A DNA stretch of 64,000 nucleotides from an alpha proteobacterium HIMB59 (lineage in GTDB: Bacteria > Pseudomonadota > Alphaproteobacteria > HIMB59): assembly GCA_000299115.1 (NCBI GenBank), contig CP003801.1, positions 1 to 64,000 on the forward strand, given 5' to 3'. Shown here piece by piece: positions 1 to 64,000 of this stretch (position 1 is its first letter; each line of letters starts with the position of its first letter). The position numbers were made by a program, and so were the translations under genes. The notes beneath the pieces are model-generated. The model saw only the letters and a program-made list of their open reading frames with translations. It was not told where the DNA came from and did no database searches.

Positions 1-1305
1 TTAAATTAAAGTTTTTATTAATTTTTTAAAAAAGGGAAATCTGAAAGAAAGTTTAGGTATAGAGGGTTTAAATTTATTTACATTAAAGGTATCAAGAGTT
101 TTTTGTTGAGGGTCTGAATATTTTGATTTTATTGAAGCTACTGGGGATTTTTGATTAAGATTTGAGATTAAATCAACCATGGTGATTAATCCAGAGGGTG
201 AGACTAAATAATAACATTTATCTAAATTCAATAGCTCGTATGCACTATCGTTGATTTTAACATCAAAATGATTTTTAGAATATGAGTTAGCCAATAATAT
301 AGTATTGATTTTTTGTTTAGGAGAGAAGTCAGAAGAGCAAATCAAATTAGACTCACTTTTTAGTAGTGAGAAAATTGATTTCGACGATCCTTCTATTTTA
401 ATTTCAGGAAAAAAATTACCTTTAAAAAATAAAGAGCTTGATTGGCTATCATCTATAGCATTTGAAAAGAAATAATTTTGGTCTGTATAAAAATTATTGA
501 TCTCTAATATTTGATTAGAAAAAGAACGAGGACCGGTAAGTCTTAAAAGAAATTTGAATATGTGTGTAGTTAAAAAATTTGGAAATAAATTAAAAAATGT
601 GAAAAATATCTTATTGATGTAATTTGTATAGTTCTCACTTGGTTTTATATCATTTTTATGTTCTTTTAAGAAAATATGTAAAATATTTGCCAATTGATGG
701 CAAATACCTAAATAACTTTTGTTTTTAATAGCAATGGTTTTTTTTAATTTATCATCTTCGAAAATTGAAATATCTAAAGGAAGAGAGGATGTAAGTATAT
801 GATTTTCATTGATCTTTATGTTGAAAATTTTTTTAGCGTAAGACTTGAGTTGGTTCACATTATCAGAGATTAGATGGGCACTTTTATTATTTGGGAATAT
901 TAAATTAACATTACTGTTTGATTTTAAATTAGTAAAAAAAGATGATGAATATTTATGATCTAAGTTATCAAAGATACATGAGTAAAAAATTTTTACATTT
1001 TCTGATTTTAAACTAACTCCTATTTCATCATTTGCTTGTAAGTGATTATAATCAGCAGAGCAAAAAGATATTTGACTACCACTAATTGGTTCTCTTAATA
1101 ATAACTTTGATTTACTTAAAATACCAAAAGTATCAAGCAAGATAGGCTTTTCTATATTTCTTAGTAAGTTTTGAGGTAAAAAATAACTATGATAGTTAGA
1201 ATTATCCTCAATATTATTACTTAATTTGATATTAGTCTGGGATATTTGGGATAAAATGCCTGCAACAGCTTTGTTATTTACAATTAAATTTTTAAATTCT
1301 TCCAT
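1..1305 (-). CDS. Hypothetical protein, 434 aa, directly behind glmS
   Basis: I do not recognise this protein. Its ATG follows the glmS stop codon with no spacer, so it is almost certainly co-transcribed and translationally coupled with glmU-glmS; its stop codon occupies the first three bases of the window. There is no signal peptide at the N-terminus. Residues about 230-258 form a hydrophobic, Phe-rich stretch, and the last 20 or so residues are strongly basic and aromatic, which could allow peripheral membrane contact. The rest is soluble-looking and rich in Asn, Ser and Lys. In many alphaproteobacteria recG follows glmS, but this protein has no helicase motifs and is far too short. A role near amino-sugar or envelope synthesis is only a contextual guess. 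Confidence 0.75.
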   Translation of the reverse strand: MEEFKNLIVNNKAVAGILSQISQTNIKLSNNIEDNSNYHSYFLPQNLLRNIEKPILLDTFGILSKSKLLLREPISGSQISFCSADYNHLQANDEIGVSLKSENVKIFYSCIFDNLDHKYSSSFFTNLKSNSNVNLIFPNNKSAHLISDNVNQLKSYAKKIFNIKINENHILTSSLPLDISIFEDDKLKKTIAIKNKSYLGICHQLANILHIFLKEHKNDIKPSENYTNYINKIFFTFFNLFPNFLTTHIFKFLLRLTGPRSFSNQILEINNFYTDQNYFFSNAIDDSQSSSLFFKGNFFPEIKIEGSSKSIFSLLKSESNLICSSDFSPKQKINTILLANSYSKNHFDVKINDSAYELLNLDKCYYLVSPSGLITMVDLISNLNQKSPVASIKSKYSDPQQKTLDTFNVNKFKPSIPKLSFRFPFFKKLIKTLI

Positions 1306-3108
1306 TTACTCTACAGTTACTGATTTCGCTAAATTTCTTGGTTGATCGATATCAGTACCTTCGTTTAAAGCAAAGTAATATGAAATTAATTGAAGTGGAA
1401 TAGTATAAATGAAAGGTGTGTCAATAATGTTTTCTTTTGGCATATTGATCATTTTGATTTCACCATTAATTTTGCTCATATTTCTAACACTAGATAAAAT
1501 GATGATTTTGCCATTTCTGGCAGAGATTTCTTGAGCATTTGATACGGATTTTTCGAACAAATCATTATTAGGAATTAGGCAAACTGTAATCGAATCCTTA
1601 TCAATCAAAGCAATGGGGCCATGCTTCATCTCCCCGCCAGGGAAGCCCTCACTATGCATGTATGAAATTTCTTTTAATTTTAAGGACCCCTCTAAAGCAA
1701 TAGGATATGCAATATTTCTTCCAATAAAATAACAAGCATTTGCTTGAGCTAATTTTTTAGAAATAATTTTAGCGACAGGAGTGAACTCCTTAATAAGTTT
1801 TTCAATTTTAGAGGGTAATTTTGTTAAAAGACCAATATTCATTTTGTATATTTGATTAGATGTTGTCTTTTCCATTCTTCCAACTTCTAGTGCTAGGTTA
1901 GCTAAGCTGAGTAATTGACAAGTAAAGGCTTTTGTTGATGCTACCCCAACTTCTTTCTGAGCATAAGTTGGAATGGTAACTTCTGCCTCTCTGACCATGC
2001 TACTCTCTAAAGAGTTCGTAATAACGATAGATTTATGATTCATTTTTTTTACATATTTTAAAGCCATCAAAGTATCCATTGTCTCACCTGATTGTGAGAT
2101 AAAAATAAAAAGTATTTGTTTGTTTTTGTTGATTTTTTTATATCTCAACTCCGAAGCCAATTCGGTACTTACTTCTTTATTGGTAAAATGATTAAAATAA
2201 TATTCACCTACCATAGATGCATGATATGCGGTTCCACAACCCACCAGAACAATTTTGTCTACTTCAAAGAGATGCCTAAATTTTGTCTCAAAATCAACAA
2301 AGTATTCTGAAGTATATTTTGTTTGCGTGCTTTTTAATACAATTGGCTGTTCATGTATTTCTTTCAACATGAAGTGTTGGTATTCACCTTTGTCATAGGG
2401 ATTCTGATATGAGATATTTTTTTGAAATGTTATTTTAATTTTTTTTTGTAGATAGCTAATTTTACTCTCATAAATTTTAATGATGTCACCATCCTCACAA
2501 TGAAAAATAGTATCATGATAATTAGAGAGAATTGATGAGTCTGAACAAATGTAAAATGATTGGTTTTTATTTGAGATAGATATAGGGCTTCCATTCTTTA
2601 AAATATAAAAACTGTTATTTCTTTTTATAAAAATAACGAATGCAAAATTTCCACGAATTGTTTTGTGAAAAACTTTAATTGCTTCATCTGGATCTTTGTA
2701 TTTATCAATTAAATAACTTAAATAATAAAAACTGACTTCAGTATCAGATTTAATATTCTTAGGAATTTCTTTATATCGATTTTGAATTTTACTATAATTT
2801 TCAATTATACCATTACATACCAATGTAAGGTTCTCATTGGCAAAGGGATGCGCATTGTTTCTGCTTACTACTCCATGAGTGGCCCATCGAGTATGACCAA
2901 TGACACCTGAAAAAGACTTATCTTTTACATTTTTTGATTTTTTTTCTAAATTTGAAATTTTCCCTACGCTCTTAATAGTTCTTATTTTTTTTTGAGAAAA
3001 TAAAGAAATCCCAGCTGAGTCATAGCCTCTGTATTCTAATTTCTTTAAAATTTCTATTGCTTCAGACTTTAAAGATTCAGAATTTAAAATACCAACAATA
3101 CCACACAT
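1306..3108 (-). CDS. glmS: Glutamine-fructose-6-phosphate aminotransferase (isomerizing)
   Basis: This cytoplasmic enzyme makes glucosamine-6-phosphate from fructose-6-phosphate and glutamine, the entry to UDP-GlcNAc. The 600-aa length is typical. The protein begins MCGIVG, so Cys2 is the N-terminal glutaminase nucleophile after Met removal, and RGYDSAG follows. Two SIS sugar-isomerase domains are visible (SQSGETMDT and VASTKAFT in the first, EGSLKLKEISYMHSEG with GGEMKHGP in the second), and the C-terminus DQPRNLAKSVTVE is the family signature. Its ATG overlaps the glmU stop by one base (TAATG), which rules out a glmS ribozyme leader and points to translational coupling. The next two steps are also encoded here (glmM at 32.2-33.6 kb, glmU immediately upstream). 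Confidence 0.97.
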   Translation of the reverse strand: MCGIVGILNSESLKSEAIEILKKLEYRGYDSAGISLFSQKKIRTIKSVGKISNLEKKSKNVKDKSFSGVIGHTRWATHGVVSRNNAHPFANENLTLVCNGIIENYSKIQNRYKEIPKNIKSDTEVSFYYLSYLIDKYKDPDEAIKVFHKTIRGNFAFVIFIKRNNSFYILKNGSPISISNKNQSFYICSDSSILSNYHDTIFHCEDGDIIKIYESKISYLQKKIKITFQKNISYQNPYDKGEYQHFMLKEIHEQPIVLKSTQTKYTSEYFVDFETKFRHLFEVDKIVLVGCGTAYHASMVGEYYFNHFTNKEVSTELASELRYKKINKNKQILFIFISQSGETMDTLMALKYVKKMNHKSIVITNSLESSMVREAEVTIPTYAQKEVGVASTKAFTCQLLSLANLALEVGRMEKTTSNQIYKMNIGLLTKLPSKIEKLIKEFTPVAKIISKKLAQANACYFIGRNIAYPIALEGSLKLKEISYMHSEGFPGGEMKHGPIALIDKDSITVCLIPNNDLFEKSVSNAQEISARNGKIIILSSVRNMSKINGEIKMINMPKENIIDTPFIYTIPLQLISYYFALNEGTDIDQPRNLAKSVTVE

Positions 3109-4397
3109 TATTTTTTAAAATTTTTAATATTTTTTTGTTTAGACCTACTTATGGAGAAATAGTTTTTAGGAACGTTTTTTGTAATTACTGAACCTGCTGC
3201 GATATAGGAATTTTCACCAATACTCACTGGAGCAATAATAGATGAATTTGTTCCCACAAAGCAATTGTTACCAATTTTTGATTGATATTTATTCTTTCCA
3301 TCATAGTTACAGGTTATCGTCCCTGCTCCAATATTAGTATTTTTTCCCACTGTGCTGTCACCCAAATAAGATAGATGATTCACTTTGACTTTATCTGCCA
3401 ATTTAGATTTTTTAATTTCTACAAAATTACCCAATCTAACCTCATTTTGTAAAATGGTCTCCGGTCTCAGTCTTGCAAAAGGTCCAATTGAACAATTTTT
3501 TCCGATATAGCAGTTTTCTAAATATGAAAATGATTTAATAGCAGTTCCAGTCATAATTTTTACACCTTTTTTAATAACAACATTGGGTTCAATAATCACA
3601 TCTCTTGATATTTGAACATCAGTTTCAATATAAACAGTTTCTGGTTGTAAGATTTTAACTCCAGAACTTATTAATTCGGATTTAATTAGTTCTTGAGAGG
3701 CTTTCTCTAAATCATTTAGTTCTTTAAAATTATTTACTCCAAGTATTGGAGATTTATTATTGACATAAGTATTTAATTTTAAATTTTGCTTATGTGAAAT
3801 ATCTATTAAATCTGTTATGTAGAATTCTTTTTTTATCTTATTTTTTTTTAAAACATCAACATTCTTGATAGCTTTTTTTGATATAAGGAAAATACCTGTA
3901 TTAACTAAATTAATATTCTTTTCATCAAGATCACAATCAGCATCTTCTACAATCTTTAATAAATTATTATTTTTCATAATCACTCTACCATAACCACTAG
4001 GATCTTTCACTTTTTGAGATATAACTGAAATATCAATTTTAGATTTAATTCCTCTAGATAAAAAATTATTAATGATCTTATAATCGAATATCGGTGTATC
4101 AGCCAAAAGAATTAGATAATAATCAAAATTCTTATTAGAATTGAAATACTGTTTAATGGCGCCTCCAGTTCCATTAATTGGATTTTGAATAAATATTGAT
4201 TTATTTTTATTTTGTATAAATTTTGAATTTACCTTACTTGAAATAATATTTATTTGATTGATATTTTTATTTTTTTCTAGAGCTTCTAAATTGAAATCAA
4301 TTAATTGCTTACCTGAAATAGAATGAACAAATTTTGGTTTTTCTGAATTAAATCTTTTACTTTTACCGGCAGAAAGAATAATGGCGCAAATTTTCAT
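3108..4397 (-). CDS. glmU: Bifunctional GlcNAc-1-P uridyltransferase / GlcN-1-P acetyltransferase
   Basis: This enzyme acetylates glucosamine-1-phosphate and then transfers UMP to give UDP-GlcNAc for peptidoglycan and lipid A. The N-terminal nucleotidyltransferase domain opens with ILSAGKSKRFNSEKPKFVH, the usual LAAGxGxRM pattern with small changes. From about residue 245 a left-handed beta-helix of hexapeptide repeats runs to the end, including GPFARLRP, the acetyltransferase histidine in VNHLSYLGD, and GAGTITCNYDG. At 429 aa it is slightly short because loops and the C-terminal tail are trimmed. It is the first gene of the minus-strand glmU-glmS-hypothetical unit and diverges from sua5. Confidence 0.95.
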   Translation of the reverse strand: MKICAIILSAGKSKRFNSEKPKFVHSISGKQLIDFNLEALEKNKNINQINIISSKVNSKFIQNKNKSIFIQNPINGTGGAIKQYFNSNKNFDYYLILLADTPIFDYKIINNFLSRGIKSKIDISVISQKVKDPSGYGRVIMKNNNLLKIVEDADCDLDEKNINLVNTGIFLISKKAIKNVDVLKKNKIKKEFYITDLIDISHKQNLKLNTYVNNKSPILGVNNFKELNDLEKASQELIKSELISSGVKILQPETVYIETDVQISRDVIIEPNVVIKKGVKIMTGTAIKSFSYLENCYIGKNCSIGPFARLRPETILQNEVRLGNFVEIKKSKLADKVKVNHLSYLGDSTVGKNTNIGAGTITCNYDGKNKYQSKIGNNCFVGTNSSIIAPVSIGENSYIAAGSVITKNVPKNYFSISRSKQKNIKNFKK

Positions 4398-4429
4398 AAA
4401 GTAGTAAAATAATATTAATAGATCTGAGC

Positions 4430-4458
4430 TTTACACTAAAAATATATCTAAATATGTA
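4430..4458 (+). promoter_or_regulatory. Candidate sigma-70 promoter of sua5 with very short leader
   Basis: TTTACA at 4430-4435 and TATGTA at 4453-4458 are separated by 17 bases in the 65-base gap between the divergent glmU and sua5 starts. The -10-like box ends only four bases before the sua5 ATG, so a transcript from it would be nearly leaderless. This is a pattern match in very AT-rich DNA and is not proven. Confidence 0.3.
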
Positions 4459-4462
4459 AATT

Positions 4463-5398
4463 ATGACGATAATTGTAAAAAAAAATTATTCATCCTCTCT
4501 TTTTAAAATAATTAAAGAAAAACTGAACAATCTTGAATTGGTTAGTTTACCAACTGAGACAGTCTATGGTTTAGCTGGTCTTGGTACAAAAATAGAGTCT
4601 GCAAAAAAGATATACAAATTAAAAGAGAGACCTCTTCACAAGAAATTAATTTTCCATTGTTCTGATATTAAAATGGTTAAAAAATTTTTTTTCTTAGATC
4701 AAGAGAACGAAATATTGGCTAAAAAATTTTGGCCGGGTCCACTTACTCTCATTTTAAAGAGAAAATCATTCCTTATTCCAAAGACCCTTACTATTAATAA
4801 TGATTGTGCGGTTAGAATACCCAAAAATGATTTTACAGTTTCTGTGATAAAAAAAGTGGGTCTGCCTATTGTAATGCCTTCAGCAAATAGATTTAAAAAG
4901 TTAAGTCCAATCAATGCAAAAATGGTTTCTGAACAATTTAAAGATACTAATTTATTTATAATTGATGGGGGAAAATGTAATATTGGTTTAGAGTCAACCC
5001 TAGTCAGAATTATAAAGAATAAGTTAGAAATTATTAGACCAGGGAAAATAAGTTTAAAACAAATTAAAAAGGAATTACCTTTCATAAATCTTAAGGAAAA
5101 TGCGGAGAGGTATTTTTCTGGTACTTCTAAGAAACACTATTCTCCAAATAAAAAAATATTTTTAAATATAAAAAAACCTGCAAGCAACTCAGCCTATTTA
5201 AATTTTGGAAAAAAACATAAAAAAGAGTTTAGAAACCTCAGTGAAAAGGGGAGTTTGGATGAAGCTGCCAAAAATTTATATCATTTCATTTTTTTAGCAG
5301 ATCAAAACCAAGATTTTAAAACAATATCAATTGCACCTATACCTAATAGAAATATTGGGGAGGCAATAAATGATCGTTTAATGAGAGCATCAAAATGA
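4463..5398 (+). CDS. sua5: Threonylcarbamoyl-AMP synthase, long Sua5 form
   Basis: This enzyme makes threonylcarbamoyl-AMP from threonine, bicarbonate and ATP, the first step of t6A37 modification of tRNAs reading ANN codons. The YrdC domain is clear in about residues 10-190: SLPTETVYGLAGL, KLKERP, the FWPGPLTLIL motif and MPSANR. A C-terminal Sua5-type domain (about 215-311, with HYSPNK at its start) makes this the long form instead of the short TsaC. The stop overlaps the next gene's start by four bases (ATGA), a sua5/flavoprotein pairing common in alphaproteobacteria. The ATG at 4463 fits the N-terminus of the family. Confidence 0.92.
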   Translation: MTIIVKKNYSSSLFKIIKEKLNNLELVSLPTETVYGLAGLGTKIESAKKIYKLKERPLHKKLIFHCSDIKMVKKFFFLDQENEILAKKFWPGPLTLILKRKSFLIPKTLTINNDCAVRIPKNDFTVSVIKKVGLPIVMPSANRFKKLSPINAKMVSEQFKDTNLFIIDGGKCNIGLESTLVRIIKNKLEIIRPGKISLKQIKKELPFINLKENAERYFSGTSKKHYSPNKKIFLNIKKPASNSAYLNFGKKHKKEFRNLSEKGSLDEAAKNLYHFIFLADQNQDFKTISIAPIPNRNIGEAINDRLMRASK

Positions 5399-6660
5399 AA
5401 TTTCCGGCAATAGTTAAAAAACAAAATGAGAGAATGATTGCATATCCAAGAAATACAGAAGAGGTTTCAAACATAGTAAAGTTCTCAAATAAAAATGGTC
5501 TGAATATTATACCTCTAGGAGGTGAAACAAATAGAGTTGATGGAACAAAACCCGACCAAAAATCTAAAAATTTATTCATAAGCTTTTCTAAAATGAAAAA
5601 AATAATAGAAATAGATACAGATAACTTAATCTTAACTGTCGAGAGTGGGGTTACTTTAAAGAAAATTCAACAAATATCTCAATCAAAGAATTTATTTTTT
5701 CCTGTGAATATTGCCCCAAGTGATGAATGTACGATTGGCGGGAATATTTCAACAAATGTTGGAGGACTTCAAACTCTAAAGTTCGGAAATATTGAAGATC
5801 ATATAAATGGGCTAGAGGTTGTGTTGTCTGATGGAAAGGTTTTGAATTCTTTAAGCAAATTAAAAAAAGATAACTTTGGTCCTAAATTATGGAAAATCTT
5901 TTGCGGTTCTGAAGGTATTTTTGGAATTGTTACCAAAGCTAATCTAAATTTAAAGCCCAAAAAAAATTATATTACTACATACTTTCTTGAGATAAATAGT
6001 CTACATAAAGCTATCTTACTATTTAAAAAAATAAGACATCAATTTTATGATTATCTAACTAGTTTTGAAATTATTTTTCCCATCCCAAGTACAATATTGT
6101 TAAATAAAAAATCTAACTTCCACTTAATAGTAGAAATGCAATCAAATGAAAAAAATAATTTTCAAAAACCTTTAAAAAATCTTTTTCAAAAACATCAAAC
6201 AAAAATAATTAAACTAGAAAAAAATAAACATAATTCTTGGATTTGGAAAAAAAGAGAGGATCTCGTCCATATCCAAAAGGATTTAAATTTTAATCATAAA
6301 TTTGATATCTCATTACCCTTATCCCAATGGAAGGATTTTATTTTAAAAACCAATAAATTTATTAAAAAGTTTCCACAATTTTCACCCTATTTCTTTGGTC
6401 ATTTAGGCGATGGTAATTTACATTGCAATTTTAAAGTAGAAAATGATTTGTCTAAAGATGTAGATATTTTAAGTAATTTTATCTACGATTTGACACTATC
6501 TCTAAATGGAAGTATTGCAGCAGAACATGGACTTGGGCAAAAGAAAAACATGCTACTTAAAAAATATAAGTCGAAAGAATATTATAATTTTCTTAAAAGT
6601 TTAAAAAAGTATTTAGATCCAAATAAAAATCTTGGGACCAATAAATTATTTAAGTCCTAG
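5395..6660 (+). CDS. FAD-binding oxidoreductase, GlcD / D-2-hydroxyacid dehydrogenase type
   Basis: This is a flavoprotein of the vanillyl-alcohol-oxidase fold, probably oxidising a D-2-hydroxy acid such as D-lactate or D-2-hydroxyglutarate. The N-terminal FAD-binding PCMH domain shows IIPLGGETN, the pyrophosphate-contacting CTIGGNISTNVGG, and CGSEGIFGIVTKA. The C-terminal substrate and metal part carries FGHLGDGNLHCNF and AAEHGLGQKK with the conserved histidines. At 421 aa it is a single-subunit form without the iron-sulfur domain. It is coupled to sua5 by a 4-base overlap, and its 3' end overlaps puuB on the other strand by 15 bases. The precise substrate cannot be read from sequence. Confidence 0.88.
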   Translation: MKFPAIVKKQNERMIAYPRNTEEVSNIVKFSNKNGLNIIPLGGETNRVDGTKPDQKSKNLFISFSKMKKIIEIDTDNLILTVESGVTLKKIQQISQSKNLFFPVNIAPSDECTIGGNISTNVGGLQTLKFGNIEDHINGLEVVLSDGKVLNSLSKLKKDNFGPKLWKIFCGSEGIFGIVTKANLNLKPKKNYITTYFLEINSLHKAILLFKKIRHQFYDYLTSFEIIFPIPSTILLNKKSNFHLIVEMQSNEKNNFQKPLKNLFQKHQTKIIKLEKNKHNSWIWKKREDLVHIQKDLNFNHKFDISLPLSQWKDFILKTNKFIKKFPQFSPYFFGHLGDGNLHCNFKVENDLSKDVDILSNFIYDLTLSLNGSIAAEHGLGQKKNMLLKKYKSKEYYNFLKSLKKYLDPNKNLGTNKLFKS

Positions 6661-7935
6661 AAAATCTTTGATTTTAAAATAACTCATCGCAAGGACTAAA
6701 AGTGGAGTATCAATTACACCAAATCCTGGAAAATTACGATGATATATTTTTTCAAATAAGGGAAAATTTGAATTATCTGATACTAGAGTTTGTGCCAACA
6801 TTTTTCCTACCATAGTAGTTAAAGCAAGGCCATGACCAGAATAGCCTTGAGCAAAATAAATATCTCTATTGATGGCGCCAATATGAGGAAATCTATTTGC
6901 AGTAATTGCAACATGACCACTCCATGTACACCATGCTTTAAATTTCTCGATGCCAGGAAGTATTTTTTTAATACTTTTTTTTAACGAATTTTCTAAATTT
7001 ATTGGATCTATATTTGAATAACTTACCCCTCCACCAAATATTAAGTTATTATTTCCATCTAATCGGAAATAATTTAAAACAAACAACATATCTCCCACAG
7101 TAATTTTTCTTTTAAAGTAATTTGATAAATCTCGATCTGGAATATCGGTATATGCTGAAACATAAGTTTTTACTGGCATAATTTTTCTTCGAAGCTCTTT
7201 ATTCAGGTTATCTAAGTATGCATTGCAACATAGAACCATTTTGTCAGCTGTTACTTCAAATTTATTAGATAGCTGTATTTTTATTCTTCCCTCCTGCTTA
7301 TATGAAACCACTTCACTTTCTTCATAAATCTTACAATTTTGATTTTTAAGAAGTTCTTTAGCTAAACCGAGGCAGTAATTTAAAGGATGGATTTGCCCAC
7401 ATTCAGAGTCATACATAGCTGACTGGTAATATGGGCTATCAAAATAATCTTGCATTTGATTTTTGGATAAATATTGAGCTGACTCGTATTTGAATTGATT
7501 TTGAAGTTGATCTATAAATCTTTTTAATTCTTCATCATGAGATTTCGTAACACTTGTTAATAAATATCCTTCAATAAGATCACAGTCTAAATTAAGGTCT
7601 TTAATATTTTTTTTAACTTCTCGAACTGCATCTACAGTAAAATTCCATAGAGTTTTTATTTCATCTTCGCTGTGTTTTTGCTTTGAATAATCCTCTGATG
7701 AAAAACCATGCAAAAGTTGTCCACCATTTCTTCCAGAAGCTCCCCAACCTATCTTATTTTTCTCTAAAATTACGATTTTAAGATTAGGGTTTATTTTATT
7801 TAGGTAAAAGGCCGTAGTTATGCCAGAAAGACCAGCTCCTACAATGCAAACATCACATTGTATGCTTTCATTTAATTTGTTAGAATCTAAACTATATGCT
7901 TTTGTTCTTACATAATAATTATCTGAATAATTCAT
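6646..7935 (-). CDS. puuB: Gamma-glutamylputrescine oxidase-like FAD oxidoreductase
   Basis: This is a DAO-family flavoprotein expected to oxidise gamma-glutamylputrescine to gamma-glutamyl-aminobutyraldehyde with release of ammonia and peroxide. The N-terminus resembles PuuB/OrdL: a YY motif, LNESIQCDVCIVGAGLSG (dinucleotide-binding fold), GWGASGRNGGQL, and near the C-terminus YFAQGYSGHGLALTT. I chose the ATG at 7935 (MNYSDNYYV), because the upstream in-frame ATG and TTG only add a few unconserved residues. It diverges from puuA, the preceding enzyme of the pathway, across about 40 bases. The neighbouring putrescine importer and agmatine genes support the substrate assignment; related family members act on other amines. 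Confidence 0.85.
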   Translation of the reverse strand: MNYSDNYYVRTKAYSLDSNKLNESIQCDVCIVGAGLSGITTAFYLNKINPNLKIVILEKNKIGWGASGRNGGQLLHGFSSEDYSKQKHSEDEIKTLWNFTVDAVREVKKNIKDLNLDCDLIEGYLLTSVTKSHDEELKRFIDQLQNQFKYESAQYLSKNQMQDYFDSPYYQSAMYDSECGQIHPLNYCLGLAKELLKNQNCKIYEESEVVSYKQEGRIKIQLSNKFEVTADKMVLCCNAYLDNLNKELRRKIMPVKTYVSAYTDIPDRDLSNYFKRKITVGDMLFVLNYFRLDGNNNLIFGGGVSYSNIDPINLENSLKKSIKKILPGIEKFKAWCTWSGHVAITANRFPHIGAINRDIYFAQGYSGHGLALTTMVGKMLAQTLVSDNSNFPLFEKIYHRNFPGFGVIDTPLLVLAMSYFKIKDFLGLK

Positions 7936-7967
7936 CAGATACATAAATAACAAATTTTACACAACAC

Positions 7968-7978
7968 TTACACTCATG
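7968..7978 (+). promoter_or_regulatory. Shared 11-base sequence at the puuA start
   Basis: TTACACTCATG covers the puuA start codon. The identical sequence stands at the start of the saccharopine-dehydrogenase-like gene at 15105-15115. Both genes head plus-strand units opposite a divergent amine-metabolism gene. Neither copy has a clear Shine-Dalgarno sequence between it and the ATG. It could be a translation-start element, an operator or chance. Confidence 0.25.
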
Positions 7979-9328
7979 AATAATTACATAGAATGGTTTA
8001 AAAAGAATAAAATTACGGAGGTGGAATGTCTAATTCCAGATAATTCGGGTATTCCAAGAGGTAAAATTCTTCCAACCAAAAAATTTTTAAGCTCTTTTGA
8101 ATCTGGAGGGCTGAGACTACCTCTTCATTTATTTAAATTAGCGGTATCTAGAAGTGTCTCTTATTCAATTGATGATCAACTTTTAAATCCTACTGATGGG
8201 GATTTTATATTAAAACCAGATTTTAATACTTTAAGAGTAGTACCCTGGTATGAGGAGCCTACTGCGCAAATAATTTGTGATGCTGTGGATAGTAAAGAAA
8301 ATGAAATTGAAGTTTATTCAAGAGGAATTTTAAAAAGAGTAATAAATTTATTTAATAATATTGGTCTCGAACCTATCATTGCTCCAGAAATTGAATTTTA
8401 TTTAGTTAAAAAAAACAACGATCCAGATTATCCACTTGAGACACCTTCAGGGCAATCAGGAAGAATAGAAAAAGGAAATCAATCATATGGCATCGATGCC
8501 ATTAATGAATTTGATCATATTTTTGAAGATCTTTATGACTATTGTGAGGCACAAGACTTAGATGTTGAGAATATAAATCACGAAGATGGGCCAGCTCAAA
8601 TGGAAATTAATTTTAAGCATGGCAATCCATTAGATTTAGCAGATCAGGTCTTTTTATTTAAAAGAACATTAAGACAAACTGCACTTAAACATAATCTCTA
8701 TGCTACTTTTATGGCTAAACCATTAGAGGACTCCCCAGGCAATTCAATGCATATACACCAATCTTTATTAAAAAAAGGAAAGCCAGTTTTTGTAAATAAA
8801 GATTTAAAAACAACTAGTTACTTTGATCGCTATCTTGGAGGTTTGCAGAAATATTCAAAATCCTTCCTGCCTTTATTTGCCCCTAACGTTAATTCTTTTA
8901 AAAGATTAAGAGGTTATTGGGAAGAAGGAACTCCATTTAATCTTAACTGGGGCTACGAAAATAGAACATGTGGATTTAGAGTACCAAACTTTAATTCAGC
9001 TCAGCAAGCTAGAATTGAAAACAGACTTTGTGGATCGGATGTTAATCCTTATTTGGCAATATCTGCCACTTTGGCTGCTGGCTACCTAGGTATCAAAAAG
9101 AAGTTAAAGGCTACACAAGAAACCAAAAAAGCAGCATATAATGTAAACGTTTCCCTAACTGAAAGTATTTATCAGTCAATAGATATGTTTTCTCGATCAA
9201 AAGAAGCAAAGGAAATTTTTGGAGAGACATTTGTTGAGCTTTTTTGTTCAATTAAAGATTTAGAAGTTAACGCCTATAATAAAATTATTACCGCTTGGGA
9301 ACGTGAATATTTACTTTTGAACGTTTGA
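7976..9328 (+). CDS. puuA: Gamma-glutamylputrescine synthetase-like glutamine synthetase homologue
   Basis: The protein belongs to the glutamine-synthetase superfamily, subgroup of gamma-glutamyl-polyamine synthetases; it is expected to ligate glutamate to putrescine using ATP. Seen: the beta-grasp N-terminus with the RGKILPTKKF signature of this subgroup (GS proper differs here), catalytic-domain motifs APEIEFYLV, HEDGPAQMEINF, GNSMHIHQSL, FAPNVNSFKRL and NRTCGFRVP. There is no adenylylation tyrosine motif as in GlnA. At 450 aa the length is normal. It diverges from puuB, and its last 18 bases overlap potI on the other strand. PuuC and PuuD, which would complete the route to GABA, are not in the window. 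Confidence 0.88.
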   Translation: MNNYIEWFKKNKITEVECLIPDNSGIPRGKILPTKKFLSSFESGGLRLPLHLFKLAVSRSVSYSIDDQLLNPTDGDFILKPDFNTLRVVPWYEEPTAQIICDAVDSKENEIEVYSRGILKRVINLFNNIGLEPIIAPEIEFYLVKKNNDPDYPLETPSGQSGRIEKGNQSYGIDAINEFDHIFEDLYDYCEAQDLDVENINHEDGPAQMEINFKHGNPLDLADQVFLFKRTLRQTALKHNLYATFMAKPLEDSPGNSMHIHQSLLKKGKPVFVNKDLKTTSYFDRYLGGLQKYSKSFLPLFAPNVNSFKRLRGYWEEGTPFNLNWGYENRTCGFRVPNFNSAQQARIENRLCGSDVNPYLAISATLAAGYLGIKKKLKATQETKKAAYNVNVSLTESIYQSIDMFSRSKEAKEIFGETFVELFCSIKDLEVNAYNKIITAWEREYLLLNV

Positions 9329-10108
9329 TCGATTAACAAAGTAAAAAATAATTGCTGCAACTACTACAAATAACATAATTATTGATGATAGTGCATTAAC
9401 TTCAGGACTTAAGCCTAATCTTACTTTTGAAAAAACTACTATAGGTAATGTATTAGCTCCAGGGCCCGTTGTGAAACTAGCTACAACTAAATCGTCTAAA
9501 GATAGAGTAAAAGCTAGAAGCCAACCTGAAATAATAGAAGGTAAAATTACCGGAGCAGTAATCTTCCAAAAAATTTTATTAGGTACAGTTCCTAAATCTT
9601 GAGCAGCTTCTTCAATATTCTTATCATAACTACTTAATCGAGATTGAATTATGACAGCAACAAAAGCTACAGAAAAAGTAATATGCGAAATTAAAACTGT
9701 TAATTGGCCTTTACTTGAAGGAAATCCAATTAAATGGTTAGAAGAAATAAAAAATAACAATAATGATAGTCCTAATATGATTTCTGGCATTACCAAAGGA
9801 GAAGAACTTAAAAAAATAAAAAATGGGCGCCAGGGAATCTTAGGAATCCTTACCAAAGAATATCCAATCATCACTCCTAATAAAGTTGCAAAAGTAGCAG
9901 ATAAAGATGCGATCTTTATACTTATCATAAAGGCTTCTAAGATTTGTTCATTTTGAAAAAGTTCACCATACCATCTAAAAGAAAAACCTTTCCATACCAT
10001 CACCCTTTTATTATCATTAAAGGAATAGGCTATTAACGTCAAAATAGGAAAATATAAAAAAGCAAATCCAACTGTTAAGAAAAATGATTTAAGAAATATT
10101 TTATTCAT
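9311..10108 (-). CDS. potI: Putrescine ABC transporter permease, PotI/PotC type
   Basis: This is an inner-membrane permease of the polyamine/opine ABC family, partner of the permease encoded just upstream. About six membrane helices are evident, with the cytoplasmic EAA loop (EEAAQDLGTVPNKIFWKITAPVILP shortened here to its core EEAAQDLGT) that docks to the ATPase. The start at 10108 was chosen because ATGAATAA places it over the potH stop with an 8-base overlap, and MNKIFLKSFF leads straight into the first helix; the longer reading adds seven unconserved residues. Best matched in arrangement to E. coli PotI because the whole operon has the potFGHI order. Confidence 0.88.
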   Translation of the reverse strand: MNKIFLKSFFLTVGFAFLYFPILTLIAYSFNDNKRVMVWKGFSFRWYGELFQNEQILEAFMISIKIASLSATFATLLGVMIGYSLVRIPKIPWRPFFIFLSSSPLVMPEIILGLSLLLFFISSNHLIGFPSSKGQLTVLISHITFSVAFVAVIIQSRLSSYDKNIEEAAQDLGTVPNKIFWKITAPVILPSIISGWLLAFTLSLDDLVVASFTTGPGANTLPIVVFSKVRLGLSPEVNALSSIIMLFVVVAAIIFYFVNRSNVQK

Positions 10109-10994
10109 TTTTAAAATTATATTTTGCATACATTAATTGAAATATGATTATTGGAATTACTAAAATAAATATACCAGACATGGCTAAAGCACTTGCAATT
10201 GGCCAATCTCTATTTATAAAAAACTCATCCCAAATAATTTTCCCAAAATATAGTTTGTCACTTCCACCAAGTAGCTCAGGAATAACAAATTCCCCTACTA
10301 CAGGTATAAAAACCAACATACTTCCCGCTACAATTCCTGGTAAAGACAATGGGATAATGACTTTAAAAAAGGTTTTAAAGGGCTTTGCTCCTAAGTCACT
10401 TGAGGCATCAATTAAATTCAAATCAAATTTAACTAAATATCCATATAAAGGCAGAATCATAAAAGGTAAGTATGTATAGACAACCCCTAGGATCACAGCA
10501 TAGTGGTTATGCAGCATAGATAAAGGTTGATCAATAAATCCAAACTTTATCAAAATAGTATTGATTATTCCCGAACCTTGCAGAATTACCTTCCAGGCAT
10601 AAACTCTTAATAAAAAAGATGTCCAAAAAGGGATAATCAATAAAATAAGCAATAAATTTCTTACATTTTCTTTAGATTTAGCTACATAAAAAGCAATCGG
10701 ATAACCAATGAGCAAACATATCAATGTTGAAGTGAAGGCTAGAGTTAAAGAATTTAAATAAGATCTCAAATAAAATGAGTCTGAGAAAATAAATGCATAA
10801 TTTGATAAAGTTGCATTTATTGAAAATCCTTCCTCAGTAAAAGCAAACATATCTCGATATGGTGGCATCCCCCATTCAGAAACAGAGATAGAAATTTTGA
10901 ATATCAACGCTAACGGGATAAAAAAGAATAAAACTAACCAAAAATATGGAGTGAAAACAAACCAAAAGTTTTGTTTTTTTAATAAATTAGTCAT
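10101..10994 (-). CDS. potH: Putrescine ABC transporter permease, PotH/PotB type
   Basis: This is the second permease of the putrescine importer. Six hydrophobic segments, the conserved YPIAFYVAKSK loop, IPFWTSFLLRVYAW, the EAA-type loop around DASSDLGAKPFKTFF, and VGEFVIPELLGG are all typical of PotH/PotB. The ATG at 10994 overlaps the potG stop by eight bases (ATGACTAA); a longer frame would run 56 bases into potG and adds nothing conserved. Sequence similarity recalled from E. coli PotH (WTSFLxRVYAW, NRDWPxASA) is strong, which together with the PotF-like binding protein favours putrescine over spermidine. Confidence 0.88.
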   Translation of the reverse strand: MTNLLKKQNFWFVFTPYFWLVLFFFIPLALIFKISISVSEWGMPPYRDMFAFTEEGFSINATLSNYAFIFSDSFYLRSYLNSLTLAFTSTLICLLIGYPIAFYVAKSKENVRNLLLILLIIPFWTSFLLRVYAWKVILQGSGIINTILIKFGFIDQPLSMLHNHYAVILGVVYTYLPFMILPLYGYLVKFDLNLIDASSDLGAKPFKTFFKVIIPLSLPGIVAGSMLVFIPVVGEFVIPELLGGSDKLYFGKIIWDEFFINRDWPIASALAMSGIFILVIPIIIFQLMYAKYNFKNE

Positions 10995-12045
10995 CAAAGA
11001 AAAAAATAGAGTCTTCGCTCCACGTACATATGACCTTGTCATCCCATTTAATTTTTAAATTTTCTGCTACTTCTTCATTTTGCATAAATGCATAAAAATT
11101 AAATCCATTAGACTCAATTAAATACTTTGTATAACTGCCAAGATAAGCTACCTCTTTAACTACACCCAAACATTGATTTTGAGTATTTTGATTTTCAAAT
11201 TTTTGAATTTTTATCTTCTCGGGTCTTATTAAGCATAAGTTTTTATTTTGAGAGGAGTTATCAGAGATTTCAACATTCAGTTCTTTAATAAGTGTTTTTT
11301 CATTAATTTTATCTAAATGAAATAAATTTGCCGTCCCAATAAAATTAGCAACGTATTTATCAGATGGCTTTTCATATACTTCAACTGGATTACCTACCTG
11401 AAGTATATTTCCTTCCTTCATAATAGCCATTCTATCAGAAAGGGACATTGCCTCCTCTTGGTCATGGGTAACAATTATGAAAGTAATACCTAATTTATAT
11501 TGAAGATTTACTAGCTCAAACTGAGTTTGGACTCTTAATTTTTTATCTAAAGCAGCCAAAGGTTCATCAAGTAACAAAAGCTTAGGCTTTTTTACAAGAC
11601 AGCGAGCTAATGCAACTCTTTGTTGTTGGCCTCCAGAGATCTCAGTAATTTTTCTATTCTCTAATCCTGTTAATTCTAGTAAGGCAGTTATCTCTTTGAC
11701 CCTACGATCAATTTCATTATTTTCTAAATTTTCCTCTTTAAGGCCAAACTCAATATTTTTTTTGACATTTAAATGTGGGAATAGAGCATAATTTTGGAAC
11801 ATTATATTAAGTGGTCTCAAATAAGGAGGTAAGGATGTTATATCCTCTCCATCTAAGTAAATTCTACCACTATCAGGCTTTTCAAAACCGGCTATTATTC
11901 TTAATAATGTAGATTTTCCGCAGCCAGATGATCCTAAAAGACTAAAAAGTTCTGACCTGTTGATATCTAAGCTAACGTTATCCAAAGCTTTTGTATTTCC
12001 AAAACTCTTGGACACACTTTCTATTTTTAGAAAGGACTCTGACAT
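10987..12045 (-). CDS. potG: Putrescine ABC transporter ATPase, PotG/PotA type
   Basis: This is the nucleotide-binding subunit energising the importer at the cytoplasmic face. Walker A is GSSGCGKST, the Q-loop region QNYALFPHLNV, the signature ISGGQQQRVALARCL and Walker B LLLLDEPLAALD, followed by VTHDQEEAM. A C-terminal TOBE domain occupies about residues 255-352, as in the polyamine, sugar and iron importers. It is separated from the binding-protein gene upstream by a 59-base gap holding a strong hairpin, and overlaps potH by eight bases. Confidence 0.92.
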   Translation of the reverse strand: MSESFLKIESVSKSFGNTKALDNVSLDINRSELFSLLGSSGCGKSTLLRIIAGFEKPDSGRIYLDGEDITSLPPYLRPLNIMFQNYALFPHLNVKKNIEFGLKEENLENNEIDRRVKEITALLELTGLENRKITEISGGQQQRVALARCLVKKPKLLLLDEPLAALDKKLRVQTQFELVNLQYKLGITFIIVTHDQEEAMSLSDRMAIMKEGNILQVGNPVEVYEKPSDKYVANFIGTANLFHLDKINEKTLIKELNVEISDNSSQNKNLCLIRPEKIKIQKFENQNTQNQCLGVVKEVAYLGSYTKYLIESNGFNFYAFMQNEEVAENLKIKWDDKVICTWSEDSIFFFDD

Positions 12046-12055
12046 CTAAAAATAA

Positions 12056-12090
12056 AAAAGCACAACCTGCAAATCACAAGTTGTGCTTTT
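12056..12090 (-). terminator. Intercistronic hairpin with T-tract between potF and potG
   Basis: An 11-base perfect inverted repeat (arms at 12056-12066 and 12080-12090, AAAGCACAAC-type) with a 13-base loop is followed on the minus strand by a run of six T and then more T. It has the form of an intrinsic terminator, placed just after potF and before potG. In such operons this usually lets some transcripts end, and protects the 3' end of the binding-protein mRNA, so PotF is made in excess over the membrane subunits. Confidence 0.75.
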
Positions 12091-12104
12091 CATAAATAAA
12101 TTAT

Positions 12105-13169
12105 TTATTGAGCTGCTTTAAAGCTATTGAAGACTCTAGAAGAAATTCTAGATTTTTGTGGAGAGTCAGCGGTGTCTGCAAATAGCTTAAGTAAAGTCTC
12201 CTCTGTAGGGTAAATAGCTGGATCCTCTAATATTTCGGGATCAATTAAACCCTCAGTTGTGTTAGCAACTAAATTTGGATTTGAATACCAAACATAGTTT
12301 GTGATTTCTGCAACTACCTCTGGTCTTAAAATATAGTCAATAAATTTATGAGCATTATCTACATTCTTAGCATCTGCAGGAATGCCCATCATATCAAACC
12401 AAATGACAGTTCCTTCATTAGGAATTGAATACCATACTTCTTCTATTTCTTCATAGGCAGCAATGAAAACATCCCCTGACCAACCAACAGCTAAACAAAT
12501 TTCACCATTTGCCAAATCATCAATATATTGAGATGAATCAAAATATTTAATGTAAGGTCTGATTTGTTTTAAAAGCTCTAAAGCTTCTTCATTTGCTTTT
12601 GTGTTTTCAGTATTTGGATCATAACCAAGATAATTTAATGCTATTTCAACTACTTCACTTGGTGCATCAAGCATGGCAACACCACAATCAGCATATTTAG
12701 ATATTTCATCTGGGTTAAAAATAATATCCCATGACTCAACATCTCCGCCTCTCTCTTCCACGGCAGCCACATTGTATCCGATACCGGTAGTTCCGTACAT
12801 ATAATTTACAGAATATTCTCCACCAGGATCATGGGCATCAGTTTTTTCTAAAACACTAGGATCAAGGTTGGATAAGTTAGAGAGTTTACTTTTATCTAAC
12901 TTTTGAAAAACACCTGCTTTAATTTGGTTTTCCATAAACGAACCTGAAGGAACAACCAAGTCATATCCACTTCCACCTGCTAAAAGCTTCGCTTCTAATA
13001 CCTCATTAGAGTCGAAGACATCATAAGTTACGTCAATACCGGTCTCTTCTTCAAAATTAGCAATAGTGTCTTCTGCTATATAGTCAGACCAGTTATAAAT
13101 AAAAAGCTCTTCAGCGTTAGAACTCAAAGGTAACGCCAAAAGAAAGATAATTGATAAAATTTTTTTCAT
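12105..13169 (-). CDS. potF: Putrescine-binding periplasmic protein, PotF type
   Basis: This is the solute-binding subunit of the importer. A signal peptide is visible at residues 1-19 (MKK, hydrophobic core, cleavage after SNA). The mature start EELFIYNWSDYIAEDT and the segment GIDVTYDVFDSNEV match E. coli PotF closely as recalled. Residues corresponding to ligand contacts of PotF are present: the Ser/Asp of NWSDY, Trp and Asp of VGWSGDVF, and the Phe-Asp of IWFDMMG. At 354 aa the length is normal. A long Shine-Dalgarno stretch precedes it, in keeping with high expression. Putrescine is the likeliest ligand; agmatine is a possible second one given aguAB next door. Confidence 0.92.
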   Translation of the reverse strand: MKKILSIIFLLALPLSSNAEELFIYNWSDYIAEDTIANFEEETGIDVTYDVFDSNEVLEAKLLAGGSGYDLVVPSGSFMENQIKAGVFQKLDKSKLSNLSNLDPSVLEKTDAHDPGGEYSVNYMYGTTGIGYNVAAVEERGGDVESWDIIFNPDEISKYADCGVAMLDAPSEVVEIALNYLGYDPNTENTKANEEALELLKQIRPYIKYFDSSQYIDDLANGEICLAVGWSGDVFIAAYEEIEEVWYSIPNEGTVIWFDMMGIPADAKNVDNAHKFIDYILRPEVVAEITNYVWYSNPNLVANTTEGLIDPEILEDPAIYPTEETLLKLFADTADSPQKSRISSRVFNSFKAAQ

Positions 13170-13173
13170 ACGA

Positions 13174-13182
13174 CCTCTCCTC
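13174..13182 (-). promoter_or_regulatory. Strong ribosome binding site of potF
   Basis: On the minus strand the sequence GAGGAGAGG lies five to thirteen bases before the potF ATG. It is one of the few extended Shine-Dalgarno sequences in the window, where most starts have none, and predicts strong translation of the binding protein. Confidence 0.7.
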
Positions 13183-13211
13183 TTTATAATATCTTTAAGT
13201 GCATAAATAGT

Positions 13212-13217
13212 ATTATA
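13212..13217 (-). promoter_or_regulatory. Candidate -10 box upstream of potF
   Basis: A perfect TATAAT on the minus strand lies in the 55-base gap between aguB and potF, giving a leader of about 35 bases before the potF start. No convincing -35 box was found at the usual distance, and such hexamers are frequent in AT-rich DNA. It would give the transporter a promoter separate from aguAB. Confidence 0.3.
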
Positions 13218-13224
13218 GTTTTAT

Positions 13225-14082
13225 TTAAAAATCACAGATTTTTTTATATAAATCAGGTCTTCTATCTCTAAAATTTCCCCAAGATTGGCGATATTTTTTA
13301 ATTTCATCTAAATCAAACTCTTGAGAAATTATACCTTCAGATTTTTCATCCATATTTTTGATAATGTTACCCATATGATCAGTAATAAAAGAACTGCCAT
13401 AAAAAGTTAGGCTGATGTTTTTTTCAGTTTCTGTTCCAACTCTGTTTGAAGCGATAACAGGAATTTGATTTGCAGCAGAGTGGCCTATCATAACATTTTG
13501 CCAGTGAAGTTTAGAGTTAATTGTAGGATCATGAGGCTCAGACCCTATAGCAGTTGGATATAAAAGAATATCTGCTCCCAACAAAGTCATAGATCTAGCA
13601 CATTCAGGAAACCACTGATCCCAACAAATACCACAACCAATATTTCCAAAATCAGTTTTAAAAACTTTAAAACCTGTGTTTCCAGGAGTGAAATAAAATT
13701 TTTCATTATAACCAGGTCCATCTGGAATATGAGATTTACGATAAACCTCACTTAATTCACCATGAGAGTCAATTACAATTAATGAATTAAAATAATTTTG
13801 TCCCTGTTTTTCGAAAAAGCTAATTGGGATAACGATATTATTTTTTTTACAATAATTTGAAAAAATAGAAAACAACTCATTATCCAAGCTTGAAATAGCA
13901 TAATCAAAAAATTTAGCATTTTGAGTAGAGCAGAAATACTCACTTTGAAATAATTCTTGCAATAAAAAAATATTAACTCCCTCAGCTACGGCTTGATCAG
14001 CTAAATTTATAGCTTTGTTTATATTCTCCTTGATATTTCCTTTTATTGTTTGGAATTGAGAGGCGGCTACTTTAATTTTCAT
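13225..14082 (-). CDS. aguB: N-carbamoylputrescine amidase
   Basis: This nitrilase-superfamily enzyme cleaves N-carbamoylputrescine to putrescine, ammonia and carbon dioxide. The catalytic triad is readable: Glu in LLQELFQ, Lys in YRKSHIPDGPGY and Cys in GCGICWDQWFPE, in an order and with flanking residues characteristic of AguB. At 285 aa it is full length. Its ATG overlaps the aguA stop by four bases (ATGA), so the two agmatine-to-putrescine enzymes are translationally coupled. The product would feed PuuA/PuuB encoded a few kilobases away. Confidence 0.93.
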   Translation of the reverse strand: MKIKVAASQFQTIKGNIKENINKAINLADQAVAEGVNIFLLQELFQSEYFCSTQNAKFFDYAISSLDNELFSIFSNYCKKNNIVIPISFFEKQGQNYFNSLIVIDSHGELSEVYRKSHIPDGPGYNEKFYFTPGNTGFKVFKTDFGNIGCGICWDQWFPECARSMTLLGADILLYPTAIGSEPHDPTINSKLHWQNVMIGHSAANQIPVIASNRVGTETEKNISLTFYGSSFITDHMGNIIKNMDEKSEGIISQEFDLDEIKKYRQSWGNFRDRRPDLYKKICDF

Positions 14083-15062
14083 ATCTTGGGCATATTCATA
14101 GTAACACAGTGAATATTTCCTCCACCATAATTTATATTCGATGTTTCAATCATTTTTATTTTTTTACTTGGAAATAATGATTGAAATATATCATAAACTT
14201 GCAAATCCTCCTCAACATTAAATTTTGGAATTAGTAGAGAATTTTTACAAAAATAAAAATTAATATATGAAGCGACTAAGGGCTTATTATCAATTTGAGT
14301 CTCACTGGGTAAGGGAATTTCAATAATTTCAATATTTGGATTTATGCTAGAAAAATGTTCTTCTACTAATTCTTTAGCTTGTCGAAGAATAAAATAATTT
14401 TTAGATGTCTTGTCTTCAGTACTTGCTATTAGATAGCGGTCATTTCCAATTGGACAAAAAATATTATCTATATGTCCATCAGTATCATCACCAAACAGCC
14501 CCTCTTTAAACCAAATAATATTTTTAAGACTAAAATGTTTTTTTAATTCTTTTTCCAACAATTGTTTTGAGAGATTGTTGCGATTTGAGTTTAAAAGAAC
14601 ACTTTCAGTAGTGAACAAATTTCCTTGATCATCATAAGTTATTCCTCCACCCTCTAATGTGATTGAAGATTTTGTAAATGGAATTTTAAATTGGTCACAT
14701 ATGAAATCTGATACTAAATTATCATTTTTGAAATTTGGATATTTTCCATATCCGTTAAAATTAAAGTTCATTGACCTTAGCTCTTTGTCCTCTTTATAAA
14801 ATATTGGAGCTATATCCCTCATCCATGAGTCATCTAGATCAACTTCTATGATTGATATTTCTTGATTAGAAACTGTTAATCTACAATCTTTTAAATCTTG
14901 AGAGTTGCAATAAATATAGACTGGTTCCTCTTCCGCTATTTGATTAGCGAGATTTGCTATTTCTTTTCTAGCAGAGTGAATTTGCGATTTATAAAGTTCT
15001 AAATTACAAGGCCAAGCAATGAGGCACCGGTCATGATTATACCATTCAGGAATAAGTTTCAT
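14079..15062 (-). CDS. aguA: Agmatine deiminase
   Basis: This guanidino-group-modifying enzyme converts agmatine to N-carbamoylputrescine and ammonia. Family motifs: PEWYNHDRCLIAWP at the N-terminus, DDSWMRDIAPIF, LEGGGITYDDQGN, DDTDGHIDNIF with the catalytic His and Asp, and the nucleophilic cysteine in GGGNIHCVTMNMP close to the C-terminus. At 327 aa it is slightly short of the usual 340-370. It heads the minus-strand agu-pot unit and diverges from the saccharopine genes across 50 bases. Confidence 0.93.
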   Translation of the reverse strand: MKLIPEWYNHDRCLIAWPCNLELYKSQIHSARKEIANLANQIAEEEPVYIYCNSQDLKDCRLTVSNQEISIIEVDLDDSWMRDIAPIFYKEDKELRSMNFNFNGYGKYPNFKNDNLVSDFICDQFKIPFTKSSITLEGGGITYDDQGNLFTTESVLLNSNRNNLSKQLLEKELKKHFSLKNIIWFKEGLFGDDTDGHIDNIFCPIGNDRYLIASTEDKTSKNYFILRQAKELVEEHFSSINPNIEIIEIPLPSETQIDNKPLVASYINFYFCKNSLLIPKFNVEEDLQVYDIFQSLFPSKKIKMIETSNINYGGGNIHCVTMNMPKI

Positions 15063-15080
15063 TTTTATTTATCTGTACTA

Positions 15081-15109
15081 ATTATAGTGAAAATATTTTA
15101 AAGTTTACA
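15081..15109 (-). promoter_or_regulatory. Candidate promoter of aguAB
   Basis: On the minus strand TATAAT (15081-15086) is preceded at exactly 17 bases by TGTAAA (15104-15109), a poor -35 match. The -10 box lies 18 bases before the aguA ATG. The -35 part overlaps the TTACACTCATG element of the divergent gene, so a protein bound there could affect both directions. Inference only. Confidence 0.35.
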
Positions 15110-15115
15110 CTCATG
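15105..15115 (+). promoter_or_regulatory. Second copy of the TTACACTCATG start element
   Basis: This is the same 11 bases as at 7968-7978, again ending in the ATG of a plus-strand gene that diverges from an amine-metabolism gene. The flanking bases differ between the two places. Confidence 0.25.
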
Positions 15116-16225
15116 ATCATAAATAAAATTCATTGGTTAGGTGTGGGTCTATCTTCTCCCCCAGGGATTCTTTATCTGAATGAACAAAGATATGACTTAT
15201 TAGTTTGGAATAGATCGGTGGATAAGGCCCAATCTCTTCTAAAAAATAAGATCTATGTTAATCAATTAGATATTTCTAGCCTCTCAAAAAAATTAGAGAG
15301 AAATGATTTAATAGTATCAATGCTTCCTGCCTCAATGCATATAGAAATTGCTGAGCTTGCCATCAAGTATAAATGTCATCTCGTTACATCAAGTTACCAT
15401 GACCCTCAATATGAAAAGTTAGAACAAAAATTTATTGATAATGATTGTTTGTTTATTTGCGAATGTGGATTAGATCCTGGAATAGATCATTTATTAGCGC
15501 ATAAACTCATTCAAGAATTTGAAAAAGGAAATTATCAAGATATTAAATCTATCTGGTTCGAAAGCATGTGTGGTGGTTTTCCTGAAATACCTAATAATTT
15601 TAAATATAAATTTAGTTGGTCGCCTCTAGGGGTTTTAAAAGCACTGAATACTCCAGCCAATCATATTGAAAATTTTTTTGAAGAAAGATCAGAAAAACCC
15701 TACAAAAAAATTAACTTTATTGAATTTAATAATGAAAAATTTGAAACTTACCCAAATAGAAACTCAATTCCATATATTAATGAATACAACCTAGGTAAAT
15801 ACTCAAATATTTTGGAACATTTTGAGAGAGGGACAATAAGACTAGAAGGATGGTCAAAAGCTTGGAATGAAATTTTTAAAAATATTGAAGATAAAATTGA
15901 TTTAGAAAATCTTAGTAAAAAATTATGGGAAGAAAACCAATATGACAATTTAGAAAATGATAGGGTTTTGTTATATGTAAAAATAAGATCAAAAAATTCA
16001 AACAACAATGAAATTTTTAATAAAACTCTCTATTTAGATGAGTCTCGTCCAATTGTAAACTCTGCTATGTCTCAATGTGTTTCTTATACAGTTGCTTTTA
16101 CAATTGAATGCATAATGAATTTAAAAAATAAAAAAGGTATTCATAGAATATTTCATGATGAAAAAAACGTAGATTATATTTTAAATAAACTAAATGAATG
16201 TGGAATTATGATTAGACAATTATGA
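15113..16225 (+). CDS. Saccharopine dehydrogenase-like protein (LYS9-type, glutamate-forming)
   Basis: This is an NAD(P)-dependent dehydrogenase of the saccharopine-dehydrogenase reductase family. Residues 1-120 form the Rossmann part (WLGVGLSSPPGILYL, DLIVSMLPASMHIEIAELA) and the middle has the family's ECGLDPGIDHLLAHKLI and a CGGFP motif. In lysine breakdown this type oxidises saccharopine to glutamate and 2-aminoadipate semialdehyde. The next gene, overlapping by ATGA, is of the lysine-forming saccharopine dehydrogenase type, so the two probably act in sequence as split halves of LKR/SDH. The glycine-rich dinucleotide loop is atypical, with SSPPG where GAG is usual. Direction (lysine degradation versus synthesis) is inferred from bacterial context as degradation. 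Confidence 0.8.
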   Translation: MIINKIHWLGVGLSSPPGILYLNEQRYDLLVWNRSVDKAQSLLKNKIYVNQLDISSLSKKLERNDLIVSMLPASMHIEIAELAIKYKCHLVTSSYHDPQYEKLEQKFIDNDCLFICECGLDPGIDHLLAHKLIQEFEKGNYQDIKSIWFESMCGGFPEIPNNFKYKFSWSPLGVLKALNTPANHIENFFEERSEKPYKKINFIEFNNEKFETYPNRNSIPYINEYNLGKYSNILEHFERGTIRLEGWSKAWNEIFKNIEDKIDLENLSKKLWEENQYDNLENDRVLLYVKIRSKNSNNNEIFNKTLYLDESRPIVNSAMSQCVSYTVAFTIECIMNLKNKKGIHRIFHDEKNVDYILNKLNECGIMIRQL

Positions 16226-17337
16226 ATATTTGTATTCTCAAAGAAAATAAACCAAATGAATTCAGAACTCCTCTAACTCCTAAAGATATTAAACGATTAA
16301 AAAAAAAATATCCTAGATACAATTTTTATATTGAGCCATCTAAAAATAGAATTTTTTCAGATAGTCTATTTTATAAATCAGGCTGCAAAAAATACACTTC
16401 TCAAAATATTGATCTTTTTCTCTCTGTTAAAGAAGTGTCTACGAAAATAATAAAATCAAATCAAAATTTTATGATGTTTTCACATACAGTTAAAGGGCAG
16501 TCATATAATATGCCCCTTTTAAAAAAAATATTGAAGAATAACTGCTCTCTAATTGATTATGAATTATTGAAGGATAAAAAAGGTACTAGACTCATTGGAT
16601 TTGGATACTTTGCGGGTATCGTGGGAGCCTTCTTAACACTAAAAAAACATCTTAAAGTTTATTCTTCCTCAAAATACAAAAATAAGATTAATGAATTAGT
16701 GGCAATACTTTTAAAAAAAGACTTGAAGAATATAAGAATACTTATTACCGGTGATGGATCAGTATCAAAAGGTGCGCAATTTCTTTTAAAGAAAATAGGA
16801 ATCAAAGAGAAAAAAACTCTAAAAATTGATAAATCTAGTTCTTATTTCAAGGTTCTATCTCCTAAGGAATACTATAAAAGGCTTGATAAAAAGTTTAGCT
16901 ATAGAGATTTAATTAATGGAATAGGTGATTATCAGTCTGTTTTTCCAAAATATTTTAATGAATACAATATTTTTCTATCGTGTCATTATTGGGACTCAAG
17001 ATTTCCAAAACTATTTGAAATCAATGAGGTTGATAAAAGTTTTTTTCAATCTTTAGGTGATATTACTTGCGATATTAATGGTTCTATTCCAACTACTTCA
17101 AAAAGCACAACTTTAAAAAAACCATATTACAAGTATAAGAATACAACTATTATGGCTGTTGACAATCTTCCTAGTGCATTACCACAAGAATCATCTGAGC
17201 ATTTTAGTAAAGTTTTAAGTTCTTTACTGCCTTCAATCTTAAATAGTCTTAGTAAAGAAAGTATCGAAGAATATTATATTGCAAAAAAAGGTTATCTAAA
17301 TTTTAGGTATATGAATTTATTAAAAAATTTAATTTAA
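16222..17337 (+). CDS. Lysine-forming saccharopine dehydrogenase (LYS1 / lysine-ketoglutarate reductase type)
   Basis: The protein belongs to the alanine-dehydrogenase/PNT superfamily, LYS1 branch: N-terminus MNICILKENKPNEFRTPLTP, a KEV element (SVKEVS), FSHTVKGQSYN, IDYELLKDKKGTRLIGFGYFAG, and a second Rossmann segment RILITGDGSVSKGAQFLLKKIG. CDINGSIPTTSKSTTL near the C-terminus is typical of the LYS1/LKR group. It would condense lysine with 2-oxoglutarate to saccharopine or run in reverse. Length 371 aa matches fungal LYS1. It is coupled to the preceding gene by ATGA, and its 3' end overlaps the LysE-family gene by nine bases. Confidence 0.82.
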   Translation: MNICILKENKPNEFRTPLTPKDIKRLKKKYPRYNFYIEPSKNRIFSDSLFYKSGCKKYTSQNIDLFLSVKEVSTKIIKSNQNFMMFSHTVKGQSYNMPLLKKILKNNCSLIDYELLKDKKGTRLIGFGYFAGIVGAFLTLKKHLKVYSSSKYKNKINELVAILLKKDLKNIRILITGDGSVSKGAQFLLKKIGIKEKKTLKIDKSSSYFKVLSPKEYYKRLDKKFSYRDLINGIGDYQSVFPKYFNEYNIFLSCHYWDSRFPKLFEINEVDKSFFQSLGDITCDINGSIPTTSKSTTLKKPYYKYKNTTIMAVDNLPSALPQESSEHFSKVLSSLLPSILNSLSKESIEEYYIAKKGYLNFRYMNLLKNLI

Positions 17338-17928
17338 AACTAAGTAAAAGCCTGTTAGTACAAGCAAAAGAGCAAATAAGCACTCAATAAATTTCTTAAT
17401 AAATTGATTGGAAATCATAGTTTTTATCAAACTTCCAAACAAGGCCCACATACTAATACAAGGAAAACTGACCAGAGAAGACATTAGTCCAGTAAAAATT
17501 ACTGCTATCCATAATTTTTCCTCTAAAGGCATAAACCCTGATGCTACTGTGATAGCAATCGTCCAAGCTTTGGGATTTACCCATTGAAACAATGCAGCTT
17601 CATATACTCTCAGTGGCCTTCCTGACTCCTTTTGGTAATCTTTTATAGATCCTATCATTTGATAAGCTAGATATAAAAGATATCCAAAACATAACCATCT
17701 TAAAATAATCTGCAGCCCTGGATAATCTATTAGTATAAATCCTAGCCCTAGGCAAATTAATGAGACCTGAATGGCATGACCAAAGGCAATGCCTGAGATA
17801 TGAGGCAATGATCTTTTGAACCCAAATTTTAACCCTGAAATAGTAAGCATAGCATTATTTGGGCCAGGTGTGATAAACATCACCGTGTAGTATGATACCA
17901 AAGCCAGAACTAAAGGTATGTCGATCAA
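17329..17928 (-). CDS. LysE/RhtB-family amino acid exporter
   Basis: This is an inner-membrane protein with about six hydrophobic segments in 199 residues. The N-terminal family signature is clear (MFITPGPNNAMLTISGLKFGFKRS begins with TPGPNN; GIAFGHAIQVSL follows), as is FQWVNPKAWTIAI. Such proteins export basic or neutral amino acids. Convergence with the lysine/saccharopine genes suggests, without proof, a link to lysine or arginine balance. It is followed three bases downstream of gpmA on the same strand, so it may be part of the gpmA transcript. Confidence 0.85.
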   Translation of the reverse strand: MIDIPLVLALVSYYTVMFITPGPNNAMLTISGLKFGFKRSLPHISGIAFGHAIQVSLICLGLGFILIDYPGLQIILRWLCFGYLLYLAYQMIGSIKDYQKESGRPLRVYEAALFQWVNPKAWTIAITVASGFMPLEEKLWIAVIFTGLMSSLVSFPCISMWALFGSLIKTMISNQFIKKFIECLFALLLVLTGFYLVLN

Positions 17929-17931
17929 ATA

Positions 17932-18552
17932 TTACTTTATTAAGAATTTATTATCATCAAAAAGAACATGTATAGGGACACCAGTTGACAATTCGACAGA
18001 ATTAATCTCATCTGGACTGTAAATGTTCATTACGATAAGGAGTGCTCTTAGAGAGTTACCATGAGCAGCAATCAAAATATTATGATTATCGTTATTTTGA
18101 ATTTCTTTAAAAATCACTTCATCAAAGTAAGCCTGAACTCGAGTAACCACATCCTCTAAACTTTCTCCATTCGGAGGTTGGTCTGAATATCCCCTTCTCC
18201 ATTTATGAACCTGATCCTCTCCAAACTTATCGGCAGTCTCCTGTTTGTTTAAACCAGTTAAATCTCCATAATCTCTCTCATTAAGATTGATATTTTTGAT
18301 AATTTTACCTTTTTCATTCAAATCATCCCATTGTGATAAATTTTCTAAAATAATTTTAGCTGTATCTTGAGCTCTTTTTAGCTCACTAGTAAATACCAAG
18401 TCAAACTTCAATTGTAATTCTTTGAAATTTTGGCCTGCTTGATTTGCTTCTTCAACTCCTTGACTAGATAACTCAATGTTCTTAAAACCTGTAAACAAAT
18501 TTAATTTGTTCCATTCACTTTGACCGTGTCGGATTAATAAAATATTTTTCAT
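17932..18552 (-). CDS. gpmA: 2,3-bisphosphoglycerate-dependent phosphoglycerate mutase
   Basis: This glycolytic and gluconeogenic enzyme interconverts 3- and 2-phosphoglycerate. The phosphohistidine motif is LIRHGQSEWN at residues 6-15, followed by NLFTGF, LNERDYGDLTGLNK and the second catalytic histidine in IAAHGNSLRALL. I chose the ATG at 18552 because MKNILLIRHGQ is the normal family start; the frame is open 72 bases further and would overlap fumC's start. At 206 aa it is a short form lacking the C-terminal tail. It diverges from fumC with 28 bases between starts. Confidence 0.92.
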   Translation of the reverse strand: MKNILLIRHGQSEWNKLNLFTGFKNIELSSQGVEEANQAGQNFKELQLKFDLVFTSELKRAQDTAKIILENLSQWDDLNEKGKIIKNINLNERDYGDLTGLNKQETADKFGEDQVHKWRRGYSDQPPNGESLEDVVTRVQAYFDEVIFKEIQNNDNHNILIAAHGNSLRALLIVMNIYSPDEINSVELSTGVPIHVLFDDNKFLIK

Positions 18553-18580
18553 TATTTGTGATATATAGTATTTATTAGAT

Positions 18581-19969
18581 ATGGTCAAATTTCGAATAGA
18601 AAAAGATAGCTTAGGTGAAGTCAAAGTTGAGAGTGAAAAACTTTGGGGCGCTCAAACACAAAGATCTATTCAAAACTTTCAAATTGGAGTTGGTAAATTT
18701 CATTTTCAAAAGGTTTTTATTGAAGCGCTCGCTCTGCAAAAAAAATCGTCTGCAATGGCAAACTACAACTGTAAACTTCTTTCTAAAAAACATGTTGATA
18801 CGATAGCTAAAGTTTGTGATTTGATTATTGATCAAAAACTTAAAGATCACTTCCCATTAGTAGTATGGCAAACTGGATCAGGTACACAAATCAATATGAA
18901 TTTAAATGAAGTTATAGCTAACAAAGCTAATCTACTTTTGGGATCAAAACTCCCCAGCAATAAACCGCTTCATCCCAATGATGATATCAATAAGTCACAA
19001 TCATCAAATGATACTATCCCTACAGCAATGCATATCGCTACAGTTTTACTGATTAAAAGAGAACTACTTCCTGCAATTTTAAAAATAAAAAAAACTCTTA
19101 AAAAAAAGGTCAAAGAATTTAATAAAGTAATTAAAATTGGAAGAACTCATACGCAAGATGCCACCCCTATTAAGTTATCTAAAGAATTCTTAGCCTTTCA
19201 TGACCAAATAGACTATGCGGAAAAGAAAATTCTTCAAAGTTTAAATAAATTATTTCAGTTAGCCCAAGGTGGAACTGCTGTTGGTTCAGGCGTAAATGCT
19301 CCTAAAGATTTCTCAAAAAAATTCATCAAAAATTTACAAAAATTTACAAAGCTTCCTTTTAGGTCTGCATCAAATAAGTATGAAGCGCTCGCTTCCCATG
19401 ATGTATTTATTGAAGTCATGTCATCAATGGAAATTTTAACTAGCTCATTATTTAAAATGGCAAATGATATTCGGGTTTTATCATCTGGACCTAGAAGTGG
19501 CATAGCAGAATTAATACTTCCCGCAAATGAGCCTGGATCCTCAATTATGCCGGGTAAAATTAACCCTACTCAATGTGAAGCTTTATCTATGGTTTGTGCA
19601 CATGTAATTGGCCTAAGATCAGCAGTTTCTTTTGCATGCACCCAAGGTCATTTTCAACTTAATGTATATAATCCGGTTATTATTCATAATACTCTCGATG
19701 CTATCCAGTTACTCAGTGATGCCATTAGATCATTTGATAAAAATTGTTTATTCGGAATAAAAGCGAACCTAAAAAGAATTAAAGAGCTTTTAAACAATTC
19801 TCTAATGCTAGTAACTCCTCTAACTAAAATTATAGGCTATGATTTAGCATCTAAAGTAGCTCTGAATGCTTATAATAAAAATATTTCTCTCAAAGAGTCT
19901 TGTTTAGAGCTTACCTCTTTATCAGAGAGTGATTTTGATAAGTATACTAATCCGAAAAATATGGTTTAG
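18581..19969 (+). CDS. fumC: Class II fumarate hydratase
   Basis: This oxygen-stable TCA-cycle enzyme interconverts fumarate and malate as a homotetramer. Motifs: WQTGSGTQINMNLNEV, SSNDTIPTAMHIA, GRTHTQDATPIKLSKEF, GTAVGSGVNAP and the superfamily signature GSSIMPGKINPTQCEAL. At 462 aa it is full length. Start ATG at 18581. Its last four bases overlap the lpxC stop on the opposite strand. Confidence 0.96.
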   Translation: MVKFRIEKDSLGEVKVESEKLWGAQTQRSIQNFQIGVGKFHFQKVFIEALALQKKSSAMANYNCKLLSKKHVDTIAKVCDLIIDQKLKDHFPLVVWQTGSGTQINMNLNEVIANKANLLLGSKLPSNKPLHPNDDINKSQSSNDTIPTAMHIATVLLIKRELLPAILKIKKTLKKKVKEFNKVIKIGRTHTQDATPIKLSKEFLAFHDQIDYAEKKILQSLNKLFQLAQGGTAVGSGVNAPKDFSKKFIKNLQKFTKLPFRSASNKYEALASHDVFIEVMSSMEILTSSLFKMANDIRVLSSGPRSGIAELILPANEPGSSIMPGKINPTQCEALSMVCAHVIGLRSAVSFACTQGHFQLNVYNPVIIHNTLDAIQLLSDAIRSFDKNCLFGIKANLKRIKELLNNSLMLVTPLTKIIGYDLASKVALNAYNKNISLKESCLELTSLSESDFDKYTNPKNMV

Positions 19970-20823
19970 TGAATTTGATGGATAAGAAAATTATCCTCAG
20001 ATTTAAACAATTCTTTTAAAAGATTATTAGTAATATAGTGGCCAGTTTTAAAACCTTTATACTGACCAATAATAGGATATCCGGCTAAGTAAAGATCACC
20101 AACTACGTCTAAAACTTTGTGTCTCATCAATTCATTTTCATATCTCAAACCATCTTTATTTAAGGGTTTACGATCTTTAATCACAATCGCGTTATCTAAA
20201 GATCCACCTTTAATTAAGTTTTGAGATTTTAAATATTCAATTTCATGAAAAAAACCAAATGTTCTGGCTTTTGAGATTGACTCAATGTAGTTACCATTTA
20301 AATTTTGAATAGATATATCTTGATCTTCATATTTTCCATCAAAGCTAGATTGAAGATAAATATTGAGACCTTCGTTTACACTTTCATTAGGTAATAATTC
20401 AGCAAAGCCATAATCACATTCAAACTTTACGGGTCTTTTAATTTCTAAAATATTTTGATAATTGGTTTGTTCTTTTAAACCTGATTTTAATATCTCATCA
20501 ACAAAAATTTTTGAGCTACCATCTAAGATAGGAACCTCTAAATTATCAATTAATATCTCGCAATTATTTATATGGAGACCGGCTAAAGCACTCAAAAGAT
20601 GTTCGACAGTTTTTACTTCAATATCATTCAATCCTAAATTAGTTGAAAATTTTGTAGAGATTACGTGGTCCCATCTAGCTGGAATGATTTTTCCTAAATC
20701 TGTTCTGTTAAAAAAAATACCTGAATTTTCTTCAGAGGGCTTAAGTGTGATATTTGTATTGACACCCGAATGAAGGCCAACTCCAGAAAATGATATCGGT
20801 TTCTGGATACTAAAATTTTTCAT
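19966..20823 (-). CDS. lpxC: UDP-3-O-acyl-N-acetylglucosamine deacetylase
   Basis: This zinc enzyme carries out the committed step of lipid A synthesis. N-terminus SIQKPISFSGVGLHSG and the first zinc histidine in VKTVEHLLSALAGL (about residue 77) are clear, as is ILDGSS; the second and third ligands lie in MRHKVLDVVGDLYLAG. At 285 aa it is near the usual 300. It is the last gene of the dcw unit after ftsZ, the same order as in enterobacteria, with a 70-base gap that may hold its own promoter. Its presence means the cell makes lipopolysaccharide. Confidence 0.95.
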   Translation of the reverse strand: MKNFSIQKPISFSGVGLHSGVNTNITLKPSEENSGIFFNRTDLGKIIPARWDHVISTKFSTNLGLNDIEVKTVEHLLSALAGLHINNCEILIDNLEVPILDGSSKIFVDEILKSGLKEQTNYQNILEIKRPVKFECDYGFAELLPNESVNEGLNIYLQSSFDGKYEDQDISIQNLNGNYIESISKARTFGFFHEIEYLKSQNLIKGGSLDNAIVIKDRKPLNKDGLRYENELMRHKVLDVVGDLYLAGYPIIGQYKGFKTGHYITNNLLKELFKSEDNFLIHQIH

Positions 20824-20893
20824 ATAATTAAATTTTAAGAAAAATCGCAGAGAGTATTACTTTATAATTGTAAAACTTTGTATTGAGCTAAAA

Positions 20894-22423
20894 TTATTGG
20901 GTTGAGCCTTTTCTCAGATATGAAGGAGTATCTATATCCTCAAGCAGCTCATTTTCTGCATTAATTTCTGTGATATCTGAAATCTCTGCACCCTCATTAT
21001 TAACAGGTGGATTATCGTTGCTAGTGTCTTCAACTACATCGCTAAAAAGAAACAAATTTGGATCCGTTTTGGTCTTTTTGGCCTTTATTTTTTTATCCTT
21101 AGAGGGGGTTTCTTCAGATGTCTCTTTTTTATCTTTGTCAGAAGACATTAAATTTGAGAGCATACTAAAAAATCCAGTTTTTTTCTTCTCTTCTAGATTT
21201 GTATAATTTACGGATATCTCCTCTTCTTTTTCAGTTTTAATATCTTCAACTATCTCAGATATATCCTCATCTTGAGGAGATAAGTGAAATTCAGAGTTAC
21301 TAGGGTTATTGTCAGCATTTAATTCATTATTGTGCTCAGACATTGACTCAGTTTCGTTTGAGTCTTGCGGCGTTTCACTTGAGAGCTTGTTTTGAATCGA
21401 ACTAAAACCAGAATTGCTATTTTCAGATTCAGGATAATATAAAATTTTTTTACCTGTTGCCTCAATACCTGTTGCAAAAATACTAATTTTTAGTTTGCCT
21501 TGCAAAGTCTCATCAATTAAGGATCCAAAAATAATATTTGCATCAGGATTAACACTTTGCCTTATTATATTAGCTGCATGATCTACCTCTAATAAGGTCA
21601 TATCACTACCACCCGAAATATTTACAATCACTCCCTTTGCAGTATTCATATCAATATTTTCAATAAGTGGATTGGTTAATGCAAGGTTTGAAGCCTCAAC
21701 GGCTTTGTTATCACCTTCAGCTACAGCTGTGCCCATCATAGCAAATCCCATTTCTTTAATAACTGTTCTTACATCGGCAAAATCTAGGTTAATTAAACCG
21801 GGTTGGGTAATTAAGTCAGTTAATCCTTTTACACCATCGAATAAAACATTATCAGCTTTTCTAAATGCCTCGGCAAAAGAGGTTTGTTCATTTGAAACTT
21901 TAAATAAATTTTGATTGGGAATAATCAAAAGAGTGTCTACATTATTTTTTACTTCTTCAAGACCTTGAAGGGCTAAGTTCATTCTTTTAGTTCCCTCAAA
22001 ATTAAACGGAGTTGATACTATAGCTACTGTTACGATACCAAGTTTTTTTGCAATACTAGCTATTACGGGAAGTGCACCGGTACCAGTACCTCCGCCAAGG
22101 CCTGCCGTAATAAATAGCATATTTGTATTTCTTAATTCTTCAGAGATTAAATCTATACTTTCTTCCGCAGCTTCTTTACCAACTGAAGGATCAGCACCAG
22201 CACCTAAGCCTTTAGTTTTTTCAAGGCCAAGTTGAATACGGTTATAGCAAAGTGAGTTTTCTAAAGCTTGTGCATCTGTATTAGCCACAATAAACTCAAC
22301 ATTATTTAGATTTGATTGAATCATATTATTGACAGCATTGCTTCCTGCACCGCCAACACCCATAACAGTTAAAGATGGTTTTAAGTTCTTTTGATCTAGT
22401 ACTGGTTCTATATCTAGTGTCAT
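20894..22423 (-). CDS. ftsZ: Cell division protein FtsZ
   Basis: This tubulin-like GTPase forms the division ring. The GTPase part (about residues 15-320) has GVGGAGSNAVNNMI, the tubulin signature GGGTGTGALP, NADAQALENS-type TDAQAL and the T7 loop NLDFADVRTVI. Residues about 335-485 are an acidic, low-complexity linker that makes the protein 509 aa, long as in many alphaproteobacteria. The C-terminal docking peptide DIDTPSYLRKG, which would bind FtsA and other partners, is intact. A GGGGAT ribosome binding site precedes the ATG. The gene follows ftsA by 21 bases. Confidence 0.97.
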   Translation of the reverse strand: MTLDIEPVLDQKNLKPSLTVMGVGGAGSNAVNNMIQSNLNNVEFIVANTDAQALENSLCYNRIQLGLEKTKGLGAGADPSVGKEAAEESIDLISEELRNTNMLFITAGLGGGTGTGALPVIASIAKKLGIVTVAIVSTPFNFEGTKRMNLALQGLEEVKNNVDTLLIIPNQNLFKVSNEQTSFAEAFRKADNVLFDGVKGLTDLITQPGLINLDFADVRTVIKEMGFAMMGTAVAEGDNKAVEASNLALTNPLIENIDMNTAKGVIVNISGGSDMTLLEVDHAANIIRQSVNPDANIIFGSLIDETLQGKLKISIFATGIEATGKKILYYPESENSNSGFSSIQNKLSSETPQDSNETESMSEHNNELNADNNPSNSEFHLSPQDEDISEIVEDIKTEKEEEISVNYTNLEEKKKTGFFSMLSNLMSSDKDKKETSEETPSKDKKIKAKKTKTDPNLFLFSDVVEDTSNDNPPVNNEGAEISDITEINAENELLEDIDTPSYLRKGSTQ

Positions 22424-22444
22424 TTTATCCCCGCAAATATCTAC

Positions 22445-23635
22445 TTATAGTAGGTCTACGAATCTTTTGTACCATATTTTGTTTGAAAAAGAATCAATTT
22501 TTTTTAAAAAGTCCTCCTTTTCTAAAGTTTTATGCGATTGTAACCAGTATGCACAATAAACTGACATAAAGCTTGAGTCATTCAAAACTCGAGGTATTCC
22601 AGAAGAACTAGGTGGTTCTAATAATTGGATATCTTGACCAAATTTACTTCGAAAATAAGTTTGGAAGTTTTTAATTTTGGCCCCACCACCTGTGAATAAA
22701 TAAGAATAAAAATTTTTATCTTCAGGTAAAATTTTAAAAATTAAATTAAAAATTTCATCAAGACGTGATGTAACTATTTTTTTTATGTAGTCATGTTCAA
22801 TTTTATTTTTAATATTATTTCCGAACTCCTCCCAAACGGGAATTTCTATGGTAGGATTCCTTTCATCAAATAAATCAATCGTTGAAATTTTTAGTTTTTC
22901 AGCAAAATCAAAACTTATATTAAGCATTTTTACTAAATCATCTGATATTAATTTACATCCTATTGGAATTGTTTTAATGAATGAAAGTTGTTTATTCTTT
23001 ACCATAAGAATATTTATGTGATTAAAACCAAAATCAATTAAAGCTACATTATTTTTTGTAATTTTTTTATTTTTCATATAAAAAAAATACGATGTCGTGG
23101 TATCTAAAAAGTTGATAACTTTAATTTGAAGTTTTTGAAAAATATTCATTAAAATATTTATTTGTTTTTGATCAATTAAAGAAACAAGGGAAATCATAGA
23201 CAACTTATTACAAATTAATCCAATTGGATTATCAGTAATTAAATCATTATCGATTTGGTAATGAGAGGTATATAAGTTTTGATTGTATTCAGTATTTTTA
23301 TCTAAATTAAATTTAGATAATTTTCTTAAATCATTATTTTCAATAATTGAATTTTCTAAATTTAAACTATTTTTAATTTTTTTAATTTTTATACTTTTGT
23401 TGGATAAAAGAATATAGCTGCTCTTAATAATAAAATTGGATTGTTTTTCAGCCTGAACTATAGATTTATGAATACTGTCGACAAATTCGTCAAATCCAAG
23501 GACATTATTACCGTCATACCCTTGGGTGTTTGATTTACCAATCCCCTCTATTTTAGGCTTACCATCGATTTCAGAGTATATGATGGTCTTAATAGAAAAA
23601 GATCCGATTTCTATGATTGTATTGAAATGCTCCAA
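22445..23635 (-). CDS. ftsA: Cell division protein FtsA
   Basis: This actin-like membrane tether anchors FtsZ. The phosphate-1 region IIEIGSFSIKTIIYS, the internal ALIDFGFNHINILMV (phosphate 2) and FTGGGAKIKNFQTYF (adenosine motif) give the fold. The C-terminus FSNKIWYKRFVDLL is compatible with an amphipathic membrane helix. At 396 aa it is a little short. The start codon is TTG, one base after the ftsQ stop; no ATG lies upstream in frame. Divergence from classical FtsA is notable but position between ftsQ and ftsZ settles identity. Confidence 0.92.
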   Translation of the reverse strand: MEHFNTIIEIGSFSIKTIIYSEIDGKPKIEGIGKSNTQGYDGNNVLGFDEFVDSIHKSIVQAEKQSNFIIKSSYILLSNKSIKIKKIKNSLNLENSIIENNDLRKLSKFNLDKNTEYNQNLYTSHYQIDNDLITDNPIGLICNKLSMISLVSLIDQKQINILMNIFQKLQIKVINFLDTTTSYFFYMKNKKITKNNVALIDFGFNHINILMVKNKQLSFIKTIPIGCKLISDDLVKMLNISFDFAEKLKISTIDLFDERNPTIEIPVWEEFGNNIKNKIEHDYIKKIVTSRLDEIFNLIFKILPEDKNFYSYLFTGGGAKIKNFQTYFRSKFGQDIQLLEPPSSSGIPRVLNDSSFMSVYCAYWLQSHKTLEKEDFLKKIDSFSNKIWYKRFVDLL

Positions 23636-23636
23636 T

Positions 23637-24287
23637 TTATTTAGCTCTTATTGTTTTCTCGTGGAAATTTCTTAAATCTAAATACTCCTGAAAGTTAGTA
23701 TTATTTTTAAGAATCTCATAATTTTCTTTAATAAATATTAACAAATCTTCATTAATTTTTTTAGGTAACATAATTATTGGCCCTTTAGCGAGATATAAAT
23801 TATATCTTCTTCCATCTACATATTCGATTTGACTAATCTCAAACAAATTATTTATTTCTGCCAATGATTTTCGAAGGTAATTATTTATTTGGATAGGATT
23901 ATTTGAAATATCAATGAGATCAATTGAATTAATATATTTTTCTTTGAAAAAACTAAATGAACCTATGGAGTTATCTGTAAATATAATTTCTTGATTAATT
24001 TGATTTTTCGCAAATGGCTCTTTAATTTGTATGTTAATATCAATTTCTGAATTTTTTCTATTAATTAAATATTTTTCAATAAAAGTATAATTTTCAAAAA
24101 ATCTCTCAAGATTTTCTAAGTTATTTGCTATGTCCATTTCAAACTCTGAACTGAGTTCATTATTATAAAAATTAACAATATAAGGTTCAGATTTGAGAAA
24201 ATATTTATAAATTAGAAATGAAAAAAAAAATAATAAAAAAAAAGAAATAAAACTAAAAAAATTATAATAATATTTTCGTTTAATCAT
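23637..24287 (-). CDS. ftsQ: Cell division protein FtsQ/DivIB
   Basis: This is a bitopic divisome protein: a short cytoplasmic N-terminus (KRKYYYN), one membrane segment at about residues 9-31 and a periplasmic domain. Weakly conserved FtsQ traits are present: a polypeptide-transport-associated region after the membrane helix, PFAKNQINQEIIFTDNSIGSF resembling the PxAxW...LID..G pattern, GRRYNLYLAKGPIIMLP, and the end LDLRNFHEKTIR. At 216 aa it is clearly shorter than usual (about 250-300). Assignment leans on location between ddl (ATGA overlap) and ftsA. Confidence 0.85.
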   Translation of the reverse strand: MIKRKYYYNFFSFISFFLLFFFSFLIYKYFLKSEPYIVNFYNNELSSEFEMDIANNLENLERFFENYTFIEKYLINRKNSEIDINIQIKEPFAKNQINQEIIFTDNSIGSFSFFKEKYINSIDLIDISNNPIQINNYLRKSLAEINNLFEISQIEYVDGRRYNLYLAKGPIIMLPKKINEDLLIFIKENYEILKNNTNFQEYLDLRNFHEKTIRAK

Positions 24288-25174
24288 GATGAGTAAATTA
24301 TTTTTTCAATAAGTGATAAGTAGTTTATTCCATTATATTGAGCCTGTTCTGGTGCGAGTGAAATCGAAGTTAATCCCGGATGAGTATTAAGCTCTAGAAA
24401 ATAAAAACAATTGCTTTTTGAGTCTAAAATAAAATCTAATCTTGCTATTGAACGACAATTACATTTCTTAAAAATTATCTCAGATAAATTTAATAAATAC
24501 TCATAATTTTTTTTAGATAACCTTGCTGGAAGATAGTGTTTACTTTTTCCATATGTGTATTTAGCTTTAAAATCATAGTGAGCACTTTTAAAAGTAATTT
24601 CTGTCACTCCTAAAGCTTTAACCTTTTTTTTGTCTTCTATTACCGTAACAGTTAGTTCTCTTCCATCTATTTTTTCTTCAATCAAAGTATTTTGATCAAT
24701 CTTTAATTTTTTTAGCTCTTTATAATTATTGATAATTTTAACACCCTTAGATGAACCATCTGCATTCGGTTTTGCGATTAATGGGAATTTAATTTTTTTA
24801 ATTTCATAGAGTTCTCTCGGTGAGAGTAAGTTTAATTCATTTTTTAAAAACTTTTTAAGTAGTCTTTTATTGAAACATAGGGCTGATGAAATATCTTCTG
24901 AGTGAGTAATGGTTGTATTATATTTTTTTGCAAGACAAGAGATGCCACCATCTTCACCAAACTCACCGTGCAGTGCATTAAATATTAAATCAGGTTTGGA
25001 CTTAAATAATTCATGTAAATTATATTTCTTCAAATCAAAAAATGTAACTTTATAGCCATTTTTTTTTAAAGTATTAAATACATTTTTACCTGAATTTATT
25101 GAAACTGATCTTTCGCTCGACCACCCTCCGGCAACTATTGCTATTTTAATTTTTTTTAATTCTTTGAAGCTCAT
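24284..25174 (-). CDS. ddl: D-alanine-D-alanine ligase
   Basis: This ATP-grasp enzyme makes D-Ala-D-Ala for the peptidoglycan stem. Seen: VAGGWSSERSVSINSG at the N-terminus, NALHGEFGEDGG, KPNADGSSKGV (ATP-binding loop), and the metal/substrate motif ARLDFILD...FYFLELNTHPGLTSISL. At 296 aa it is normal for DdlB. Both ends overlap neighbours by ATGA (murB upstream, ftsQ downstream), so translation is coupled through the cluster. Confidence 0.95.
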   Translation of the reverse strand: MSFKELKKIKIAIVAGGWSSERSVSINSGKNVFNTLKKNGYKVTFFDLKKYNLHELFKSKPDLIFNALHGEFGEDGGISCLAKKYNTTITHSEDISSALCFNKRLLKKFLKNELNLLSPRELYEIKKIKFPLIAKPNADGSSKGVKIINNYKELKKLKIDQNTLIEEKIDGRELTVTVIEDKKKVKALGVTEITFKSAHYDFKAKYTYGKSKHYLPARLSKKNYEYLLNLSEIIFKKCNCRSIARLDFILDSKSNCFYFLELNTHPGLTSISLAPEQAQYNGINYLSLIEKIIYSS

Positions 25175-26037
25175 ACAATTATGAGTTCTTGATCAAGTAT
25201 GATTTGATATTTTTGATTGACCTTTGATTTGATTGTTTCAATAAATTTTATAACTTTATCTGCGCTTATGTTGGGATCATTCTCAAAAAAATTTGAGTGT
25301 TTTTTTGATAGTCTTACAGGTCCTTCGTAAAAACTTTCATCTAAACTTGTTTTTATTAGCTTCCAAGCATTATGGTTAGGTGGGTTCTTAAAAATACTAC
25401 CACAGCAATTAACCCTTTGTGGCTGTGTATCATTTCTATTTTGTTCATATAATTTCATTTGTTTTTTTATTTTAGTTTTATCACCAGATATTTTTTTAAA
25501 TTTACCATAAAGAATAATAGTATCTTTTTTTTGGAAACCTCTTCTATAAGTAAAGTTTAAATTCTCAATTTTTTCCTCTTTTACTTCTTTGCTTTTCATA
25601 TCGTAAAAAATGACACTAATTAAATAGTCTTTGATTTCTTTTCCATAACAACCTGCATTCATATAAATATTTCCCCCGACTGTTCCAGGAATTGTAAATA
25701 AAAATTCGTAACCTTGTATAGAGTTTTGATAGCAATATTTTGAAAAATAATTATCTAAAACGGCTGAGCCAACTAGTATAATGTCATTTTCAATTTTAAT
25801 TTTTGCAAAATCACCTCCAAGTTTAATAGCAATACCATCAAAGCCCTTGTCCTTTATCAAAAGATTAGAGAAATTCCCTATGGAAATAACATTTTGATTA
25901 GATGTTATTTGTGTATTTATCTTTAAATCATCTAAATTTTTAATTTTTATAAATTGTGAAATTGGACCACCCGACTTAAGCCAAGATATCTTTGAGGAGT
26001 CATAATTTTTTATAATACTAATATTTTCTTGACTCAT
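25171..26037 (-). CDS. murB: UDP-N-acetylenolpyruvoylglucosamine reductase
   Basis: This FAD- and NADPH-dependent enzyme produces UDP-MurNAc. The FAD-binding part has SWLKSGGPISQF, IKLGG and TIPGTVGGNIYMNAGCYG; then TYRRGFQ, and the active-site serine in NCCGSIFKNPP, which donates a proton to the substrate. The 288-aa length fits the short (type II) forms. Its start lies 20 bases inside murC, and the stop overlaps ddl by ATGA. Confidence 0.94.
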   Translation of the reverse strand: MSQENISIIKNYDSSKISWLKSGGPISQFIKIKNLDDLKINTQITSNQNVISIGNFSNLLIKDKGFDGIAIKLGGDFAKIKIENDIILVGSAVLDNYFSKYCYQNSIQGYEFLFTIPGTVGGNIYMNAGCYGKEIKDYLISVIFYDMKSKEVKEEKIENLNFTYRRGFQKKDTIILYGKFKKISGDKTKIKKQMKLYEQNRNDTQPQRVNCCGSIFKNPPNHNAWKLIKTSLDESFYEGPVRLSKKHSNFFENDPNISADKVIKFIETIKSKVNQKYQIILDQELIIV

Positions 26038-27394
26038 AAAAAAATCTCATTTGTGCAGAAATACTTCCAGCTCCAGCAGCAACTATTATCTTACTATTCT
26101 TTGCATTAACCAAAGTGTCTAATAATGTAAATAACTCATCATAAGTATCAATATAACTTACTTTATTGTTACTCAACACATTAAGGTCATTAACTAAATT
26201 TTTTGAGTCTTTCATATTTTTCTCAAAGCTTTCTCCAGCAGAATAGGTTTTAAGAATTATCAAATTTTTAATATTTTTAAGAATTTTTATATAGTCAGAA
26301 TATAGATCATTTAATCTAGAAAAACGGTGAGGCTCTATGATTAAGAAGAAGTCTTTATTTTTGTATAGTTTACAAACTTCAATTAATTTTTGTATTTCTG
26401 TTGGATGATGAGCATAATCATCAACTAAAATTGAATTTTTAATTTTTCCTAAAGTATTCATTCTTCTTTGAATACCTTTGAAATTCATAACATCCTTATT
26501 AGAAATTTGAATATTCAAATGTTTAATTACAGCCAAGATAGCACATAAATTTTGTACATTATGCTCACCAAGAAGTGGTGATTTTATTTTTGCGATTTTT
26601 TCATTCTGTTGAAAAAAATTAAACTTAGAATCTTTTTCGGTTAATTTATCTATTTTATAATAATAGTTTGATTTGGTTGATTTTCCGTATGTAATTATAT
26701 TTTTTGAGATGTTGGATAATTTTTGAAGAAAAATATCATCATTATTTAATATTACTAAAGAATTCTTGGAAACCTTTTTTATATAAGTTTTTATTTTAGA
26801 CTTTAATTTCGTAAAGCTTTTATAATAATCCAGGTGTTCTTTATCGACATTGAGATAAATTAAAATCTTAGGATTAAGCTTAAAGACAGTTCCATCACTT
26901 TCATCAGCTTCGACAACTACATAATTACTGTCAGTTAAATATATATTCTGCCCAAAATTATTCATAATTCCTCCGGTTATAATTGTAGGACTTAATCCTG
27001 AGCAAACTAAAAGATGGCCTAACATAGAAGTAGTAGTAGTTTTTCCATGAGAGCCAGTTACAACGATTGTAAACTTATCGTTGCAAATTAACTGTAAAAG
27101 TTTTGATCTATTATAAAAAGGTATATTGCTCTTTTTTGCAGCGTCAATTTCTGGATTATCTTTGATAGCTGTAGAATAGAATATCATATCTTTACCTCTA
27201 ACATTGGAAGGCTTGTGTCCTATCTGAACTGGTATTCCATTTTTTTCTAAAATTTTTGTATTAGAGTTGCTGGCTATATCACTACCACTGACATCTATCT
27301 TATTTTTTTTTAAATAAACAGCTAAAGCACTCATCCCTATTCCATTTATTCCAATAATATGGACTTTTTTATTAATGAGATTTAATAGTTTCAT
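26018..27394 (-). CDS. murC: UDP-N-acetylmuramate-L-alanine ligase
   Basis: This enzyme adds L-alanine to UDP-MurNAc. N-terminal Rossmann part HIIGINGIGMSALAVYLKKN, the Mur-ligase P-loop VVTGSHGKTTTTSML, VVEADESDGTVFKLNP, LNVDKEHLDYY and DDYAHHPTEI in the C-terminal domain all match MurC. At 458 aa it is full length. It overlaps murG by ATGA and murB by 20 bases. Confidence 0.96.
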   Translation of the reverse strand: MKLLNLINKKVHIIGINGIGMSALAVYLKKNKIDVSGSDIASNSNTKILEKNGIPVQIGHKPSNVRGKDMIFYSTAIKDNPEIDAAKKSNIPFYNRSKLLQLICNDKFTIVVTGSHGKTTTTSMLGHLLVCSGLSPTIITGGIMNNFGQNIYLTDSNYVVVEADESDGTVFKLNPKILIYLNVDKEHLDYYKSFTKLKSKIKTYIKKVSKNSLVILNNDDIFLQKLSNISKNIITYGKSTKSNYYYKIDKLTEKDSKFNFFQQNEKIAKIKSPLLGEHNVQNLCAILAVIKHLNIQISNKDVMNFKGIQRRMNTLGKIKNSILVDDYAHHPTEIQKLIEVCKLYKNKDFFLIIEPHRFSRLNDLYSDYIKILKNIKNLIILKTYSAGESFEKNMKDSKNLVNDLNVLSNNKVSYIDTYDELFTLLDTLVNAKNSKIIVAAGAGSISAQMRFFYESRKY

Positions 27395-28386
27395 CTAGTT
27401 AAATAACACAAAATTTTTTGCATAGAAAAAGGGTTAATTAAGGAATTAAGATATTCTTTAGAGATTTTTTTGGATATAGGCATTTCAAAATCTTTTAAAG
27501 AAAAACTATTTTCTTTAAAGTATCTTAAATTTAAACTTTGATGACCATCACGTGAATGCAAATGTGGAATAAAATAAACTTTATTATTAAAATAAAGAAT
27601 TTCATGCAATGATCCTGATCCCGAACGCGAAATAATAAGATCAAAATCTTTAAAATTTAAATTTTCATTAAATGTAAAAAATTCTATGTCTAATTTTAAA
27701 TTCTCATATTCTCTAGAAACTTCTTCTAAAAACTTTTTTGGAACTTGAATGTAAAATTTAAAATTGTTTATCAATGTTCTATCTATTTTTAAAAGTTCAT
27801 TAGATAGAAATTTATTGAGTTCCAAAGAGCCTGCACTGCCCCCAATTAATAAAATATTAATTAATTTGTTATCTAATTTTTCATATTTTCTTTCTAAGTT
27901 AGTAAAAAAATTGCCTACAAAAATCTCTTTTGATTTCAAATAATTATTGGGAAATGATGTAAATACACGATGAGCAATGAAATAATTAAATCTATTAGCT
28001 AATCCATAAACATAATTTTGCTCATGGAAATTTATTTTATGATTTTTAAAAAATAGAATATTTGTAATTCTTGCAAAAAATAATACTGGAACTGTGATAA
28101 ACCCACCAAATCCTAATAAAGTTATTTTTTTATTAAAAAGCAAAATTTTCCAAATTTCTTTAATAATTTTAAGGATAAAAGCCGTCTTATTTTGAGAGTT
28201 TATTTGAATCACATTCTTTTTTTCATATTCAATTAAATGTAAGTAATCTGCCCCTACTTCATTTGTAATGAAAATAATTTGCTCTCTACTACAATAATGA
28301 GAAAGTTCATTTAAATATTTTATTGCAGGTAAAATGTGACCACCAGAGGAGCCTGCTATAACAATATGTTTGATACTATTTTTCAA
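27391..28386 (-). CDS. murG: Lipid II synthase, GT28 glycosyltransferase
   Basis: This membrane-associated enzyme transfers GlcNAc to lipid I. Seen: IVIAGSSGGHILPAI (GGTGGH-type loop with SGGH kept), LGFGGFITVPVLF, HEQNYVYGLANR, ILLIGGSAGSLELN and the UDP-GlcNAc site ISRSGSGSLHEILYF. At 331 aa it is compact. The start is a TTG at 28386, overlapping the preceding small gene by eleven bases. In most dcw clusters ftsW precedes murG; here it does not. Confidence 0.93.
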   Translation of the reverse strand: MKNSIKHIVIAGSSGGHILPAIKYLNELSHYCSREQIIFITNEVGADYLHLIEYEKKNVIQINSQNKTAFILKIIKEIWKILLFNKKITLLGFGGFITVPVLFFARITNILFFKNHKINFHEQNYVYGLANRFNYFIAHRVFTSFPNNYLKSKEIFVGNFFTNLERKYEKLDNKLINILLIGGSAGSLELNKFLSNELLKIDRTLINNFKFYIQVPKKFLEEVSREYENLKLDIEFFTFNENLNFKDFDLIISRSGSGSLHEILYFNNKVYFIPHLHSRDGHQSLNLRYFKENSFSLKDFEMPISKKISKEYLNSLINPFSMQKILCYLTR

Positions 28387-28648
28387 TAATGATTTCTCTT
28401 TTTATTTTATTATTTTCAATGTCAATGATTTGAAAAATAATTTTATTTTCTTCAATAATTTTATATTGATAGTGCTCCTCATCCAAAAGCGATATGTCGT
28501 CAATGTGAAGATCGGTTAAAGATATATCTTTTAAGTTTTTATCGTTATCGTATTTATAGAAAACACCAATTATAATTGCTATAATTGCGATAACAATTAG
28601 AACGCCTTGAAATATAATTAGGCTAAGTAAAAATTTTTTTTTTAACAT
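28376..28648 (-). CDS. Small single-span membrane protein of unknown function
   Basis: This is a 90-aa protein: basic start MLKKK, one long hydrophobic segment at about residues 6-30, then an acidic, Ile/Asp-rich tail that would be outside the cytoplasm. I chose the ATG at 28648; a TTG one codon earlier is possible. Only six bases separate its start from the divergent rluA-like gene. Small proteins of this form beside rluA-rpoH occur in other alphaproteobacteria (DUF6476 is a candidate family, from memory and unchecked). Its overlap with murG suggests it heads the cell-wall operon, but no function can be assigned. Confidence 0.7.
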   Translation of the reverse strand: MLKKKFLLSLIIFQGVLIVIAIIAIIIGVFYKYDNDKNLKDISLTDLHIDDISLLDEEHYQYKIIEENKIIFQIIDIENNKIKREIIIEK

Positions 28649-28654
28649 CAATAA

Positions 28655-29404
28655 ATGAATAATTCTTATCTATATCAAAACTTTATTATTGAAATTTTAT
28701 ATGAGGATAATGATATAGCAATATTAAATAAACCCTCCGGCCTACTTACTCATAAGAAAAACCTATCTGACAGCTCTCCGTCTTTAGCTGAAAGTTTAAA
28801 GATGAATTTTAATATAAAAGATGATGAAGTTTTAAAAGAGGGAATAGTGCATAGACTTGACGTTGATACGAGCGGAATAATTATCATTGCTAAAAATAAA
28901 GAAATTAAAATTCTTTTTCAAAATAAATTCAAAAATAGAGAATTAGAAAAAAATTATTTAGCTTTCAGCTATGGTGTTCTTGATCAAAATTTTATTCAGA
29001 TTGATAAGAATATTTCTAGACAAAAGTTTCAAAGAACAAAATTCGATACTACTGAAACAGGAGGTAAAAATGCATTAACCTATGTTGAAAATCAAAAAAT
29101 ATTTTATGGTTCAATTAGTAAATTAAATTGTCAGATAATTACTGGTAGAACACATCAAATTAGAGTTCATTTACTTAGTTTAGGACTTCCAATAATTGGA
29201 GATAAGCAATATCAGTTAAATAAAGAACAAAAATTTCGATTAGCCAATTTACCTAATAATGTAAGAGAAACCGTCAAAAGCTTCCCTAGACAAGCGCTTC
29301 ACTCTCATAAACTAAGTTTTATTCATCCAAAAAGTCTAAAAGAAGTTAAAATAACTTGTGATATGCCTAATGACATGAAAGATTTAGAGCAAAACTTACT
29401 ATGA
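28655..29404 (+). CDS. RluA/RluD-family pseudouridine synthase
   Basis: This enzyme isomerises uridine to pseudouridine in 23S rRNA or tRNA. The catalytic motif is GIVHRLDVDTSGIIIIAKN with the active Asp at about residue 71; ILYEDNDIAILNKPSGLLTH and TGRTHQIRVHLLSLGLPIIGD are further family blocks. It lacks an N-terminal S4 domain, so it resembles RluA/RluC-like short forms (249 aa); the exact target cannot be told. It overlaps rpoH by ATGA, a conserved alphaproteobacterial pairing. Confidence 0.92.
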   Translation: MNNSYLYQNFIIEILYEDNDIAILNKPSGLLTHKKNLSDSSPSLAESLKMNFNIKDDEVLKEGIVHRLDVDTSGIIIIAKNKEIKILFQNKFKNRELEKNYLAFSYGVLDQNFIQIDKNISRQKFQRTKFDTTETGGKNALTYVENQKIFYGSISKLNCQIITGRTHQIRVHLLSLGLPIIGDKQYQLNKEQKFRLANLPNNVRETVKSFPRQALHSHKLSFIHPKSLKEVKITCDMPNDMKDLEQNLL

Positions 29405-30294
29405 GCATTGAGAATAAAAATTTGTTGCCCGTAATTACATCTGAAAATGATATTTATCCTTATTTAAAAAAAATCAATCAGTTCCCAATGCTTACTGACG
29501 AAGAGGAAAAAAAACTTGCTATAGATTGGTTAAAAAATGGAAACACTAAAGCTGCCCAAAAACTAGTTACAAGTCACTTAAGATTAGTAGCAAAGATCGC
29601 AATGGGATATCGAGGATATGGCCTACCTCTTTTTGATTTGATTTCAGAGGGTAATTTAGGACTAATTCAAGCTATAAGGAAATTTGATCCAGATAAAGGT
29701 TTTAGGCTTGCAACTTATGCTATTTGGTGGATCAGAGCTTCAATACAGGAGTATGTTTTACATAGTTGGTCTTTAGTAAAAATTGGAACAACAGCTGCCC
29801 AAAAAAAATTATTTTTTAATCTTCGTAGGCTGAGAAACCAATTAAAAAAATATGAAGAGGGATATCTCACAAATGACCAAATAAAATCGATCTCTCAAGA
29901 CTTGGGTGTCACTGAAGACGAAGTTAAACAAATGGAAGGTAGAGTTTTCAATCAAGACTTCTCATTAAATACACCTTTAAATGATGAAAATGACTCCGAA
30001 TGGATTGACCAAGTTGAAGATGATAATATAGATGTCGTCACAAGAGTTGAGGAAAGAGATGAGCTCGACAAACGTAAAGCTCTATATAATCAAGCTGTAA
30101 AAAAATTAGAACCTCGTGAACTAGAAATCTTAACTGCTAGAAGATTAGATGAAGAGCCCAAGACTCTTGAAGACCTAAGTCAAAAATACTCAATTAGTAG
30201 AGAACGAGTTCGTCAAATTGAAAATAAAGCTATTAAAAAACTACAAGAGGAAATTAAATTAATTTCTGAAACTAAATTACTTCCAAAAAACTAA
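29401..30294 (+). CDS. rpoH: RNA polymerase sigma-32 factor
   Basis: This is the heat-shock sigma factor. Region 2 contains HLRLVAKIAMGYRGYGLPLFDLISEGNLGLIQAI and YAIWWIRASIQEYVL; the RpoH box QKKLFFNLRRL, which distinguishes it from RpoD, is at about residues 137-147; region 4 ends with SISRERVRQIENKAIKKL. It has no region 1.1. At 297 aa it is full length. Coupled to the rluA-like gene. FtsH, the protease that degrades sigma-32 in E. coli, is encoded a few kilobases away. Confidence 0.96.
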   Translation: MSIENKNLLPVITSENDIYPYLKKINQFPMLTDEEEKKLAIDWLKNGNTKAAQKLVTSHLRLVAKIAMGYRGYGLPLFDLISEGNLGLIQAIRKFDPDKGFRLATYAIWWIRASIQEYVLHSWSLVKIGTTAAQKKLFFNLRRLRNQLKKYEEGYLTNDQIKSISQDLGVTEDEVKQMEGRVFNQDFSLNTPLNDENDSEWIDQVEDDNIDVVTRVEERDELDKRKALYNQAVKKLEPRELEILTARRLDEEPKTLEDLSQKYSISRERVRQIENKAIKKLQEEIKLISETKLLPKN

Positions 30295-30296
30295 TT

Positions 30297-31550
30297 TTAT
30301 CGAATAATAGTTTGGTTTCTTTCGGGACCTAAAGAAATAATCTTAATTGGTATTTTTAAGTATTCTTCTATGAATTGAATATAAAGTTTTAAAGATTGAG
30401 GCATTGAGTCAAAGTTTTTAACTTCACTGATATCTCCCCAGGACTCAAATACTTCAAAGTCACTCTCGCTTAATGAAAGTGATTTTAAAGACTCACTATC
30501 ATTGAAATTTATTTCTTCAAAAGAATGCCCTTGATAGCTTTTGCAAATTTTAATTTCTTTTAAGTTGTTCAATACATCTATTTTTGTGATACAAAGTTCA
30601 TTCACTCGATTAACTTGACAGCTATATTTTAAAGATACTAAATCTAACCATCCACATCTTCTTTTTCTTTTTGTAACTGTTCCGAACTCTACGCCCGTTT
30701 CGGCTATATAATCCCCAATTTCATCAAAAAGTTCTGAAGGAAATGGACCATTACCAACTCTAGTTGCATATGCTTTGAAAATACCGACAGTCTGATAATC
30801 AACCTGCAAACCGGACCCGATTACAATGTTAGAGGAAATTGTATTGGAGGAAGTTACAAAAGGATAAGAACCATGATCTAAATCTAACAAGGCCCCTTGA
30901 GCGCCCTCAAATAGAATATTATTTTGATTAAAATTTTTCTTAATGTAGCTGTTATCAATGATTAGCGGGCCTACTTTTGTATAAAAACTATCGAGTATAG
31001 AAATATATTTATCGATATTTATGAGTTCTTCTTGGTATGCATTCAAAACGGGATCATAGAACTTTTTGATATTTTCAAGTTTTTCTCTAATTTTATCTAA
31101 GCTTTTTAAATCATATAATTTGATACTTTTTCTTCCGACTTTATCTTGGTAGGCGGGGCCTATGCCTTTGGCGGTAGTACCAATTTTGTCCTCTCCGGAT
31201 AAGATAGACTCATTAATTTTATCTAATTGTTTATGGTAAGGTAATATTAGAGGTATATTTGAGGACAAATATATTTTTGGATTAGATATTTTTTCACAAA
31301 TTTGTTTATATTCTTTTAAGAAATGTTCCGGATCAAGCACTATACCTTGTCCAAGAAAACAAACTTTTCCTCTAATTACGCCTGATGGAATTAAATTCAA
31401 TTTGTAAGTAATATCTTCAACTATCACGGTATGGCCAGCATTATTACCCCCTTGATAACGAGCAACTAAGTCAAAATTCTCAGATAAGAAATCTACAATT
31501 TTACCTTTTCCCTCATCGCCCCATTGTAATCCAATAACTGCCTTATTCAT
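30297..31550 (-). CDS. purA: Adenylosuccinate synthetase
   Basis: This enzyme condenses IMP and aspartate using GTP in the first AMP-specific step. N-terminus VIGLQWGDEGKGKIVDFLS (P-loop-like with catalytic Asp), QGGNNAGHTV with the catalytic His, GTTAKGIGPAYQDKVGR, EGAQGALLDLDHGSYPFVTSSN and TRVGNGPFPSE are all intact. At 417 aa it is slightly shorter than typical. It follows hisZ by 13 bases, a pairing typical of alphaproteobacteria, and its 3' end is two bases from rpoH's. Confidence 0.97.
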   Translation of the reverse strand: MNKAVIGLQWGDEGKGKIVDFLSENFDLVARYQGGNNAGHTVIVEDITYKLNLIPSGVIRGKVCFLGQGIVLDPEHFLKEYKQICEKISNPKIYLSSNIPLILPYHKQLDKINESILSGEDKIGTTAKGIGPAYQDKVGRKSIKLYDLKSLDKIREKLENIKKFYDPVLNAYQEELINIDKYISILDSFYTKVGPLIIDNSYIKKNFNQNNILFEGAQGALLDLDHGSYPFVTSSNTISSNIVIGSGLQVDYQTVGIFKAYATRVGNGPFPSELFDEIGDYIAETGVEFGTVTKRKRRCGWLDLVSLKYSCQVNRVNELCITKIDVLNNLKEIKICKSYQGHSFEEINFNDSESLKSLSLSESDFEVFESWGDISEVKNFDSMPQSLKLYIQFIEEYLKIPIKIISLGPERNQTIIR

Positions 31551-31563
31551 TAGATGATCTCCG

Positions 31564-32256
31564 CTAAATTATCAACATTGCAAGAAAATCCAAAACCATC
31601 AATTTTTTTTTATTTTTTTTATAATGATAGCCTCCGCCCTGCGCTAAAATTTTTTTTGATTTATTGGAGTAAACATAAAAAAAAATATCTTGGTGATAAT
31701 CTTTTGAGAAAAAGTTTTTTTCAAGATTTAACTCATAAGGAGATCTCACTGTTTTAGAAAATGCATTTGTGAAAGTTTTGATTTTATTATTTCGAGGAAC
31801 TGATGACTTAAAAACAAAGTTAGATTTGCCTTTGATTTTAGGATCAGTAAAAATATAAATAAAATTATTTTTCAAAATTTTTTTTAAAAGTTTATCTAGT
31901 ACCTTCATTACTTCAATAAACGACTCTATCTTAGGTCGATTAATAATCTCTAAACCATGTTGGCGATATTGTTTGATACTTTTATTAACGAGATCTGGCT
32001 TAAATACGTCTCCCATATAGTATAAAAAATGCTCAGATTTGAAGTCGTGAGTTAAAATTGTATTTATAACTTGGCCAGTCATATCTGAACGAAGAACAAT
32101 GTCAGATGATAAATCTAATTTTTGATTTTCAATAACAGAGGTAAAAATGCGAGAAAATCTTCGATCCTTACTTATTAAATTCGTAAAGTTATTATCTAAA
32201 TATTCATATTTGGTCGCTGTCTGAGAATATTTAGTATCAAAAGAGCTAACAAGCAT
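31564..32256 (-). CDS. hisZ: Short HisZ-like ATP phosphoribosyltransferase regulatory subunit
   Basis: The protein resembles the class II aminoacyl-tRNA-synthetase-like HisZ: LRSDMTGQVINTIL (motif-2 entrance) followed by YYMGDVFKP and YRQHGLEIINRP parallel HisRS. It also has QGGGYHY-like AQGGGYHYKK near its end. HisZ joins the short HisG to start histidine synthesis. At 230 aa it lacks about a third of the usual 350-390, so it is a reduced form or a decaying gene; no frameshift is visible. Position between glmM (11-base overlap) and purA supports the name. Confidence 0.75.
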   Translation of the reverse strand: MLVSSFDTKYSQTATKYEYLDNNFTNLISKDRRFSRIFTSVIENQKLDLSSDIVLRSDMTGQVINTILTHDFKSEHFLYYMGDVFKPDLVNKSIKQYRQHGLEIINRPKIESFIEVMKVLDKLLKKILKNNFIYIFTDPKIKGKSNFVFKSSVPRNNKIKTFTNAFSKTVRSPYELNLEKNFFSKDYHQDIFFYVYSNKSKKILAQGGGYHYKKNKKKLMVLDFLAMLII

Positions 32257-33598
32257 TTGTAATAATATCTATTATATTTTTCTGTAATTTTCTTAGATCT
32301 GATACTTTTATATTTCTTGGCTGATATTGCAAGTTTACTCTCAATAAAGGCTCTGTGCCTGAGGGACGAACTACATAAAATAAGTTTTTAGATTTTAAAA
32401 GGGTATTTAAATCTCTATAAATCTTGGCTTCATTTTGGAAAAACTTTTCACGATCAATTCTTTGATTAATTTCAACAACCTTCAGCAAGTCTAGACCTTT
32501 CTTTAATTCTGAAAGTTTTTTATTTTCTTTCAACATAATCGTTAAAACACGTAATGCAGTAGACATGCCATCGCCTATCAAAGTATCATCTTTAAAAATA
32601 AAGTGACCTGAAGGTTCTCCACCAAAATAGTGATCATTGATTCGTATCTCTTGCAAAATATTTTTATCACCTACTTTAACCCGTTTAAGTTTTAATCCCA
32701 TTTTCTTTAAAGATACATCAAGGCCGAAATTGGCAATCTCATTTGTGACAATGGTAGATCCTTTTTTAATATTTTTATTTTTTAAATAATACTTCGCTAA
32801 TATGTATATTAGCTCTTCACCAAAAATAGGTTCGCCCTTTTCATCAATAATAATAAGCCTGTCTCCATCTCCATCTAGGCATATACCAACATCTGATTTT
32901 CTTTTCTTAACAAGCTTAGATGCTCTTTCGGGAAATAAAGAACCGCACTTATCATTAATATTAACGCCATTAGGTCTATCACCTAAAGTGTCTAACTCTA
33001 CGCCTATTTCAAATAATACCTCAGGTGCCACTTTATAGGCTGCACCGTTAGCACAATCTAAAACAACTTTTAATTTTGTATAATCTAAATTTTTAAATGT
33101 ATTTTGTTTAAGGGCCTCGGAGTACCTTCCTATAGCATCTTTAAGTCTGACTGCTTTACCATAATTGGAGGGTTTTATTTTAAAATTATCAAAATCATAA
33201 TTAAAAAAATAATCTTCTATTTTCCTCTCTTCTTCAGCTGTAATTTTATAACCTGTACCTGAAAAAAATTTTAAACCATTATCTTTATAGGGGTTGTGTG
33301 AAGCTGTGATCATCACAGAAAAGTCTGCTCTCAAAGACTTGCTTAGTATTGTTAAAGCTGGTGTTGGTAATGGGCCCACCAAAACTACATTTACTCCCAT
33401 TGAAATAAAACCTGCTGTAAGCGTGGGTTCAAAAATATACCCAGATAAACGAGTATCTTTGTTTATGACAACTCTAGAAATTGAGTTTTTCTTTTTCAGG
33501 ACAAGTGAAGCTGCCTTTGCTAGCTTTAAAATATTCTCTGCCGTTAGTGGATACTTACCTACCTCACCGCGAATACCATCTGTTCCAAATAATCTCAT
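32246..33598 (-). CDS. glmM: Phosphoglucosamine mutase
   Basis: This enzyme interconverts glucosamine-6-phosphate and glucosamine-1-phosphate, between GlmS and GlmU. N-terminus LFGTDGIRGEVG, the phosphoserine loop MITASHNPYKDNGLKFF, the metal-binding loop LDGDGDRLIIID, sugar-binding GGEPSGHFIF and the phosphate-binding VRPSGTEPLLRV are all present, so the protein is complete at 450 aa. It follows ftsH by 27 bases, the order found in many proteobacteria. Confidence 0.97.
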   Translation of the reverse strand: MRLFGTDGIRGEVGKYPLTAENILKLAKAASLVLKKKNSISRVVINKDTRLSGYIFEPTLTAGFISMGVNVVLVGPLPTPALTILSKSLRADFSVMITASHNPYKDNGLKFFSGTGYKITAEEERKIEDYFFNYDFDNFKIKPSNYGKAVRLKDAIGRYSEALKQNTFKNLDYTKLKVVLDCANGAAYKVAPEVLFEIGVELDTLGDRPNGVNINDKCGSLFPERASKLVKKRKSDVGICLDGDGDRLIIIDEKGEPIFGEELIYILAKYYLKNKNIKKGSTIVTNEIANFGLDVSLKKMGLKLKRVKVGDKNILQEIRINDHYFGGEPSGHFIFKDDTLIGDGMSTALRVLTIMLKENKKLSELKKGLDLLKVVEINQRIDREKFFQNEAKIYRDLNTLLKSKNLFYVVRPSGTEPLLRVNLQYQPRNIKVSDLRKLQKNIIDIITNAC

Positions 33599-33625
33599 AG
33601 AGATAGTTTCTTATTTGAAATAACT

Positions 33626-35557
33626 TTAATTTGGAAGTGGAAAATTTTGATCTTTTGTAAAAGAAGGTAAAGGGCCTTTGTTAGTAGGACTTTTTTGAGC
33701 ATCATCAGAGGGTTTGTCAGCATCATCAGATAAGTCATCATCTCTTTTAGGTTTAATGCCTTTTAAAAGATTTTTAATTTCATCACCTGTTAAAGTTTCA
33801 TATTCGAGCAAACCTTTAGCAATTATATGAAGATCTTTCATATTCTCAGTTAAAATTTTTCTTGCTTTAGTTTCTGCTTCTTGAACTAAACGAATTACTT
33901 CTTGGTCAATAATACGTGCGGTTTCTTCTGAAATATTTTTGGACTGAGTAACAGAGTGTCCTAAAAATACCTCTTCCTGATTACCAGTATAGCGAACTCT
34001 TCCTAACTTTTCACTGTAGCCCATTTGGGTAACCATTGCTCTTGCTAGGTTAGTTACTTGTTGAATATCTCCTGCTGCACCTGAGCCAATTTTTTCTGGT
34101 CCAAATATTAGTTCTTCTGCTATCCTTGCAGCTACTGTTACCACAAGCTTATCAAGATATTCATCTTTTCGATGAATAACTTTATCTTGTTCCGGGACAC
34201 TCATCACAAAGCCTAAAGCGCGACCGGTAGGTATAATTGAAGATTTATATATTGGATCTGCATGCTTGCAGTGCAAATTTGCTAAAGCGTGCCCAGCTTC
34301 ATGATAAGCTATAACTTCTTTTTCAGAGTCAGAGATGATCTTGGATTTATTTTGAGTACCAAGCATAACTTTATCTTTAGCATCTTCAAAATCATCCATA
34401 GTAACAATTTTCTTATTTTTTCTAGCTGCAATTAAAGCCGCTTCATTAACAATGTTTGCTAAATCGGCACCTGAGAAACCGGGGGTAGATCTTGCAATAG
34501 CAATTGTTTTAACTGATTTGTCCATTTTGATTTTCTTAGTATGAACCTTTAAAATTTTATCACGACCAATAATATCTGGTGCAGGAACAACGACCTGTCT
34601 ATCAAATCTTCCAGGCCTTAAAAGTGCCGGGTCTAAAACATCTGGTCTGTTAGTTGCTGCAACAATAATAACACCCTCATTAGCCTCAAACCCATCCATT
34701 TCTACAAGAAGTTGATTTAGTGTTTGTTCACGTTCATCGTTTCCTCCGCCTAAGCCTGCTCCACGATGTCTTCCAACAGCATCAATTTCATCAATAAAAA
34801 TAATACAAGGTGCATTTTTTTTACCTTGTTCAAACATATCTCTTACTCGACTTGCTCCAACACCTACAAACATTTCGACAAAATCAGAACCTGAGATAGA
34901 AAAGAAAGGTACGCCTGCCTCGCCAGCGATGGCTCTAGCTAAAAGTGTTTTACCTGTACCTGGAGGGCCAACAAGAAGAGCACCTTTCGGAATTTTTGCC
35001 CCTAATCTTTGAAATTTGTGGGGATCTTTCAGGAATGAGACAACTTCTTCCAACTCCTGTTTTGCTTCATCTATTCCAGCAACATCACTGAAAGTTACTC
35101 TAATCTTGTTTTCATTTAGTAGTTTTGCTTTTGATCGACCAAAACCTAAGGCCCCTCCACCTTTTCCAGATTGCATTTGACGCATAAAAAATATCCACAC
35201 GCCAATTAAAAGCAGCATTGGGAACCAGGAAACAAAGATACTAAGTAGTGGGTGCATCCCTGATTGTTCGGGCTTTGCATTAATGGCTACATTATTTTCA
35301 TTTAATGTTTGAATTAAATTTGGATCCCTTGGTGCGTAAGTAGAAAAATCAATACCATCCATGGTTTGTCCATAAATATTGTTACCTTGAATTTCAACAG
35401 ACTTGATTTCACCATTTTCAGCTTTATCTAGCAAAGTTGAGTAAGTATAGGTAACTGATGAGTAGTCTCTTTGCGAGTTTTTGAAAACGTTAAATAAGCC
35501 TAAAAGTATTAGACTTATGATTATCCAAACGAATATGTTTTTAGAGAAATTTTTCAT
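33626..35557 (-). CDS. ftsH: ATP-dependent zinc metalloprotease FtsH
   Basis: This is a hexameric inner-membrane AAA+ protease. Two membrane spans (about residues 9-25 and 104-127) flank a periplasmic domain. AAA domain: Walker [14 protein letters not shown], pore loop [14 protein letters not shown], Walker [13 protein letters not shown], and the SRH with [21 protein letters not shown]. The protease part has the zinc motif HEAGHAL. The C-terminal 35 residues are Asp/Ser/Pro-rich. Full length at 643 aa. Likely substrates are sigma-32 and LpxC, both encoded in this window. It follows tilS by 48 bases. Confidence 0.97.
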
Positions 35558-35605
35558 AAATTATTGTTTCTTTATATATAGTTAACTTTACTTACGTTTA
35601 AACCC

Positions 35606-36556
35606 CTATGTGAGATTTAAACATAATTTTTTTCCAAAAAAACCAATTTTTCCTCCAAAAACAGATTTTTTTGCTCTGAATTTGTTATTAGGACCTAAAA
35701 CAGCATCAACAAAATTGTTAATATTTTCATTTCTAGGCTGTTTTTTTAAGCTGAATCTCAAACTATAGTACAAAGACTGAACTGCAATCATTTGTAAAGT
35801 ATTATTGAGGTGCTTAAACTCTTGTACTTTAATCTCAAATCTTTTTTTAGATAATCTTTCAAAATAAGAAGAATAAAAATTAACCAAAAATTTCATATCT
35901 TGATAATTACTCATATCTTTTTTAATAGATTGAGAAATTTTAGAATTTGATGAAAGGTAAGATCGAACTTTATTTCTGGTATAGTCTAACTCAAAATTAC
36001 TACGATCCTCAAACCATATTAGTTTGTTTTTTCCTGCATAGGCTTTGATTTGTGTTTTTGAATATTCGACAAGAGGCCTATGGATATTTAATTTTTCAAA
36101 TTTTTCATTAAAAACATTTGAAAGTCCTAAAACATTCGAGGACTGTATCTTTCGGAGAAAGTAACTTTCTTTTAAATCATCTAAATGATGTCCTAAAAAG
36201 ACTTCGTCAGTACCAAGAATCTTGGATAGTTTTAGAATATAGTTATACCTAGCGGCGCGAGCTTTATTTTGAAAAGATGTTTCTTTTTTTCCTAATTTTA
36301 ATTTTCTAATGAATGTATTTTTTTTATTTAACCCATAATAATTTATAAATTTTTCAATTTCATATTTCCCCTCAACTCTTTTTTGATGATCAAAAAAAAT
36401 ATAAAAAATATTTTTTAGATCAAAGAATTGAGATTTATTAATTAAGTCATATAAAACAGTACTGTCTATACCACATGAAATAGCAATTAAGATTTTTTGT
36501 TTAGGAGAAAGATTTTTTTGAAGGTATTTTAAAAATTGGTTTTGATTAAGTGGCAA
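35606..36556 (-). CDS. tilS: tRNA(Ile)-lysidine synthase
   Basis: This PP-loop ATPase attaches lysine to C34 of the minor isoleucine tRNA so that it reads AUA. The loop is ILIAISCGIDSTVLYDL, where the canonical SGGxDS has Cys for the first Gly. GHHLDDLKESYFLR and the RNKVRSYL region are TilS-typical. At 316 aa it has the N-terminal domain and a reduced C-terminal part, as in other small genomes. The start is TTG, two bases after the cpoB stop. AUA codons are common in this AT-rich genome, so the enzyme should be essential. Confidence 0.9.
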   Translation of the reverse strand: MPLNQNQFLKYLQKNLSPKQKILIAISCGIDSTVLYDLINKSQFFDLKNIFYIFFDHQKRVEGKYEIEKFINYYGLNKKNTFIRKLKLGKKETSFQNKARAARYNYILKLSKILGTDEVFLGHHLDDLKESYFLRKIQSSNVLGLSNVFNEKFEKLNIHRPLVEYSKTQIKAYAGKNKLIWFEDRSNFELDYTRNKVRSYLSSNSKISQSIKKDMSNYQDMKFLVNFYSSYFERLSKKRFEIKVQEFKHLNNTLQMIAVQSLYYSLRFSLKKQPRNENINNFVDAVLGPNNKFRAKKSVFGGKIGFFGKKLCLNLT

Positions 36557-36557
36557 T

Positions 36558-37577
36558 TTAATTAATAATCAAACCGCATTCTTGCTCAGCTTGAAGAGAT
36601 TTAGAGTCTTCAATTACGTCTGAGTTATTCAGGTACTCATCAGAAAAAATAATATCCTCCATAATTAAGCATCCATTTTCCTGATCACCAATTCCAAATA
36701 AAGACCTTCCTAACCAGAAATAATTTTCAGCTTTAAACCTGTCTATATCAGAAAAATCTCTATGACGAATACCGAAATACTTAACTGAGTCTATTATGTT
36801 GTTTTCGATAAAGTTTGTTCTACCTAAAAGATAATATGCCTCTGATAGCATCTCCTTATTATCTGAGTCAGATTCAATGATTAACAATAAACTCTCAATG
36901 GCTTTTTGATTTTCTAAACTTGCTAAGCTTTGTTTTGCTAGTTGTAATTGAGCTTCTATATTAATTTTTGGTTTGTTAAGCTCAATCTCTTTTTCCTCAA
37001 GCAAACCTTCTAACTCGGATAATGTAGCAAGACCTTCTTCGCTCGGTTCGAGGTTTATAATTTCTTGTTCCTCTAAGCTAGATATTGAGAGCTTTCCTAA
37101 GGTTTGTTCAGGCAACTCCTCTTTGACTTCTAAAATATTTTCATTTTGAATATCAGACTCAGCAATCTGAAATTCCTCTAGAGACTGAGTATCATTTGAT
37201 TTTTCAGTAACTAAGTTGGAGGAACTTTCATCTATAGTTAATTCATTTGATGATGAAATTGATTTATTTTGATCAAATTGTGGCGATGTATAAAGTTGAT
37301 ATAAATTTGCTATATCGTCTTTCATATCTTTGATTTGCTTTTCAAAGGAATCAAATTTTTCGAGTAAAAGCTGTATTTGATTATTTATTTTCTCTAAATC
37401 TTGGTTGTCTGAGTCAACAATATTGGGTGAATTATTTTGGTAAACGAATTTTTGTAAATCGATTATGTCTTTTTTAACTCTTTCAAGATCAACTTCAATC
37501 TTATTGTGATTTTGAGAGAAAGAATACGAACTTAGAAAAATAAATAAAGTTGAGAAAATGATTTTAACGAAAAACAT
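36558..37577 (-). CDS. cpoB: Tol-Pal associated periplasmic protein CpoB/YbgF
   Basis: This is an exported protein of the Tol-Pal system that links outer-membrane constriction to peptidoglycan synthesis. A signal peptide covers about residues 1-21 (cleavage after SFS). Residues about 27-105 form a coiled coil of the trimerisation type, residues 110-215 an acidic linker, and residues about 218-335 contain tetratricopeptide-like repeats (EAYYLLGRTNF, AENYFWLGRSLF). At 339 aa it is longer than usual because of the linker. It follows pal with a GC-rich hairpin between them. Confidence 0.85.
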   Translation of the reverse strand: MFFVKIIFSTLFIFLSSYSFSQNHNKIEVDLERVKKDIIDLQKFVYQNNSPNIVDSDNQDLEKINNQIQLLLEKFDSFEKQIKDMKDDIANLYQLYTSPQFDQNKSISSSNELTIDESSSNLVTEKSNDTQSLEEFQIAESDIQNENILEVKEELPEQTLGKLSISSLEEQEIINLEPSEEGLATLSELEGLLEEKEIELNKPKINIEAQLQLAKQSLASLENQKAIESLLLIIESDSDNKEMLSEAYYLLGRTNFIENNIIDSVKYFGIRHRDFSDIDRFKAENYFWLGRSLFGIGDQENGCLIMEDIIFSDEYLNNSDVIEDSKSLQAEQECGLIIN

Positions 37578-37587
37578 TTTTAGATTT

Positions 37588-37609
37588 GGTGCCCAATATT
37601 CTGGGCACC
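37588..37609 (-). other. GC-rich stem-loop between pal and cpoB
   Basis: GGTGCCCA (37588-37595) and TGGGCACC (37602-37609) form a perfect 8-base stem with a 6-base loop in the 47-base gap between the pal stop and the cpoB start. No T-run follows on either strand, so it is not a classical terminator; it more likely blocks 3' exonucleases and stabilises the upstream pal message, or reduces read-through. It stands out in this AT-rich DNA. Confidence 0.65.
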
Positions 37610-37624
37610 TAAAAGAAATTAGAA

Positions 37625-38119
37625 TTAGTTAGTTACTGTAGTAACGCCACGTCTATTTTGACTATAAGCTGTTTCATCTGATCCAACAACTTCAGGTCTT
37701 TCTTTACCCCAGCTGATGTATTCCATTCTGTTGGTATCAATTCCAGCTTGAGCTAAGTAAGAATAGACAGCAAAAGCTCTCTTATCACCAAGAGCTAAGT
37801 TGTATTCTCTCGTTCCACGCTCATCTGCGTGACCTTCAATTGTTATGTTAGTATCAGGGTATTGCATTAACCAAGCAGCTTGAGCATCAAGCGTAGCTTG
37901 AGCGTCAACAGTTAGTTCTGAGCTATCAAACTCAAAGAATACTCTATCGCCAACATTTACGATTAAATCTTCTTGGGTTCCTGCAGTAATACTACTATCT
38001 GATCCAGAGCTAGTGCTGGAAGAAGCAGCATCTACGTCTCCGCCTTGTTGGGTATTTGTAGCTGCACATGAGGCTAGGAAAAAGCCAGTTACAACTAAAA
38101 GTAGTAATTTTTTTAACAT
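37625..38119 (-). CDS. pal: Peptidoglycan-associated lipoprotein Pal
   Basis: This outer-membrane lipoprotein binds peptidoglycan and TolB. The lipobox is LASC at about residues 15-18 after a short hydrophobic signal. A Ser/Gly/Thr linker follows, then the OmpA-like domain (about 55-164) with VFFEFDSSEL, IEGHADERGTREYNLALGDKRA and the Arg/Asp pair contacting diaminopimelate. At 164 aa it is typical. A clear ribosome binding site (GGAGAT) precedes the ATG. A 131-base gap separates it from tolB and probably carries its own promoter. Confidence 0.95.
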   Translation of the reverse strand: MLKKLLLLVVTGFFLASCAATNTQQGGDVDAASSSTSSGSDSSITAGTQEDLIVNVGDRVFFEFDSSELTVDAQATLDAQAAWLMQYPDTNITIEGHADERGTREYNLALGDKRAFAVYSYLAQAGIDTNRMEYISWGKERPEVVGSDETAYSQNRRGVTTVTN

Positions 38120-38250
38120 TATTATCTCCGCGTAAATATATTTTAACTATAGTTGTGATACATAAACACTGAATTTCTGGGAAATCAAGTTAATATTTTT
38201 TAATAATTCCCCAATTTAAGTTCAAGAAATTAGCTAATTTAGTAATTTGT

Positions 38251-39567
38251 CTATAAAAGTGGGGACCAAGCAGGGTCACTTCCATCTCGTGGGGTTGGTA
38301 TGATTCTCTCATTATAGCCGGTAATATCAATAAAATGGATAGTCGTTTCACCTCCGGTTCCATCCAAATTTGATTTTTGCTGACGATAAAAAATTAGATA
38401 TCTTCCATTCGGAGACCAAGCAGGCGACTCGAGTGCAAAGTCTTGAACAATAATTCTCTCATTGTCTCCGTTAGTATCCATGACACCTATATAAAAGTTT
38501 GGTTTTCTATTTTTAACAAAAGCTATCAAATCTCCTCTCGGAGACCAAACTGGATTTCCATAAACGCCTTTACCTTTTGAAATTCTTTTAATATTACTTC
38601 CATCTTTATCCATAATATATAGCTGCGGGCTACCACTACGATCAGAGTTAAAAACTATTTTTTCTCCATCGGGTGAATAAGATGGTGACGTATCTATACC
38701 TGAGTCATTGGTAAGCCTTGTTATAGATCTAGTGTTTAGATCCATAGAATAAATTTCTGAATTGGCAGTCTTTGAGTCTGAAAAAGACATTACAACACTT
38801 TTGCTATCAGGTGAGAATCTAGGAGCAAAAGTCATACCTGGAAAATCGCCAACGATCTCTCTTTCACCAGTTTTTAAATCATAGATATAAACTCTTGGAA
38901 GATTATTCTTGTATTCCATATATGTAATAGTTTGATTATTAGGCGCGAACCTTGGGGTAAGAACTAGGTTTTTCCCATCAGTTAAAAATTGATGACTATC
39001 AAGATGTCCATCTTGATCCATTATGGCCAGTCTTTTTATTCTTTGGTCTAAAGGCCCTACCTCAGATACGTAAACAATTCTTGTATCAAAGTAACCCGTT
39101 TCGCCAGTGATCCTTTCATAAACGATATCGCTCACGGTATGGCCTACTCTTCTAATCAGTCCTTCGTCTGGAATGGTAAGCTGTAACTTTTCAATTTCTT
39201 TAGCATTAAAAACATCGTACAACCTCATTCGTAAGCGAATACCTTTGTCAGTTTTAGTAACATCCGCACTTAATAAAAATTGTGCTTTAATTAACTTCCA
39301 ATCTTCAAATCTAGGGACTTTTTCTACAAGGTTATCTGATTGGATATATAGATCTTCGTTTACAGTATAAAAAAGTCCAGAATTAGTAAGATTATTAGAA
39401 ATTATTTGCCTAATAGTATTGCCGTATCTGGACGTATCTGCGTCTTCTCCAAAAACCTGTGTGATGGCTATAGGTGTTGGTTCTACTTTACCTTGGGCAA
39501 TAGTGACCTCCAAAGCACCATAAGAATTAAAAGCAAAAAAAATAAAAGTAATTAAATATTTAATCAT
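38251..39567 (-). CDS. tolB: Tol-Pal system periplasmic protein TolB
   Basis: This periplasmic beta-propeller protein connects TolA, Pal and porins. The signal peptide ends at about residue 18 (SYG-AL). The N-terminal domain (to about residue 165) precedes a six-bladed propeller with repeated SPD/SPxG...I.F motifs: FSPDSKSVVMSFSD, YSPDGEKIVFNSDRSG, SPRGDLIAFV and SPNGRYLIFYRQ. At 438 aa it is complete. Confidence 0.96.
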   Translation of the reverse strand: MIKYLITFIFFAFNSYGALEVTIAQGKVEPTPIAITQVFGEDADTSRYGNTIRQIISNNLTNSGLFYTVNEDLYIQSDNLVEKVPRFEDWKLIKAQFLLSADVTKTDKGIRLRMRLYDVFNAKEIEKLQLTIPDEGLIRRVGHTVSDIVYERITGETGYFDTRIVYVSEVGPLDQRIKRLAIMDQDGHLDSHQFLTDGKNLVLTPRFAPNNQTITYMEYKNNLPRVYIYDLKTGEREIVGDFPGMTFAPRFSPDSKSVVMSFSDSKTANSEIYSMDLNTRSITRLTNDSGIDTSPSYSPDGEKIVFNSDRSGSPQLYIMDKDGSNIKRISKGKGVYGNPVWSPRGDLIAFVKNRKPNFYIGVMDTNGDNERIIVQDFALESPAWSPNGRYLIFYRQQKSNLDGTGGETTIHFIDITGYNERIIPTPRDGSDPAWSPLL

Positions 39568-39627
39568 TTATTTAAAATTTGATGTTGAATAATAGCATAC
39601 TACTTGGATCGATATATTAATTATTTA

Positions 39628-40683
39628 TTAATCAAACATCCAGCTGAAATCAAAAGTAAAATTGATTTCTTTCCACAGATCATATTTATCTTCTGGAAGA
39701 AGTAAGGGGCTACAATCAGGATTATTAACTGCTCTCATGGCAGCCTCTGCTGCAGTTCTGAAAGATGGATCACTCAATCGCTCTTGGTTCACTACCTTCG
39801 CACTTTTCACAGTTCTATCTGGGTTCACCTCGATGAAAATAACCGGTTTGATCTCTTTCAGATTTGCAACACCAACATTTAGATTTAGACATGAATGAAG
39901 CTGTTGTCTTAATAGGTCAATTTCTGAAATAGTCATAGTAGCTGCAACTTTTTCTGTAAAGACCTCCTCTTGTTTTACCTCTGTTTCTTCTTGGACTTTT
40001 TTAAACTCTTGATCAACATTTTCTAAATCTTTTAAAACTGTACTTACATTGAATGATTTTTTGTTTGGCTTTTTCTTAACCACTATTTGTAAATTATCAA
40101 AAGGCTGTTCAATTTCTTTTGGCTCCGGTTTTTTCTTTAACTGTATCTCAAAATCATTTTCAATAGGAGCTGGAGCAATCTCCTCAGGTTCTTGGATTTT
40201 TTCTTCAGGCACTTCATCGATTACAAATTTATTTGCTTGATCTGAAGAATTATCTACCAATATTTCCTCAACGTCATTTATTTCAGGTTCTGCTATTTCA
40301 GACACTATCTCTTTAACTGGTGGCTCAGGTTCTGAAACTTCGGGTAAGGTTTCTTCTACAACGGGTTCGGTTATTTCAGGAGCCTCTTCAACTTCTACTA
40401 CCTCTTCGATCACTTCCTCTTGTAAAGTTGGTATTATTTCATTGATCTCCTCTTGAAATTCTGGTGCAGCTGTTTCTTCTTCTACAATGAACATTTCAAC
40501 AGGTAATATCATTGGAATATCACTCACTTCTTTTTGAAAAGTGAAGTTAATCATGGGAATAAGTATCAAAAGATGTATTAAGAAAGATAGAAACTGAAAA
40601 AAAAGATCACTTTTTCTATATGAAAAGTCCTCAAAAAATAAAACTAATCTGCGAAAAGGGTTATAAAGAGAGATGGTGCTCAC
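39628..40683 (-). CDS. tolA: Tol-Pal system protein TolA
   Basis: This is an inner-membrane anchored protein that spans the periplasm to reach TolB/Pal. A single membrane segment is at about residues 29-50. The central part (60-240) is very rich in Glu, Pro and Val with repeats such as EEV and PEV, in place of the Ala/Lys-rich helix of enterobacteria. The C-terminal domain (about 255-351) carries IFIEVNPDRTVKSAKVV and AAEAAMRAVNNPDCSPLLLP, as in TolA/TonB. The start codon is GTG, directly after the tolR stop. Confidence 0.88.
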   Translation of the reverse strand: MSTISLYNPFRRLVLFFEDFSYRKSDLFFQFLSFLIHLLILIPMINFTFQKEVSDIPMILPVEMFIVEEETAAPEFQEEINEIIPTLQEEVIEEVVEVEEAPEITEPVVEETLPEVSEPEPPVKEIVSEIAEPEINDVEEILVDNSSDQANKFVIDEVPEEKIQEPEEIAPAPIENDFEIQLKKKPEPKEIEQPFDNLQIVVKKKPNKKSFNVSTVLKDLENVDQEFKKVQEETEVKQEEVFTEKVAATMTISEIDLLRQQLHSCLNLNVGVANLKEIKPVIFIEVNPDRTVKSAKVVNQERLSDPSFRTAAEAAMRAVNNPDCSPLLLPEDKYDLWKEINFTFDFSWMFD

Positions 40684-41079
40684 TTAACTTGGTTTTTTTG
40701 TTACAAGAGCTATTTTAAGAAATCCGGATGTATTCAAAGCTCCTAAAACTTTCATTACCTCTCCATAATTGATGGAAGTATCAGCTCTAAGAAAAATACG
40801 AATATCATTATTGGAACCAGCAATAATTTTTACCTTGGAAATCAATTCCTCAAAAACAATCAGATCCTCACCTAAATAAATTTCATTATTTTCATTAATA
40901 GATATTTCTAATGGCTCTTTTTGAGCATCAAGAGAGTTAGCTTCTACTTTGGGAAGGTTTACAGGCACACCAACTGTTAACAGTGGAGCAGTAACCATAA
41001 AAACAATAAGCAAAACTAACATCACATCGACCATAGGAGTGACGTTGATATTAGAAACTGGACGATTTTTTTTTCTCAT
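40684..41079 (-). CDS. tolR: Tol-Pal system protein TolR (ExbD family)
   Basis: This proton-channel partner of TolQ has one N-terminal membrane helix (about residues 15-38) with the essential Asp in NVTPMVDVMLVLLIVFMV. The periplasmic part (50-131) has the family IRADTSINYGEVMKVL-like stretch RADTSINYGEVM. The 131-aa length is normal. It touches both neighbours: the tolQ stop precedes it without spacer and its own stop abuts the tolA GTG. Confidence 0.95.
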   Translation of the reverse strand: MRKKNRPVSNINVTPMVDVMLVLLIVFMVTAPLLTVGVPVNLPKVEANSLDAQKEPLEISINENNEIYLGEDLIVFEELISKVKIIAGSNNDIRIFLRADTSINYGEVMKVLGALNTSGFLKIALVTKKPS

Positions 41080-41778
41080 TTAGTTAACTTGACGAGAAAT
41101 AATGTTTACCAAGTCCTTTCCAAAACTTTCTGCCTCTGATAAATAAGTATCAATTCTAGAAGTAATCATATTATAAAATGCGGTAGAAGGGATGGCTACA
41201 AATAAGCCAAGAGCAGTAACGAAAAGTGCTTCTGCTATTCCAGGTGCTACCACAGCTAAATTAGTATTTTGAGCAATTGCAATAGCTTGAAAGCTATTCA
41301 TGATCCCCCAAACAGTTCCAAAAAGTCCAACAAATGGCGCCACAGAACCAGAAGATGCAAGAAATGATAAGCCTTTATTAAGGCTGGTATCCTCTGCTGC
41401 GATCGATAAGTCTAGAGAGGTATAAAGTCTTTGAATAAATGCAGAGTCTATTTTATTTTTTTGTAAACGAGATTTTTCATACTCTCCCATTATATTTCTA
41501 AAAATGTTAGAATAGCTTTCCTGATCGAAATCATCTATTTGCTGATACAATTCATCTAACGAGATGCCTGACCAAAAATGATTTTCAAATTGTTTAGAAA
41601 TCTTTCTTTGCTTGTTAATTAATAAAATTTTTTGGATAATAATTTTCCATGACTGAATGGAGAAAATGACAAGTAAAATAATTACTAATTTTACAACCCA
41701 ATCAGATTTTAAAAACATCCCAAACATAGAAAAGTCTACAGACCCCTCTAATGCTGCTAAGTTTACAACTTCTTCCAT
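41080..41778 (-). CDS. tolQ: Tol-Pal system protein TolQ (ExbB family)
   Basis: This is a three-span inner-membrane protein of the MotA/TolQ/ExbB proton channel. Spans lie at about residues 29-48, 137-160 and 172-195; LASSGSVAPFVGLFGTVWGIMNSFQAI and PGIAEALFVTALGLFVAIPSTAFYN are characteristic. At 232 aa it is complete. It follows the small nuclease-like gene by three bases; the ybgC thioesterase that usually precedes tolQ is absent. Confidence 0.95.
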   Translation of the reverse strand: MEEVVNLAALEGSVDFSMFGMFLKSDWVVKLVIILLVIFSIQSWKIIIQKILLINKQRKISKQFENHFWSGISLDELYQQIDDFDQESYSNIFRNIMGEYEKSRLQKNKIDSAFIQRLYTSLDLSIAAEDTSLNKGLSFLASSGSVAPFVGLFGTVWGIMNSFQAIAIAQNTNLAVVAPGIAEALFVTALGLFVAIPSTAFYNMITSRIDTYLSEAESFGKDLVNIISRQVN

Positions 41779-41781
41779 TAA

Positions 41782-42123
41782 TTAATCCTCGTTATTTTCT
41801 ATTTCGTCAGAATTTACTTTATTTTCAAGTTCTTTTGAAACTTCATCAAAATCATCTGAATGTACCATTATCCAAAAACCAGGTCTATTTTTTTCACACA
41901 AAGCAATCACTGGGGTTTTTTTCTCTTTATCAGCTAAAACTTTAGTATCATCCCAAAGTTTAACGGCAGAATGTTTGGCCCTTAATTTGCACTCTATAAA
42001 TAAGTTATCATGGACCACATCAGAATGTGTGACCTTTGAGTTAATTCCGCTTAAAGCGTTACGAACACCACCAAAAAATCTAGCAACTAATCGCTCTCTA
42101 TTTTTCCAAGCTTTATCAGGCAC
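41782..42123 (-). CDS. Small PDDEXK-type nuclease-like protein at the ruvC position
   Basis: This is a 113-aa protein with a probable PD-(D/E)xK nuclease core: FFGGVRNALSG at the N-terminus, then Asp35 in HSDVVHD, and Glu44-Cys-Lys46 in LFIECKLR, followed by KKTPVIALCEKNRPGFWIMVH. The pattern recalls small phage and archaeal Hjc-like resolvases and phage endonucleases. I chose the GTG at 42123, which overlaps the yebC stop by eight bases (GTGCCTGA) like other starts here; a TTG at 42150 would extend it by nine residues. It lies exactly where alphaproteobacteria usually have ruvC-ruvA-ruvB-ybgC between yebC and tolQ. Activity is inferred; a structure-specific junction nuclease is one possibility. 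Confidence 0.65.
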   Translation of the reverse strand: MPDKAWKNRERLVARFFGGVRNALSGINSKVTHSDVVHDNLFIECKLRAKHSAVKLWDDTKVLADKEKKTPVIALCEKNRPGFWIMVHSDDFDEVSKELENKVNSDEIENNED

Positions 42124-42856
42124 TTGAATTATCCAATAATGAGCTATCAAAATCTAAGTTTGAAAAACAATTTTGTACATCGTCATTATCCTCTAAATCT
42201 TCATTCAATTTTATCAAACGATTTAGTTCATCTTCTTTTTCAATATTGACAGTCATATTAGGCTTCCAAATAATAGATGCACTTTCAATTTCCATATTTT
42301 TTTCTCTCATAGCTTTTTCTAATGAAGCTAGGTCTTCATATTTACAAAATATATAAGTCATACCATCTTCGGTCGTGTAATCATCTAGGCCGCAATCAAG
42401 TAATTGCTCCAAAGTCGTATCATCCAAGATTCCATGCATTTGGATTTCTCCAACTTTATCAAAATTAAAACTCACACTTCCCGTTTCTCCTAAATTTCCT
42501 CCATTCTTAGAAAAGATTGATCGAATTTCAGAGGCGGTTCTATTTTTATTATCAGTAAGGGCTTCTACAATAAATGCTGTTCCAAATGGACCATATCCCT
42601 CGTATCGTACTTCTGTGTAGTCTGTGGTATCTGTATTATTTTTATTAATAGCTCTGTCAACATTGTCCTTTGGCATATTGACACTTCGGGCATTATTAAT
42701 TGCTAGGCGAAGACGAGGGTTAGACTCAGGGTCGGTGCCACCAATTTTTACTGCTATCTGAATTTCTCTTCCAATTTTAGCAAACTGTTTTGCCCTTTTT
42801 TTATCTTGGGCACCTTTTCGATATTGAATGTTTTTAAACTTAGAATGACCTGCCAT
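42116..42856 (-). CDS. yebC: YebC/PmpR-family protein
   Basis: MAGHSKFKNIQYRKGAQDKKRAKQF is the unmistakable N-terminus of the YebC family; GGTDPESNPRLRLAI, NMPKDNVDRAI and YEGYGPFGTAFIVEALTDNKNRTASEIR follow. Members act as transcription regulators or, as shown for some, as translation factors relieving stalls at proline stretches. At 246 aa it is full length. It follows ymdB by three bases. Confidence 0.95.
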   Translation of the reverse strand: MAGHSKFKNIQYRKGAQDKKRAKQFAKIGREIQIAVKIGGTDPESNPRLRLAINNARSVNMPKDNVDRAINKNNTDTTDYTEVRYEGYGPFGTAFIVEALTDNKNRTASEIRSIFSKNGGNLGETGSVSFNFDKVGEIQMHGILDDTTLEQLLDCGLDDYTTEDGMTYIFCKYEDLASLEKAMREKNMEIESASIIWKPNMTVNIEKEDELNRLIKLNEDLEDNDDVQNCFSNLDFDSSLLDNSSA

Positions 42857-42859
42857 AAC

Positions 42860-43675
42860 TTAAGATAGTAAATTACGATCTAAAACACCACCAATTTGAA
42901 TAGATTGAATGGTACTTTTTTGTCCCTTATTACTTGAAATAACAGCTCCAGAAATGGTCGCCTCACCTTCTGCGGGTTCCAAGCGAGGAGTATTCGACTC
43001 CGATCTCATTCTCTTGATTGCATTATCTTTTTTCATTCCAATAACAGAATTGTAATCACCCGTCATACCGATATCAGTTTGAAAACAAGTACCTTTATCC
43101 AAGACTCTTGCATCCATGGTGGGGATGTGAACATGTGTTCCATAAATAGCTGTAAATTTTCCATCATAATTTTGAGCGATACCATTTTTTTCTGAAGTGA
43201 CCTCAGCATGTACCTCCAAAAAAGAATAATCAATTTCATGGTCATTTATAATGGACAGAAGTTTTGTGTCTATTGACTCAAAAGGATTGCTCAATGGCAA
43301 ATCAATAAAGGTTTTTCCATGAACTTGTGATACTAGTATTCTTTCTCCGTTGAGGTGGGTAAAAATTTTATATCCTTGGCCCGGTGAGTCTTCGGTAAAA
43401 TTTATTGGTCTTATTATATTGTGGTCAGGGTTATTTTGCATGTATGCAATGATTTCTTCCTTTTTCCAAGCATGGTTACCTAAAGTAATGGCATCTGCAC
43501 CCCAGCTCATCATATCTTCATAAATTTTGCCTGTAATTCCATAGCCGCCCGCAGAGTTTTCTCCATTGATAATGGTGAAATCGATAGAAAAATGCTCTTG
43601 AATTTTTTTTAAATTATTTTGAAGTGCATTTCTGCCAGAGCGGCCGACGACATCACCAATAATTAAAAAATTCAT
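42860..43675 (-). CDS. ymdB: YmdB-family metallophosphoesterase
   Basis: This calcineurin-like phosphoesterase resembles Bacillus YmdB, a 2',3'-cyclic nucleotide phosphodiesterase. Metal-binding motifs: FLIIGDVVGRSGR, INGENSAGGYGIT, LGNHAWKKEEI, EVHAEVTSEKNG and GTHVHIPTMDA. TDIGMTGDYNSVIGM is typical for the family. At 271 aa it is complete. It overlaps fau by ATGA and leads into yebC, a conserved alphaproteobacterial order. Confidence 0.92.
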   Translation of the reverse strand: MNFLIIGDVVGRSGRNALQNNLKKIQEHFSIDFTIINGENSAGGYGITGKIYEDMMSWGADAITLGNHAWKKEEIIAYMQNNPDHNIIRPINFTEDSPGQGYKIFTHLNGERILVSQVHGKTFIDLPLSNPFESIDTKLLSIINDHEIDYSFLEVHAEVTSEKNGIAQNYDGKFTAIYGTHVHIPTMDARVLDKGTCFQTDIGMTGDYNSVIGMKKDNAIKRMRSESNTPRLEPAEGEATISGAVISSNKGQKSTIQSIQIGGVLDRNLLS

Positions 43676-44235
43676 ATTTGATAAGTTGTATTCTCTGTAC
43701 AGATATAATCAACTTTTTCATCAAAACTATCTTGAAATTGATATGGAGTTTTTTGGTTTTCAAATGCCGCTAGGATAGAGGTGATTTTCTTTTTTTGTTT
43801 TAAGAGACTCAGTGTACGGTCAAAAAATCCTCCTCCATATCCTACACGATATCCTTTCTCATTGAATGCGGAACATGATGCAATGACAATATCTGGATCA
43901 ATTGCATCATTACCTGTCGGTTCCATAATGCCGCCATATCCTTTTTCAAGATTGGAGTTATTTGGGGAATAAAAAAAGTATTTGAGTGGGTTATGTTCAT
44001 CAATCACTCTGGGTAATAAGCAAGTCAATCCTCTGTTTTCTAATTCTGTTGCCATTAAAATTACATCAACTTCATTTTTATAGGGATAAAAAAGCCCAAT
44101 AGTCTTTATTGAATTTAAAGTGCTAACGATCTTTAAAATACTCTTATTCACTATTATCGAATTGTTCCTAACATTAGTTGAAGACATCTCTTGGCGAATT
44201 TGGAGATGGTGTTTTCGAATTTCTTTTTTATTCAA
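43672..44235 (-). CDS. fau: 5-formyltetrahydrofolate cyclo-ligase
   Basis: This enzyme (YgfA/MTHFS) returns 5-formyl-THF to the active folate pool with ATP. Family blocks are RKHHLQIRQEM at the N-terminus, GLFYPYKNEVD, CLLPRVIDEHNPLKYF, and the C-terminal binding loop KGYRVGYGGGFFDRTL. At 187 aa it is standard. The start is TTG, overlapping the zapA stop by eight bases (TTGAATAA). In many proteobacteria 6S RNA lies between zapA and this gene, but here there is no room. Confidence 0.9.
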   Translation of the reverse strand: MNKKEIRKHHLQIRQEMSSTNVRNNSIIVNKSILKIVSTLNSIKTIGLFYPYKNEVDVILMATELENRGLTCLLPRVIDEHNPLKYFFYSPNNSNLEKGYGGIMEPTGNDAIDPDIVIASCSAFNEKGYRVGYGGGFFDRTLSLLKQKKKITSILAAFENQKTPYQFQDSFDEKVDYICTENTTYQI

Positions 44236-44560
44236 TTGATAATTGTTGATTTAATTTTTGAAAAATTTGTTCGATATCGGACTTTAAATTTTGATTTTCA
44301 TTTTGAAGTTCTTGTATACGACTCTCATAAAATAATTTCTGATTAAGTGAGTCTTGTAAAATTTTCTCTTTTCTTAAAATATCTTCCATCGATTTCAAGT
44401 AAGCGATAAGCGCAGAAGTTAAAAAAGGAACATTTTCTTTTTTCTCATCATCGATTAACTTGCTTATCGTTTGTCCAATTTCTTTTACCCGCTCTACATT
44501 ATGATCTGAGCATTGAATTTTTAAAGGTCTACCCCCTATGCTTAAGGTCAGGTTAGGCAT
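44228..44560 (-). CDS. zapA: Cell division protein ZapA
   Basis: This is a small FtsZ-bundling protein. The N-terminal globular domain has LTLSIGGRPLKIQCSDHNVERVKEIGQTI, with the IGGRxYxIxC pattern typical of ZapA, and residues about 58-108 form the coiled coil used for tetramerisation. At 110 aa it is normal. The ATG overlaps the upstream coiled-coil gene's stop by eight bases (ATGCCTAA). Confidence 0.88.
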   Translation of the reverse strand: MPNLTLSIGGRPLKIQCSDHNVERVKEIGQTISKLIDDEKKENVPFLTSALIAYLKSMEDILRKEKILQDSLNQKLFYESRIQELQNENQNLKSDIEQIFQKLNQQLSIE

Positions 44561-44813
44561 CTATATCGATCGATCCTAAAAGATCTTCAATTTTAGAGGT
44601 GGCCTTATCAATAAGTTCAGATTTTTCAGAAAGTTCGATTTGTTGATTTTCAAGTTGGTCTTTTAATTCTTGTTCTCTTTTTTCTAAATAATTGACTTTT
44701 GCTTCCAGCTCTTCTTTCGTTCTAATTAATTGTTGGTTGCTAGATTTGTAATTTTCTAATTTTAGCGCAATTTGTTCAATTTTTTGGAGTATTTGTTGTT
44801 GAAATTCGTTCAT
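44553..44813 (-). CDS. Small coiled-coil protein upstream of zapA (ZapB-like / DUF4164-like)
   Basis: These 86 residues are almost entirely heptad-patterned coiled coil (about 3-75), rich in Gln, Glu and Leu, without any signal or membrane segment. Such a gene is often found before zapA in alphaproteobacteria (DUF4164 type) and is thought to act like ZapB in layering the Z-ring; that function is by analogy. It heads the minus-strand unit and diverges from tkt across 35 bases. Confidence 0.7.
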   Translation of the reverse strand: MNEFQQQILQKIEQIALKLENYKSSNQQLIRTKEELEAKVNYLEKREQELKDQLENQQIELSEKSELIDKATSKIEDLLGSIDIDA

Positions 44814-44848
44814 ACATTAATTATTAAGTATTACACAGAGTTATTCCA

Positions 44849-46786
44849 TTGAAAAATTACACAGACCTTGCCAACTGCATTCGTTTCTTGTCTATTGAGG
44901 CAGTTGAAAAAGCAAAATCAGGTCATCCCGGAATGCCAATGGGTATGGCAGATATTGCCACGGTTCTCTTCCATGACTTTTTAATCCATAATCCGAAAGA
45001 TCCCACATGGACTCTTCGAGATCGATTCGTTCTTTCTAATGGTCATGGATCGATGCTTTTATACTCCCTACTATATTTAACTGGTTACAAAAAAATGACC
45101 ATTGATCAAATTAAAAACTTTCGTCAATTAGGTGCCATTACTGCAGGACATCCTGAGTACGAACCTGATGCTGGGATTGAAATTACAACAGGACCCCTTG
45201 GTCAAGGTATATCCAATGGCGTTGGTATGGCACTTGCTCTTAAAAAATATTGCCAAGAACACAAACTCAAAAGAACTCCAAAAGTTTACGTTTTTTGTGG
45301 AGATGGTTGTTTGATGGAAGGTATTAGTCAAGAAGCAATCAGTTTTGCTGGTCACCTTCAATTAGATAACCTCATCTTAGTATATGATAATAATAAAATA
45401 AGTATCGATGGATCTACTGACTTAGCTTTTAGCGATGATACTAATCTGCGTTTTCAATCTGTTAATTGGAATGTCTATAATGGAAAAGGACATGATCATA
45501 AAAATATCAAACAGCTCTTTAAAAAAGCACAGGACTCAAAAAAATCTACATTATTAAATTTTAAAACCATCATTGGCTTTGGTTCTCCTAACAAATCAGC
45601 AAAAGCTTCTTCCCATGGATCTCCTTTAGGCCAAGATGAAATATTGCTTACAAAAGAAAAACTTCAATGGAAAGCTAAACCATTTGAGATACCCTCTCAT
45701 TTACTTTCTGTATGGAGAAAATCTGCAGATAGAAATCAAAAAGTTTATACCCAATCTAAAAAATCATTAAAAAATAAAAATTCTATAAAAACATTTGAGG
45801 GACAAATTGATAAACTTTTTCAATCTATTGCCTCTGATTTTAAATCTTTTGATACTCCTCAAGCTACCAGAAAATCATCTGAGGGAGTTTTGAATTATCT
45901 ACATACTTCTATGCCCATCTTAGGAGGGTCAGCAGATTTAACTGGTTCAAATAATACTAAAGGTAAAAGTATGACTATTTTGAACCAAAATAATTTTTAC
46001 GGTCAGTACATTCATTATGGTGTTCGTGAACATGGTATGGCTGCCATTATGAATGGTATTGCTGCCACAAAGTTATTCAAAACATATTCTGGAACTTTCC
46101 TAAGTTTTGCAGATTACATGAAACCTAGTCTTCGATTAGCTGCGCTGATGCAAATTGATCCAATTCAGGTTTTCACTCATGACTCGATTGGTCTTGGGGA
46201 AGATGGGCCGACTCACCAGCCTATTGAACAATTGAATATGCTTCGCTTAATTCCTAACAGCTACGTCTTTCGTCCCTGTGATATGATGGAGACTATAGCT
46301 TGCTGGAAAGAGGCATTCAAAATTTCAAACGCACCCTCTTTTATTTGTCTTTCTCGTCAAAATTTACCCCAATTATCTAATAAAAAGATCAATCTTAATA
46401 ATTTCAAAGGTGCTTACGTCATTTATCAAACAGCGAAAAACAATGATATTACAATTATAGCAACTGGTTCTGAAGTATCCCTAGCCATAGAAGCTGCTGA
46501 CCTTCTTCAAAAAGAAAGTATTTCAGTTAAGGTTATTTCCATGCCTAGTAGTTCTCTATTTGATCAACAATCGGCATCTTTTCAAAAAAAATTATTTCAA
46601 TCTAAATTGAATGAGGTTTTCGTTATTGAAGCTGGTTCAACAATGTACTGGAATAAATTTACTTCAACAGAAAATATCTTTGGAATTGATGATTTTGGTG
46701 CTAGCGCACCAGCCAAAGATGTTTATAACAAATTTGGATTAACACCCCAAAAAATATCATCGACTATTAGAAAGAGGATTAAATAA
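44849..46786 (+). CDS. tkt: Transketolase
   Basis: This thiamine-diphosphate enzyme of the pentose phosphate pathway moves two-carbon units between sugar phosphates. Seen: KSGHPGMPMGMADIATVLF at the N-terminus, GPLGQGISNGVGMAL, the TPP motif GDGCLMEGISQEA...YDNNKISIDG, and in the second domain HDSIGLGEDGPTHQPIEQL with the substrate-binding histidines. At 645 aa it is full length. The start is TTG at 44849; no ATG exists upstream in frame. It leads a tkt-gapA-fba unit (spacers of three and eight bases). Confidence 0.95.
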   Translation: MKNYTDLANCIRFLSIEAVEKAKSGHPGMPMGMADIATVLFHDFLIHNPKDPTWTLRDRFVLSNGHGSMLLYSLLYLTGYKKMTIDQIKNFRQLGAITAGHPEYEPDAGIEITTGPLGQGISNGVGMALALKKYCQEHKLKRTPKVYVFCGDGCLMEGISQEAISFAGHLQLDNLILVYDNNKISIDGSTDLAFSDDTNLRFQSVNWNVYNGKGHDHKNIKQLFKKAQDSKKSTLLNFKTIIGFGSPNKSAKASSHGSPLGQDEILLTKEKLQWKAKPFEIPSHLLSVWRKSADRNQKVYTQSKKSLKNKNSIKTFEGQIDKLFQSIASDFKSFDTPQATRKSSEGVLNYLHTSMPILGGSADLTGSNNTKGKSMTILNQNNFYGQYIHYGVREHGMAAIMNGIAATKLFKTYSGTFLSFADYMKPSLRLAALMQIDPIQVFTHDSIGLGEDGPTHQPIEQLNMLRLIPNSYVFRPCDMMETIACWKEAFKISNAPSFICLSRQNLPQLSNKKINLNNFKGAYVIYQTAKNNDITIIATGSEVSLAIEAADLLQKESISVKVISMPSSSLFDQQSASFQKKLFQSKLNEVFVIEAGSTMYWNKFTSTENIFGIDDFGASAPAKDVYNKFGLTPQKISSTIRKRIK

Positions 46787-46789
46787 AAT

Positions 46790-47809
46790 ATGTCAAAAAA
46801 GAAAATTGCAATTAATGGTTTTGGCCGTATTGGACGTCTGGTTTTTCGTGCTTACTTAGAAAGAGCAAAAGAATTTAATGAAACTTATGAAATTGCTTAC
46901 ATCAATGATTTAGCAGATATTGACTCAAACATTCATCTCTTAAAATATGACAGTGTTCATGGTGCCTTTAAACAAGAGATTAAAAAAACAGCTGATAATA
47001 AATTCTCAGTTGGAGATAATGAAATTACCGTTATTTCTGAGCGTAACCCCATAGATCTCAAGTGGGGAGACAAAGGGGTTGATGTTATTTTAGAATGTAC
47101 AGGAGTATTTGCATCAAAAGAAAAAGCCATGAGTCATATAGAAAGTGGTGCAAAAAAAGTTATTGTCTCTGCCCCTTGCACGAATGCAGATTTCACAGTC
47201 GTACAAGGCGTTAATCACGATGAATTAAGTAATGACCATGTTGTCATTTCAAATGCTTCGTGCACAACTAATTGTCTTTCTCCCGTTGCCTATGTCATTG
47301 ACAAAGAGTTTGGAATTGAAAATGGTTATATGACCACTATTCACTCTTATACTGGTGATCAAAGTACAGTTGATACCTTTCATAAGGATCTTAGAAGAGC
47401 GCGTGCAGCAGCTCATAACATCATTCCTACAAGCACGGGTGCAGCAAAAGCGGTAGGTTTGGTTTTGCCACATCTGAAAGGCAAATTAGATGGAACAGCA
47501 ATACGCGTTCCTACCCCAAATGTTTCTTTAGTGGATTTCAAATTTAATACGAAAAACCCTATATCCGTCGAAGCTTTAAACTCAAAGTTTCAAGAATATG
47601 CAAATGGCTCTTTAAAAGGAATACTGGGCGTCGATACGGACCCAAAAGTTTCTAGCGATTATAACCATGACTCTCGCAGTTCTATTTTAGATTTAACAGA
47701 AACAACTGCTGTTTCCGATACTTTTGGAAGAATTCTTACTTGGTATGATAATGAGTGGGGATTTTCAAACAGAATGCTTGAGACTTCTCAGCAGGTTTGT
47801 AAATTATAG
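46790..47809 (+). CDS. gapA: Glyceraldehyde-3-phosphate dehydrogenase, type I
   Basis: This enzyme oxidises glyceraldehyde-3-phosphate with NAD and phosphate, or works in the gluconeogenic direction. INGFGRIGRLVFRAYLE is the NAD fold, VISNASCTTNCLSPVA holds the catalytic Cys, and the paired His is in the IHSYTGDQ segment. The Asp in AYINDL favours NAD over NADP. At 339 aa it is normal. pgk, often the next gene, is not here; a class I aldolase follows. Confidence 0.96.
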   Translation: MSKKKIAINGFGRIGRLVFRAYLERAKEFNETYEIAYINDLADIDSNIHLLKYDSVHGAFKQEIKKTADNKFSVGDNEITVISERNPIDLKWGDKGVDVILECTGVFASKEKAMSHIESGAKKVIVSAPCTNADFTVVQGVNHDELSNDHVVISNASCTTNCLSPVAYVIDKEFGIENGYMTTIHSYTGDQSTVDTFHKDLRRARAAAHNIIPTSTGAAKAVGLVLPHLKGKLDGTAIRVPTPNVSLVDFKFNTKNPISVEALNSKFQEYANGSLKGILGVDTDPKVSSDYNHDSRSSILDLTETTAVSDTFGRILTWYDNEWGFSNRMLETSQQVCKL

Positions 47810-47813
47810 GAGG
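47808..47813 (+). promoter_or_regulatory. Perfect Shine-Dalgarno of the aldolase gene
   Basis: AGGAGG sits four bases before the fba ATG and overlaps the gapA stop codon. It is the strongest ribosome binding site seen in the window and suggests high aldolase output and coupling to gapA translation. Confidence 0.75.
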
Positions 47814-47817
47814 AAAG

Positions 47818-48735
47818 ATGAAGGTTACATCAACAACTAAAAAAATTATTTCTCACTACACTCACGAAAATGTAGGAGTTCGATCCAACATAATGCGCAT
47901 TTTAGGTCAGGGTAAACTTGGTGGCACCGGTCGAATGATCATTCTTCCCGTTGATCAAGGGTTTGAGCACGGTCCCGATCGAAGTTTTGCAGTTAACCCT
48001 CCAGCTTACGACCCTAATTACCACCATCAATTAGCTATCGATGCGGGTCTTTCTGCTTATGCAGCTCCTTTAGGGTTATTACAAACAAGCTCAGATAGTT
48101 TTCATGGACAAATTCCTACCATTCTTAAAATTAATAGTTCGAATACTCTTGCTACTTCTCTTGATCAAGCGGTAACAGGTAGTATTGATGATGCGCTCAA
48201 ACTAGGATGTGCTGCTATTGGATTTACTATTTATCCTGGCTCAGATCATAATTTCTCATTGATGGAAGAATATCGTGAACTAAGTCATGAAGCGAAAGCG
48301 AAAGGTTTAGCTGTAGTGCTTTGGGCGTATGCACGTGGAACAAACATTAGCAAAAAAGGTGAGACGGCAATGAACATCATCTCCTATGCTGCGCATATGT
48401 CAGCTTTATTAGGTGCTAACATCATCAAAGTAAAATTACCTAGTGATTTTCTAGAGGAAGACCCTACTAAAGCAGCTTTTGAAAATAATAAAATTGCTAT
48501 TGGCTCTCTTCAAGAAAGAGTGGCTCATATTAAAAAAGTTGCATTTGAAGGAAAACGTTTAGTTGTTTTTTCTGGAGGAGATGCAAAAGATGATAACGCC
48601 TTGATGGAAGAAATTAAAGCTATTCATTTAGGTGGCGGTAACGGTTCTATTATTGGTCGTAATTGCTTCCAGCGTACTAGAGAGGATTCATTGAAACTTC
48701 TCGATCAAATGATTCAAATTTACAAATCAAAATGA
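47818..48735 (+). CDS. fbaB: Class I fructose-bisphosphate aldolase (FbaB/DhnA family)
   Basis: This Schiff-base aldolase belongs to the bacterial/archaeal DhnA family. MIILPVDQGFEHGPDRSF, AAIGFTIYPGSDHN, VVLWAYARG and GANIIKVKLPSDF, with the Schiff-base lysine in the last motif, identify it, plus FSGGDAKDDNALMEEI and GGGNGSIIGRNCFQR for phosphate binding. At 305 aa it is shorter than E. coli FbaB (350) but complete in motifs. No class II fba is seen. The stop overlaps efp by ATGA. Confidence 0.92.
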   Translation: MKVTSTTKKIISHYTHENVGVRSNIMRILGQGKLGGTGRMIILPVDQGFEHGPDRSFAVNPPAYDPNYHHQLAIDAGLSAYAAPLGLLQTSSDSFHGQIPTILKINSSNTLATSLDQAVTGSIDDALKLGCAAIGFTIYPGSDHNFSLMEEYRELSHEAKAKGLAVVLWAYARGTNISKKGETAMNIISYAAHMSALLGANIIKVKLPSDFLEEDPTKAAFENNKIAIGSLQERVAHIKKVAFEGKRLVVFSGGDAKDDNALMEEIKAIHLGGGNGSIIGRNCFQRTREDSLKLLDQMIQIYKSK

Positions 48736-49298
48736 AAATCAACGCAAACGATTTAAAAATAGGTAACATTATTCAACATAATAATGCCCTGTGGCGTGTT
48801 ACGAAACTCTCGCATACCCAACCTGGCAAAGGAGGAGCGTATATCCAAGCCGAGCTGAAAAATATTACCAATCAATCAAAGCTAAATGAGCGTTTTAGAA
48901 GTGCTGAGTCTATTGAAAAGATTAGGGCCGAAGAGATCGATCATCAATTTCTTTTTCGAAGTGGAGATGATTTCACCTTTATGAATAATCAAACTTATGA
49001 GCAAATAGTTTTGAACTCAGATCAGGTCAATGAAGAAACTGCCAAGTTTTTACAAGATGGAATGGAGGTTTCTATTGAGTTTTACGATGAAAAGCCCATG
49101 ACCGTTAATCCACCAGAACATATGGTTGTAGAAATCGCTGAAACGGAAGCTGTTGTCAAAGGTCAAACGGCATCTTCATCTTACAAGCCTGCTCTTTTAA
49201 CCAATGGGGTTCGAGTAACCGTCCCTCCACATATTGAAACTGGGGATAAAATTAAAATTAATACCAAAGAATTAACTTACATAGAAAAATCTAAGTAA
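48732..49298 (+). CDS. efp: Elongation factor P
   Basis: EF-P relieves ribosome stalling at polyproline. The three-domain protein of 188 aa is complete; the modifiable lysine is in SHTQPGKGGAYIQAEL (about residue 33), and domain III has AETEAVVKGQTASSSYKPALLTNG and VPPHIETGDKIKINT. The retained Lys loop suggests beta-lysylation by EpmA/EpmB, which are not in this window. Coupled to the aldolase gene by ATGA. Confidence 0.97.
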   Translation: MKINANDLKIGNIIQHNNALWRVTKLSHTQPGKGGAYIQAELKNITNQSKLNERFRSAESIEKIRAEEIDHQFLFRSGDDFTFMNNQTYEQIVLNSDQVNEETAKFLQDGMEVSIEFYDEKPMTVNPPEHMVVEIAETEAVVKGQTASSSYKPALLTNGVRVTVPPHIETGDKIKINTKELTYIEKSK

Positions 49299-49305
49299 GT
49301 TTCTC

Positions 49306-50100
49306 ATGGCTATTATCCCTCCAGTTATTGTTGTTATGGAAAAGGCATGCCGTAGTGCAGCAAAAGGATTAGTTCGAGATTTTGGAGAACTGGAAAAGTT
49401 ACAAATTTCAAAAAAAGATAAAAATGATTTTGTCTCCTCTGCTGATCTAAGAGCATCCGAGTCTATAAGCTATCATCTATCTAAAGATCGACCTGATTTT
49501 TTACAAATTGATGAAGAAACATTTTCCGATCAGGACAATGAAAAACTTCAAGGTGACCAACCCGTTTTTGTTTTTGATCCACTTGATGGAACCAAAAATT
49601 TTATTCATGGAAATGGTTATTTTGCTGTCTCCATTGCGCTAATAGAAAAAAAACAAATTATTGCAGGAGCTACCTACAATCCTATTCTTAACGAATTCTA
49701 TTGGGCTCACAGGGGTGAAGGGGCTTGGAATAATAATCAACGTCTTCGAGTCTCTCAAAGAAATAAATTAGAAGGAAGTATGTTTGCTACAGGAGTACAA
49801 ATTAAGCACCCTGATATCTTATCGCGGGGAATTGAGCAAACTTCTCAAATGCTTCATAAAACAAGTGTTCGTATTATGGGTTCAGCTGCTCTTGATTTAG
49901 CTAACGTTGCATCGGGGAAGTTTGATGGTTTTTGGGCTTCAAGACTACAGTTATGGGATATTGCAGCTGGCATTCTACTAGTCAAAGAGGCAGGGGGAAT
50001 TTGTCAAAATGAGAAGGGTAAAGAGTTCAACCCCTTAGAAGATGAGACTTTAGTTGCGTCCAGTGCTGCTATTTCTAATCTATTTCTTCAAAACCTCTAA
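49306..50100 (+). CDS. suhB: Inositol-monophosphatase-family phosphatase, SuhB-like
   Basis: This magnesium-dependent phosphatase of the IMPase superfamily shows IDEETF (metal-binding Glu), [13 protein letters not shown] and [15 protein letters not shown], the two family signatures. The substrate could be inositol phosphate or another small phosphate; SuhB of E. coli also joins rRNA antitermination complexes. At 264 aa it is typical. It follows efp by seven bases, as in several alphaproteobacteria. Confidence 0.88.
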
Positions 50101-50146
50101 ATATTTACTTGATTTTTTTATCGTTGATCACTATTTTCTCTACACC

Positions 50147-50368
50147 ATGAGAGAAAAGATACATCCTGATTATCACGAAATTACCGTAGAACGTACTGAT
50201 GGTTCTACTTATAAGACTCGCTCCACTTGGGGAAAAGCTGGAGATACGATGAAATTAGAAATAGACCCCCTATCACACCCTGCATGGAACCAAGGTTCTG
50301 GCAAGATGGTGGACTCAGGAGGTCGTGTTGCTAGATTTAAAAATAAATATAAATCTTTCAAGATTTAA
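50147..50368 (+). CDS. rpmE: 50S ribosomal protein L31, zinc-free form
   Basis: [20 protein letters not shown] and [18 protein letters not shown]...HPAW match alphaproteobacterial L31. The four zinc-binding cysteines of the C+ form are all absent, so this is the C- type that does not need zinc. The ATG at 50147 is the correct start; an open frame extends 93 bases upstream into the end of suhB without homology. 73 aa. Confidence 0.95.
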
Positions 50369-50386
50369 TAATCGTTAAAAAATAAT

Positions 50387-50980
50387 ATGTCTGATAATAA
50401 ACCTTTAATGCCTTTAGCTACTGCCGTTTGGTTAGTTGATAATACTGCATTAAGCTTTTCTCAAATCTCACAGTTTTGCCAATTACATGAGTTAGAAGTC
50501 CAAAGTATAGCTGATGGTGAAGATGCCTACAAAATGCAAGGTCTCAATCCTATTGCTAGTGGACAGTTAACTATGGATGAAATTAAAAGATGCGAACAAG
50601 ATCCTTCTGCTTCCCTGCAATTACAAAATAAAAAATCTGAGTCAATTCAAACTAATATCAAAGCAAAAAAATACTTACCCCTATCAGTTAGACAAGAACG
50701 TCCTAAGGCGATTGCTTGGCTCATTCGTGAATATGGTAAAGTATTAACAGATACGCAAATTGCAAAGCTTACAAGCTCCACTAAGCCTACGGTGGCAAAT
50801 ATTAGAGCAGGCAATCAATCTCAACCTATCACTGAGTTTCGTAATCCAATGGATTTGGGATTATGTTCTTATGAAGATTTAGAAGCACTAGTCGAAAAAG
50901 GTCAACGTAAAGCTGAAAAAGAGAAAAAGGCTAAAGAGAAAGAAAAGGCTGCTCAGCTATCGCCGACTACTATTTCCTAA
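50387..50980 (+). CDS. trcR: DUF1013 / TrcR-type regulator
   Basis: This protein of 197 aa belongs to an alphaproteobacteria-specific family annotated as cell cycle transcriptional regulator TrcR (DUF1013). Characteristic: PLATAVWLVDNTALSFSQISQFC at the N-terminus, GLNPIASGQLTMDEIKRCEQDP, RPKAIAWLIREYGKVLTDTQIAKLTSSTKPTVANIR, the last with helix-turn-helix character. The C-terminus is a lysine- and glutamate-rich tail. Its end overlaps the DUF3833 gene by eleven bases. Direct targets cannot be predicted. Confidence 0.9.
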   Translation: MSDNKPLMPLATAVWLVDNTALSFSQISQFCQLHELEVQSIADGEDAYKMQGLNPIASGQLTMDEIKRCEQDPSASLQLQNKKSESIQTNIKAKKYLPLSVRQERPKAIAWLIREYGKVLTDTQIAKLTSSTKPTVANIRAGNQSQPITEFRNPMDLGLCSYEDLEALVEKGQRKAEKEKKAKEKEKAAQLSPTTIS

Positions 50981-51494
50981 AGAATAAGTACACGTCCCCT
51001 AATCGAACACCAAATTTTTTCATGGTAGCCTTATTGAAGACATTTTTTTCGTCTTGCATGATGAGCCAATCATCAAACTTCACATTTAGAATTCCATCTC
51101 CATATTTAAGTTTTAATGTGTAATGCCAATTGACAGCATTACCTAAACGTTCACCTTTGGCTACGCCGATAATATCTGAAGAATTGCCTTCATATGTTCT
51201 TTCTCCAGTTTTGGTAATCTCCCATCGGCGAAATTCTTCCTCTCCATTGTCATAAAGAAATGTTTCATTGAGGATAAAAACATCACCTTCTTGAATGCCC
51301 TCCATTTCAACAGTGAATTGACGTTTAACCTTACCAAAGAGGTCAATAAATAATCCATTAGCTGTCGTTTTTCCTAAAAAATAATCCTCTAATTTAAATT
51401 CGGGATTTTTTTTTGCAAAATCTTCAAGTTTCATATTGGAACATCCCGTTACGATTAGAACCAAAAACCCAAGTAATAAGCCTTTTTTGAACAT
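50970..51494 (-). CDS. DUF3833 lipoprotein
   Basis: This is a lipoprotein: hydrophobic signal with lipobox VTGC at about residues 15-18. The body (about 30-174) matches the DUF3833 pattern with YFLGKTTANGLFIDLFGKVKRQFTVEM, FLYDNGEEEFRRWEI and GDVYLFFRK at the end. In many proteobacteria this family accompanies DUF1365, a cfa-like methyltransferase and an amine-oxidase-like flavoprotein, as here. It is the last gene of that operon, 84 bases after cfa. Molecular function unknown; a lipid-binding or lipid-modifying role is likely from context. Confidence 0.85.
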   Translation of the reverse strand: MFKKGLLLGFLVLIVTGCSNMKLEDFAKKNPEFKLEDYFLGKTTANGLFIDLFGKVKRQFTVEMEGIQEGDVFILNETFLYDNGEEEFRRWEITKTGERTYEGNSSDIIGVAKGERLGNAVNWHYTLKLKYGDGILNVKFDDWLIMQDEKNVFNKATMKKFGVRLGDVYLFFRK

Positions 51495-51578
51495 GCACTA
51501 TGACTAATTACGAAGACCTTTTAAACTAGATCTCTTAAACTCCAGTTATTGCGAGAAAAGACTGATTAAAAAATTTGT

Positions 51579-52748
51579 CTATTTTTTACTAAAATCTATT
51601 TGGTAGACATCAATGGTTTTGGCCTTAAAACCACCAGAACAATATGATAAATAAAAATTCCACATTCTTCTAAACTCATCAGAATAACCTAAACTTTTAA
51701 TCTCCGACCACTTTTTATTAAAATTTTCTCTCCATGTTTCCAAAGTTCGATGGTAGCTATCTGCCATTTGATTTTTTATGGAGAAATTGAATTTATTTTT
51801 TTCTGCAATTTGCTCCAAAGTTGAAGGACTGGGGAGCATCCCTCCTGGGAAAATATATTTTTGAATAAAATCTATTTTTTTTGCATAACGATCAAAAAAA
51901 CCATCAAAAATTACTATTGTTTGCATAGAGAAAACACCAGAAGGCTTTAATAAATCTTTAACCTTATCAAAATAAGTCTGCCAATATTGCATACCGACCG
52001 CCTCAAACATTTCAATTGAATAAATTCTTGAATATTGTCCGATGTGATCTCGGTAATCTCGATAAATCACCTGCATGCGATCTTCTAAACCTAGTTGCTG
52101 AATTTTATTTTGAACAAAGTCGTATTGTTCTCTAGAAATAGTCAGTGTATCTATTTTTATATCAGGGAAACGGGATAAGAGATAAAAAGCAAAACTACCC
52201 CAACCTGACCCTATCTCTAAAATATGATCTCCTGACTGAGGTTCATTTCCTTTGATTAAACTATCAAATTTATTAACTTGGGCTTGAGTTAAACTCTCTT
52301 CACCTGTTTTATAGTAACCAGAAGAATAAGTAAGAGTATCATCGAGCCACTCTTTATAAAATTTATTTCCTAAGTCATAATGTGCGTGAATATTTTTTTT
52401 GCTCTGTTTTACAGAGTTTTCCGTTTGATTCATATACGGCTTAGATAAAATTTTGTAAATCCATGATCCGCTCATCTCCCCACCAAAAGCTTGTTCATTC
52501 AGAGCGCCAAATTCTAAAAACTTACTTAAATCATCGGCTTCAAACTTTTGTTTTATGTAAGCATCCCCCAATCCAACAGATCCTCGGAAATACAAATCCC
52601 ATAGCATACTAAGTTTGCTTACTGTGAGCGAAACAGAAGGTCCGGGTCGAGATCCTTTGAAATAATATTTAGTGCCTTTAACATCCAAATATAATTCTCC
52701 AAAAACTATATTTGAGCAGACCCGTCTTATATAGCGGTCAAAAATCAA
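51579..52748 (-). CDS. cfa: Cyclopropane-fatty-acyl-phospholipid synthase-family methyltransferase
   Basis: This is an S-adenosylmethionine-dependent enzyme that modifies unsaturated acyl chains of phospholipids. The N-terminal lipid-binding part ends before HAHYDLGNKFYKEWLDDTLTYSSGY; the SAM site is HILEIGSGWGSFAFYLL; later YSIEMFEAVGMQYW and the active-site Cys in YLSYCSGGFKAKTID. At 389 aa it is full length. The start is TTG. Members in such clusters may form cyclopropane rings or methylated fatty acids; in Rhodobacter relatives serve furan fatty acid synthesis (recalled, not tested here). Confidence 0.9.
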   Translation of the reverse strand: MIFDRYIRRVCSNIVFGELYLDVKGTKYYFKGSRPGPSVSLTVSKLSMLWDLYFRGSVGLGDAYIKQKFEADDLSKFLEFGALNEQAFGGEMSGSWIYKILSKPYMNQTENSVKQSKKNIHAHYDLGNKFYKEWLDDTLTYSSGYYKTGEESLTQAQVNKFDSLIKGNEPQSGDHILEIGSGWGSFAFYLLSRFPDIKIDTLTISREQYDFVQNKIQQLGLEDRMQVIYRDYRDHIGQYSRIYSIEMFEAVGMQYWQTYFDKVKDLLKPSGVFSMQTIVIFDGFFDRYAKKIDFIQKYIFPGGMLPSPSTLEQIAEKNKFNFSIKNQMADSYHRTLETWRENFNKKWSEIKSLGYSDEFRRMWNFYLSYCSGGFKAKTIDVYQIDFSKK

Positions 52749-52768
52749 TACCTTAATCCTCCAAAAGA

Positions 52769-53521
52769 TTAGTCCAAGTATAGTTTATCTTTGATGCGTT
52801 GGGAATATTTAAAGAAATGACTTTTTTTAAAAAAAAGTTTTATCGCTTGAATATGAATTAATATAATAGCCTTCAAACTCCCTAAAATATTACCCAAAAA
52901 AAAGAGAAAGCCATTTGTGGCAGTTAATTTAGTTAAATGTAAGTCGATAGAAGCAAAGAAAATCTGTTTCTGATCCTTATTAAATTGATTGATGTAACAT
53001 TGAAACTGATGAGGATTAGGAATTTTGACACTTATCTTATAAGTGCAGTCCATTTCGATAAAAGGTGAGACATACATATTTTTTTTAAATTGCTTTTGAT
53101 CAAATTCTTTTAAAGAAAGATAATGTACTTGATCGCCAAATGTATTTTTAACCTCGTATAAAATACTTACTAATTGACTATTATGATCTAGATATAAATA
53201 AAAACTAATTGGATTAAATGAATAACCTAAAAAAGATGGAATGGTGATTAAATTCACATGATGGAATTTAATTTTGTATTTTTTAGCAAGATCAGTTGCA
53301 AATTGTAAAAGGGAAGTTTGTTTTTGGCGATAACCATGTTGTCGATAAAAAATTGATAAACAGTTAAACTTATTTAAAGAAATAAACCATGGTAGCGACT
53401 GTGAGTCATTTAAATTGAGTTTGAGATAAGGCGCCTTATATTTAAAAAAGTTTTGAGTATCACGAGTTCTTTTGTGAATAATAAATCCATGGCCAATACT
53501 ATGATTAGGATTTAATTCCAT
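52769..53521 (-). CDS. DUF1365 family protein
   Basis: This is a 250-aa protein of the DUF1365 family: IIHKRTRDTQNFFKYKAPYLKLNL, LTIPSFLGYSFNPISFYLYLD, YEVKNTFGDQVHY and FVSPFIEMDCTYK-type VSPFIEMD are recognisable. These proteins almost always stand beside an amine-oxidase-like flavoprotein and a cfa-like gene, and are thought to act in fatty-acid modification. It overlaps the flavoprotein gene by ten bases. The C-terminal third contains a hydrophobic stretch (about 208-232). Confidence 0.88.
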   Translation of the reverse strand: MELNPNHSIGHGFIIHKRTRDTQNFFKYKAPYLKLNLNDSQSLPWFISLNKFNCLSIFYRQHGYRQKQTSLLQFATDLAKKYKIKFHHVNLITIPSFLGYSFNPISFYLYLDHNSQLVSILYEVKNTFGDQVHYLSLKEFDQKQFKKNMYVSPFIEMDCTYKISVKIPNPHQFQCYINQFNKDQKQIFFASIDLHLTKLTATNGFLFFLGNILGSLKAIILIHIQAIKLFFKKSHFFKYSQRIKDKLYLD

Positions 53522-54777
53522 AAAATTCGAGAAGTGTCAGGATTGATAAATCCTTCAGGTTGAATTTGTAATTGTTGGCAGATTTTTAAAGCAGATTGAA
53601 TACCATCTTCATGAAAACCATAGCCCAAGTAACTTCCTGCATAAAAAGTTTTTTGGCTTCCTTGAATGCGCCCAATATCTTTTTGAGCCTGCAAAGTAGC
53701 CATCGAAAAAATGGGATGATCATAAACTGTTTGGTATAAAGGTTTTTTTTGGTTTTGGTTCAAAGAGACAAAAAATTGATCCTTGGTTTGCAAAGGTTGC
53801 AATCTATTCATCCAATAACTTAGTGTACATAATTGATTTTCATTGGTGTGAAAATTCCAGCTTGACCAAGCTGTACGATGAGGAGGCATTAAATCTGAAT
53901 TTTGATGAAGTTGTGTAAGATTGGATTGAAATCGAAAGGAAGAAAATAATTTAATTTCATCTGCATTCTTGTCCATTAAAATAGGTAAAAACTTATTAGG
54001 TGGACAAGCAAAAACTAAATAATCAAATGTTTTTTTGTCATTGCGAGTATGTATTTGAATTTGAGGGCTTCGATAAATTGATGTGATATGAGAAGATAAT
54101 TCTATCTCAAAATGAGAAGTATTAATTAAACAATCGATATAATTTCGAGAACCACCCTGAACCGTTTTCCATTGAGGTCGATTAATAAAATTAAAAAGTT
54201 TATGATTTTGAAAAAAACTCACAATGCTTGATAATGGTTGGTCAAGAGAATTTTGATCAGGCGTAGACCAGATACTAGAAATTAAGGGGATAAAATGATA
54301 ATCAATAAATTCTTTAGAATATTGATGATTTTCTAAATATTGTCGAATAGAGATCGTTGGATCTGGTTTGCCAGTTTGAAATGTTTTGTAAAACTTGATG
54401 ATGTCTTTGACCATTCCATAAAACTTTTTATTAATTAGATTGCGAGGATCAGCAAACAACGCCCTTAAACCCCCTCCTCCATATTCGAATTGGTTGGAAG
54501 GATTGTAGAAACTAAATGACATGTCACTATCAGCAATAGGAACCTGCAATTGATGAAATAACTTGGTTAAATTGGGATATGTTAATTCATTATAAACAAT
54601 AAACCCTGTGTCTATCGAGATTGTATTTCCCTGAGAATCCTGGACCTTTCGAGTATTTGCATGACCGCCGAGATAATCATTTTTTTCATATAATGTTACA
54701 TCAAAGTCATTTTGGAGGAAATAAGCAGAAGATAATCCTGCAATACCCGATCCAATGACTGCTAATTTTTTTTTCAC
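53512..54777 (-). CDS. FAD-dependent amine-oxidase-like oxidoreductase
   Basis: This flavoprotein of the NAD(P)-binding/amine oxidase group begins KKLAVIGSGIAGLSSAYFLQ and has DVTLYEKNDYLGGHANTRKV, ISIDTGFIVYNELTYPNL and, near the C-terminus, TFYAGSYLGYGFHEDGIQSALK. Homologues sit with DUF1365 and cfa across proteobacteria; a desaturase-like or dehydrogenase role on acyl chains has been proposed. 421 aa, full length. The start codon is GTG. It lies four bases after the photolyase gene. Confidence 0.87.
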   Translation of the reverse strand: MKKKLAVIGSGIAGLSSAYFLQNDFDVTLYEKNDYLGGHANTRKVQDSQGNTISIDTGFIVYNELTYPNLTKLFHQLQVPIADSDMSFSFYNPSNQFEYGGGGLRALFADPRNLINKKFYGMVKDIIKFYKTFQTGKPDPTISIRQYLENHQYSKEFIDYHFIPLISSIWSTPDQNSLDQPLSSIVSFFQNHKLFNFINRPQWKTVQGGSRNYIDCLINTSHFEIELSSHITSIYRSPQIQIHTRNDKKTFDYLVFACPPNKFLPILMDKNADEIKLFSSFRFQSNLTQLHQNSDLMPPHRTAWSSWNFHTNENQLCTLSYWMNRLQPLQTKDQFFVSLNQNQKKPLYQTVYDHPIFSMATLQAQKDIGRIQGSQKTFYAGSYLGYGFHEDGIQSALKICQQLQIQPEGFINPDTSRILWN

Positions 54778-54781
54778 TCTA

Positions 54782-56188
54782 TTATTTTATCTTTTGATAG
54801 GCTTCTAGGGCTCGATTACGGGAGTCCTTTAAATCAACAAGGGGTTCGTAATATAAATTTTGATTAACTAGGGATTGAAATGCTTGTTCTTGTAAATGTG
54901 GTTGGAAAATTGAGGAGGGTTTTTGTAATATTTGTAATTGGGGCAAATATTGCAAAATAAATTTTGCTTGAGGATCGAAACGCTCTGACTGCAAAATCGG
55001 ATTGAATACTCGAAAATAAGGAGATGCATCAGCTCCACATCCTGCAATCCATTGCCAACCAGCAGCATTACTAGCTTCGTCGTAATCTAGAAGTGTTTCC
55101 TGAAAATATTGCTCACCTAAGGTCCAGTTTAGTAATAAATTTTTAACTAAAAAACTTCCAACAACCATTCGAAGGCGATTATGCATCCAACCTTTTTCAT
55201 AAATCTGTCTCATAGCAGCATCTACTAGGGGAATGCCGGTTTTACCACTTTTCCATAAATCTAAGTCTTTAACACTTTTTCTCCATGGAAAATTTTGAAA
55301 TTTTAAGTTGATGGGAACAGAGGATAAATTTTTAGAATAATACAATAAAGAGTATGAAAACTCTCTCCAACCGATTTCTGATAAATAGGTTAAAACTGAA
55401 GTAGATAGATTTTTGGACTTTAAAATATTTAATACAACTGTTCGTGGAGAAATTTCTCCAAACCGTAAATACGGAGAGAGTTTTGAAGTCTGATCTAAGT
55501 CTGGCCGATCTCTTGCATCTTTATATATATCTATATCGGTTTTTAAATATCGAGAGAGCTGATCTTGAGCTGCTTTTTCACCTGGAGTCCAATATTTTGA
55601 AAATTTTTGATACCACTTTTTTTTGGGTAAAAAATTAAAGATAAGATTTTCTTGATGACTCAAAACATTTATTGATTTGATTTTTTCTAGTTTTTCTTTT
55701 TTTGATTGATAAACTTCAAAAGCTTTTCGCCAGTATGGAGTAAATACTTTAAAATATTGTCCAGAATTATTTTGAACCTCCCAAGGCTCATTTAACAGAT
55801 GTCCATTAAAAGTCTCTACATCAACACCTTGTTCTTGTAATGCTTTCTTGATAATTGTGTCTCTTTTAATTGTCTCAGGTGAATAAAGACGATTCCATAA
55901 GACTTGGTGGATTTGATATTTTTTGATTAACTTTTGTAAAACATCTAATGCCTTGCCCTCTAAAACAATAAGAGAGGCTCCAAATCTTGCCTTATAAGAC
56001 TCTTGTAATTGTTTTAAGGACTCATGTAACCACCAGTGTCCGGCCTCCCCTGTAGCATTACACTCTACTGAGTCATAGATATAAACAAATAAAGCTGGGT
56101 TTTGACTTTGCTGCAGAGCAAGCAAAGCAGGGTTATCTTCTAAACGAAGGTCTCGGCGAAGCCAATATAAGGATTTATGTTCGATGAT
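54782..56188 (-). CDS. phrB: Deoxyribodipyrimidine photolyase / cryptochrome family
   Basis: This light-dependent DNA repair flavoprotein starts with the antenna domain (YWLRRDLRLEDNPALLAL, FVYIYD) and has FAD-domain motifs TSKLSPYLRFGEISPRTV, WREFSYSLLYY, DAAMRQIYEKGWMHNRLRMVV and AAGWQWIAGCGADASPYFRVFNP, most like class I CPD photolyases. The conserved N-terminus continues upstream of the first TTG (56125): the frame is open to a stop at 56195-56197 but contains no ATG, GTG or TTG there. I set the start at an ATC codon (56188) only to include the conserved residues; 56185 is equally possible. About 468 aa, which is normal. Confidence 0.85.
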   Translation of the reverse strand: MIEHKSLYWLRRDLRLEDNPALLALQQSQNPALFVYIYDSVECNATGEAGHWWLHESLKQLQESYKARFGASLIVLEGKALDVLQKLIKKYQIHQVLWNRLYSPETIKRDTIIKKALQEQGVDVETFNGHLLNEPWEVQNNSGQYFKVFTPYWRKAFEVYQSKKEKLEKIKSINVLSHQENLIFNFLPKKKWYQKFSKYWTPGEKAAQDQLSRYLKTDIDIYKDARDRPDLDQTSKLSPYLRFGEISPRTVVLNILKSKNLSTSVLTYLSEIGWREFSYSLLYYSKNLSSVPINLKFQNFPWRKSVKDLDLWKSGKTGIPLVDAAMRQIYEKGWMHNRLRMVVGSFLVKNLLLNWTLGEQYFQETLLDYDEASNAAGWQWIAGCGADASPYFRVFNPILQSERFDPQAKFILQYLPQLQILQKPSSIFQPHLQEQAFQSLVNQNLYYEPLVDLKDSRNRALEAYQKIK

Positions 56189-56203
56189 AAGATTTTAGCA
56201 AAA

Positions 56204-56398
56204 TTATTTGCTATGAGGAGGCATTTTCTTTTCAACAAACCAAACATGTTGTTTTAAGACTGGGTCATACTTTCTTTGTCTTAATTTATCTGAAACTTTC
56301 ATTCCCTTTGTTGGTTTACGGACAATATACTTTGTTCCAGTTTCCGGTTTTTCTTCAGGAACAAGCTGTTTTAGTTGATATGTTGACTTTTTTGCCAT
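56204..56398 (-). CDS. rpmG: 50S ribosomal protein L33, divergent
   Basis: A 64-aa basic protein with the L33 pattern: MAKKSTYQLKQL, then TGTKYIVRKP in place of TGxxYxTxKN, and RKYDPVLKQHVWFVEKK, which is the conserved RKYDPxxxxHVxFxExK end. It is about nine residues longer than the usual 55, with an insertion near residues 12-20 and a short tail MPPHSK. No cysteines, so a zinc-free form. It lies about 15 bases before the photolyase frame and may share its transcript. Confidence 0.85.
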   Translation of the reverse strand: MAKKSTYQLKQLVPEEKPETGTKYIVRKPTKGMKVSDKLRQRKYDPVLKQHVWFVEKKMPPHSK

Positions 56399-56404
56399 TG
56401 GCGT

Positions 56405-56432
56405 AAAATAAACTAATTTATCATTTGGTCAA
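56405..56432 (-). promoter_or_regulatory. Candidate promoter of rpmG with almost no leader
   Basis: On the minus strand TTGACC (56427-56432) and TATTTT (56405-56410) are 16 bases apart, and only six bases separate the latter from the rpmG ATG. Transcription would begin at or next to the start codon, giving a leaderless message for L33 and the downstream photolyase operon. Pattern match only. Confidence 0.4.
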
Positions 56433-56451
56433 GATTGATTGTCAAAAAAAA

Positions 56452-57324
56452 TCATAAAATTCGCTTCCAATGATCTCTTTTATCGTTCAATGAGCGTCTC
56501 TTCTTCTCCGTCAATTGGTCGTAGCAGTACGGACACGTAAATCCCTCCTCATAATGAGGTGATTTTTTCTCTTCTGGGGTAATTGGCATATTGCACCCAA
56601 AACAAAGCTCATTCGAGCCAGGTTGAAGTTGTTTATCGACAGAGACTCGGTAATCAAATACAAAACACTCACCATTCCATTGAGAAGCAGGAGTGTCTTC
56701 AAAATATTTAAGAATTCCCCCTTTGAGTTGATAAGTATCAATTCCATATTTTTGCATTAGCGGGCCTGCCTTCTCACAACGAATGCCTCCTGTACAATAA
56801 ATAGCTACTTTTTTATTTTGAAGCTCCTCTTTTCGTTCTTCGATATATTTTTTAAAGTCTCGAAAAGTTTTGATATCAGGGTTCGTGGCATTTTGAAAAT
56901 GTCCAACTTTAAATTCATAATCATTTCGAGTATCAATGATTTCAACATCTTCTTGCTTGATAAAATCATCCCATTGTTTTGGGTTAATAAATTGACCTTG
57001 TTCAATTTCTGCAATGCTTAAGTCAAAATCTGAAGTAACAATTTCTTTTTTAATTTTAGTTTTAAATCGATTAAAGACTCTTTTTCCATCAAACTTAGAA
57101 ACTTTAATATTTTGTGAGTCCACTCCTAAATTCTTTAAAAACTCAATAGTGTTTTTCTCTTCATTATAAGGAACTGCAATGGTCCCATTGAGCCCCTCAG
57201 GTCCAATAAGGACCGTTCCTTTGATATCAATGGGTTGAAAAAAATTTTGAACTTGTTTTTCCATTTGGACAAGGTCATCAATTCGAAAAAAACTATAAAA
57301 AGCGATAACAGAGACGTTTTTCAT
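56452..57324 (-). CDS. trhO: tRNA uridine(34) hydroxylase, rhodanese-domain (TrhO)
   Basis: This enzyme (YceA family) hydroxylates wobble uridine 34 for 5-oxyacetyl-type modification using oxygen. Seen: an N-terminal ferredoxin-like domain (IAFYSFFRIDD, KGTVLIGPEGLNGTIAV), a rhodanese domain with IDTRNDYEFKVGHFQNA and the catalytic loop YCTGGIRCEKA, and a C-terminal segment with paired cysteines (CFGC...CPYC) that may bind metal. At 290 aa it is complete. Located 20 bases after hemA. Confidence 0.93.
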   Translation of the reverse strand: MKNVSVIAFYSFFRIDDLVQMEKQVQNFFQPIDIKGTVLIGPEGLNGTIAVPYNEEKNTIEFLKNLGVDSQNIKVSKFDGKRVFNRFKTKIKKEIVTSDFDLSIAEIEQGQFINPKQWDDFIKQEDVEIIDTRNDYEFKVGHFQNATNPDIKTFRDFKKYIEERKEELQNKKVAIYCTGGIRCEKAGPLMQKYGIDTYQLKGGILKYFEDTPASQWNGECFVFDYRVSVDKQLQPGSNELCFGCNMPITPEEKKSPHYEEGFTCPYCYDQLTEKKRRSLNDKRDHWKRIL

Positions 57325-57343
57325 AAATATAAGATAATTTATT

Positions 57344-58612
57344 TTATAGAGATTTTACTTTGCCAGCAAAGTCATTTTCATATTTAGCCAATAATGGCAT
57401 AAACTTTAACCAAGCATCTTTTAAGGCTTCCACAAATTTTTCTGTTGCCTCTTCGGAGTGACAAGGGGTGGGCGTTATTCGGATACGCTCTGTTCCTTTA
57501 GGAACTGTGGGATAGTTGATCGGCTGAACATAGACTTGATGTTCATCTAAGAGAAAATCGCTGATTTGCTTACATAATTTACTATCTCCGATTAAAACAG
57601 GGATGATATGCGAGCCTGAGTCAAGGAAAGGAATTCCAGCCGAACGCAACTGTGATTTGACATAATTTACGTTATCAAAAAATGTGTCTCGAACTTGAGC
57701 ATTCTTTTTGACTTGCTGAATGCTTTCTAAACTACCTGCAGCTACCGCAGGACACATAGATGTTGTAAAGATAAAACCTTTTGAAAAACTTCTTACAAAA
57801 TCGATGATAGTATTTGAAGAAGCGATATATCCACCAGCAAGACCAAAAGCTTTTGCAAGGGTTCCGTTGATAATATCAATATGCTCTGCTACGCCTTTTT
57901 CTTCTGCAACTCCTGCTGCATTGGGTCCGTATAAGCCCACTGCGTGAACCTCATCAAGGTAAATTAAAGCGCCGTTATCCTGAGCCACTTCAATGACATC
58001 TTCCAAAGGTGCGAAATCTGCTTCCATTGAGTAGACTGACTCTAATACAATAATCTTTGGGCGAGAAAACTCTACACCCTGTAAAATATCCTTTAAATGT
58101 TTAACGTCGTTATGACGAAAAATTGCTTTTTCTTTTTTGCTAGCTCGAATTCCTTCAATTAAGGAAGCATGATTTAACTCATCACTTAATACTAAGCAGT
58201 TATCAAAAGCAGAGATGATAGATTTGAGTGCTGACTCGTTGGCGCTATAGCCAGAGTTAAATGCAAGTGCTCTTTCTTTTTGATGAAGAGCCGCAATTTC
58301 TTTTTCTAATTGAATATGAAAGTTAGTTGTACCAGAGATATTTCTTGTTCCTCCACTACCAGCTCCAAGTTTCTCTGCTGCCAGCTTCATTGCATCAATG
58401 ACGAATGGATTTTGACTCATCCCTAAATAGTCATTAGAACACCAAACATCAATTTCTTCTGTCGATCCATTGTGGTGACGAGTGGCTTTAGGAAATTGTC
58501 CCGCTTTACGCTCAATATTATTAAAAATACGGTAATGTCCCTCTTCTTTAATTTTATCTATTTCAGATTGAAGAGTGCTAAAATAATTTGTTTTCCAATT
58601 ATGTGTTTTCAC
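57344..58612 (-). CDS. hemA: 5-aminolevulinate synthase
   Basis: This PLP enzyme condenses glycine and succinyl-CoA to ALA, the alphaproteobacterial (C4) entry to heme. Motifs: WCSNDYLGMSQNP, GSGGTRNISGTTNFH, LDEVHAVGLYGPNAAG and the PLP lysine in GTLAKAFGLAGGYI. At 422 aa it is typical. Start GTG at 58612; a TATAAT lies immediately upstream (58614-58619), too close for a normal leader. It stands near hemC-hemB-hemE-hemH, but on the opposite strand and separated by the LLM flavoprotein. Confidence 0.96.
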   Translation of the reverse strand: MKTHNWKTNYFSTLQSEIDKIKEEGHYRIFNNIERKAGQFPKATRHHNGSTEEIDVWCSNDYLGMSQNPFVIDAMKLAAEKLGAGSGGTRNISGTTNFHIQLEKEIAALHQKERALAFNSGYSANESALKSIISAFDNCLVLSDELNHASLIEGIRASKKEKAIFRHNDVKHLKDILQGVEFSRPKIIVLESVYSMEADFAPLEDVIEVAQDNGALIYLDEVHAVGLYGPNAAGVAEEKGVAEHIDIINGTLAKAFGLAGGYIASSNTIIDFVRSFSKGFIFTTSMCPAVAAGSLESIQQVKKNAQVRDTFFDNVNYVKSQLRSAGIPFLDSGSHIIPVLIGDSKLCKQISDFLLDEHQVYVQPINYPTVPKGTERIRITPTPCHSEEATEKFVEALKDAWLKFMPLLAKYENDFAGKVKSL

Positions 58613-58689
58613 GATTATAAAATATGAAGCTTCCTATCTAAAAGAAATAGAAAATTAGACGCATAAAGGCAATAAGGTAAGATTCTTAT

Positions 58690-59700
58690 CTATTTATTGA
58701 CTAAAGGAATGACTTCTTTTCCAATTAAATCAATAGAATTAAGGAGTTTTTGATGAGTGATGTCTGCTATATCCATTTGAAATTGGAATCGGGTAATGCC
58801 GCCTAGTGCCTCACTATGTCTTAGTATTTTCTCTGCAACTTGTTCGGGGCTTCCTAGTACTATTGCTCCTAATGGACCGATTTGTTGATCAAACTGCTCT
58901 CGAGTTACTGGTCCCCAGCCACGCTCTCGACCAATTTTAGTAAACATTTTTGCATATCCCTCATAATATAAGTCAATCGCCTCATCCATGGTTTTTCCAA
59001 CAAAACCTAAAGAATGTAAACCAACTTGCATTTTTTCAGGAGGATGGCCTGCTTGCTTCCAAGCTTCTCGGTAGATATCTACCAAGGGTTTAAAACGATG
59101 AGTATTCCCTCCAATGATTGCTACCATCAAAGGCAATCCTAGAATCCCTGCTCTTGCAAAAGATTGAGGAGTCCCTCCTACACCCAACCATATGGGAAGT
59201 GGATCTTGGATGGGACGAGGATAAATAGGCAGATTATTAATAGCGGGTCGGAACTTTCCAGACCAATTGACAAATTCATTGGCACGGATTTGAAGTAAGA
59301 GATCTAATTTCTCAATAAATAAATCGTCATAATCTTTAAAATCAAAACCAAATAAAGGAAATGCCTCAGAGAATGAGCCACGGCCTGCTACCATTTCAGC
59401 TCTTCCCTTAGAAATTAAATCAAGGGTAGATAAGCTTTGAAAAGTTCGCACAGGGTCTGAAGCACTTAAAACCGTTACTGCGCTGATCAACTTAATTTTT
59501 TCTGTTTTTGCTGCAGCTGCGGAGAGAATATTGAATGGAGAGGAATCAAGAAACTCTTGTCGATGGTGTTCTCCTATTCCAAAGGTGTGGAGACCTACTT
59601 GATCAGCATATTGAATACGCTCCAGAAGTTCATTAATAGCGGCAGCACCATCATGTTCTCCTTCTCGCAAACCAGCAAAACTATCTATTCCAATTTCCAT
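58690..59700 (-). CDS. LLM-class flavin-dependent oxidoreductase
   Basis: This luciferase-like monooxygenase fold protein has GLHTFGIGEHHRQEFLDSSP, the ISAVTVLSASDPVRTFQSLSTLDLISKGRAEMVAGRG core, and PLPIWLGVGGTPQSFARAG. Members use FMN or F420 for oxygenation of varied small molecules. The substrate is unknown. It is 77 bases upstream of hemA on the same strand and diverges from hemC. GC content and codon use are visibly higher than in the first half of the window. 336 aa. Confidence 0.88.
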   Translation of the reverse strand: MEIGIDSFAGLREGEHDGAAAINELLERIQYADQVGLHTFGIGEHHRQEFLDSSPFNILSAAAAKTEKIKLISAVTVLSASDPVRTFQSLSTLDLISKGRAEMVAGRGSFSEAFPLFGFDFKDYDDLFIEKLDLLLQIRANEFVNWSGKFRPAINNLPIYPRPIQDPLPIWLGVGGTPQSFARAGILGLPLMVAIIGGNTHRFKPLVDIYREAWKQAGHPPEKMQVGLHSLGFVGKTMDEAIDLYYEGYAKMFTKIGRERGWGPVTREQFDQQIGPLGAIVLGSPEQVAEKILRHSEALGGITRFQFQMDIADITHQKLLNSIDLIGKEVIPLVNK

Positions 59701-59731
59701 TTTTTTATCTAAAAGAGTTAGTTAAAGTACG

Positions 59732-59744
59732 TATAATCTATAAT
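59732..59744 (+). promoter_or_regulatory. Two overlapping TATAAT boxes before hemC
   Basis: TATAAT occurs at 59732-59737 and again at 59739-59744, ten to seventeen bases before the hemC ATG, in the 53-base gap that also separates the divergent LLM gene. No good -35 box is seen at 16-18 bases for either. This is the most promoter-like point for the hemC-hemB-hemE-hemH unit. Confidence 0.4.
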
Positions 59745-59753
59745 TTAGTTTAA

Positions 59754-61232
59754 ATGAAAGAAATTAAAGTCTTATCCCGATCAAGTTTTCTTGCTCAAAT
59801 TCAAACTCATCTGGCCATTACAAAAATTAAAACTATTTTCAAAGGTTCAATTTCTACTCATTATACCGAGTCAATCGGAGATACGGATACTTCTTCAAAG
59901 TCTTGGGAAAAACATGGTTTTGGCGTTTTTACGAACTCTCTTAGTAAGCAACTCCACCTAAATAAAGTTGATTTAGTTGTTCACTCTTTTAAAGACCTGC
60001 CTGTTAAAAGCTCAAAAAAATCTAAATTTATCTGCCTTAATCGTGACGATCCTCGGGATGTATTATTGGTTAAAAAAAAATCAATTCGCAAGCCATCTCT
60101 CACTATCGCCACATCCTCACCAAGGAGAAAATTTTATCTTCGCCATTTAGATGAATTTTTACCAAATAAAAAATTTAAATCGAATAGCATTCGTGGAAAC
60201 ATTACCACCCGATTAGAAAAAATAATTTTATCTACCAAACATGATGGTGTTTTTATGGCAAAGGCAGCAATTGATCGTGTTTTTCAGTATGGTCAAAAAA
60301 TTAATAATCAAGAATTTCAAAAGTTTAAAAAATATTTTAATCAATTTGAATGTATCATTTTACCTTTATCCAATTTTCCAGCAGCTGCAGCACAAGGATG
60401 TATTGCTATAGAGTACTCAGCTAAAAATAGAAAATTAGATACTATTTTACAATCAATCAACGATCCTCATGCTTATCATCAAGCTCATTTAGAAAGAAAA
60501 TTTTTATCAAGATGGGGTGGAGGGTGCGCTCTCGATATTGGCGTCACGGTTGAGAATTTTTTAGATCAGCAAATTCTTTTTGCTCGAGGAAAAGACGAAC
60601 ACACTAAAAAATATTTTCATGAACGAAAATACTTATCAAAATCTAAAACTAAAAAAGTAAAGCATATTTTTCCTGCTAATCTTAAAACATATAAAATGTT
60701 TAATCGTGAACCCTTTCCCCTCAAAAAAGACCTCTCTGATAAACATATTCTTGCAACAAGAACAGAATTTTTGCCTAAATCTAAGATTTCTAAAGCTGGA
60801 TTTTTAGGAACTGCTGGGGTGATTAGTTGGCGAAAATTCAATCAAACTGGAGTCAAGATCAACTATAGCTTTGATGGTTTTGGAGAAAAATATCGACCTA
60901 TTGAAAGCTATTATATCCAATCCAAATTAAAACCCATTAAACTAACTTATGAAAAAAATAAGATATCTTCGACCTTCCAACCTCTTGCCCATTATCAATT
61001 AGTTCCTTCATTGAATGAACAGACCATTGATAATCTTTTTCTTGCAGAGAGTTTTTATTGGATGAGTTATTCAGCCTTTAAATTAGCCATTCAACTTCGC
61101 CCTGATATCTTGAATAAAAAGAATGCTTGTGGGCCTGGTAATACCTATCAAGAAATCTCTAAAATTATTCCCAAAGAAAAATTAAATGTATATCTTAGCT
61201 ACGAAGACTTTAAGAAATATGAACTTAAATGA
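59754..61232 (+). CDS. hemC: Hydroxymethylbilane synthase with C-terminal extension, possibly HemC-HemD fusion
   Basis: Residues 1-285 are porphobilinogen deaminase: DLVVHSFKDLPV with catalytic Asp81, NRDDPRDVLL, TSSPRRKFYL, SIRGNITTRLEKI, AAAAQGCIAIEY, and the dipyrromethane-cofactor cysteine Cys258 in WGGGCALDIG. Residues about 325-492 are an addition absent from ordinary HemC (about 310 aa). It begins KHILATRTEFLP, like the LVTRPE start of uroporphyrinogen III synthase, and ends with FYWMSYSAFKLAIQL...NACGPGNTYQEIS, like the HemD TSxxAV and GxxTA blocks. It may be a shortened HemD domain; no separate hemD is seen. Overlaps hemB by ATGA. Confidence 0.85.
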   Translation: MKEIKVLSRSSFLAQIQTHLAITKIKTIFKGSISTHYTESIGDTDTSSKSWEKHGFGVFTNSLSKQLHLNKVDLVVHSFKDLPVKSSKKSKFICLNRDDPRDVLLVKKKSIRKPSLTIATSSPRRKFYLRHLDEFLPNKKFKSNSIRGNITTRLEKIILSTKHDGVFMAKAAIDRVFQYGQKINNQEFQKFKKYFNQFECIILPLSNFPAAAAQGCIAIEYSAKNRKLDTILQSINDPHAYHQAHLERKFLSRWGGGCALDIGVTVENFLDQQILFARGKDEHTKKYFHERKYLSKSKTKKVKHIFPANLKTYKMFNREPFPLKKDLSDKHILATRTEFLPKSKISKAGFLGTAGVISWRKFNQTGVKINYSFDGFGEKYRPIESYYIQSKLKPIKLTYEKNKISSTFQPLAHYQLVPSLNEQTIDNLFLAESFYWMSYSAFKLAIQLRPDILNKKNACGPGNTYQEISKIIPKEKLNVYLSYEDFKKYELK

Positions 61233-62149
61233 AAAATTATTTTCCAATTAGAAAAACAAATAAACTCTCTAAACAAATATTAATTCAACCAATGTTTGTG
61301 GATCAAAGGCTCAAATCTCCCAAAAAAATTAAGGGCTTAGGAGAAAACTATAGCTGGTCTCAAAACACCATTCTTCGAAATGTAGAAAAAGATTTAAAAA
61401 AAGGAATTCGAAATTTTCTTTTATTTATAGTCCCGAAAGAAAAACAAAAATTACCTGAAGATTTTAGTTTTCATTATGAAGTTATTCGTTCCCTAAAAAA
61501 TCATTTTAAAAAAGATCTGACTTTGTTAATTGATACTTGCCTATGTTCTATTACTCCTGATGGACATTGTGGCATCTCTCACAATAAAAAAATTAATTTA
61601 CCACAAACACATTATGCTTTAGGTCTGGCTGCTAATACATATCTGGAAGCAGGTGCTGATATCATAGCTCCAAGCGATATGATGAAAGATACCACACAAT
61701 ATTTAAGAAAAGTATTTAGTGAGAATGAATTTAATTCTGCTCAGATTATGAGCTATTCAACGAAGTTTAAAAGTGGCTTTTACGGCCCTTTCCGAGATGC
61801 AGCTAACTCTACTCCCAAAGGATATGATCGTTCTTCTTATCAACTCCCTGTTAGTGATCGTACAAAGGCTATTCAAAGCTCAATTATCAATGCGGCTCAA
61901 GGAGCTAATTATTTAATGGTCAAACCAGGAATGACCTCTATTGATTTAATTCAAGATATTAAAGCCGAGACCCTTCTTCCCACAGGGGCTTATCAAGTCA
62001 GTGGAGAGTTTGCTAGTTTGCAATTATTAGACTCTCAAGGGTTGGGAAAATATCCTGATTTGTTAATGGAGTCACTGCAAGTATTTAGTCGAGCAAAAGC
62101 AGATTATATTATCACATACGGAGCAAGAGATATTGTCTCCTATTTATAA
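61229..62149 (+). CDS. hemB: Porphobilinogen synthase (delta-aminolevulinic acid dehydratase)
   Basis: This enzyme joins two ALA molecules to porphobilinogen. The two Schiff-base lysines are Lys179 (SYSTKFKSGFYGPFRDA) and Lys232 (LMVKPG). The metal site DTCLCSITPDGHCG has Cys104, Cys106 and Cys114, the zinc-binding set; many alphaproteobacteria have Asp/Ala there and use magnesium. At 306 aa it is slightly short at the N-terminus, where the allosteric arm lies. Coupled to hemC by ATGA; overlaps hemE by 17 bases. Confidence 0.95.
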   Translation: MKNYFPIRKTNKLSKQILIQPMFVDQRLKSPKKIKGLGENYSWSQNTILRNVEKDLKKGIRNFLLFIVPKEKQKLPEDFSFHYEVIRSLKNHFKKDLTLLIDTCLCSITPDGHCGISHNKKINLPQTHYALGLAANTYLEAGADIIAPSDMMKDTTQYLRKVFSENEFNSAQIMSYSTKFKSGFYGPFRDAANSTPKGYDRSSYQLPVSDRTKAIQSSIINAAQGANYLMVKPGMTSIDLIQDIKAETLLPTGAYQVSGEFASLQLLDSQGLGKYPDLLMESLQVFSRAKADYIITYGARDIVSYL

Positions 62150-63134
62150 TCACTCTTTCCATAATGCTTTACAAAGAAATGAACAGGCCGTCCCCCCTAT
62201 ATGGATGATGCGCCAAGCTGGTCGTTATCACAATCATTATCAACAACTGAAACAAAAGTATACTTTTGAACAACTCTGTCGTGAGCCAGATCTTGCTTGT
62301 GAGGTCACATTAGGTCCTATTCAAGAATTTGATTTTGATGCAGCTATTTTATTTAGCGATATTCTTTTTCCGCTAGATTTTTTAGGGATGGAATTATCAT
62401 TTAGTCCTGGCCCAATCTTTGAAAAAAATTTAACCAAATCTATGTTAGATAATATGCAAATTTCTGCCTTTGAAGAATATATTCAATTTCAACATCAAGC
62501 ACTTCAAAATATTCGCTCTGCCCTTCCTCCAAACAAATCTTTGATCGGGTTTACCGGAGGTCCGATTACCCTTTATCATTTTGCTATTCGCAATAATCCC
62601 ATTGCAGATAATTTACTTGAACAAGCTCTTCCTGTTCTACAGAAACTCATTGAAAAGAATATTGCTATTCAATTTCAAAATAACATCGACTTATTGATGA
62701 TTTTTGATACGGAGGCTAATCAATTGACTGATCAAGAATTCCAAGACTTTTGTCTTCCTTTTATCAAACAAATAGCCGATCAATACCCCAACCAGATCGG
62801 TTATTTTACAAAAAATATATCTCCTAATAAGTTTGAGCTTCTGAAACAAATATCAAGTTTGCAATTAACCGTTCTAGGAACTCAGCACAATATTTTCCAA
62901 GAGCTTTCCCAAACCCACTTGTCCCTTCAAGGAAACTTTTCTAATGATCTATTAACTATTCCAGAAAAATCTGATTTTCTCTCCGCTCTGGGGGAATACA
63001 TCGACTTGTGTAAATCGTATGATGTCAGTCAGAGAGCTGGGTGGATTGCAAGTTTAGATCATGGAGTACAAAAGATCACACCTGAGACTAATATTCACCT
63101 TTTTATCGACCAAATTAGAACTAAATTAGCCTAA
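62133..63134 (+). CDS. hemE: Uroporphyrinogen decarboxylase
   Basis: This enzyme removes four carboxyl groups from uroporphyrinogen III. PPIWMMRQAGRYHNHY is the N-terminal signature, FSDILFPLDFLGMELSF holds the catalytic Asp, and GFTGGPITLYHF the second signature; AGWIASLDHGVQ-like GWIASLDHGVQKITPETN ends the fold. The only usual start codon before the signature is a TTG at 62133, inside hemB. At 333 aa it is typical. A gap of 18 bases follows before hemH. Confidence 0.94.
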   Translation: MSPIYNHSFHNALQRNEQAVPPIWMMRQAGRYHNHYQQLKQKYTFEQLCREPDLACEVTLGPIQEFDFDAAILFSDILFPLDFLGMELSFSPGPIFEKNLTKSMLDNMQISAFEEYIQFQHQALQNIRSALPPNKSLIGFTGGPITLYHFAIRNNPIADNLLEQALPVLQKLIEKNIAIQFQNNIDLLMIFDTEANQLTDQEFQDFCLPFIKQIADQYPNQIGYFTKNISPNKFELLKQISSLQLTVLGTQHNIFQELSQTHLSLQGNFSNDLLTIPEKSDFLSALGEYIDLCKSYDVSQRAGWIASLDHGVQKITPETNIHLFIDQIRTKLA

Positions 63135-63152
63135 AAAACGTACTTTTTTTCA

Positions 63153-64000
63153 ATGGCAAACTTCAAAGGCAATGAGCTTTACATTCATGGATCTGGACTG
63201 AAAACGGGCATCCTCCTAACTAATTTAGGAACGCCAGATGAACCAACTCCTCCATCGCTGAAAACATATCTACGCCAATTTCTAAGTGACGGCAGAGTGA
63301 TTGAAACCCCCAAAGCCATTTGGTGGTTTATTTTAAATGGAATTGTTCTTCGTACCCGGCCTGCCAAATCTGCGAAAGCTTATCAATCCGTTTGGACTGA
63401 TGATGGATCACCTTTGTTGCTTTACACTCAAAAGCAAAAAAATCTAATTAAAAAGCAATTAGAAAAAAAATATCCCAATTTAATTTTTGATATCGGTATG
63501 AGATATGGCAATCCGAGTATTGCAGAGGGTTTGAATAATTTAAGAAATCAAAATTGTGATCGTATTATTGTCTTACCTCTTTATCCTCAATATTGTGCAG
63601 CCACAACTGGTTCTACGTTTGATGCTGTTGCTTTAGAATTGCAACAATGGCGTTGGGTTCCTTCGTTGAGATTTATTGGAAGCTATTATGACCAGCCTCT
63701 CTATATTCAAGCTTTAAAAAACAGTATTGAAGAATTTTGGAGTAAAAATGATAAACCCAAAAAACTACTTTTTAGTTATCATGGTATTCCTAAAAAATAT
63801 TTAGATAAAGGAGATCCTTATCACTGCTTCTGCAGAAAAACAACAAGACTCGTTGCAGAGTCCATGAATTTACCCGAAGGTAGTTATATGACAACTTTCC
63901 AATCTAGATTTGGACCTGCCGAATGGCTCCAACCCTATACTGATAAGACAATTGAAAGTTTAGCCAAAGAAGGCACTGATGACATCCATGTTATTAGCCC
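63153..64000 (+). CDS. hemH: Ferrochelatase, 3' end beyond the window
   Basis: This enzyme inserts ferrous iron into protoporphyrin IX. The open frame starts with ATG at 63153 and runs off the window after 282 codons, about four fifths of a normal ferrochelatase. Seen: TGILLTNLGTPDEPTPPSL, YLRQFLSDGRVIE, VLPLYPQYCAATTGST, the catalytic histidine in LLFSYHGIPKKYLDKGDPY, CFCRKTTRLVAE and TTFQSRFGPAEWLQPYT. It closes the hemC-hemB-hemE-hemH unit. Completeness at the 3' end cannot be judged. Confidence 0.95.
   Translation, partial: MANFKGNELYIHGSGLKTGILLTNLGTPDEPTPPSLKTYLRQFLSDGRVIETPKAIWWFILNGIVLRTRPAKSAKAYQSVWTDDGSPLLLYTQKQKNLIKKQLEKKYPNLIFDIGMRYGNPSIAEGLNNLRNQNCDRIIVLPLYPQYCAATTGSTFDAVALELQQWRWVPSLRFIGSYYDQPLYIQALKNSIEEFWSKNDKPKKLLFSYHGIPKKYLDKGDPYHCFCRKTTRLVAESMNLPEGSYMTTFQSRFGPAEWLQPYTDKTIESLAKEGTDDIHVIS

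Follow-up and report, generated by a model that had tools for sequence, protein, structure and literature searches.

The stretch analysed here, which we refer to as the window, covers 64,000 nucleotides of the genome of an alpha proteobacterium HIMB59, which consists of 1,410,127 bases in one contig with 99.87% completeness. A small gene for a putative nuclease was located on the minus strand between yebC and tolQ. The features at the locus are as follows:

41782..42123, minus strand: putative Holliday junction resolvase, a phage-type PD-(D/E)XK nuclease of 113 amino acids (E10, D35, E44, K46), based on the open reading frame, profile, conservation and predicted fold
42116..42856, minus strand: yebC (TACO1/YebC family), the upstream neighbour, based on Pfam PF01709 (E 6e-52) and PF20772 (E 6e-29)
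41080..41778, minus strand: tolQ (MotA/TolQ/ExbB family), the downstream neighbour, based on PF01618 (E 1.8e-34)
40684..41079, minus strand: tolR-like gene, which extends the conserved gene order, based on position, homology and conservation across loci and control loci, with no profile basis
42860..43675, minus strand: ymdB-like gene, upstream of yebC, named by sequence recognition with no profile basis

The nuclease gene was read from a GTG codon at 42123, giving a protein of 113 amino acids, whereas a TTG codon at 42150 would give a protein of 122 amino acids. We preferred the shorter form because the orthologues contain a start codon, usually ATG, at the site aligned with the GTG codon. 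The gene overlaps by 8 bases with yebC, which ends at 42116, and 3 bases separate its stop codon from the start of tolQ at 41778. Purifying selection on the gene is strong, with a pairwise dN/dS of about 0.034 against orthologues of the same family, synonymous sites being near saturation. The gene is real and not a chance open reading frame. An initial annotation made from the sequence alone had correctly given the 113-amino acid frame and its distances to both neighbours, as well as the GGxR...SG and Asp35-x8-Glu44-x-Lys46 patterns, both of which are present, but it had missed a further invariant residue, Glu10.

Conservation and chromosomal position of the nuclease gene

The nuclease is encoded at 58 loci of the species-genome collection, with identities of 60% to 93%. 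It adjoins yebC in all 88 bacterial loci checked (these 58 and 30 from the genomes of relatives), and is followed by tolQ in all of them except L068, a single-cell contig in which the open reading frame runs into another gene. The gene is held in this core yebC-tolQ order across 2 families of the HIMB59 order, here called f1 and f2. Furthermore, E10 and the D-x8-E-x-K pattern were invariant in all copies that could be read, namely 97 of 97 bacterial copies (47 different sequences) and 102 of 102 viral copies (37 different sequences).

As controls for the slot, we used 18 alphaproteobacteria that contain RuvC. In 12 of the 18 control regions, yebC-ruvC-ruvA-ruvB was followed by tolQ-tolR, and several of these regions also contained ymdB and fthC upstream, as does the window. 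The shared frame is fthC-ymdB-yebC-X-tolQ-tolR, where X is the nuclease gene in the window and ruvCAB in the controls, and the ymdB-like gene belongs to the part of the frame that is also seen in the genomes with ruvCAB. The nuclease gene occupies the exact chromosomal place of ruvCAB. The claim of the initial annotation that alphaproteobacteria usually carry ruvCAB between yebC and tolQ thus held in these 12 regions, and its claim that the nuclease gene is not a random insertion was borne out by the constant adjacency to yebC and the low dN/dS value.

An alternative explanation is that an unrelated nuclease, for example one for phage defence or restriction, landed by chance at the site of the deleted ruvCAB genes. 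Small PD-(D/E)XK nucleases have many roles, and co-location alone does not establish function. However, the Pfam and PHROG matches include no defence or restriction family, and a gene held in the core yebC-tolQ position across 2 families with a dN/dS of about 0.03 does not show the patchy distribution of defence genes. We consider a chance insertion very unlikely.

It was also noted that one single-cell contig contained 2 near-identical copies of the nuclease region (L068:2118-3020 and L080:2118-2414), in one of which the nuclease frame continued into phosphoribosyltransferase-like sequence. The doubled region is probably an amplification chimera.

Relationship to known resolvases

All 25 aligned members of the nuclease family matched PHROG 2002, which is annotated as a Holliday junction resolvase, with a best E value of 1.7e-10. 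The window protein itself matched with an E value of 1.5e-8, residues 12 to 112 of the 122-amino acid reading being aligned to positions 16 to 121 of the 130 in the profile. The label of PHROG 2002 is itself a remote-homology annotation. PHROG 244, labelled RusA-like, was matched by 11 of the 25 members (best E 4.9e-6). The protein meets the signature of the PD-(D/E)XK superfamily, D-x(n)-(D/E)-x-K together with an N-terminal glutamate, and these residues are conserved in the orthologues.

No match to the nuclease protein was obtained with the Pfam and NCBIfam models. The best E value to the Pfam Hjc family (PF01870) was 0.15, in a single member of the 25, and since the gathering score was not reached, the protein is not a formal member of this family. 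Hjc motif I, (G/P)X4EX9-11G(F/Y) as given in PMC8805305, is not met either: E10 is kept, but position 5 holds an alanine and 7 residues lie between E10 and G18-G19. A profile comparison with Pyrococcus furiosus Hjc gave nothing significant, no RuvC match (PF02075/TIGR00228) of the protein was found in Pfam, none of the 25 members matched RusA (PF05866), PDB sequence searches gave no credible match and the plasmid collection contained no match to the nuclease. Weak Pfam matches to PDDEXK_15 (E 0.048) and to a transposase (E 0.09) were dismissed as being at chance level.

AlphaFold2 models were obtained for the window protein (pLDDT 83.9) and for an orthologue from the second family with a deeper alignment (pLDDT 84.3). 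Both models have the same predicted order of elements: helix, strands, helix, strands, helix. Archaeal Hjc ranked first in Foldseek searches with both models (E 0.012 and 0.0088, probability 0.98), and VIA-align superposed them on P. furiosus Hjc with Z scores of 7.2 and 6.8 (rmsd 3.8; 88 and 85 residues aligned). These scores are moderate, with Z below 8 and Foldseek E values of about 0.01, and tRNA splicing and Cas4-like nucleases scored within 1 to 2 Z of Hjc. The models give good support to a predicted PD-(D/E)XK nuclease fold, whereas a specific likeness to Hjc beyond PD-(D/E)XK nucleases in general is likely, but neither secure nor proven.

The nuclease shares with the PHROG 2002 phage resolvases the full-length profile match of all members as well as close kin in phage genomes, but in HIMB59 it forms part of a core cellular cluster, as a housekeeping gene rather than a phage gene. 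Hjc_15-6, a characterised archaeal-like resolvase of the Thermus phage Tth15-6 with the catalytic residues E10, D40, E53 and K55 (PMC8805305), is likewise of phage source and contains E10-SD40-E53VK55, to be compared with E10-SD35-E44CK46 in the HIMB59 protein. However, it is 155 rather than 113 amino acids long, its gap between the aspartate and the glutamate is 12 rather than 8 residues, and the likeness was noted without a direct sequence comparison. Archaeal Hjc (PF01870; 1gef, 2wcw) provides the best solved-structure matches for the 2 separate models, but shows no significant sequence match, and the classic spacing of motif I is not kept.

Escherichia coli RusA is also a small resolvase, able to replace RuvABC if RecG is present (PMC5055574), but it is normally unexpressed in E. 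coli and belongs to another family, PF05866, which was absent from the genomes tested. RecU of Bacillus is a PD-(D/E)XK resolvase that serves in place of RuvC and works with RuvAB. It is similar in being a resolvase of the cell's own that is used instead of RuvC, whereas HIMB59 lacks RuvAB as well. The phage resolvase G44P of SPP1 partly replaces RecU (PMC3485210) and, together with RusA, provides a precedent for the mechanism proposed below.

RuvABC genes and the distribution of the nuclease

A profile search for RuvC (PF02075) identified no match in the source genome and none in any of 100 relatives. By comparison, RuvC was present in 178 of 191 genomes (93%) in a class-wide alphaproteobacterial sample, and similar searches identified it in other alphaproteobacteria with E values of 1e-23 to 1e-51, including genomes of about 0.6 to 1.4 Mb. 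Searches with a second RuvC model, a RuvA model and a RuvB model found none of the 3 proteins in 12 tested genomes from the HIMB59 order and family f23, while all 3 controls were positive. The source genome retains RecG (E 3e-175) and RecA (E 7e-143), and no RusA (PF05866) was found in the genomes tested. RuvABC appears to have been lost across the HIMB59 order.

It could be argued that highly diverged RuvC and RuvAB proteins are encoded elsewhere and were missed, in which case there has been no replacement. The sensitivity of the searches is limited: the genome search with PHROG 2002 missed the nuclease gene of the source genome itself, and the claims of absence were therefore rested on more than one model. 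Against this explanation, all 5 Ruv models (2 for RuvC, 2 for RuvB and 1 for RuvA) were negative, and similar searches do recover RuvC in other genomes. The best RuvB-like matches reached only about 27 bits, compared to a cut-off of 299 bits, and were weak AAA+ matches in open reading frames of 418 to 815 amino acids. Judged from score and length, which is not that of RuvB, they were rejected as RuvB and taken to be other AAA+ proteins. Undetected RuvABC proteins therefore seem very improbable.

The nuclease profile was positive in 9 of 385 genomes of the class, 5 from the HIMB59 order and 4 from family f23, and none of the 9 contained RuvABC; the 4 genomes from family f23 are only 68% to 89% complete. 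In the 191-genome sample, 4 of the 13 genomes without RuvC carried the nuclease, for which a naive hypergeometric estimate, calculated by hand, is about 1e-5. This is not a strong test, because the 4 genomes represent only 1 to 3 evolutionary events.

Nine genomes (G116, G141, G176, G186, G218, G252, G274, G283 and G285), all of 1.0 to 1.9 Mb, lacked RuvC and were not among the carriers of the nuclease. Since neither gene was detected in these 9 alphaproteobacteria, RuvC can evidently be lost without the nuclease being required in every case.

Phage homologues and proposed function

The closest outside homologues were genes in marine phages and viral contigs, with up to 76% identity. In the contigs examined, the phage copies are placed between terS and terL, with genes for portal-type and major head proteins beyond, and 114 of the 119 viral loci, among which some contigs were counted twice, contained a terL homologue. 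The neighbourhood of the terminase genes suggests that in the phage the nuclease may clear branches from replicating DNA before packaging. The order terS, small nuclease, terL, portal-type and major head protein was observed in a group of marine phages (L173, L176, L195, L205, L228 and other IMG/VR loci), which also contained genes for a helicase, a primase and an exonuclease.

The explanation that we favour is that a phage-type PD-(D/E)XK nuclease with a predicted Hjc-like fold took over the job of RuvC in the HIMB59 order, which we consider likely. The gene, its conservation, the replacement in the slot, the absence of RuvABC, the presence of RecA and RecG and the phage homologues are shown, whereas the fold, which is a prediction, the cutting activity, the dimer, the partnership with RecG and the direction of transfer are inferred. 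In the proposed mechanism, RecA would make joint molecules and junctions, RecG would move or remodel the junctions, RuvAB being gone, and the small nuclease would cut Holliday junctions as well as other branched DNA. The nuclease may, by analogy with Hjc, bind the four-way junction as a dimer, with D35 and E44 holding Mg2+ and with K46 and E10 completing each active site, and 2 symmetric nicks would yield ligatable duplexes. Domestication of such an enzyme is not trivial, since resolvases from phages may harm the cell, as shown by the toxicity of SPP1 G44P (PMC3485210).

A rival explanation is that the protein is a general phage nuclease that debranches DNA, or acts on flaps or D-loops, in replication repair, and that junctions are removed by RecG and topoisomerase dissolution. 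In its favour, resolvases of viruses typically act on branched DNA with less selectivity (PMC3864405), the fold match would also suit other PD-(D/E)XK-like enzymes, as indicated by the small margin over tRNA splicing and Cas4-like nucleases, and 9 alphaproteobacteria cope without RuvC and apparently without the nuclease gene. However, the ruvCAB slot is filled exactly, carriers in the class sample occur only where RuvABC is gone, and PHROG as well as both fold searches point to junction resolvases. We consider this rival unlikely and retain the replacement of RuvC by a junction resolvase as the preferred reading.

The initial annotation had suggested a phage- or Hjc-like junction nuclease that replaces RuvC without RuvAB. 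The link to phages held, the predicted fold matches the Hjc type with moderate scores, and the replacement is supported, although biochemical activity is still an inference. Neither of the results named there as refuting the idea was obtained: no normal ruvC or ruvAB was found elsewhere in the complete genome, Asp35, Glu44 and Lys46 are invariant, and the predicted fold matches Hjc-type resolvases and not a non-nuclease family.

The replacement of RuvC by another resolvase is already known as a kind of event. However, the open-licence literature searched describes no order in which all of RuvABC was lost and a phage-type PD-(D/E)XK substitute is maintained in its place, and it contained nothing on HIMB59 with ruvC or Holliday junctions, and comparative-genomics papers on the HIMB59 clade mentioned neither ruv nor Holliday. 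RuvABC is regarded as the standard junction machinery of bacteria. If the replacement is true, a large and ecologically important order of abundant ocean bacteria relies on a 113-residue phage-type enzyme, which would show the extent to which the system can be reduced and provides a natural test of the need for branch migration by RuvAB in the presence of RecG. The locus would then also clearly exemplify a phage gene turned core housekeeping gene at the exact site of the system that it apparently replaced.

A phage origin of the HIMB59 gene is likely, the direction of transfer being inferred. In trees inferred from 95 columns, families f1, f2 and f23 each formed one group among the phage sequences, and a single clade of all bacterial rows was not rejected (p-AU 0.11). 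These data are compatible with a single ancient capture, accompanied by exchange to phages, as well as with several captures. A bolder reading, which remains no more than a possibility, is that resolvases from phage packaging modules were captured on more than one occasion into the same slot, independently in f1, in f2 and in f23, the outside family, and always in a lineage without RuvABC, which would leave a one-protein system partnered with RecG as the sole route of junction resolution in these free-living marine bacteria. Family f1 sits on a long branch. It was also observed that residues 25 to 33 read SGINSKVTH in f1, as opposed to SGGNGK(V/I)TR in f2 and nearly all phages, which could perhaps mean that the DNA-binding loop became adapted once the gene had been domesticated.

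Finally, the nuclease homologue in the Bacteroides phage BS162P1 (L279:4323-5315) contained a long N-terminal part resembling an HNH-type homing endonuclease (annotated I-HmuI), which is flanked in the nuclease frame by the near-repeat VVVKNPTSKSCWK / VVVNKPTSKVSWK. A mobile endonuclease may have been inserted in frame into this nuclease gene.
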